Part shown: positions 1 through 24,595 of the stretch, one piece after another
Layout: each line of letters opens with the position of its first letter
Position numbering within the stretch: the first letter of the stretch is position 1
Origin: a virus
DNA: 24,595 nucleotides
Virus record (IMG/VR): IMGVR_UViG_3300020417_000539
Location: 1 to 24,595 of that record
Reading direction: 5' to 3' (one strand)
The notes under the pieces: generated by a model
Database searches by the model: none
The model's input: the letters and a program-made list of their open reading frames with translations, nothing else
What the model was told of the DNA's origin: nothing
Made by a program: the position numbers and the translations under genes

Positions 1-18
1 GAACGGTTGGGTTAAGTT

Positions 19-141
19 ATGATTCGTGAATCATTTGAGGAATTGTTTGAGCGAGAAAAAGAAATAACCGTTGATTATATCCAAACAATCTCTTTAATAA
101 TACTCGCAATATGTTCTATTATCGTAGGATTATTCGTATGA
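19..141 (+). CDS. Small single-span membrane peptide (40 aa)
   Basis: A 40-codon frame from an ATG at 19 to TGA at 139-141. The N-terminal half is charged and acidic (several Glu, Arg and Lys), and residues about 20-40 form one hydrophobic stretch rich in Ile, Leu and Val that could be a C-terminal transmembrane helix. The stop overlaps the next ATG as ATGA, the arrangement used throughout this strand, which is the main reason to believe it is real. There is no strong Shine-Dalgarno box upstream. No family is recognised. Small membrane peptides in viruses can act in entry, lysis or membrane remodelling, but nothing here decides between these. Confidence 0.5.
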   Translation: MIRESFEELFEREKEITVDYIQTISLIILAICSIIVGLFV

Positions 142-653
142 TAAAACAACGAGGGTTTTTTTTAACGCTTGAGAGTATTTGTGATGAGATTAACAAATCG
201 CAATTAAGCATTGATAATCATTTAGAGGCGGTTTACGATTACGAAGGCGATATGCCTATCAGAATACTTGTGCATGATAACCCACTAACACATCAGATTC
301 AATTCTCAATTGATTCTAAGCAAATGGTGGTATGTGGAAGGAAATACATGGCTATATGGTCTGACGACAAGCAAATGCGAATGCCCCTTCAACCCTTGAA
401 GGCACAGGCATACAAACCACCACATCTCTTAACCAAAGAGCAATTGAAAGGTATTATCACTAACTATTACCTTGCTTTAATTGAAGAATGGTATATTCCA
501 ACACAAGACCAGCCGATCTTATTCAAGATGAATAGAGAGTGGGCTATCAAGTCAAGAGATAAAACACGGTCATTTTTAGAGCAAAATCAATTTGAAAATG
601 ATTTATTTCTTAACTTTGCAGAACCGCGAGAAAAAATAATTGCCTCGCAGTAA
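138..653 (+). CDS. Hypothetical protein
   Basis: A frame of 171 residues from ATG at 138, which overlaps the upstream stop as ATGA. An in-frame ATG at 111 exists but would lie deep inside the preceding small gene, so 138 is preferred. The N-terminal third looks helical (Leu, Ile and charged residues), the middle is strand-like with alternating hydrophobic residues, and the C-terminal third is charged and helical. No signal peptide, membrane span, cysteine cluster or nucleotide-binding motif is visible. A T-rich tract follows the stop, so this may be the last gene of an upstream transcription unit. I do not recognise the family. Confidence 0.7.
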   Translation: MIKQRGFFLTLESICDEINKSQLSIDNHLEAVYDYEGDMPIRILVHDNPLTHQIQFSIDSKQMVVCGRKYMAIWSDDKQMRMPLQPLKAQAYKPPHLLTKEQLKGIITNYYLALIEEWYIPTQDQPILFKMNREWAIKSRDKTRSFLEQNQFENDLFLNFAEPREKIIASQ

Positions 654-663
654 AGCGGTTTTG

Positions 664-677
664 CTAATTCTTTTTTT
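664..677 (+). terminator. T-rich tract, possible archaeal terminator
   Basis: Seven consecutive T residues (671-677) preceded by a T-rich stretch lie 10-25 bp after the stop of the preceding gene and before the next inverted repeat. Archaeal RNA polymerase can terminate at T-rich tracts without a stem-loop. The position, at the end of one gene block and before the only large gap on this strand, fits that role, but the composition alone is weak evidence. Confidence 0.35.
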
Positions 678-678
678 A

Positions 679-726
679 CTTCAAAGGTAGTTAAGGAAAC
701 CTAACTAATCTTACATACCTTTGAAG
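679..726. repeat. Perfect 11-bp inverted repeat with a nested stem
   Basis: CTTCAAAGGTA at 679-689 is exactly the reverse complement of TACCTTTGAAG at 716-726. Inside the 26-nt spacer, AGTTAAGG (689-696) and CCTAACT (700-706) form a second stem with one bulged A and an AAA loop. This is in the 164-bp gap between genes, not in coding sequence. It could be an operator, an RNA hairpin, or a structured replication origin element. The T-tract precedes rather than follows it, so a bacterial-style terminator on the plus strand is unlikely. Confidence 0.6.
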
Positions 727-817
727 AAATAAAATAAATAAACAACAGGCTCGCAGTATCACGGTTATTTCTTTTTTGATTTTAGCGGTTTGTTGAAACA
801 ATTAAGAAGGGGAGAAA

Positions 818-1192
818 GTGGCCGGATATATGGCGAGTAAAACGAATAGACGATTTGTGGCTTCTGTTTGGAGTTATTTAGAACGAAACGGCGAGGCTAC
901 CACATCAGAAATAGCAGATTATATGATGACTAACGATAGAACGAAATTCCACGCGAGGCGTGAGAGATTAGGTGCGGTGCTTTCAAAATCTATATTGTTT
1001 GAAAAGGCGGGTGTTGTGAAAACGATAAACGCATCCGGCAATAATTCAACAAATGTCGTATGGAAATCAAGATCGTTAAAAGAAATCGTGGATAAAGCAA
1101 TCAAGGGTAATTTGAATAGTGATAAATTCCCTAAATTTTTCAAAGAAGCAATAGACAGAAGGAGAGAGATGAATGACCGTGAAAATTGTTGA
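818..1192 (+). CDS. Small winged-helix DNA-binding-like protein
   Basis: 124 residues starting at GTG 818, which is preceded by a strong AAGGGGAG box at a suitable distance; an in-frame ATG at 830 is the alternative. Residues about 10-80 resemble a winged helix-turn-helix: a helix (VASVWSYLERNG), a second helix beginning TSEIADYMM, a basic helix with Arg-rich ARRERLGAVL, then a strand pair (FEKAGVV, NVVWKS). The rest is basic and helical. It resembles two other small proteins of this operon (3279-3608 and the N-terminal part of 5345-5761). As the first gene after the repeat-bearing gap it may regulate the operon or bind viral DNA. Its 3' end overlaps the next gene by 20 bp. Confidence 0.7.
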   Translation: MAGYMASKTNRRFVASVWSYLERNGEATTSEIADYMMTNDRTKFHARRERLGAVLSKSILFEKAGVVKTINASGNNSTNVVWKSRSLKEIVDKAIKGNLNSDKFPKFFKEAIDRRREMNDRENC

Positions 1193-1958
1193 ATACAATC
1201 CTAATACTCCGTTCCCGTCTAAAATGATGGTGTTTGCGGATTCGACAGATGGCTTCGCCCCGTTCTTAGCGGGTATGTCTATGATAGGTAAAGACGAGGT
1301 ATCAGAACCCGACCTTCGTATATTCTATTCCGGCACAGACGGGCAGACAGAAAATACAATCCCCGAACCTATGCCTATCGAATGGATGGGTTATTATGTT
1401 GAGAGCCGAGAAGGAGAAACCATACTTCTATTGAGGGTCGCTGGCGGTGATGTGTCGTGGGATAATGTCTTTACGAGTATTACCGCTTTCATGGATTCTA
1501 ACTTGTCTTCGGATCTTGAAACGGTAGTGGTTTGTTCATCAATTATCTCAAGCACCTTTGCTAATACATTGGGTGAAGGAGAAATATGTATGTATGATTG
1601 GGTGGATGATGAAAGAATCGGTATGTTTATGACTTCTGAGGGGTTCGCCGTTGATGGGGTGGCCGGAATACACGATGTAGGTTGGATGATACCGCACATC
1701 TTGAAGAATATTTACGGCTTCAATCAAGAGCAAGGAGATGAGAAGCAATTGTTTTCTATGTTGTATGCGCCTTCACAGACAAAAGATGTTGATGTGGATG
1801 CGGCTAAGAAGATGTGTGAATTTTACAATCAGTCATGGGATTTAGATACTGATATTGAGATGGTTGATGAAGTAGTCCTTGCTTTACTACAACAAATACG
1901 GCCAGCAGAATCAGACGAATTTATGGGTAATGTCTTTGATTGGGGGGAATCGCATTGA
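1173..1958 (+). CDS. Probable PAC2-like (proteasome assembly chaperone-like) protein
   Basis: 261 residues; ATG 1173 follows a clear AGGAGAG box and lies inside the previous gene. The layout resembles the PAC2 family: an N-terminal strand region, a strand ending VVVCSS near residue 120, a stretch carrying GVAGIHDVGW near 163-172 that matches the Gly-rich 'GxxG' turn of PAC2 proteins, a strand, and then DVDVDAAKKMCEFYNQ near 206-221. That last segment corresponds to the family's typical 'pDpkAAxxll' helix followed by an acidic 'lDxd' helix. The protein is strongly acidic. Archaeal PAC2 homologues help assemble or cap the 20S proteasome. A role in taking over host protein turnover is speculative; the family call is from pattern only, and an unrelated structural explanation remains possible. 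Confidence 0.5.
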   Translation: MTVKIVEYNPNTPFPSKMMVFADSTDGFAPFLAGMSMIGKDEVSEPDLRIFYSGTDGQTENTIPEPMPIEWMGYYVESREGETILLLRVAGGDVSWDNVFTSITAFMDSNLSSDLETVVVCSSIISSTFANTLGEGEICMYDWVDDERIGMFMTSEGFAVDGVAGIHDVGWMIPHILKNIYGFNQEQGDEKQLFSMLYAPSQTKDVDVDAAKKMCEFYNQSWDLDTDIEMVDEVVLALLQQIRPAESDEFMGNVFDWGESH

Positions 1959-3286
1959 ATATCTTTAACACGCTACACAAATTCGTTCAAGATAACCATT
2001 ATGTTGATGTGGAAGATAAGTTAGACATATTCATTTGTTCTATTGGTTCTCACATATTCAACACGCTAAACAAATGTAGCCGATGCGACTTCGATCCCGA
2101 TAGCGCATTAGTCAATGTTGAAGAAGGAGATTTCGCAATAGAGAATTGTCCGTTGCGACACGCCAATATGCCGTTTTACACACCTATGGCTCAATTGCCG
2201 GACACGCGCATACACATACTAATTAGAGGCAACAAGGGTTCGGGTAAATCCGTTCTAATCAATCTGTTCTTAGCAGAACGCACAGGACTTCTTTATTATC
2301 AAAACTCCGATTTAGGAGAAGGGTTTAGAACAATGCTTGCCCCTAACTCATTGACCGAAGCAGGTATGTTCGGTTCTGTTGGTGAAGAAGGAGATATTTT
2401 AGGCCGACCTTTAGCGAGGGAAATGTGCGGCGGATTCTTAGGCTTTGAAGAATTTTCTTCCATGTCTGATGCCGCCAAAAAAGACCATAGCCTTGATATG
2501 AAAAACCAATTGCTGACTTCTCTTGATAACGGCAGGGTGCAGAAGGCCATGCGTAATGGGTGGGTGCGATACACTACACGCTACACAGTATGGGCTGGAA
2601 CGCAACCCGCACGATTTGAGTTAGATTCGGGTCTTGACCGAAGATTCTTCATCATAGATATACAGATGACTCCCGAAAAAGAACGGTTGTTTAAACAGGC
2701 ACAACACGCTCAAGCGAATACTTCGCCGGAAATGCGATTAGACATAGCCAATAGAACCATAGCGATTCGCACATGGTTTAGACAACGCATGGAACAGGCC
2801 GTAGCAAATCCCCCGACAGGAATTATATTCAACGATGATGTGATGGAGTGGATTGACCGACCCGATGTGCGCTCGTTTGAGGCGGATCTATTCCGCAGGA
2901 TATGTATTGGTTATGCTATGATGCAGGAAGAATATGTTGGTGGTGGCCCTCTCATCGTATCACTTGACGATGATTTGAGGCGTATTCTCAATCAGTCGCT
3001 TGAGATGAGGCGAAGGGTGATGGATGCAGACCTTGAATTGATACGCACGACTTTTTGGATGAAAGACCTTCCAAAGTCGCAGTTAGTCAAGGAAATTAGC
3101 AGAATGATTACAAATGGCGACTATCAAATGGCTAAGGTGTGGATTGAAGAAAATCTTGAGGCTCGCTCATGGTATATGGAATACACACCAAAGAAAGCAG
3201 GGCGTGGTCGCAAAGGTATTACTTGCAGATTCGGCAATCCTGCCGAGCCTGTTAAGACTCAGAAGTGGGGTGAAAATAATGAGTAA
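1955..3286 (+). CDS. MCM-like AAA+ ATPase, probable replicative helicase
   Basis: About 443 residues. The best start is TTG 1955, overlapping the upstream TGA and preceded by GGGGGGA; a TTG at 1940 is less likely. Residues 41-69 hold CxxC followed by CxxxH, a possible zinc site like that in the MCM N-terminal domain. Walker A is GNKGSGKS at about 92-99. The Walker B region GFLGFEEFSSM (about 159-169) aligns with the MCM signature in which IDEFDKM is usual. A sensor 1 candidate is WAGTQP (about 213), and an arginine-finger-like GLDRRF lies at about 226-231. The C-terminal region looks like a winged helix. MCM proteins are usually 600-700 residues, so the N-terminal domain is strongly reduced. 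It would unwind DNA ahead of the polymerase encoded downstream. Confidence 0.75.
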   Translation: MNIFNTLHKFVQDNHYVDVEDKLDIFICSIGSHIFNTLNKCSRCDFDPDSALVNVEEGDFAIENCPLRHANMPFYTPMAQLPDTRIHILIRGNKGSGKSVLINLFLAERTGLLYYQNSDLGEGFRTMLAPNSLTEAGMFGSVGEEGDILGRPLAREMCGGFLGFEEFSSMSDAAKKDHSLDMKNQLLTSLDNGRVQKAMRNGWVRYTTRYTVWAGTQPARFELDSGLDRRFFIIDIQMTPEKERLFKQAQHAQANTSPEMRLDIANRTIAIRTWFRQRMEQAVANPPTGIIFNDDVMEWIDRPDVRSFEADLFRRICIGYAMMQEEYVGGGPLIVSLDDDLRRILNQSLEMRRRVMDADLELIRTTFWMKDLPKSQLVKEISRMITNGDYQMAKVWIEENLEARSWYMEYTPKKAGRGRKGITCRFGNPAEPVKTQKWGENNE

Positions 3287-3608
3287 TATTAAGAGAGCGA
3301 AATGGAGTAGGAGTAAAGCCCTTGAATGTGCGGCACGATACCTTGTGGAACAAGGCAGACCAATGAGTGCCGCTACTGTTTATGATAACATGAGATACAA
3401 GAATGATTTAAGGTCGGGTGAAATTGGAAAATTATACAGGGTAAATAGAAGCGCACAAAATTCTATGCAGGTTGCGGCAAGGATGCAACGATGCCCTGCT
3501 TTCAAGAAAGAAAGAATAAACCCAAGAGAACCGTATGTATTCTCCTGCGACAAGGAAACTTATGATAAGTGGTGGCCGGAAGACCCACTAAGGGGGTTGA
3601 GCCGATGA
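3279..3608 (+). CDS. Small winged-helix-like basic protein
   Basis: 109 residues. ATG 3279 lies within the last codons of the helicase gene and follows GGGGTG; the longer in-frame extension upstream overlaps the helicase and has no support. Residues about 10-65 (ALECAARYLVEQGRPMSAAT, then a Tyr/Arg-rich helix NSMQVAARMQRC) resemble the wHTH of the proteins at 818-1192 and 5345-5761, with the same 'helix, glycine, helix, arginine-rich helix' order. The C-terminal tail is Trp, Pro and Arg rich. It is probably DNA-binding. Its stop overlaps the next ATG as ATGA, so the two products are probably translationally coupled. Confidence 0.7.
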   Translation: MSNIKRAKWSRSKALECAARYLVEQGRPMSAATVYDNMRYKNDLRSGEIGKLYRVNRSAQNSMQVAARMQRCPAFKKERINPREPYVFSCDKETYDKWWPEDPLRGLSR

Positions 3609-4231
3609 GAACAAGGCGAGAAATAGAAGATCGAATGGTGCGTGAGGATGACCCATTCTCCGTTGAGGTTCTAAGGTGGGTTCTTGATGGCGGTTGTCCT
3701 ATGTGTAAGCACAAGAACCGTAAGGAATACGAGATACAGATTCACACAGAAGAAGTGGGAACGCATTTCTTAGAAATCAAACATGGTTGGGCGGAAGGAA
3801 CAATCGTTGAACACATGGAGAATCATATTGATTACGATCCGTCTGAGGCCGAACACATAGAGGATGCACGAAGACAATCTATCAACACATTAGATGCCGC
3901 AGAAGACATTGTAAATAGGATTCGTGGCTATCTTGACGAGTTAGAGGAAGAAAAGGAAGCGAGCGGCGGTGGTATCACATCAGAATTTGTAGCCGATGCC
4001 GCCCGTCTGATTGCACAGGCCAATTCAAGTCTAAAATTAGTGGGTCAATTGAAGAAAGAAATCGGTGTTGATTCTCAATTGCTTCTCGCGGAAGCACGAT
4101 TGAATCAGATGAACAGAATACTCGTTGATACTTTGATTGAGCAACCCGAATTATTAGACCGTATCGAAAATAAAATGCGGTTGTTAAATGAACCAACCGT
4201 AATAGATGCTAAATTTGAGGTTAAAGAATGA
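3605..4231 (+). CDS. Zinc-HTH/coiled-coil protein, possible terminase small subunit
   Basis: 208 residues from ATG 3605 (ATGA overlap with the preceding stop, AAGGGGG box just upstream). The N-terminal part has CPMCKH at 31-36 and HMENH at 70-74, a CxxC...HxxxH layout with an HTH-like segment between. This architecture (Cys-pair, helix-turn-helix, then His pair before a long helix) is common in small terminase subunits and related DNA-recognition proteins. Residues about 80-205 are highly charged and helical, with a predicted coiled coil (YLDELEEEKEA) and several leucine heptads, suitable for oligomer formation. No large terminase is in the window, so the packaging role is unproven; a replication accessory role is equally compatible with the context. 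Confidence 0.6.
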   Translation: MRTRREIEDRMVREDDPFSVEVLRWVLDGGCPMCKHKNRKEYEIQIHTEEVGTHFLEIKHGWAEGTIVEHMENHIDYDPSEAEHIEDARRQSINTLDAAEDIVNRIRGYLDELEEEKEASGGGITSEFVADAARLIAQANSSLKLVGQLKKEIGVDSQLLLAEARLNQMNRILVDTLIEQPELLDRIENKMRLLNEPTVIDAKFEVKE

Positions 4232-4485
4232 AGACATGGCGCAAATCCTCAAACAAAACCCTATGGGCGAGGCCGATTTACGAACACGAATGGCCTAAGT
4301 TAATTCAAGCCATGAAGGAAGATGGGCTTCTCGCTATCATACAATCTGATGGTGTTAAGTGGTATGTCGGCGGCTACAAATTAACTGATGTGTCGGTTGC
4401 TGATGCGTGGGGCTTAAAACGAAAACAGATGAATAGGCTCAAGGATTACATCTTAGTTAATGATCCGTTTTTGAGGGATGAATAA
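4228..4485 (+). CDS. Hypothetical small basic protein
   Basis: 85 residues, ATGA overlap with the preceding gene. The sequence is Trp and Lys rich. A central segment (DGVKWYVGGYKLTDVSVADAW) reads as two strands and a turn, followed by a basic helix (GLKRKQMNRLKDYIL) that could contact nucleic acid. No cysteine pairs, P-loop or membrane span. The gene is followed by a TAATG overlap into the next frame, so it belongs to the same coupled gene train. No family recognised. Confidence 0.65.
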   Translation: MKTWRKSSNKTLWARPIYEHEWPKLIQAMKEDGLLAIIQSDGVKWYVGGYKLTDVSVADAWGLKRKQMNRLKDYILVNDPFLRDE

Positions 4486-5144
4486 TGATTATTTTTTCTT
4501 CTGACCCCGAACCGTTCAGAACGGAAAATTGCATTGAGATGTATGGGGAGATAGACACATTACCAACGACACCAAATATAACCTTTATTTTACACGCAGA
4601 TAATTTCACCGAGAAGAAGGCTAACGAATGGTTGCCGATTATCTCACACCGATTAGTGGTAATCACGGACAAATACCCTAAGTTATCTAAGAATCACGAT
4701 GAGCGGATCGCAATTCATCCGAGCCTAAAGAAAAACAACGATGATTATTCACGCAGAATCAAATGGTTATTCGGTTGGACTGATAGACGAAGGGTGTATG
4801 AGCAAATCAAAGATATTCCTATGCCTCTTATGATGGCTTTTGTGAAAGAAAATGTGCATGATATTAACTTGCATCGTCTTTTTGCATCGTCTAATTTTGT
4901 TTTAGGTGAAGACAAGAGTAAATCGATCCTATCATACGGCATAAAACCGACAAACGATAGGATGAAATGGCCTAAGAAGAAGAAGAAAACAGAAGGTGCG
5001 CCCGCCCCATTCCGTTCTGATGATTTGTATTGGGATAAAATAATTACAAAACAGGTTGCAGTAGCCAATGAAGTTAGAGTGCTTAATAAGGACATACCAT
5101 CCGTGATTAAAAAGCGGAAGGAGAGGGAAACTAAATGGCTGTGA
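4485..5144 (+). CDS. Unknown protein, speculatively clamp-loader delta-like
   Basis: 219 residues, starting at ATG 4485, which shares its A with the upstream TAA. The N-terminal ~70 residues alternate strands and helices (IIFSSDPEPF, NITFILHADNF, RLVVITDKY) in a way that recalls the P-loop-less AAA+ fold of clamp-loader delta subunits. Next comes a helical region with WLFGWTDRRRVYEQI and IPMPLMMAFVKENVHDINLHRL that could be a lid or collar. No Walker A is present. The C-terminal ~50 residues are lysine rich (KKKKKTEGAPAPF) and probably disordered. Because only one RFC-type ATPase occurs in the window, a partner subunit is expected somewhere, but this match is weak and structural prediction should decide. 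Confidence 0.6.
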   Translation: MIIFSSDPEPFRTENCIEMYGEIDTLPTTPNITFILHADNFTEKKANEWLPIISHRLVVITDKYPKLSKNHDERIAIHPSLKKNNDDYSRRIKWLFGWTDRRRVYEQIKDIPMPLMMAFVKENVHDINLHRLFASSNFVLGEDKSKSILSYGIKPTNDRMKWPKKKKKTEGAPAPFRSDDLYWDKIITKQVAVANEVRVLNKDIPSVIKKRKERETKWL

Positions 5145-5308
5145 GTATTACAACCGTTTTTTTATGTATGTTGTATTTTCCCTTAGCGGCTTTTTTGTAT
5201 GGTTTATTAGGTGGCGGTAATTCATCTGTGGTGTATCACCCTACCAAAAATAATTACGATGAATCTATTTCCGAAGGTATGATGTGGTATTCTTTGGGTG
5301 ATGAATAA
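5135..5308 (+). CDS. Small membrane protein (57 aa)
   Basis: A 57-codon frame from ATG 5135 to TAA 5306-5308, with a GGAAGGAGAGGG box about 10 nt upstream and a 10-bp overlap with the preceding gene. Residues about 4-27 are a continuous hydrophobic segment (TTVFLCMLYFPLAAFLYGLL) ending in three glycines, so it is either a signal anchor or an N-terminal membrane span. The remaining 30 residues are polar with Tyr, Asn and acidic residues. The ribosome-binding site makes it more convincing than most frames of this size. Function unknown; membrane docking of replication or lysis functions are both possible. Confidence 0.65.
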   Translation: MAVSITTVFLCMLYFPLAAFLYGLLGGGNSSVVYHPTKNNYDESISEGMMWYSLGDE

Positions 5309-5344
5309 AACTATTGAAATAACCACGACTGACTCTTAAATGTT

Positions 5345-5761
5345 ATGAGCGCGAACAACCGGCGCATACGCCGGATTGTTGTTGATTTGTTGTGGGAACA
5401 CGGCGAAAGCACGAAAGAGCGCATGGCTAAACTTTTGGCTAAACACAAATCCGTTAGGAACATACCATCCCCGCATTCTCTTTCGTCTATCTTGAGAAAG
5501 AATACGCAGGTTATCATTGTTGGATCGGAGAAAGTCGAGAATGCCGTTGGTGTGTCGGCTAAACATCTTGTCTATGATATTGACCGATACCTTGTGCGTG
5601 AAAAAGAGGACTTAATCTATACAAGAAGTCCGACTGTGATGACTCCTAAGCAACGAGAGGCGGCACAGAAATGTTCGTGTGGTAAATTGCGAGTATTTCC
5701 GCCGTATTCACCCGATATGTGCCTTCATTGTTATAGAAACCCCGAAAACGATTTTGAATAA
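5345..5761 (+). CDS. Winged-helix protein with C-terminal zinc ribbon
   Basis: 138 residues from ATG 5345. Residues 1-80 form a wHTH-like domain (RRIRRIVVDLLWEHGESTKE, then an Arg/Ser-rich recognition-like helix and a wing ending in AKHLVYDI), similar in order and spacing to the protein at 818-1192. Residues 110-129 carry CSC and CLHC, a probable single zinc ribbon. No Shine-Dalgarno box precedes the start, so it may be read from a leaderless transcript; an AT-rich TTGAAATA lies about 25-32 bp upstream. A strong hairpin-forming repeat sits directly after the start codon. The two-domain layout suggests a transcription regulator of archaeal type, with target unknown. Confidence 0.75.
   Translation: MSANNRRIRRIVVDLLWEHGESTKERMAKLLAKHKSVRNIPSPHSLSSILRKNTQVIIVGSEKVENAVGVSAKHLVYDIDRYLVREKEDLIYTRSPTVMTPKQREAAQKCSCGKLRVFPPYSPDMCLHCYRNPENDFE
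5354..5380 (+). repeat. GC-rich palindrome at the 5' end of a coding region
   Basis: CCGGCG (5359-5364), CATA, CGCCGG (5369-5374) is a perfect 6-bp stem with a 4-nt loop. It is extended by AACAA (5354-5358) and TTGTT (5376-5380) with one unpaired A. It lies in codons 4-12 of the wHTH/zinc protein gene, 10-35 nt after the ATG. In RNA it would make a stable hairpin near the start codon; in DNA it is a possible binding site, perhaps for the protein's own product (autoregulation, inferred). Confidence 0.5.
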
Positions 5762-5776
5762 AGATCACCGCAAAAA

Positions 5777-5795
5777 CAGTTATAAAGTATAACTG
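5777..5795 (+). promoter_or_regulatory. TATA-like promoter inside a perfect 8-bp palindrome
   Basis: CAGTTATAAAGTATAACTG is a perfect inverted repeat (arms of 8 bp, spacer AAG) in the 46-bp gap before the ATG at 5808. Its TTATAAAG core resembles an archaeal TATA box, and it is centred about 22 bp upstream of the ATG, near the spacing expected for a short-leader or leaderless transcript. A site that is both TATA box and palindrome could be covered by a dimeric repressor. A weak GAGG (5797-5800) just before the ATG may also serve as ribosome-binding site. Confidence 0.5.
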
Positions 5796-5807
5796 CGAGG
5801 ACTATAT

Positions 5808-6038
5808 ATGAGAGCGAAGACGATACCCCATGTCGAATATGAAATTTTTAACCACCTTTTAGATACGGTGGATATTGAGCCATTACGCCGCCGCTTGTGT
5901 CCGGCTGGCGATACTGTGGCTAAGGAACGATTTGAGAAAGGTTTTGAGTCGGCGGCTAACTTGATTAACAATTTATGTGAGCGAAGACTACACCGATTGC
6001 CGGAACAACACCCCGACTACAAGGAGAAGGGCGAATGA
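5808..6038 (+). CDS. Hypothetical small charged helical protein
   Basis: 76 residues. ATG 5808 follows the TATA-like palindrome and a GAGG box. The sequence is mostly helical with a balance of Arg/Lys and Glu, including LLDTVDIEPLRRRLCP and a second helix AKERFEKGFESAANLINNL. No zinc site, P-loop or membrane span. It is the first gene after an internal promoter candidate and overlaps the next gene by 4 bp (ATGA). No family recognised. Confidence 0.6.
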   Translation: MRAKTIPHVEYEIFNHLLDTVDIEPLRRRLCPAGDTVAKERFEKGFESAANLINNLCERRLHRLPEQHPDYKEKGE

Positions 6039-6259
6039 GGCAACACATCATAGACGGATCGACAATGAAGCGAATATGCGGAGATGATACACAGTATGGT
6101 TATGTGTCTGATGAAGAATATAAGACATGGGAAAAATGCCCTGTATGTTTTTCCGAAGGAAGGATAGTATTACCCGCAAGGCGTGTTAAAGCACATACTA
6201 ATATACCGGAGAATGAGCCACAGGTTAAGACGGCATTATACTTGAGGTCGGCACTATGA
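6035..6259 (+). CDS. Hypothetical protein with a CPVC knuckle
   Basis: 74 residues, ATGA overlap at both ends (with 5808-6038 and with the small frame at 6256). One CPVC pair is at residues 35-38 and a further Cys lies at residue 15, so a complete four-ligand zinc ribbon is not evident unless His residues contribute or it pairs in a dimer. The region around the cysteines (YKTWEKCPVCFSEGRIVLP) resembles half of a zinc ribbon. Function unknown; preceded by AAGGAGAAGGG, a good ribosome-binding box. Confidence 0.6.
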   Translation: MRQHIIDGSTMKRICGDDTQYGYVSDEEYKTWEKCPVCFSEGRIVLPARRVKAHTNIPENEPQVKTALYLRSAL

Positions 6260-6363
6260 TACAGATATACAAAGATTGTTTTCCGTTGAGCATCACGCCC
6301 GAATCCTTAATTATCGGTGTGAGTAAGTTAGTATCATGCGTGATGAATGGGGCGATTTTATGA
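6256..6363 (+). CDS. Possible 35-residue peptide
   Basis: A 35-codon frame from ATG 6256 (ATGA overlap with the previous stop) to TGA 6361-6363, which overlaps the ATG at 6360 in the same way. The chain of two ATGA junctions suggests it is translated by coupling, and without it there would be a roughly 100-bp gap in an otherwise gapless region. The peptide contains a hydrophobic stretch (ESLIIGVSKLVSCVM) but no recognisable motif. It could also be an untranslated spacer with a chance frame. Confidence 0.4.
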   Translation: MIQIYKDCFPLSITPESLIIGVSKLVSCVMNGAIL

Positions 6364-6704
6364 GCCACTTCATTTCATCCCTTGAGCAATCTTCGGGCCA
6401 CCATACCCGACTCATGGAAATACTAAACGATGAATCGCTAACTATGAGCAGAATCACCAAAGAAGCGATTATACAGGCTATTTCACCCAACCCATCTTAT
6501 GAGAATGAGGGGTTGGAAACGATAATCGAAGGACTCGATTTCCAATACTTACAGGGTATGTTATTGGGTCTTGTTATGTCGTTAGACATAGTGCAAATCA
6601 AACAAGCATTCACAACGCCTATGAGCGCAGAACAGAAAGATCTAATCAATCTCTATACTGCGGTCGAAGCGATATTGATAGAAAAAATTGGGGGAGAATT
6701 ATGA
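6360..6704 (+). CDS. Hypothetical acidic helical protein
   Basis: 114 residues from ATG 6360, preceded by TGGGGCG and overlapping a stop as ATGA; the in-frame ATG at 6336 lacks a ribosome-binding box and is less likely. It is acidic and almost entirely helical, with a Leu/Met-rich central helix (YLQGMLLGLVMSLDIVQIKQAF) and a C-terminal helix (DLINLYTAVEAILIEKI). Small all-helical proteins of this kind are common in replication modules, but no family is recognised. It ends 12 bp before the clamp loader gene. Confidence 0.65.
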   Translation: MSHFISSLEQSSGHHTRLMEILNDESLTMSRITKEAIIQAISPNPSYENEGLETIIEGLDFQYLQGMLLGLVMSLDIVQIKQAFTTPMSAEQKDLINLYTAVEAILIEKIGGEL

Positions 6705-6716
6705 GGGGGGTTTGGA

Positions 6717-7697
6717 ATGACCGAAGTATGGTCGCAAAAATATAGGCCGAACAAATTAGAAGATATGGTGGGGCAACATCAGTTATTAAGTGAATTTGAT
6801 TCACTTTTAGATGACGACTATAATTCGATTAAACCGAAATATGTAATGCAACACTACTTGTTCTATTCTCCCGAAGCGGGAGTCGGTAAAACTACATTGG
6901 CGAGAATCATAGCCGAGAAATTGGGAATGCAATTGTTCTCATACAATGCCTCAACAAAGCATGAGCGGGGTATTGACTTCGTGGAGAATGAATTACTCCC
7001 TATGAGCAGGAATGGTAATTATCGCCAAATCTATTTGCTTGACGAAGCGGATCAATTAACTCCTGCCGCACAGTCGGCACTAAAGGGCGTTATAGAAAAC
7101 GCTCAAGGTTATTTTATTCTGACCTGTAATGATTTGTCTAAGGTATCTCGTTGGCTACAATCCCGATGCAGGACACTTAGGTTTGAGCCGATACCCGAAG
7201 ACGAGATGGTTGAGAGATTATCCTATATCGCGGCACATGAAAATGTTGATGTTAGATTAGCAGACCTGCATACAATTGCTAAGGCTCACAAGGGCGACTT
7301 ACGCAATTCGATAAACGCGCTTCAAGCATTCGCGGGTCTTACTCCCCGCGATGGCGACAGATTTTTGCTATCTCTCAAGCCACAAGAAATTGACGCTAAT
7401 TCTTTTCTCAAGTCCTGCGTAGCCGAAGGCGACTACGAGAAGGCTATGACCTATATTGGCGACAGACCAATACGACAAACAATAAATTCCATATTTTCTT
7501 ATGCGGTGAATAGCAACGCTAAACCTGCGGCCAAAATGAGAGTCATTGAGGCGGCGGTTCAGTCGGAACGGGATCTGCTTATCGGTGTTGATGAAGACAT
7601 TGTGAAGCATAACTTTGTAGTGATGTGTTGCGATACATCACAGTTATATACCGGAGAAAATGCGGAGAGGATAACCAAACAAGGTGTATTGTTATGA
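6717..7697 (+). CDS. Clamp loader small subunit (RFC-S type AAA+ ATPase)
   Basis: 326 residues, the usual length for archaeal RFC small subunits. It starts with the family hallmark WSQKYRPNKLEDMVGQ (residues 5-20). Walker A is SPEAGVGKTT at 51-60, Walker B LLDEAD at 107-112, sensor 1 TCND at about 136-139, and the SRC motif with the trans-acting arginine at 149-151, followed by lid and collar helices. It would load the PCNA-like clamp encoded at 10002-10895 onto primed DNA. A GAGGGGGG box precedes the ATG. No RFC large subunit is in the window, so it either acts as a homo-oligomer, uses a viral partner (see 4485-5144) or recruits the host large subunit. Confidence 0.93.
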   Translation: MTEVWSQKYRPNKLEDMVGQHQLLSEFDSLLDDDYNSIKPKYVMQHYLFYSPEAGVGKTTLARIIAEKLGMQLFSYNASTKHERGIDFVENELLPMSRNGNYRQIYLLDEADQLTPAAQSALKGVIENAQGYFILTCNDLSKVSRWLQSRCRTLRFEPIPEDEMVERLSYIAAHENVDVRLADLHTIAKAHKGDLRNSINALQAFAGLTPRDGDRFLLSLKPQEIDANSFLKSCVAEGDYEKAMTYIGDRPIRQTINSIFSYAVNSNAKPAAKMRVIEAAVQSERDLLIGVDEDIVKHNFVVMCCDTSQLYTGENAERITKQGVLL

Positions 7698-8875
7698 CCG
7701 AAGAAATGTTAGAGAAAGTAGCGAAGACTGTTGGTGTGTCGCCCGACACACTTAGAGAGAGAGCCGGTGAAGTGTTTGAAGCACAAAGCGCGGCTTGGCT
7801 TAACGCAGGTAAAACAGGAGAAGAAGCATCGGTGCTTGCTCTCCGTGTTGCCGCCCGCCAAATAGCCAATGAACAAGCCAAACTGCGAAGAAGTGGTGCG
7901 ACCCTATACGAAGGAATGTTCGTTCATGTTCCAAAGGCTAAGGAATGGGGTAAAATCCTATACAACAAGATGCAGGGCCAATTGAATAATGCGACAGACG
8001 AAGTAAAGAATACTTTGATTGACGCTGGCCGCATCGTTTTGTTTGAAGATAACCACGATGGTTCTTTTACCCGATATGCGCGTGAGGATTTCTTCGGCGC
8101 ATCCGAGTCCGAAGTATCAGACCTGCCGAGAGGAACGCAAAAGTTAGATGAAAGCACACACTATTACATTGTGTGGGATTCAAACAACCCAACCTTCCCA
8201 TCCGGCGATAAGAATTTCAAGTATGGTGCGGCTCGACCACACGATGAGCGAGAGCGCACTTCACTATTCTTTGGTCGCCCTCAAGGATCGAATGGCGATT
8301 GGATGCCTATTACCATTAAGGGTAGCGGCAAAGAAGCCGATGTGCAATTCCCGACCTTTACCACAGGAACAATCGGTGTGCGCCCATCAAGAGATGGTAT
8401 GACCGGCTACCTAACGAGAGTATCGGACTTCACGGAAGATGAGAGCCTAACTTCTCTATTCCCTTCCGACCCATTGACTCTAATGCAGGAGTATTTGCCG
8501 GAAGACTTCTTAGTATCTCTTGATTCGTTGGGTGAATACTACGATAACTTCAACGGTAAAGACGGCTGGTGGGATAGGATTTGCTCTCTTGTAGCAGAAG
8601 TAATCCACATTGACCCGCGAGATAACGGCGGATTTATTCTTGTCTGTTCAGACCCCGATATTACTTCGCTCGCAGAACCGGTTGATGTTTATGTTCCGGC
8701 CTCACAATCACATTTGGTTGATTTCGCGGTCGGCACTAAGGTTCTATTGACCGGACAGGCATGGCGAACCCGCGAGGGTGATGACCGCATGAGCGTCAAT
8801 GGTTGGTGGGCTTTCGATAAGATAGCACCTATTGTTGCATCACCCGATGTTGAAGACGAGGGGTGGGATGCGTGA
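7694..8875 (+). CDS. OB-fold ssDNA-binding protein (RPA-like), probable
   Basis: 393 residues from ATG 7694 (ATGA overlap with the clamp loader stop); the longer frame from 7625 lies inside that gene. The N-terminal ~75 residues are helical and alanine rich. The rest is strand rich with aromatic residues, as in OB folds. A clear OB-like unit lies near residues 285-375 (AEVIHIDPRDNGGFILV, VDVYVPAS, KVLLTGQAWRTREG, MSVNGWWAFDKI). The last residues (DVEDEGWDA) form an acidic aromatic tail like the protein-interaction tip of many single-strand binding proteins. Its place between the clamp loader and the RecA-like ATPase supports a role in coating ssDNA at the fork. The family call is from pattern, not search. 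Confidence 0.6.
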   Translation: MTEEMLEKVAKTVGVSPDTLRERAGEVFEAQSAAWLNAGKTGEEASVLALRVAARQIANEQAKLRRSGATLYEGMFVHVPKAKEWGKILYNKMQGQLNNATDEVKNTLIDAGRIVLFEDNHDGSFTRYAREDFFGASESEVSDLPRGTQKLDESTHYYIVWDSNNPTFPSGDKNFKYGAARPHDERERTSLFFGRPQGSNGDWMPITIKGSGKEADVQFPTFTTGTIGVRPSRDGMTGYLTRVSDFTEDESLTSLFPSDPLTLMQEYLPEDFLVSLDSLGEYYDNFNGKDGWWDRICSLVAEVIHIDPRDNGGFILVCSDPDITSLAEPVDVYVPASQSHLVDFAVGTKVLLTGQAWRTREGDDRMSVNGWWAFDKIAPIVASPDVEDEGWDA

Positions 8876-9819
8876 GCGGTTGGGGTCAAGCGGCCTCCAC
8901 CGCCGCACCTGCTAAGTCCGAAGCGACTTCTCCTAAGCCTATCTATGGCGAGGACTACTACCGCCAAAGATTCGCTAATGTTCGATCTCAATCTGTGCCT
9001 GTGAGAATGGCTCTCGTTGGTGCGGAAAACACCGTTAAGACGGGTTCGGCATTATCTCTTTGCGACACAACAAAAAAGGTCGTCATTTTTGATATAGACA
9101 ATTCCGCTAAAGCGACAATAGATCATGTCTATCCCGATAACGATAATATTATTTGTATTCCGTTGCACGATGAAACCGATGATTCAATCTTCAACGAGGA
9201 TAACACAGTAAATTATACTGCGCTTCTCGACAAATTGAATTTTTACATCAACATTCTCGCTGATGATATTAAGGCCAATCCCGATGACTACGATGCAGTA
9301 ATCCTTGATGGCGGCTCAACATATCTAAAGTGGTGCGAACACGCTATGACTGATTGGTTGATGAACCGCTCTAAGAATCCCGTAAATGTGGATGACGGAG
9401 AGAAATTCAATCAAGCCGAATGGCGAGTTAGAAATAAATTGTTCCGAGATACAATTAGCCGAATCCACAGTCTGCCGGTTGCTAAGGCATTCTTTACCTT
9501 CCATCTAAAGAAGATTCAAGAATATATGGATGACGGCACAGGCAAAAAGGTTCTAATGACCGTTGGTGAAAGACCGGAATGGGATAAGGGAACGATGAGA
9601 TACTTTTCACAACAGATTTTCCTAACTCGATACATGAAGAAGGCAGATCCAGCCGCCGGAGTCAAGGGTGATAAGACTCTTGCAGACGGCCAATGGGTAG
9701 TCAAGGGAACGGTGGAAGAAATGAAGGGTCAAAACATGGAGTATGTTGGCTCAACCCATACTATTCTATCTGTTAAAGATGGTAATGTTGAATGGAAGGG
9801 CTATCCTTTTGCGTGGTGA
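8872..9819 (+). CDS. RecA-fold ATPase, Sak4/AAA_24-like, with unusual Walker A
   Basis: 315 residues from GTG 8872 (GTGA overlap with the upstream stop, GAGGGGTGG box); GTG 8863 is an alternative. After a ~25-residue Ala/Ser-rich disordered N-terminus comes the ATPase core: GAENTVKTGS at about 50-59 in the Walker A position, IFDID at about 72-76, and Walker B YDAVILDGG at about 140-148. The order and the 'vvifDiD' strand match the single-domain RecA-like ATPases of phages (Sak4/AAA_24 group), which assist single-strand annealing and recombination with a partner SSB; the SSB-like gene is directly upstream. The canonical GxxxxGK(T/S) glycine is a valine, so ATP binding may be altered. No RadA N-terminal HhH domain is present. 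Confidence 0.75.
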   Translation: MSGWGQAASTAAPAKSEATSPKPIYGEDYYRQRFANVRSQSVPVRMALVGAENTVKTGSALSLCDTTKKVVIFDIDNSAKATIDHVYPDNDNIICIPLHDETDDSIFNEDNTVNYTALLDKLNFYINILADDIKANPDDYDAVILDGGSTYLKWCEHAMTDWLMNRSKNPVNVDDGEKFNQAEWRVRNKLFRDTISRIHSLPVAKAFFTFHLKKIQEYMDDGTGKKVLMTVGERPEWDKGTMRYFSQQIFLTRYMKKADPAAGVKGDKTLADGQWVVKGTVEEMKGQNMEYVGSTHTILSVKDGNVEWKGYPFAW

Positions 9820-9823
9820 TTAC

Positions 9824-10012
9824 ATGGCTGATTATTTCGTTTGTGCTACTGATAGTGGCTTGAGTATGATTGCTTACGCCGAAGTAGCGGCTATCACCAG
9901 CCGAAGTGTTGGTTCTTCTGTGAGATACGATATTCACATGAAGTCCGGCACTATCTTTACCACATCAGACATAACCCAAAGACTCAAGGAGATGATGGAG
10001 AATGCAGATTAA
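9824..10012 (+). CDS. Hypothetical 62-residue protein
   Basis: ATG 9824 follows GGTGAT and begins 4 bp after the previous stop; the longer in-frame start at 9743 lies inside the ATPase gene. The product has a compact strand-rich look (YFVCATDSGLSMIAYAEVAAI, VRYDIHMKSGTIFTT) and a short C-terminal helix, like a small beta-barrel domain of the SH3 or LytTR-like kind that often reads 'dI..v.s.g....yeI.mksG..'. No motif decides its function. It overlaps the clamp gene by 11 bp, so it is probably made together with it. Confidence 0.6.
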   Translation: MADYFVCATDSGLSMIAYAEVAAITSRSVGSSVRYDIHMKSGTIFTTSDITQRLKEMMENAD

Positions 10013-10895
10013 AATTGACCGTAATAATTTAGTGCGCCTTCTCAAGAAAACACAACGGCCACAAACCGTTGCGGGCAAAGCCATAGATCAAGTCTATGGT
10101 TGTATGTTGTGCGGTCATTTTTTACATGATTCAATTCACACGGTATCGTTAGTGAAGGATGGCGTTACTTCTGTTGCTACCTTTTGGGAAGTGGCCGATA
10201 TTGACGAAGGCGTTGTTTCGATTCCTGTTCCTAACATTAACGATTTGTTGGGTGTATTGTCTATGCACAACACCCCTGTTAATCTAAAATACACAGACGG
10301 AAAACTTCGTATCAAGTCGGGCGGCAAACAGACTACTTTAGCGGTGTCTGAGAATGCTTTAGCATTCCCGCATTCACCGGACTTGTTGAAGGAATGGTAT
10401 GAGAAGTCTAAGAGGATAGCCGATAAATTCCATATTGACGGCGGCGATAAACAGACACCTTATCCCCAATACACTAAAAATGATGGTGAGGTTTTAGCAC
10501 CCGTATATTCCTCAACCATTTCAGCGAATGTTCTCTATGAGGCATTAAGATGTGATGGGATTAACGGACAGAAGTTAAACAATTATACCTTTAGATTCGC
10601 TGAATCCGGCCTATCTGTTCAAGTCGGCAACGAATTAAAGGGGATGACTGAAAGCGTTATTCTTGATACGAAGTTAGGATCTTTCACACCCGAATACACA
10701 ACCACCGTTAATGGCGGTCTTGAAAATGTGTTGAAGCACATGGATGGAGAAATTGTATTATCACTATTTGACTTTAGCGAGGCGGGCATGGGTTATCCTT
10801 TGGTGATTACTGCTAAGAATGGAAGTAAAGACCATGCTTCACAGGAGTTAATCTATCAAGCGGCTAATTTGGGGGAATTAAATTATGTCCGTTGA
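10002..10895 (+). CDS. Sliding clamp (PCNA-like)
   Basis: 297 residues, somewhat longer than the ~250 usual for archaeal PCNA. The N-terminal half reads as the repeated clamp unit: an initial strand and helix (IKIDRNNLVRLLKKTQ), then a strand, VSIPVPNINDLLGVLSMH as a strand-helix step, and LKYTDGKLRIKSGGKQTTLAV, the 'lri.s.gk...l' strand pair typical of clamps. The second half repeats this pattern from about residue 160 (STISANVLYEALRCDG, YTFRFAESGLSVQVG). It would tether the polymerase encoded next but one. A linking segment (about 125-160) is longer than usual. The call rests on this pattern plus position between clamp loader and polymerase. Confidence 0.72.
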   Translation: MQIKIDRNNLVRLLKKTQRPQTVAGKAIDQVYGCMLCGHFLHDSIHTVSLVKDGVTSVATFWEVADIDEGVVSIPVPNINDLLGVLSMHNTPVNLKYTDGKLRIKSGGKQTTLAVSENALAFPHSPDLLKEWYEKSKRIADKFHIDGGDKQTPYPQYTKNDGEVLAPVYSSTISANVLYEALRCDGINGQKLNNYTFRFAESGLSVQVGNELKGMTESVILDTKLGSFTPEYTTTVNGGLENVLKHMDGEIVLSLFDFSEAGMGYPLVITAKNGSKDHASQELIYQAANLGELNYVR

Positions 10896-11199
10896 GTTAA
10901 TTAGAATAGATGATAATACCGTTAAGGGTATCATAACAGACATTGGATCGGATGAAATCTCATGGATTGACCCCGACACAGAATACGAATACAGGGCGAA
11001 GTTGGTTGTCGCAAAGCGAGAGCAAGACCCGATGTATAGAGATAAGGAGTGGCTTTATCACCATTATGTTGAGAAGGGCTTATCTATGTCCGACATATCA
11101 GAAATGTTTTGGGTATCTCCTATGGCTATATACAAGTGGCTTAAGAAGCACGACATACCTACCCGCCCGCGTGGTGGGGGTAATAGGTTTGATAATTGA
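10885..11199 (+). CDS. Small helix-turn-helix protein
   Basis: 104 residues; ATG 10885 follows GGGGGA and overlaps the clamp gene by 11 bp. The N-terminal half is strand rich (IRIDDNTVKGIITDIG, YEYRAKLVVAKRE). The C-terminal half is a classical HTH: DKEWLYHHYVEKGLSMSDISEMF, a turn with WVSPMAI and a recognition helix YKWLKKHDIPTR, as found in the DNA-binding tails of site-specific endonucleases and in small transcription factors. No nuclease motif is seen, so it is more likely a DNA-binding accessory of the replisome or a regulator of the polymerase gene. Confidence 0.72.
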   Translation: MSVELIRIDDNTVKGIITDIGSDEISWIDPDTEYEYRAKLVVAKREQDPMYRDKEWLYHHYVEKGLSMSDISEMFWVSPMAIYKWLKKHDIPTRPRGGGNRFDN

Positions 11200-13432
11200 A
11201 AACATAAACGGAAGAAATGTTGTCGTTAGGCATAGGGATGAAGACGGGAAAAGAATAATCACTAAATTAAGTGCCTTCCCCTATTGTTTTTTGCGAGAGG
11301 AAGATACTAAACAATTAGATGTATTGATAGACATAGTGGCTATCGAACACGGTTTTACAGGTCTTTACGGCGAAGCACTAAGCAAAGTATCTGTGTATCA
11401 CCCAAAGGATATACGAGCAATTAGAAACAATTTCCAGCACACATGGGAAGCAAACATACCTTTTGTTAATCGTGTGCTTGCAGATCGAATCAACAACGGC
11501 GAATCTCCTATCAAGAATTACGAACACCGTAAATGGTATCTCGATGCCGAGTGGTGTCCGGCCACAGGAAGATTAAGGGTTATTGTTGTTTATGATTCCT
11601 TCACCGGAAATGAATATGTGTGGGCGGTTGTTCCGCCGACACAACAGACTCAATGGCCTGTTAGTTATACTAAGGAATTAGGCGATTATGAATATGAAAT
11701 ACCCGCTAAATTATTCTTGTCCGAGTCGGCCATGCTAAAAGACTTCGTGCAACACATGAAAAAACAAGACCCCGACATAATCACAGGATGGTTCGTTGTC
11801 GGTGCAGACATTAAGCAATTTATTACTCGCTTAGATGCTAACGGTATTGATGCTCGCTCGCTATCCCCTATGAATCGGCTACGCTATTCATACAAGGATT
11901 GGGCGCAACCGATTGTCGGCGTGAATTGTATTGACTTGATGGTTGGATTCTCTAAATTGTGGGAATTGAAGAATGGTAAATTGCCTTCGTATGGGTTAGG
12001 TGATGTGGCGCAAGAAGTCTTAGGTGAAGCGAAGGTCGAATTACCCGATGGGCACGACACATACCATACCGATTTCCCGCTCTATGTGCATTACTGCCGA
12101 CAAGATGTGAGGCTTTTGCCCCGCCTCGATGAGAAAGTAAATGCCCTTGATTATTACACGGCATTACAACACTTAGTCCAATGCGATATACGCTCAACAC
12201 CATTTATCACGAAGATGTTTTCTTCATTGGTGTTAGCAGATCCGTTGTTCGACAGGAGAATACCAACAAGCCCGCAATTTGAGAAGGTGGATTATGAGGG
12301 TGCAGATGTAATGGAAGTCAATGCTGGTCTGTATGAAGGCGTGGGTATTCTTGATGTGAAGGCCATGTATCACAGTAATGCTTCGATGCACAACATATCG
12401 TGGGATTCTCTCGATGAGAACGGCGTTGATTGCGGCAACGGAACAAAATTCTCAAAAGAAAATAAGGGTCTTTTAATTAGACAGATGGATTACATGACTA
12501 ATCTTCGCAATAAATTCAAGCAATTGATGAAAGATGACCCACAGAATTATTCTCGTTGGGATTGTATGCAATTTGCCTGTAAATCTTTAGTAGCCTCTAT
12601 GTATGGTGTGTGTGGTGATTCTAAGTATGGAATGTATCACCCCGAAGTGGCGGCGGCTATCACATTTACATCAAGACAGACGCTATACAAATTAAGAAAG
12701 GTTGCAGAAAAACAAGGGTTAGAAACTATTTACGGACACACAGACAGTATTTTTGTGCGGGGTCAGATTTTTTGCCCGCATGATTCGGGTTATAACGGTA
12801 AAATACGCGAGATAAACGAAATGATGCACCCAATAGAGGTCGAATTTGAAAGATACTGCGACCGTATGATCTTGATGGCTAAGAACCGTTATGCAGGTAA
12901 TGTATCGTGGGAGAACGGTCAATGGCTTGACGAACCTAAACTTTATGTTAAGGGTATTGAATTGAAGCAATCAAGGATGCCGGAGATAATGAAGGAGTCA
13001 ATGAAGACTGTTCTTCAAGTATTGGGTGGTGCAGAAGAAAGTTATGTATCGTCTTCGTTAATAACTTTGATTGATAATGTATTAACTGATGAAGAACCGA
13101 TTGAGAATCTATGTTTGAAGGGCAAACTTGAGCGTGAATTACACGAATACAAGGTGCTATCCGGCTCGTCAGCCGCCGCTAAGTGGGCTAACGAAACCAT
13201 AGGTAAAAATTACCGTAAGGGTTCTTTCTTCTCCGTTGCTTTAGATAAGTCGGGTAAATACATAGCATTCGATGACCCCGATGATTTACAAGGCGTAGCC
13301 GAAATCGGCAGGAGAAGGGTAGCCGAGAAATTTATCTTCGATAAGGTATCTCCTTATTATGAGGTATTGGGTTGGGATAAACAACCGTTAGAAAACGCAT
13401 TGAATGGAGTTAGTGAAGTAGCATGGATATAG
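11189..13432 (+). CDS. polB: Family B DNA polymerase
   Basis: About 747 residues, the normal length for archaeal PolB. The best start is TTG 11189, preceded by GTGGTGGGGG; the upstream in-frame extension to 10943 lies within the HTH gene. The exonuclease domain has Exo I DAE (119-121), an Exo II-like segment with Asp at about 207 (GWFVVGADIKQF) and Exo III YCRQD (302-306). The polymerase domain has motif A LDVKAMYHS (Asp at about 389), motif B KSLVASMYG (465-473) and motif C YGHTDS (515-520), then KGIELKQSR near 588 as the thumb lysine region. Compared with the usual SLYPS, KxxxNSxYG and YGDTDS, positions in A, B and C differ. Main replicative polymerase of the virus, working with the clamp, clamp loader and primase of the same strand. 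Confidence 0.93.
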   Translation: MIIENINGRNVVVRHRDEDGKRIITKLSAFPYCFLREEDTKQLDVLIDIVAIEHGFTGLYGEALSKVSVYHPKDIRAIRNNFQHTWEANIPFVNRVLADRINNGESPIKNYEHRKWYLDAEWCPATGRLRVIVVYDSFTGNEYVWAVVPPTQQTQWPVSYTKELGDYEYEIPAKLFLSESAMLKDFVQHMKKQDPDIITGWFVVGADIKQFITRLDANGIDARSLSPMNRLRYSYKDWAQPIVGVNCIDLMVGFSKLWELKNGKLPSYGLGDVAQEVLGEAKVELPDGHDTYHTDFPLYVHYCRQDVRLLPRLDEKVNALDYYTALQHLVQCDIRSTPFITKMFSSLVLADPLFDRRIPTSPQFEKVDYEGADVMEVNAGLYEGVGILDVKAMYHSNASMHNISWDSLDENGVDCGNGTKFSKENKGLLIRQMDYMTNLRNKFKQLMKDDPQNYSRWDCMQFACKSLVASMYGVCGDSKYGMYHPEVAAAITFTSRQTLYKLRKVAEKQGLETIYGHTDSIFVRGQIFCPHDSGYNGKIREINEMMHPIEVEFERYCDRMILMAKNRYAGNVSWENGQWLDEPKLYVKGIELKQSRMPEIMKESMKTVLQVLGGAEESYVSSSLITLIDNVLTDEEPIENLCLKGKLERELHEYKVLSGSSAAAKWANETIGKNYRKGSFFSVALDKSGKYIAFDDPDDLQGVAEIGRRRVAEKFIFDKVSPYYEVLGWDKQPLENALNGVSEVAWI

Positions 13433-14472
13433 ATTTGAGATTAGGTAATTGTCTTGATGTATTGAAAACGATGGATGATAATTCCGTTGATTCTATCGTT
13501 TGCGATCCGCCGTATGGCTTGTCGTTCATGGGATCTAAATGGGATTACGATGTGCCGTCTGTTCAGATATGGCGAGAATGTTTGCGTGTGTTGAAGCATG
13601 GCGGTCATCTGTTGGCTTTCTCCGGCACACGAACCTATCACCGAATGGTAGTTAATATCGAAGATGCAGGGTTTGAAGTGAGAGATTGCATTCAATGGCT
13701 ATATGGAAGTGGATTCCCAAAGTCATTAAATGTCGGCGGCGGTTGGGGAACGGCTCTCAAGCCCGCCAATGAACCGATTTGTCTTGCTCGTAAGCCATTG
13801 ATAGGAACGGTGGCCGAGAATATTCTTGAGTATGGAACAGGGGCTATGAACATAGATGAGTGCAGGGTTGGTGATATAGTGCAGGACACATCGAAAAACG
13901 GAAGAAGTGCTGATAAGCACAAGAATACCGTTTATGAAAGCGGCTTGAAAGAGGATTTTGAAGGGGAAATTACCGTTGGTCGCTGGCCCGCTAATGTGAT
14001 ATTTGACGAAGAAGCCGCAGAAACATTAGAAGAATCACGGTTTTTTTACTGCGCCAAAGCCAACAAAAAAGAAAGAGAGGCTGGTCTTGACGCATTAGAA
14101 ACAAAACTATTCGGACAATCCGGCGGCGCACAGGCGGCGTTAGGCCGTGAGGAAGGCGAATACGACAAGGATTCAGTCGGCCTTAATACTATCAAAAAGC
14201 GTAAGAATAATCATCCCACAGTAAAGCCTGTTGATCTGATGCGGTATCTTTGCCGCCTAATCACACCGCCCGAAGGCATAGTCCTTGACCCGTTCATGGG
14301 TAGCGGCACGACAGGCATAGCCGCTTGTCTTGAAGGGTTTAACTTCGTGGGTATCGAATTAAATGAGGATTATTTAGAAATAGCCCGCCATCGAATAGCA
14401 CATTGGGGTGATTATGAAATAACAGAATCAGATACATTGATTCCCCAAAAGCGGATAACGGAATGGTTATAA
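13423..14472 (+). CDS. Site-specific DNA methyltransferase (beta-class, N6A or N4C)
   Basis: 349 residues; ATG 13423 overlaps the polymerase stop by 10 bp. Motif IV DPPYG is at residues 28-32, before motif I DPFMGSGTTG at about 289-298, the order of the beta class of amino-methyltransferases. HPTVKPVDLMRYL (about 267-279) is the usual motif X region. Residues about 120-260 between are an insertion that may carry target recognition. Product would methylate adenine N6 or cytosine N4 in a short site; the target cannot be read from sequence. No restriction enzyme lies beside it, so it may protect viral DNA from host restriction or regulate packaging or transcription. Confidence 0.92.
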   Translation: MDIDLRLGNCLDVLKTMDDNSVDSIVCDPPYGLSFMGSKWDYDVPSVQIWRECLRVLKHGGHLLAFSGTRTYHRMVVNIEDAGFEVRDCIQWLYGSGFPKSLNVGGGWGTALKPANEPICLARKPLIGTVAENILEYGTGAMNIDECRVGDIVQDTSKNGRSADKHKNTVYESGLKEDFEGEITVGRWPANVIFDEEAAETLEESRFFYCAKANKKEREAGLDALETKLFGQSGGAQAALGREEGEYDKDSVGLNTIKKRKNNHPTVKPVDLMRYLCRLITPPEGIVLDPFMGSGTTGIAACLEGFNFVGIELNEDYLEIARHRIAHWGDYEITESDTLIPQKRITEWL

Positions 14473-14494
14473 ACCAAAGAAAGGAGATGAATTT

Positions 14495-15346
14495 ATGGAG
14501 TCAAGTTATATCCCACATACTGCGCCATACTTACGGGTGGCTAAGTCATCATACATGACCTATGTAAAATGCCCCCGTCAGTATTATTGGCGATACTGTG
14601 CCGATTTACCACGCATACCACCGACTGATGAGATGATTAGAGGAACGGATATTCACACAGTTATGGAAGACGGTTTGCTCGGCGGCGTTGATGCTCTTTG
14701 GTCTAAAGCGTCTGAATTAGGTTATGAGGAAGATGATGGCGTTTTCGCTATGTCTGAATTACTCCACGCAATAGCGACAGATCTCGGCGGATTAGAAGTG
14801 GTTGAATGCGAAGTCAAGCACGAAATCGCAGAAGAATATAACGGGCAAAAAATAATGTGGGTTGCTATCATAGACGGTGTGCTTAGACACCCCGATGGTG
14901 GCTTGATTCTTGTTGAATTGAAGACAGGCAACATGAATACAGGCAAACTCGGCAGGACACGAAAGGAATTGGCCTTCTATCGCAGGGTTCTATCCCTGCA
15001 CCCCGAATACGAGAACGAAGAAGTATCGCACTTCCTTTACATTACGCCGGACTACATCGTGCCGGAAGTGTATTCGGCAGACAAATTACTCGATGAGATT
15101 AACAAGCGTGGTAAAACTGTGTGGTTGGGTTCTGAATATGGCGTTGCTATCATGGAACAGGTGTCCTCAAGGACTACAAACGCTTTTGAGAAATCACTAA
15201 AAACAACGATAGAAAAACTCCTTACTGAAGACTACACTATGAAATGGAATGATTACTTCTGCACGACATGGTGCGACTTTCACCTATCGTGCGAAGAAGA
15301 AATGCTATTTGGAGATAAATTATTTGGAGATGAAAACAATGGATGA
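14495..15346 (+). CDS. Cas4/RecB-like PD-(D/E)XK nuclease with Fe-S cysteines
   Basis: 283 residues, ATG 14495 after AAAGGAGATG. An N-terminal Cys in KCPRQYYWRY (C26) and a C-terminal C-x3-C-x5-C (256, 260, 266) match the four iron-sulfur ligands of Cas4, AddB and Dna2-type nucleases. The catalytic elements are His in RGTDIH (about 54), Asp in AIIDGVL (127) and the E-x-K of VELKTG (141-143), followed by a QxxxY-like position in ELAFYRRVL. The expected activity is ssDNA or DNA-end exonuclease. No cas1, cas2 or CRISPR array is present, so a role in viral recombination, end processing or Okazaki flap removal is more likely than spacer acquisition. Confidence 0.88.
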   Translation: MESSYIPHTAPYLRVAKSSYMTYVKCPRQYYWRYCADLPRIPPTDEMIRGTDIHTVMEDGLLGGVDALWSKASELGYEEDDGVFAMSELLHAIATDLGGLEVVECEVKHEIAEEYNGQKIMWVAIIDGVLRHPDGGLILVELKTGNMNTGKLGRTRKELAFYRRVLSLHPEYENEEVSHFLYITPDYIVPEVYSADKLLDEINKRGKTVWLGSEYGVAIMEQVSSRTTNAFEKSLKTTIEKLLTEDYTMKWNDYFCTTWCDFHLSCEEEMLFGDKLFGDENNG

Positions 15347-15494
15347 TGAAAGAATAACTGTATGTGCTGGTTGTGAAGACGCGGGTGTATGGGTTGATGA
15401 GCGCGTTGTGTATCGCGTGACCGGAGAAGAAGGATCGATACCCGAACAAATACTGCTTATCACTTGCGAATGCGGCCACGAACAAGAAGCATAG
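15339..15494 (+). CDS. Small zinc-ribbon-like protein (51 aa)
   Basis: 51 residues. ATG 15339 follows TTTGGAGA at a good distance; an ATG at 15330 would add three residues. It has CAGC near residue 9 and CECGH near residue 45, a CxxC/CxC pair that could bind one zinc, flanking a strand-rich core (VWVDERVVYRVTG). It overlaps the nuclease gene by 8 bp and ends 8 bp before the primase. A second small cysteine-rich protein follows the primase. Function unknown; it could be a primase or nuclease partner, or a small zinc-binding regulator. Confidence 0.65.
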   Translation: MDDERITVCAGCEDAGVWVDERVVYRVTGEEGSIPEQILLITCECGHEQEA

Positions 15495-15502
15495 GTGGTG
15501 AT

Positions 15503-16504
15503 ATGTTGTTTCCGCGAGAGATAGGTCTTAGGCGTAGCCTTTGCACTAATCAGAATGATTTTAACCGTTATATTACTTCGGTCAATGGTAAATCATCCTG
15601 TTATACATCTCTCTATTTCTATGAGAAAGCAGATCCCCGCCGTTCATGGCGGGCCGATACCGAGTCGGTAGTGATAGATAAAGCGTGGTGGGATTTTGAT
15701 ATTACAGACGATACCACCTTTGACGATGTGCGCTCAGATGTGGGCGAGTTAGTTAATCGTCTTGAGGGTGATATTAGGATTGTAGCCACAGGGCGAGGAT
15801 TTCATGTTTATCAATTCTTTGACCGACCTGTTCATGGAACAGGGATGGTAAAACATCTCGATAGATACCAGCGAGAAATCTCTAAGGGGTTGAAGACCTT
15901 AGACGGCGTAGGTAATCCATCTAAACTCACACGCATACCGGACACATACAATCCAAAGCGGGGTAGGTGGGCGGTAAATATAGACCCCGTATTATTCAAG
16001 CAAGACCCTATGGGCTATGCTATCCCTAAACAACCAATTCCCTCTCTTTCTAAGCACGATCCGTTTAGAGGTTCTGAACCAAACGGAACATTCAGTCTTG
16101 TTAGGTGGGCGGCTACTAACCCTTTGCCTGTTTTACCCGTTCTAACGGCGTTTGAGGGCGACATTGGCGGTTCGGGGGATATACCCCTGCCCCCATGCTT
16201 AGAACGCGCTATACACGAAGAAAATCCACGCCATTTTACACGCATATTTTTGGCTACCCACCTTGCAGAAAACCTGCGTTGGTTTGCTAATCCCGACTCC
16301 CTAACTACCGAGCAAAAGGAGATGATTACTTCGGAGATTATTTCATTCATAAGTAAATTGGGTTGGCGTGATTTCAACGAGGGTGTGAGCCGAAAACATA
16401 TTAAATCAGTCATTGGCTACGACAACACCCCCACTTGCGCCAAAATACAATCCAACGGTTTGTGCATGGGGTCTTGTTGGCGTGATGATGGAACATTGAG
16501 ATGA
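15503..16504 (+). CDS. Archaeo-eukaryotic primase, single-chain PriS/PriL-like
   Basis: 333 residues from ATG 15503 (AGGTGGTG box); the longer frame from 15464 overlaps the preceding gene. The AEP catalytic motifs are DFD in WWDFDI (62-67), a GRGFH at about 97-101 (the sxH motif) and LTRIPDTYN at about 142-150 (motif III). The C-terminal ~100 residues start with LPPCLERAI and end with TCAKIQSNGLCMGSCW, giving four cysteines at about 232, 312, 321 and 325. This spacing and the 'PPC...' opening resemble the iron-sulfur C-terminal domain of the large primase subunit PriL, so both halves of the heterodimer appear fused in one short chain. It makes RNA or DNA primers for PolB. Confidence 0.85.
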   Translation: MLFPREIGLRRSLCTNQNDFNRYITSVNGKSSCYTSLYFYEKADPRRSWRADTESVVIDKAWWDFDITDDTTFDDVRSDVGELVNRLEGDIRIVATGRGFHVYQFFDRPVHGTGMVKHLDRYQREISKGLKTLDGVGNPSKLTRIPDTYNPKRGRWAVNIDPVLFKQDPMGYAIPKQPIPSLSKHDPFRGSEPNGTFSLVRWAATNPLPVLPVLTAFEGDIGGSGDIPLPPCLERAIHEENPRHFTRIFLATHLAENLRWFANPDSLTTEQKEMITSEIISFISKLGWRDFNEGVSRKHIKSVIGYDNTPTCAKIQSNGLCMGSCWRDDGTLR

Positions 16505-16650
16505 TTAGAATGCAGATATTAGGAACGATAAAGACTTGCTTTTGTGGATGGACCGGAGAGGTTGGCGTATTGATGCAACACGGCAAACCAATATGCCCCG
16601 CTTGTTTTAGAGAATTAAGTATGATGAGATGTGAAGGTTGCTCAGACTAA
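16501..16650 (+). CDS. Small zinc protein with three cysteine pairs (49 aa)
   Basis: A 49-codon frame from ATG 16501, overlapping the primase stop as ATGA, to TAA 16648-16650. It contains CFC (13-15), CPAC (32-35) and CEGC (44-47), six cysteines in three pairs, enough for one complete zinc ribbon plus an extra knuckle. The density and spacing of cysteines in so short a frame is hard to explain by chance. Translation coupled to the primase suggests a primase- or transcription-related partner; zinc-ribbon proteins of this size also act as transcription factors in archaeal viruses. Function is not known. Confidence 0.7.
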   Translation: MIRMQILGTIKTCFCGWTGEVGVLMQHGKPICPACFRELSMMRCEGCSD

Positions 16651-16653
16651 CCC

Positions 16654-16664
16654 TTCATATATTC
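16654..16664 (+). promoter_or_regulatory. TATA-like box before the XPF-type nuclease gene
   Basis: TTCATATATTC is centred about 25 bp upstream of ATG 16684 in the 33-bp gap after 16650, the spacing expected of an archaeal TATA box for a leaderless transcript. The start lacks a good Shine-Dalgarno box (only ACGGGT directly upstream), which supports leaderless translation. The gap is AT rich, so a chance match is possible. Confidence 0.45.
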
Positions 16665-16683
16665 ATCATTATTTTTACGGGTC

Positions 16684-17382
16684 ATGTTGATAGTGGATGA
16701 CCGAGAAAACGAGGTCGTCATAAATAAAATAATGGCTAAATTAGGTGATGCTGATGCTAAAGGCGGCAAAGCCAAAGTCAGACGATTAACTGCGGCAGAC
16801 TATATCATAGGCAATCGTGGTATCGAGGCTAAGGAAATAAATGACCTTTACCGTTCTATTCTCGGCATGGGAAGGACACGGACAATCTTAGATCAATTGA
16901 GAGATTTAGACGAGGAATTTGACGAGCCTATGCTTGTCGTCTATGGAACAACCCTCAAGCCCTATGTGCGAGGTAAAATGACTAAGCGAGATTACGCTAT
17001 CGAAACCGCTAAGATGAAAAAAACAATCCTTTCTTTTAAGCAGACCTTCTATCAAAGATTTCCACGAATCAAATACATGGAATTTGCTACGATGGAAGAA
17101 TTTGTTGATTTCTTAGCGGTGTCGCACACACAAATGGAAGTAGTCAAGAAGGCTAAACAACCACGCCCTGTTGCTGGAAGGCCGCTCGATCCGAGAGTAT
17201 CGGCACTAACACACATACACGGTATTACACCGGAGAGGGCGGAAGCCGTCTTGAAGAAATTTGGTTCGATACCCAACCTTCTTCTCAAGAAAACCACACA
17301 GAAGGAATTGATGGAGATAGAGGGAATAACCCGCACGATGGCGAGAAAAATACTCGCTCTTAGAAATGATTACTCAAATTGA
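16684..17382 (+). CDS. XPF/ERCC4-family nuclease with tandem HhH
   Basis: 232 residues. The ERCC4 nuclease core has VDDRENE (4-10), AADYIIG (about 37-43) and IEAKEINDLYRSI (47-59), corresponding to the GDx(n)ERKx3D metal site; the usual ERK is EAK here, with Glu48, Lys50 and Asp54 kept. The C-terminal ~60 residues carry two helix-hairpin-helix units (HIHGITPERAEAVLKKFGS and ELMEIEGITRTMARKILAL) as in XPF, Mus81 and Hef. Lacking a helicase domain, it resembles short archaeal XPF. It would cut branched DNA such as flaps and forks during recombination or repair. Its 3' end overlaps the convergent tail gene by 13 bp. Confidence 0.88.
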   Translation: MLIVDDRENEVVINKIMAKLGDADAKGGKAKVRRLTAADYIIGNRGIEAKEINDLYRSILGMGRTRTILDQLRDLDEEFDEPMLVVYGTTLKPYVRGKMTKRDYAIETAKMKKTILSFKQTFYQRFPRIKYMEFATMEEFVDFLAVSHTQMEVVKKAKQPRPVAGRPLDPRVSALTHIHGITPERAEAVLKKFGSIPNLLLKKTTQKELMEIEGITRTMARKILALRNDYSN

Positions 17383-20300
17383 GAAAACTTATTCGATTGC
17401 GTTTCTGCTATAAATGCAGATCTTCTTTGGTTTAATTTCACATCATGTATAACAACAGAATGGTTTGAGTTATCATTACCGACTCCCCGCCTTCTGTAAA
17501 TCCTTACTCTTAGGTTATTACCAATCGTTCCTGCACCGTTCAAAGTCTGCGTATCAATAACGCTTATTGTTTGTTTATTCACGCCACTTTCTAATTCGAC
17601 AAAACCGTTTAGCGTTGCGTTGGTTTCTATACACCTTATTTCAGCATAAATAATTGCTTTTCCTACAATATTACTATTTGGTCCGTGTGATAAGTTAAGA
17701 GATAAGCCGACTTCATTAGTGATTACATCAGAAGACACTACGAAATCTCCGCTTATTTCTGATGTAGTGGAATATGCCGCATCAACATTAAAGTTAGAAG
17801 CGGATAAACTAAATCCGTCTGCCGTTTTAGTTGCTGATCCATCAGAAGGAGAAAACTTAGATGTTGCGTTTAGCGAAGAACGGATGGCCGAAGGTGCTAC
17901 CTGTGGCTTCTTTTGACCTAAGATACCAAAATTACCTTGAGGGGTATAGGCATCCCCATCAAGAGCCATCCTACCTTTTATTTTTGAAAGGAAATTAGGG
18001 CTAAATTGATTCACGCTTAATTGCTTTGTATATTGTGTGGCGTTTCCACCATCCCTATTACCACTACCAGCGTCACCGCCGCCTTCGGGGTTTTGTTTGT
18101 TTGGGTCATCTTCTTCTCCTACTACTCCATCCGGTGTTGAGTCAAGACCAGCCGATGCGCCCGATTGCGAACCTGTAGGTTCTGTATTTCTTGGCTGATG
18201 TATATTCGATGGGAATGTTGGGAAAAGATAGGAAGTAATGCCGCCAGCAGACAACGATTCATCACGCTCTAAATCTAAGACTACATCTTCTATTTCCCTG
18301 CCTCTCACCGACCAATCTATGCGGCGTATAACCATTGTTTCATTGTTAAGACCTAAACCTGCATCAGTATATTTTACATAAGTTGCTGGAACATAATTAT
18401 AATCATAAGTAATATGGACTCTTGGTGCATACCATTCCGTTCTATCATCTGCAAATGAAGACATTTCTGTGTATTTTCTCATGCCGAGAGGGAATATGCT
18501 ATTTGTGTTATATGGAGAACCAAAAGAAGTTATGCCTGTAATATCGTGAGCATTCTTTAGAATGTTAGCACCGGTTGGGTCGCCGCATCTGTGGCGCAAC
18601 AAAGCCCTGCAATAGTCGGCGTTAAACGAGATAACAATAGAGCCGTCATTCAGTATTCCGTCAGCATCATAACTGTCCGGCACTTTGATTTCATAGAATC
18701 CGCTTTGAACCGCATCAGCCTTTTCATAGCCGTTAGTAGCAAGACTCGCAACCATTGTCGGTGCGCCGCCACCTTTTGCGCTACTGCTTGTTGAATAACT
18801 GTAATCGTAAAGACCGATTGTGAATTGTGCATCGTCAATTGTTGTGCCGCCCGAAAGATGAACCGCTACTTTCAATTCCTCTCCTGTTGTGTCGCTAACT
18901 AAAGGACACTTAGAAGGCACATGGACTATTTGCACCGCATGAGCCAATGAGTTAGCACCATAGAAATAATAATTATCATCATAATTTATTGTGCTACTAC
19001 TACCAGCAGACGCAGAATTGCCGTATCTGTTGTATATGTCTGTCGAAGTCTTTAGGTTGCCGTTTAGAGCGTTAGCCATACCTGTGAAGGGCGCACCACC
19101 AGCCGCAAGGGAAGTCCATGACGAACCACCGGCTATGGCGTTATTGTAGCCCTGTATAGCCCTGTATGGGTCTGCTATGTAGCCATACCTACCATGTGTT
19201 AACATTAAGTCGTCTGTGCTTGCATCTCGCATAGGTGTGGCCTTAACAGACAATCTCGATTCTTTCAATGAATCATAAGCCTTCTTAGCCACAGATAATG
19301 CTTCAAGATCACCATTTATTTCGGGGTATTCTAATATCTTCCATCGTGTCGTATCGGTAAGTGCCGCTTCGGGGTAATCAACAAATGATTGTCCGTTTCT
19401 ATAATACAACCTAACATGAGATACTTGACCTGCTACATTTGTTTTAAGGTTATTTATTTTTATGTTATCTCTCGATAAATCATGGCCGGAATTGTATTTA
19501 GGTCTGTATTCGATTCTTCCATCCCTACCTGCTAAGTAAGAAAATGTAGTCGGTAAACCATTGTTATAACCAACACCCGAACCATCTTTTATTTTCTTTA
19601 TCGTTCCCCACAGGGTTTTACCCCTGCTATCAACAATTGATCCGTATGAATCGTTGCTTGTCTTGTCGTTGTATGTAGTCATGTTTGTGGTGATAGGCAC
19701 ATTGTTAATGTCGAATATAACAGGTAGTCTTGTTTGCGGCATCCATGTTTGCATAAGTCCAGCATTCCAAAGCAAGCGGAATTTGTCGCTATCCCAATAA
19801 GAACCCATGTTAGGTGAGCGCACGAAGCCGTCAATATCCATTATTAACCTTAATAGATAAAGAGGGGCTAAAGAAATACTAACAGTTAGCGTTCCATTTG
19901 TTCCACTAATAGAAGAATTTACACACCTTTTACTATGGGTTACCGTTGAAAACGCATTTCCTATTTCGTCAATCAATTCTGAGGGGGTCATGTTATACGA
20001 ATCGGCTATATCAACAGTAATTACATCATAAAGTTGTGTCGGTATTTCGTAATTATCTCCACTACTCCAATATGCCTGTTCATGGACTCTTAAATCCCTC
20101 ATGTCGCTTACTTTGTGAAAACCTGCCGTCATATCCCCATCCCTCATACCCAATATATCAGACTCGGTGTAATACATTAAATCAACAGTTAATTGTGTTT
20201 CGCTAACTACAGATCTAACTCTAAACATTAAACTCAATGAATATACCACACCATCAACAGTATAGGTTTCATTAGTAAGTGGGGTTGTTGTATTCTTAAT

Positions 20301-23300
20301 ACACATACCAGCCTTTACTCCATCTGTTACAAATGTTGCTGATGAATCGGTTAATGTATAATACTCCACAGTTGCCGCCTTACCCGTTAATGTGCCGCTA
20401 ACAGAAGATGATAATTTACCATCCCATGTAAAAAATCTATCAGAAGCGGTTTGTTGTCTTGTTGAATCTGATGTTACTAAAGTCAGTCTTCCAAAGCCGC
20501 CGTCTTCGTCAAAATTAGTAATAGCATCAGAAGGAATTTCGATAAAGAAATCGCCTATATTTACATCTGCTTCTAAGACAAAGGGTTCATTTATTATGTA
20601 ATTGTAATTTGGGTGGGGGGCGTATGGTGTGCCGGTTCTTAGAGGGCTGGAAAGCATTTCCGACCAATAGTTATCAATAAGTGTGGGGTAACCCTTTATC
20701 GTTGCTACGAAATCCCCTAAGTCTGTTCTTCCGCCAGCAAATTGCCCCGTCTTACCACCATTAACCAAAGTGTTCATATTGAAAAACTTAGAGCAATCAA
20801 TCACCAAAAATGATCCCCCTTTGTCTTCCCAATCTTGATATTGTGATAAGTCTTGGTCGCTTCCTGTGGTGGCGCAGTAAAACGCGCCGCCGGTATTAGT
20901 TGTTGTTGAAATGAAATCAGTATCTAAGTCAAAATGTGTATTGCCCGATACCGCCGTTACCTTGTGTAACCCATCGTGGTTAAGTGAATTTATAATATGG
21001 ATATAATCATTAGCCACTACACTTCCTGTATTGCTTGTTGTAATTCTTAATTTACCGCTATTATCTTGAAGGGCTGATACGGCCACAGAATTAGTGTAAT
21101 CTGCTGGTTTAGAAAAAGCACCATTTGTTGATGGGTCATTTTTTGAATTGATATTCCAAATGTCTAATTCTTCTCCTATTTTTAAGTCTGTAAATTTATC
21201 GTAATTACCGTCTAAATCAGTATCTTGATCTGCGTAAAGCATAGATACTTCGTAGTTATCACTTGTAGGATAAATAAGCCCAAAATCTTCTTTTCTATAC
21301 CCACCATCTGCATTCGCTTTACCATTGTTTCTCATATCCGACCAAAGCAACCAAATGTGTTTGTAGTCATTACTTATGTTGCAGATATGAACCTTAGTGT
21401 TAATACTCGTTCCCAATTCACTATAACTCGTTGCATGGGATTGTGAAAGGTATTCACAACCAATAAGATAATAATTACCGCCGCTTTGAACCTTACCTTT
21501 GTAAATAAATTTATCTCTAATTTTATTTTTTTCTAATCTTCCTTTATCTTCTATTTCTGCGATACCTGCCGTTGGTATATTATTAAATTGAGTCGAAGTA
21601 AAAGACACCCTAACTGTTGTCGCACCGGAAGTATTTATTGTTGCCCCTAAATCGGCGGATTCTGAAGGGCTATTTTGTATGTCGCCAAAGTGATATTTGA
21701 ACCAAAGCGATTTAGGCAAATCTCGCATCCAAACCGCATGAACGGGTTTGCTATCTAAACCTTTATCGTTTGTGGTAGGTATGTTTGTGGTTCGGCCTCT
21801 ATCTGTTGAAAAGGCCGCTCTATCCGTTCCGTCTTTTAATCCCGTATTGCTTGTATATGTTCCAAACTCAGAACCCACATCGTCATATAATGTAAATGTG
21901 TCTGCTACCCAAAGATAAGGAGTTGTTGAAAATGTCGAATAATAATTCTGTATTCTTGTTACCTTTTTTATTTTATGAAAACCACACAACGCTTGAGGGC
22001 TAAGTAATCTATCTGTTCTTGTTCCGCTTGTGCTTAAATCAAAATTAGAAATATAGATTTTATCATTTGGTAATAATTGGGGGTCTGCGTCAAACGCAAT
22101 AGTTAAATTTCTTCCGGTCGGATCATCTGAACGAGGATAAGAAGCGAGAGTCGCTTGATAAACCCCTCTTTCGATATAACCAGATGTATTTATATCTGCC
22201 TTAATCCTTCTAAATTTACCCGAACCGGCATAAACAATTTTAGCGGTTTCCGGTGTATATGTTCCTGTGAAAGTAGCAGTTTGGTTTCCGTCTTCTGTTC
22301 CTGTTGTAGTTATAAACCCATAAATAGCATCATGGTTTTCAGAATTAACTATTGTTAAAGCATCTGATGTGGTGTAACCCGGATTACCATTAAAGATTAT
22401 TTTTAATGATGGAGTATATGGTATTCCGAGAGAGTATTCTTGCCCGAATCCTAAAATACCTGCCGCTTCATATTCCGTTTCTATATTATTAGGCCCATAA
22501 TCAGAATCCTCATTGTTATACATTTGGATTGGGTGTGCGGTGTTTAATTTTAACCGTTGGTTTTTTAATTCTTTGTAATTGTTATCAACATCAAATCCAA
22601 CGGAATTATCTAATGTTTGTAAAGGACTTGCACCTAAATTCATTATGTCTTTCATACCTTTTGCGTCAGATAACCAATATGGAGTTTGCATTTCATCATC
22701 GTTCAATCCTTTTTGCCCTACTTCCCATAACGGGATTTGTCTATCGAGTAAAGAAGTCTTGTCCGTTGCCTTTAATTTGATTAAACGGTCTTTTGTTTCT
22801 TGGCGTATATCCATGTCTTCGACAACACCCATCCATGTTGGTCTGTCTATTGTATGTGTTTCGTTTGTAAATCCTCTTGTCGGATTCGTAAATAACAACA
22901 AGTAAATATCTGATATAGACGACCGATTAAAAAGAGATATTAAATCGTGTGCGTAATCATTACTATTAACGCCAATATTTGCCCCACCTTCCGGCGCAGG
23001 TTCGTCTTCTATGGATAATTCAAAAGATGAAAAACCATTGACCGGTTGAACCATTCTCATTTGTTTTAATGGTGGTAATTCCCTTCCATCGGGGTGATCT
23101 GTGAGCGGCCTACACATAGCGGCTCGGTCGAGCATTAGCACACAATTTACATTTGTTTGTGATGATGCGGGTTTGACTTCCATTTCCCAACCATACATAT
23201 TAGCCGCCGTTGCGCTCGTTAAAGCGTAGCCCGATGAATAAGAGCCGCCGAGAGAGTTTGTTGAAGTTACTTCTGTTCCGTCTTGATAAACCTTAAATTT

Positions 23301-24359
23301 ACTGTTGGTATAATCGAGAACGAAATCAAGGTCAATCCAATGTGTTACTTCGTCTGTTTCTGTGGTGCTATTGCCGTATTTGAACGGGTGTGTGTTGTAA
23401 GAAGAAAGGTCAATCTCCCATTGGACTTTCGGTGTTCCGGTTAGCCCATCTTCAAGGTCTGTTCCTGCACCGCTTGTGTAGCCAAATTTGACCGTAGCAG
23501 TTGGTGTTAATTTACCCTCGCTTGCAGTAGCCCCGCTATATGCTCGCACCGCAAATCTAACTGTGAATACATCACCATCACCAACGCTATTCAAAGAACC
23601 ATCATAAGCAATAGATGGGATAGACGAACCCTTTGACGAATCGCTGGCGTGGAATGATTGCACTACAAGGAATGGTTGCCCCGATGGTGATTTAACGGGC
23701 TGGAATACATTTCGTGGGCTTTCGACTGTGCCGCCGTCTTTGTGTGCATATTCCACCGTTTCTCCCATCCAAACGCCCGCAAGATGCGCTCGTTGAACAA
23801 ACCCTGCCGTCTGAGTATGAACCCCTGTGTCTTTTGTTGCGTTGTATGATCCCGCACCGTAATTCTTCATCGTGGCTCGGCCAAAGGTTGCGTCATCATC
23901 ACCGAGAGGAACAATGTATTTTCCTAAAGAATCATGCCCGTTAGAAAAAAGAAGGTAGGCATCACTACCGCTTGCGTCAAATCGCCATTTGTTTCCGACA
24001 TTTCCATCGGGATATTGTAATTGCGCTCGGCCTTCGTATTCAAGAGGTTTCTGTCTTATAGTGTCGAGAGATAACCATTCAAATGTTCCGTTATTTTGTA
24101 AATTTTTGGTTTCATCACTCGATCCAATTAGAGCAGTATTATAGCCGTTACTTTTATTTATTTCATTGTTAGACCAACGATAGCGGGGATTTAGAATAGC
24201 CTCGCCGTTCATCGGGTTTCCATAGTGTGTTTTATCCTTGTCGTATGCAACAGTAGCAGAAGGTGAATTGTCGTCATTGGCTATGGCTCTCGCACTTGCG
24301 AAGTCATCGTAATAGGTTGCTATCCAAGCACCATATTTACTATTGACTGTCCTTACCAT
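17370..24359 (-). CDS. Giant tail/baseplate adhesin-like protein
   Basis: About 2330 codons on the minus strand. ATG at 24359 is 4 bp after the upstream stop; GTG at 24377 would overlap the upstream gene by 14 bp and is the alternative. Features in order: near residues 190-410 a beta-sandwich-like region with DFVLDYTNSKFKVYQDGTEV, reminiscent of LamG/concanavalin-type sugar-binding domains; near 430-560 a segment with WMGVVEDMDIRQETKDRLIKL and LLDRQIPLWEVG, like the 'frame' of distal tail or baseplate hub proteins; then long repeats of Ser/Thr/Asn/Asp-rich strands with recurring 'NSxNHDgxYxV' turns; near 2060-2110 a Gly/Asn/Asp-rich linker; and a final beta-rich C-terminal domain. No signal peptide or membrane span. 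Probably host recognition or tail tip; enzymatic activity is not evident. Confidence 0.8.
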   Translation of the reverse strand: MVRTVNSKYGAWIATYYDDFASARAIANDDNSPSATVAYDKDKTHYGNPMNGEAILNPRYRWSNNEINKSNGYNTALIGSSDETKNLQNNGTFEWLSLDTIRQKPLEYEGRAQLQYPDGNVGNKWRFDASGSDAYLLFSNGHDSLGKYIVPLGDDDATFGRATMKNYGAGSYNATKDTGVHTQTAGFVQRAHLAGVWMGETVEYAHKDGGTVESPRNVFQPVKSPSGQPFLVVQSFHASDSSKGSSIPSIAYDGSLNSVGDGDVFTVRFAVRAYSGATASEGKLTPTATVKFGYTSGAGTDLEDGLTGTPKVQWEIDLSSYNTHPFKYGNSTTETDEVTHWIDLDFVLDYTNSKFKVYQDGTEVTSTNSLGGSYSSGYALTSATAANMYGWEMEVKPASSQTNVNCVLMLDRAAMCRPLTDHPDGRELPPLKQMRMVQPVNGFSSFELSIEDEPAPEGGANIGVNSNDYAHDLISLFNRSSISDIYLLLFTNPTRGFTNETHTIDRPTWMGVVEDMDIRQETKDRLIKLKATDKTSLLDRQIPLWEVGQKGLNDDEMQTPYWLSDAKGMKDIMNLGASPLQTLDNSVGFDVDNNYKELKNQRLKLNTAHPIQMYNNEDSDYGPNNIETEYEAAGILGFGQEYSLGIPYTPSLKIIFNGNPGYTTSDALTIVNSENHDAIYGFITTTGTEDGNQTATFTGTYTPETAKIVYAGSGKFRRIKADINTSGYIERGVYQATLASYPRSDDPTGRNLTIAFDADPQLLPNDKIYISNFDLSTSGTRTDRLLSPQALCGFHKIKKVTRIQNYYSTFSTTPYLWVADTFTLYDDVGSEFGTYTSNTGLKDGTDRAAFSTDRGRTTNIPTTNDKGLDSKPVHAVWMRDLPKSLWFKYHFGDIQNSPSESADLGATINTSGATTVRVSFTSTQFNNIPTAGIAEIEDKGRLEKNKIRDKFIYKGKVQSGGNYYLIGCEYLSQSHATSYSELGTSINTKVHICNISNDYKHIWLLWSDMRNNGKANADGGYRKEDFGLIYPTSDNYEVSMLYADQDTDLDGNYDKFTDLKIGEELDIWNINSKNDPSTNGAFSKPADYTNSVAVSALQDNSGKLRITTSNTGSVVANDYIHIINSLNHDGLHKVTAVSGNTHFDLDTDFISTTTNTGGAFYCATTGSDQDLSQYQDWEDKGGSFLVIDCSKFFNMNTLVNGGKTGQFAGGRTDLGDFVATIKGYPTLIDNYWSEMLSSPLRTGTPYAPHPNYNYIINEPFVLEADVNIGDFFIEIPSDAITNFDEDGGFGRLTLVTSDSTRQQTASDRFFTWDGKLSSSVSGTLTGKAATVEYYTLTDSSATFVTDGVKAGMCIKNTTTPLTNETYTVDGVVYSLSLMFRVRSVVSETQLTVDLMYYTESDILGMRDGDMTAGFHKVSDMRDLRVHEQAYWSSGDNYEIPTQLYDVITVDIADSYNMTPSELIDEIGNAFSTVTHSKRCVNSSISGTNGTLTVSISLAPLYLLRLIMDIDGFVRSPNMGSYWDSDKFRLLWNAGLMQTWMPQTRLPVIFDINNVPITTNMTTYNDKTSNDSYGSIVDSRGKTLWGTIKKIKDGSGVGYNNGLPTTFSYLAGRDGRIEYRPKYNSGHDLSRDNIKINNLKTNVAGQVSHVRLYYRNGQSFVDYPEAALTDTTRWKILEYPEINGDLEALSVAKKAYDSLKESRLSVKATPMRDASTDDLMLTHGRYGYIADPYRAIQGYNNAIAGGSSWTSLAAGGAPFTGMANALNGNLKTSTDIYNRYGNSASAGSSSTINYDDNYYFYGANSLAHAVQIVHVPSKCPLVSDTTGEELKVAVHLSGGTTIDDAQFTIGLYDYSYSTSSSAKGGGAPTMVASLATNGYEKADAVQSGFYEIKVPDSYDADGILNDGSIVISFNADYCRALLRHRCGDPTGANILKNAHDITGITSFGSPYNTNSIFPLGMRKYTEMSSFADDRTEWYAPRVHITYDYNYVPATYVKYTDAGLGLNNETMVIRRIDWSVRGREIEDVVLDLERDESLSAGGITSYLFPTFPSNIHQPRNTEPTGSQSGASAGLDSTPDGVVGEEDDPNKQNPEGGGDAGSGNRDGGNATQYTKQLSVNQFSPNFLSKIKGRMALDGDAYTPQGNFGILGQKKPQVAPSAIRSSLNATSKFSPSDGSATKTADGFSLSASNFNVDAAYSTTSEISGDFVVSSDVITNEVGLSLNLSHGPNSNIVGKAIIYAEIRCIETNATLNGFVELESGVNKQTISVIDTQTLNGAGTIGNNLRVRIYRRRGVGNDNSNHSVVIHDVKLNQRRSAFIAETQSNKFSQFE

Positions 24360-24363
24360 AAGA

Positions 24364-24595
24364 TCACACACTCGCACCGGAGAGGTTGATACCCCTTACT
24401 CCCGCTTCACTCTCTATCGCATCAAGAACGATGTTAGCCATCTCTCTTGTAGTCATGCCGTTGAAGTTATTAGTCTGTATAACTTCTGTGTTGGCTATAA
24501 ATGTTTCAACGCCTTGTTGTTGTATTTGCTTTACTAATGCGCCCTGCACATTACCTGCCTTGAACCCAAAGAATAATTCTTCTCGGCTATTGTTA
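24364..24595 (-). CDS. C-terminal end of a tape-measure-like protein (partial)
   Basis: An open frame enters from the right window edge without a start and ends with TGA at 24364-24366; the frame contains only a GTG at 24549 as possible internal start, so it is taken as the 3' end of a longer gene. The ~76 visible residues include KQIQQQGVETFI, then EVIQTNNFNGMTTREMAN and a C-terminal amphipathic helix (IVLDAIESEAG). An 'intNNf.g...' strand followed by a helix is a common ending of tape-measure proteins, and the next gene downstream is the large tail protein, as in tailed viruses. The identity is inferred from this short fragment and the order. Confidence 0.55.
   Translation of the reverse strand, partial: NNSREELFFGFKAGNVQGALVKQIQQQGVETFIANTEVIQTNNFNGMTTREMANIVLDAIESEAGVRGINLSGASV

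Follow-up and report, generated by a model that had tools for sequence, protein, structure and literature searches.

The window analysed here, a single 24,595-base record of IMG/VR, carries near its left end a replication operon that begins with three plus-strand genes: a gene for a winged-helix (wHTH) protein (830 to 1192), a p247-like gene (1173 to 1958) conserved in position at ca. 21 to 30% identity, and a gene for a P-loop ATPase and putative replicative helicase (1955 to 3286) with the Walker A motif GNKGSGKS and ca. 73% identity across the family. For the ATPase no Pfam family scored above the cut-off, and the structure model was too poor for use. The first gene had been read from GTG 818. 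The closest relative shows GTC there, and we therefore moved the start to ATG 830, which is probably the true one. Structure prediction gives the wHTH protein a fairly confident winged helix (mean pLDDT 83) whose nearest PDB folds are 2od5, a putative nucleic-acid-binding protein of an uncultured marine organism, and TFIIE; its sequence is poorly conserved (21 to 43% identity). The operon is preceded by a gap that the sequence-only reading had described as the only large one on the plus strand. This holds roughly: a comparable plus-strand gap at 16505 to 16683 carries an ORF of 49 amino acids, below the size of the ORF list, with CxC/CxxC cysteines and a zinc-finger-like appearance.

The repeats reported for the gap ahead of the operon are present: a perfect 11-bp inverted repeat (CTTCAAAGGTA at 679 to 689 and TACCTTTGAAG at 716 to 726), an imperfect 17-bp direct repeat (CTCGCAGTAAAGCGGTT and CTCGCAGTATCACGGTT, identical at 14 of 17 positions), the shared word AGCGGTTT at 654 to 661 and again at 784 to 791, and the T-tracts and A/T runs. 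The nested stem (AGTTAAGG with CCTAACT) is also there but is interrupted by a one-base bulge. The AT content at 600 to 810 is 68%, against 58% for the whole window. An inverted repeat of equal length arose in 9 of 500 dinucleotide shuffles and an equally good direct repeat in 22 of 500, so that both have modest significance in a single sequence. The repeats alone are weakly better than chance; conservation among relatives decides.

Relatives were gathered via the P-loop ATPase, giving 18 and later 60 related viral loci, of which 57 reach the place of the gap, the other three contigs being too short. Seventeen sequences went into a profile of the region, which describes an element of ca. 190 bp (element 1, 605 to 806 on the plus strand). 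All 57 loci match it on both strands, the opposite-strand match of L087 being weak; absence of the repeats from close relatives, named beforehand as part of the refuting outcome, was not seen. In the window the profile matches 627 to 814 on the plus strand and 605 to 775 on the minus strand. Since matches on opposite strands occur in every locus, the element as a whole (ca. 190 bp) forms an imperfect palindrome centred at about 702. From this centre outward the layout is an inverted pair of sites, which we call X, then A/T-only tracts, then boxes ca. 53 bp to either side. The X sites are the two arms of the perfect inverted repeat, the left one on the plus strand and the right one on the minus strand, and both are conserved in the alignment, as is, strongly, the A/T-only tract on the AAATAAAATAAATAAAC side (727 to 743, plus strand). 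The left box, GCAGTAAAGCGGTT (647 to 660, plus strand), overlaps the stop codon (651 to 653) of ORF 111-653; the window and its close relatives have it in direct orientation, many other relatives in the inverted one. The right box, GCAGTATCACGGTT (753 to 766, plus strand), stands ca. 47 to 48 bp ahead of a TATA-like site. The general viral pattern is GCAGTA-N2-RCG-NTT with T-rich tails, and both boxes of the window conform to GCAGT-N4-CG-NTT. Many relatives have a third, degenerate and inverted box near the right edge of the element; judged from the sequence only, the second AGCGGTTT word of the window (784 to 791, plus strand) may be such a degenerate further half-box.

Element 1 is not alone. 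All 12 near-complete genomes checked have at least two elements: element 1, at the head of the wHTH-p247-ATPase operon, and element 2, which in 12/12 has a divergently transcribed phosphoesterase-terminase pair on one side and, on the other, the portal gene as the first of the capsid operon (the names phosphoesterase, terminase and portal are our reading of the protein sequences). The two face outward from a variable region of ca. 14 to 22 kb filled with small ORFs. A third copy occurs in three records, G018 (50284 to 50457), G019 (68900 to 69075) and G020 (855 to 1029); these third elements are placed in the variable region and show an extra repeated palindrome like GCTACAAATTTGTAGC. The long form of the box, GCAGTANNRCGTTTTATTNTTT, has 55 matches in 2.9 million viral contigs, 54 of them inside elements of this same virus family; the remaining one (L185, 7963 to 7984), outside the family and outside any element, is probably due to chance. 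X sites inside the elements are among the best-scoring places of the genome in most of the 12 genomes, G017 being the exception, and the scores of host rRNA upstream regions (see below) are lower than those of the viral elements. The X sites look virus-specific.

Core-promoter signals accompany the elements, on one side of element 1 and on both sides of element 2. On the side of the portal gene, 26 of 31 distinct sequences have a TATA-like box 28 to 30 nt ahead of the ATG, and in most portal-side cases the distance from the direct box to the TATA is 61 to 62 bp; towards the phosphoesterase gene a TATA is found at -28 to -32 in 23 of 32 sequences. At element 1 the ATG mostly follows the right box by 77 to 80 bp, with AATTA at -29/-30. 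Another clade has an arrangement ca. 10 bp longer, with TTATAA at -28 and the ATG at +86 to +88; the shift affects both alike, so that signal and start codon move together. The window itself has the box at 753 to 766, AATTAAG at 800 to 806 (plus strand; -30 of the ATG, its AATTA invariant in 17 aligned relatives) and the ATG at 830. TATA-like boxes at such a fixed distance before the ATG are the look of leaderless archaeal promoters. A TATA at a fixed short distance ahead of the start codon, as expected of archaeal TBP/TFB promoters, is thus found here, weakly in the clade of the window, where the signal of element 1 is AATTA.

A search for the box in ca. 85,000 cellular genomes gave 16 matches, a single one of them in a record with a Euryarchaeota title (L198, 'Euryarchaeota archaeon isolate EAC30'). 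This match has secY on one side and the 16S rRNA gene on the other, and the orthologous site is present in a related genome. The remaining cellular matches (Psychrobacter and others) look like chance. Sequences upstream of the 16S rRNA gene were then drawn from 70 genomes of the L198 group (loci L222 to L291), which we read as Poseidoniales (marine group II) from one record title and kinship. With the seed genome left out and the viral motif unused, a de novo word count over the 51 bp upstream of the rRNA TATA in 69 sequences returned GCAGT/ACTGC as the commonest 5-mer (52 of 69), placed relative to that TATA at -38/-39 in direct (31 cases) or at -37 in inverted orientation (11 cases). With GCAGT as the sole condition, the conserved bases that follow in the host are C (44 of 58), G (33 of 58) and TT (53 and 50 of 58), spaced precisely as in the virus. 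Shuffles predict 0.1 sequences with the strict box among the 70 upstream regions, where 28 have it; the 20 genomes of the same phylum taken as outgroups all lack it. The host genomes are related to each other, so that their counts cannot be treated as independent; clear despite this kinship are the constant position and the contrast with the outgroups. As a side result, the rRNA promoter of this Poseidoniales-type group appears as a conserved GTCAnnTT(C/G)ATATA ca. 300 to 380 bp before the 16S gene, with the GCAGT box upstream, inverted in some lineages. As a widespread host motif the box was rejected: in 98 genomes it matched 25 times and its reversed control 5 times, and among the matches read several sit in long open frames and the rRNA site alone is recurrent.

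Scanning the viral genomes with host sites gave two answers. A profile of host sites selected by the box, which is partly circular because the sites were picked with a viral-like pattern, had its best site within an element in 7 of 12 genomes; of its top 36 sites, 19 fall within elements, which make up ca. 0.8% of the sequence. A profile anchored solely on the host TATA did not recover the elements (1 of 12 best sites; 2 of 36 among the top three per genome), the mixture of two box orientations blurring it. The distance from box to TATA also differs, at ca. 48 bp (element 1) and 61 to 62 bp (element 2) in the virus and 41 to 42 bp for the core in the host. The upstream region of the Poseidoniales-type 16S rRNA promoter and the viral element thus share a box, used in either orientation at a fixed distance from a TATA, but the host promoter has one box 38 bp before TT(C/G)ATATA, whereas the virus has at least two around X sites at ca. 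48 to 62 bp, and in element 2 promoters on both sides.

The conservation of the element, its copies, the promoter signals, the box shared with the host and the lack of a skew switch (see below) together point to a promoter/enhancer module that probably recruits a host rRNA activator. We consider it likely that the gap is such a module, common to a whole family of tailed viruses of marine Poseidoniales-type archaea and sharing its box with the host rRNA promoter. The GCAGT-N4-CG-NTT boxes are set symmetrically around the inverted pair of virus-specific X sites; in the mechanism that we propose, a host factor that normally activates rRNA transcription would probably bind the boxes, and a virus-coded factor probably the X pair, adding timing. 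The module may then drive TBP/TFB-dependent, largely leaderless transcription, of the replication operon from element 1 and of the packaging (phosphoesterase-terminase) and capsid (portal onward) operons from element 2. The element would accordingly work like a strong, host-factor-dependent and partly bidirectional promoter/enhancer. Conservation, copy number, positions and symmetry are observed, as are the core-promoter signals with their spacing and the identity of the box with a word conserved upstream of host-type rRNA genes; we infer protein binding, the binding of the host rRNA activator included, an activating effect, and the identities of the factors and of the host. With less assurance, though still on balance, we favour the view that the whole virus family has a copy of the host rRNA-activator site, built into a symmetric module that stands at each of the two main operons, the box revealing a new rRNA activator site in Poseidoniales-type archaea and linking the family to its host.

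Whether the gap was an origin or an operator had been considered equally possible. Control of transcription gained support from the core signals, the copies at operon heads and the host box, while the origin reading failed in its skew test and the element proved not to be unique. As an origin, perhaps with a promoter function as well, the element would provide two or three origins per genome, its boxes and X sites binding an initiator and its AT-rich tracts unwinding. Dyad symmetry, repeated sites, AT-rich tracts and a place ahead of replication genes speak for this; an AT-rich region with repeated inverted sites is indeed found, and is not specific to origins. Herpesvirus oriS/oriL and baculovirus hr elements are likewise repeated palindromes with inverted boxes, at least two per genome and some between divergent genes; they act as origins, and hr also as enhancers. 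The present element resembles them in its repeated palindromes, but its box is a word of a host promoter, and nothing that we found supports origin activity. In 12/12 genomes the GC skew keeps the same sign 4 kb upstream and downstream of element 1, and it tracks the gene strand. In the four genomes examined for extremes, the skew maximum lies within ca. 0.3 kb of the point where the operon arms converge, and the minimum at element 2 in two, which could favour an origin there, and inside the variable region in the other two. The lack of a skew switch removes the main expectation of the origin reading, although a virus need not show replication skew. The flanking box, moreover, matches a word of the host rRNA promoter and not of a host origin, and copies also stand at operons unrelated to replication. 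We therefore regard an origin as unlikely.

A classic operator, at which a viral regulator (the adjacent wHTH protein or another) binds boxes and X sites to repress or activate both operons and the likeness to the host box is coincidence or ancestry, seems to us improbable as well. It draws on the virus-specific look of the X sites, on the wHTH gene that usually follows element 1, and on a second, conserved wHTH-like protein of 138 amino acids (5345 to 5761; ca. 63% identity, in 11/11 genomes). The adjacent wHTH protein is, however, divergent, and its gene is missing in some relatives that bear the element (L063/L095, L072/L074, L073 and L079), where the element directly precedes the next gene; the product of 818-1192, suggested earlier as the binder, is thus not needed. 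Coincidence also fits poorly with the recurrence of the full GCAGT-N4-CG-NTT at a constant distance from the TATA of the host rRNA promoter and with its lack in the outgroups. The product of 5345-5761 is a better viral candidate than the adjacent wHTH protein for the X sites, and a candidate family-wide regulator; we read in it a winged-helix-like N-terminus, cysteine pairs and a cysteine-rich C-terminus. A structured RNA (leader, attenuator or riboswitch), which inverted repeats and T-tracts might suggest, is very improbable, as a search of Rfam gave no match, the left box flips its orientation among relatives, and element 2, upstream of both outward-facing TATA boxes, would be absent from either transcript.

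Regarding the promoter/enhancer module, a precedent in part is the SSV1 T6 promoter, which with the Sulfolobus rRNA promoter illustrates that strong promoters of virus and host use the same TBP/TFB machinery (PMC5123050). That comparison concerns core promoters; what virus and host have in common here is an upstream box, within a viral module that is repeated and symmetric. No published description of such a box in Poseidoniales-type archaea or their viruses was found in a search that left most subscription papers outside. Next to nothing is known about regulation in viruses that infect uncultured marine archaea, and a cis-element common to a virus family and a host rRNA promoter offers a testable host link that does without CRISPR spacers. 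The box would point to a growth-linked host transcription factor, retrievable with short DNA, and suggests a way in which such a virus might tie both its replication and its structural genes to the growth of the host; if so, the host switch for ribosome synthesis would drive viral replication, packaging and capsid genes.

Among known viruses of Poseidoniales, the Magrovirales and Adrikavirales are tailed and have dsDNA genomes of 87 to 110 kb, and the Apasviridae have PolB and oppositely transcribed replication and morphogenesis modules (PMC12999244, PMC13108676). Our viruses are similar in being tailed dsDNA viruses with PolB and with the two modules in opposite directions, and differ in that their longest contigs are ca. 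61 to 72 kb. A phage collection, which may lack the named Poseidoniales viruses, held no close match; the best named PolB match there was HCTV-5, at 24%. The P-loop ATPase was not found in cellular genome contigs, nor in the 98 host-group genomes, the latter searched with no positive control. One of the long contigs, G019 (IMGVR_UViG_3300007514_000005; 72,008 bases), has a terminal direct repeat of 119 bases; the genome is thus probably complete and its assembly circular, despite its linear class.

The variable region also has solitary boxes of the host type, most of them clear of long open frames: in G002 (50570 and 51718), G003 (19478 and 20624) and G019 (56249, 114-165), with further ones in G026 (22684) and G027 (12356). 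Those of G002 and G003 have repeated TTATGTAAC words on their flanks. Some solitary boxes show the host spacing; the one at 56249 of G019 is followed by TATATA ca. 43 bp on.
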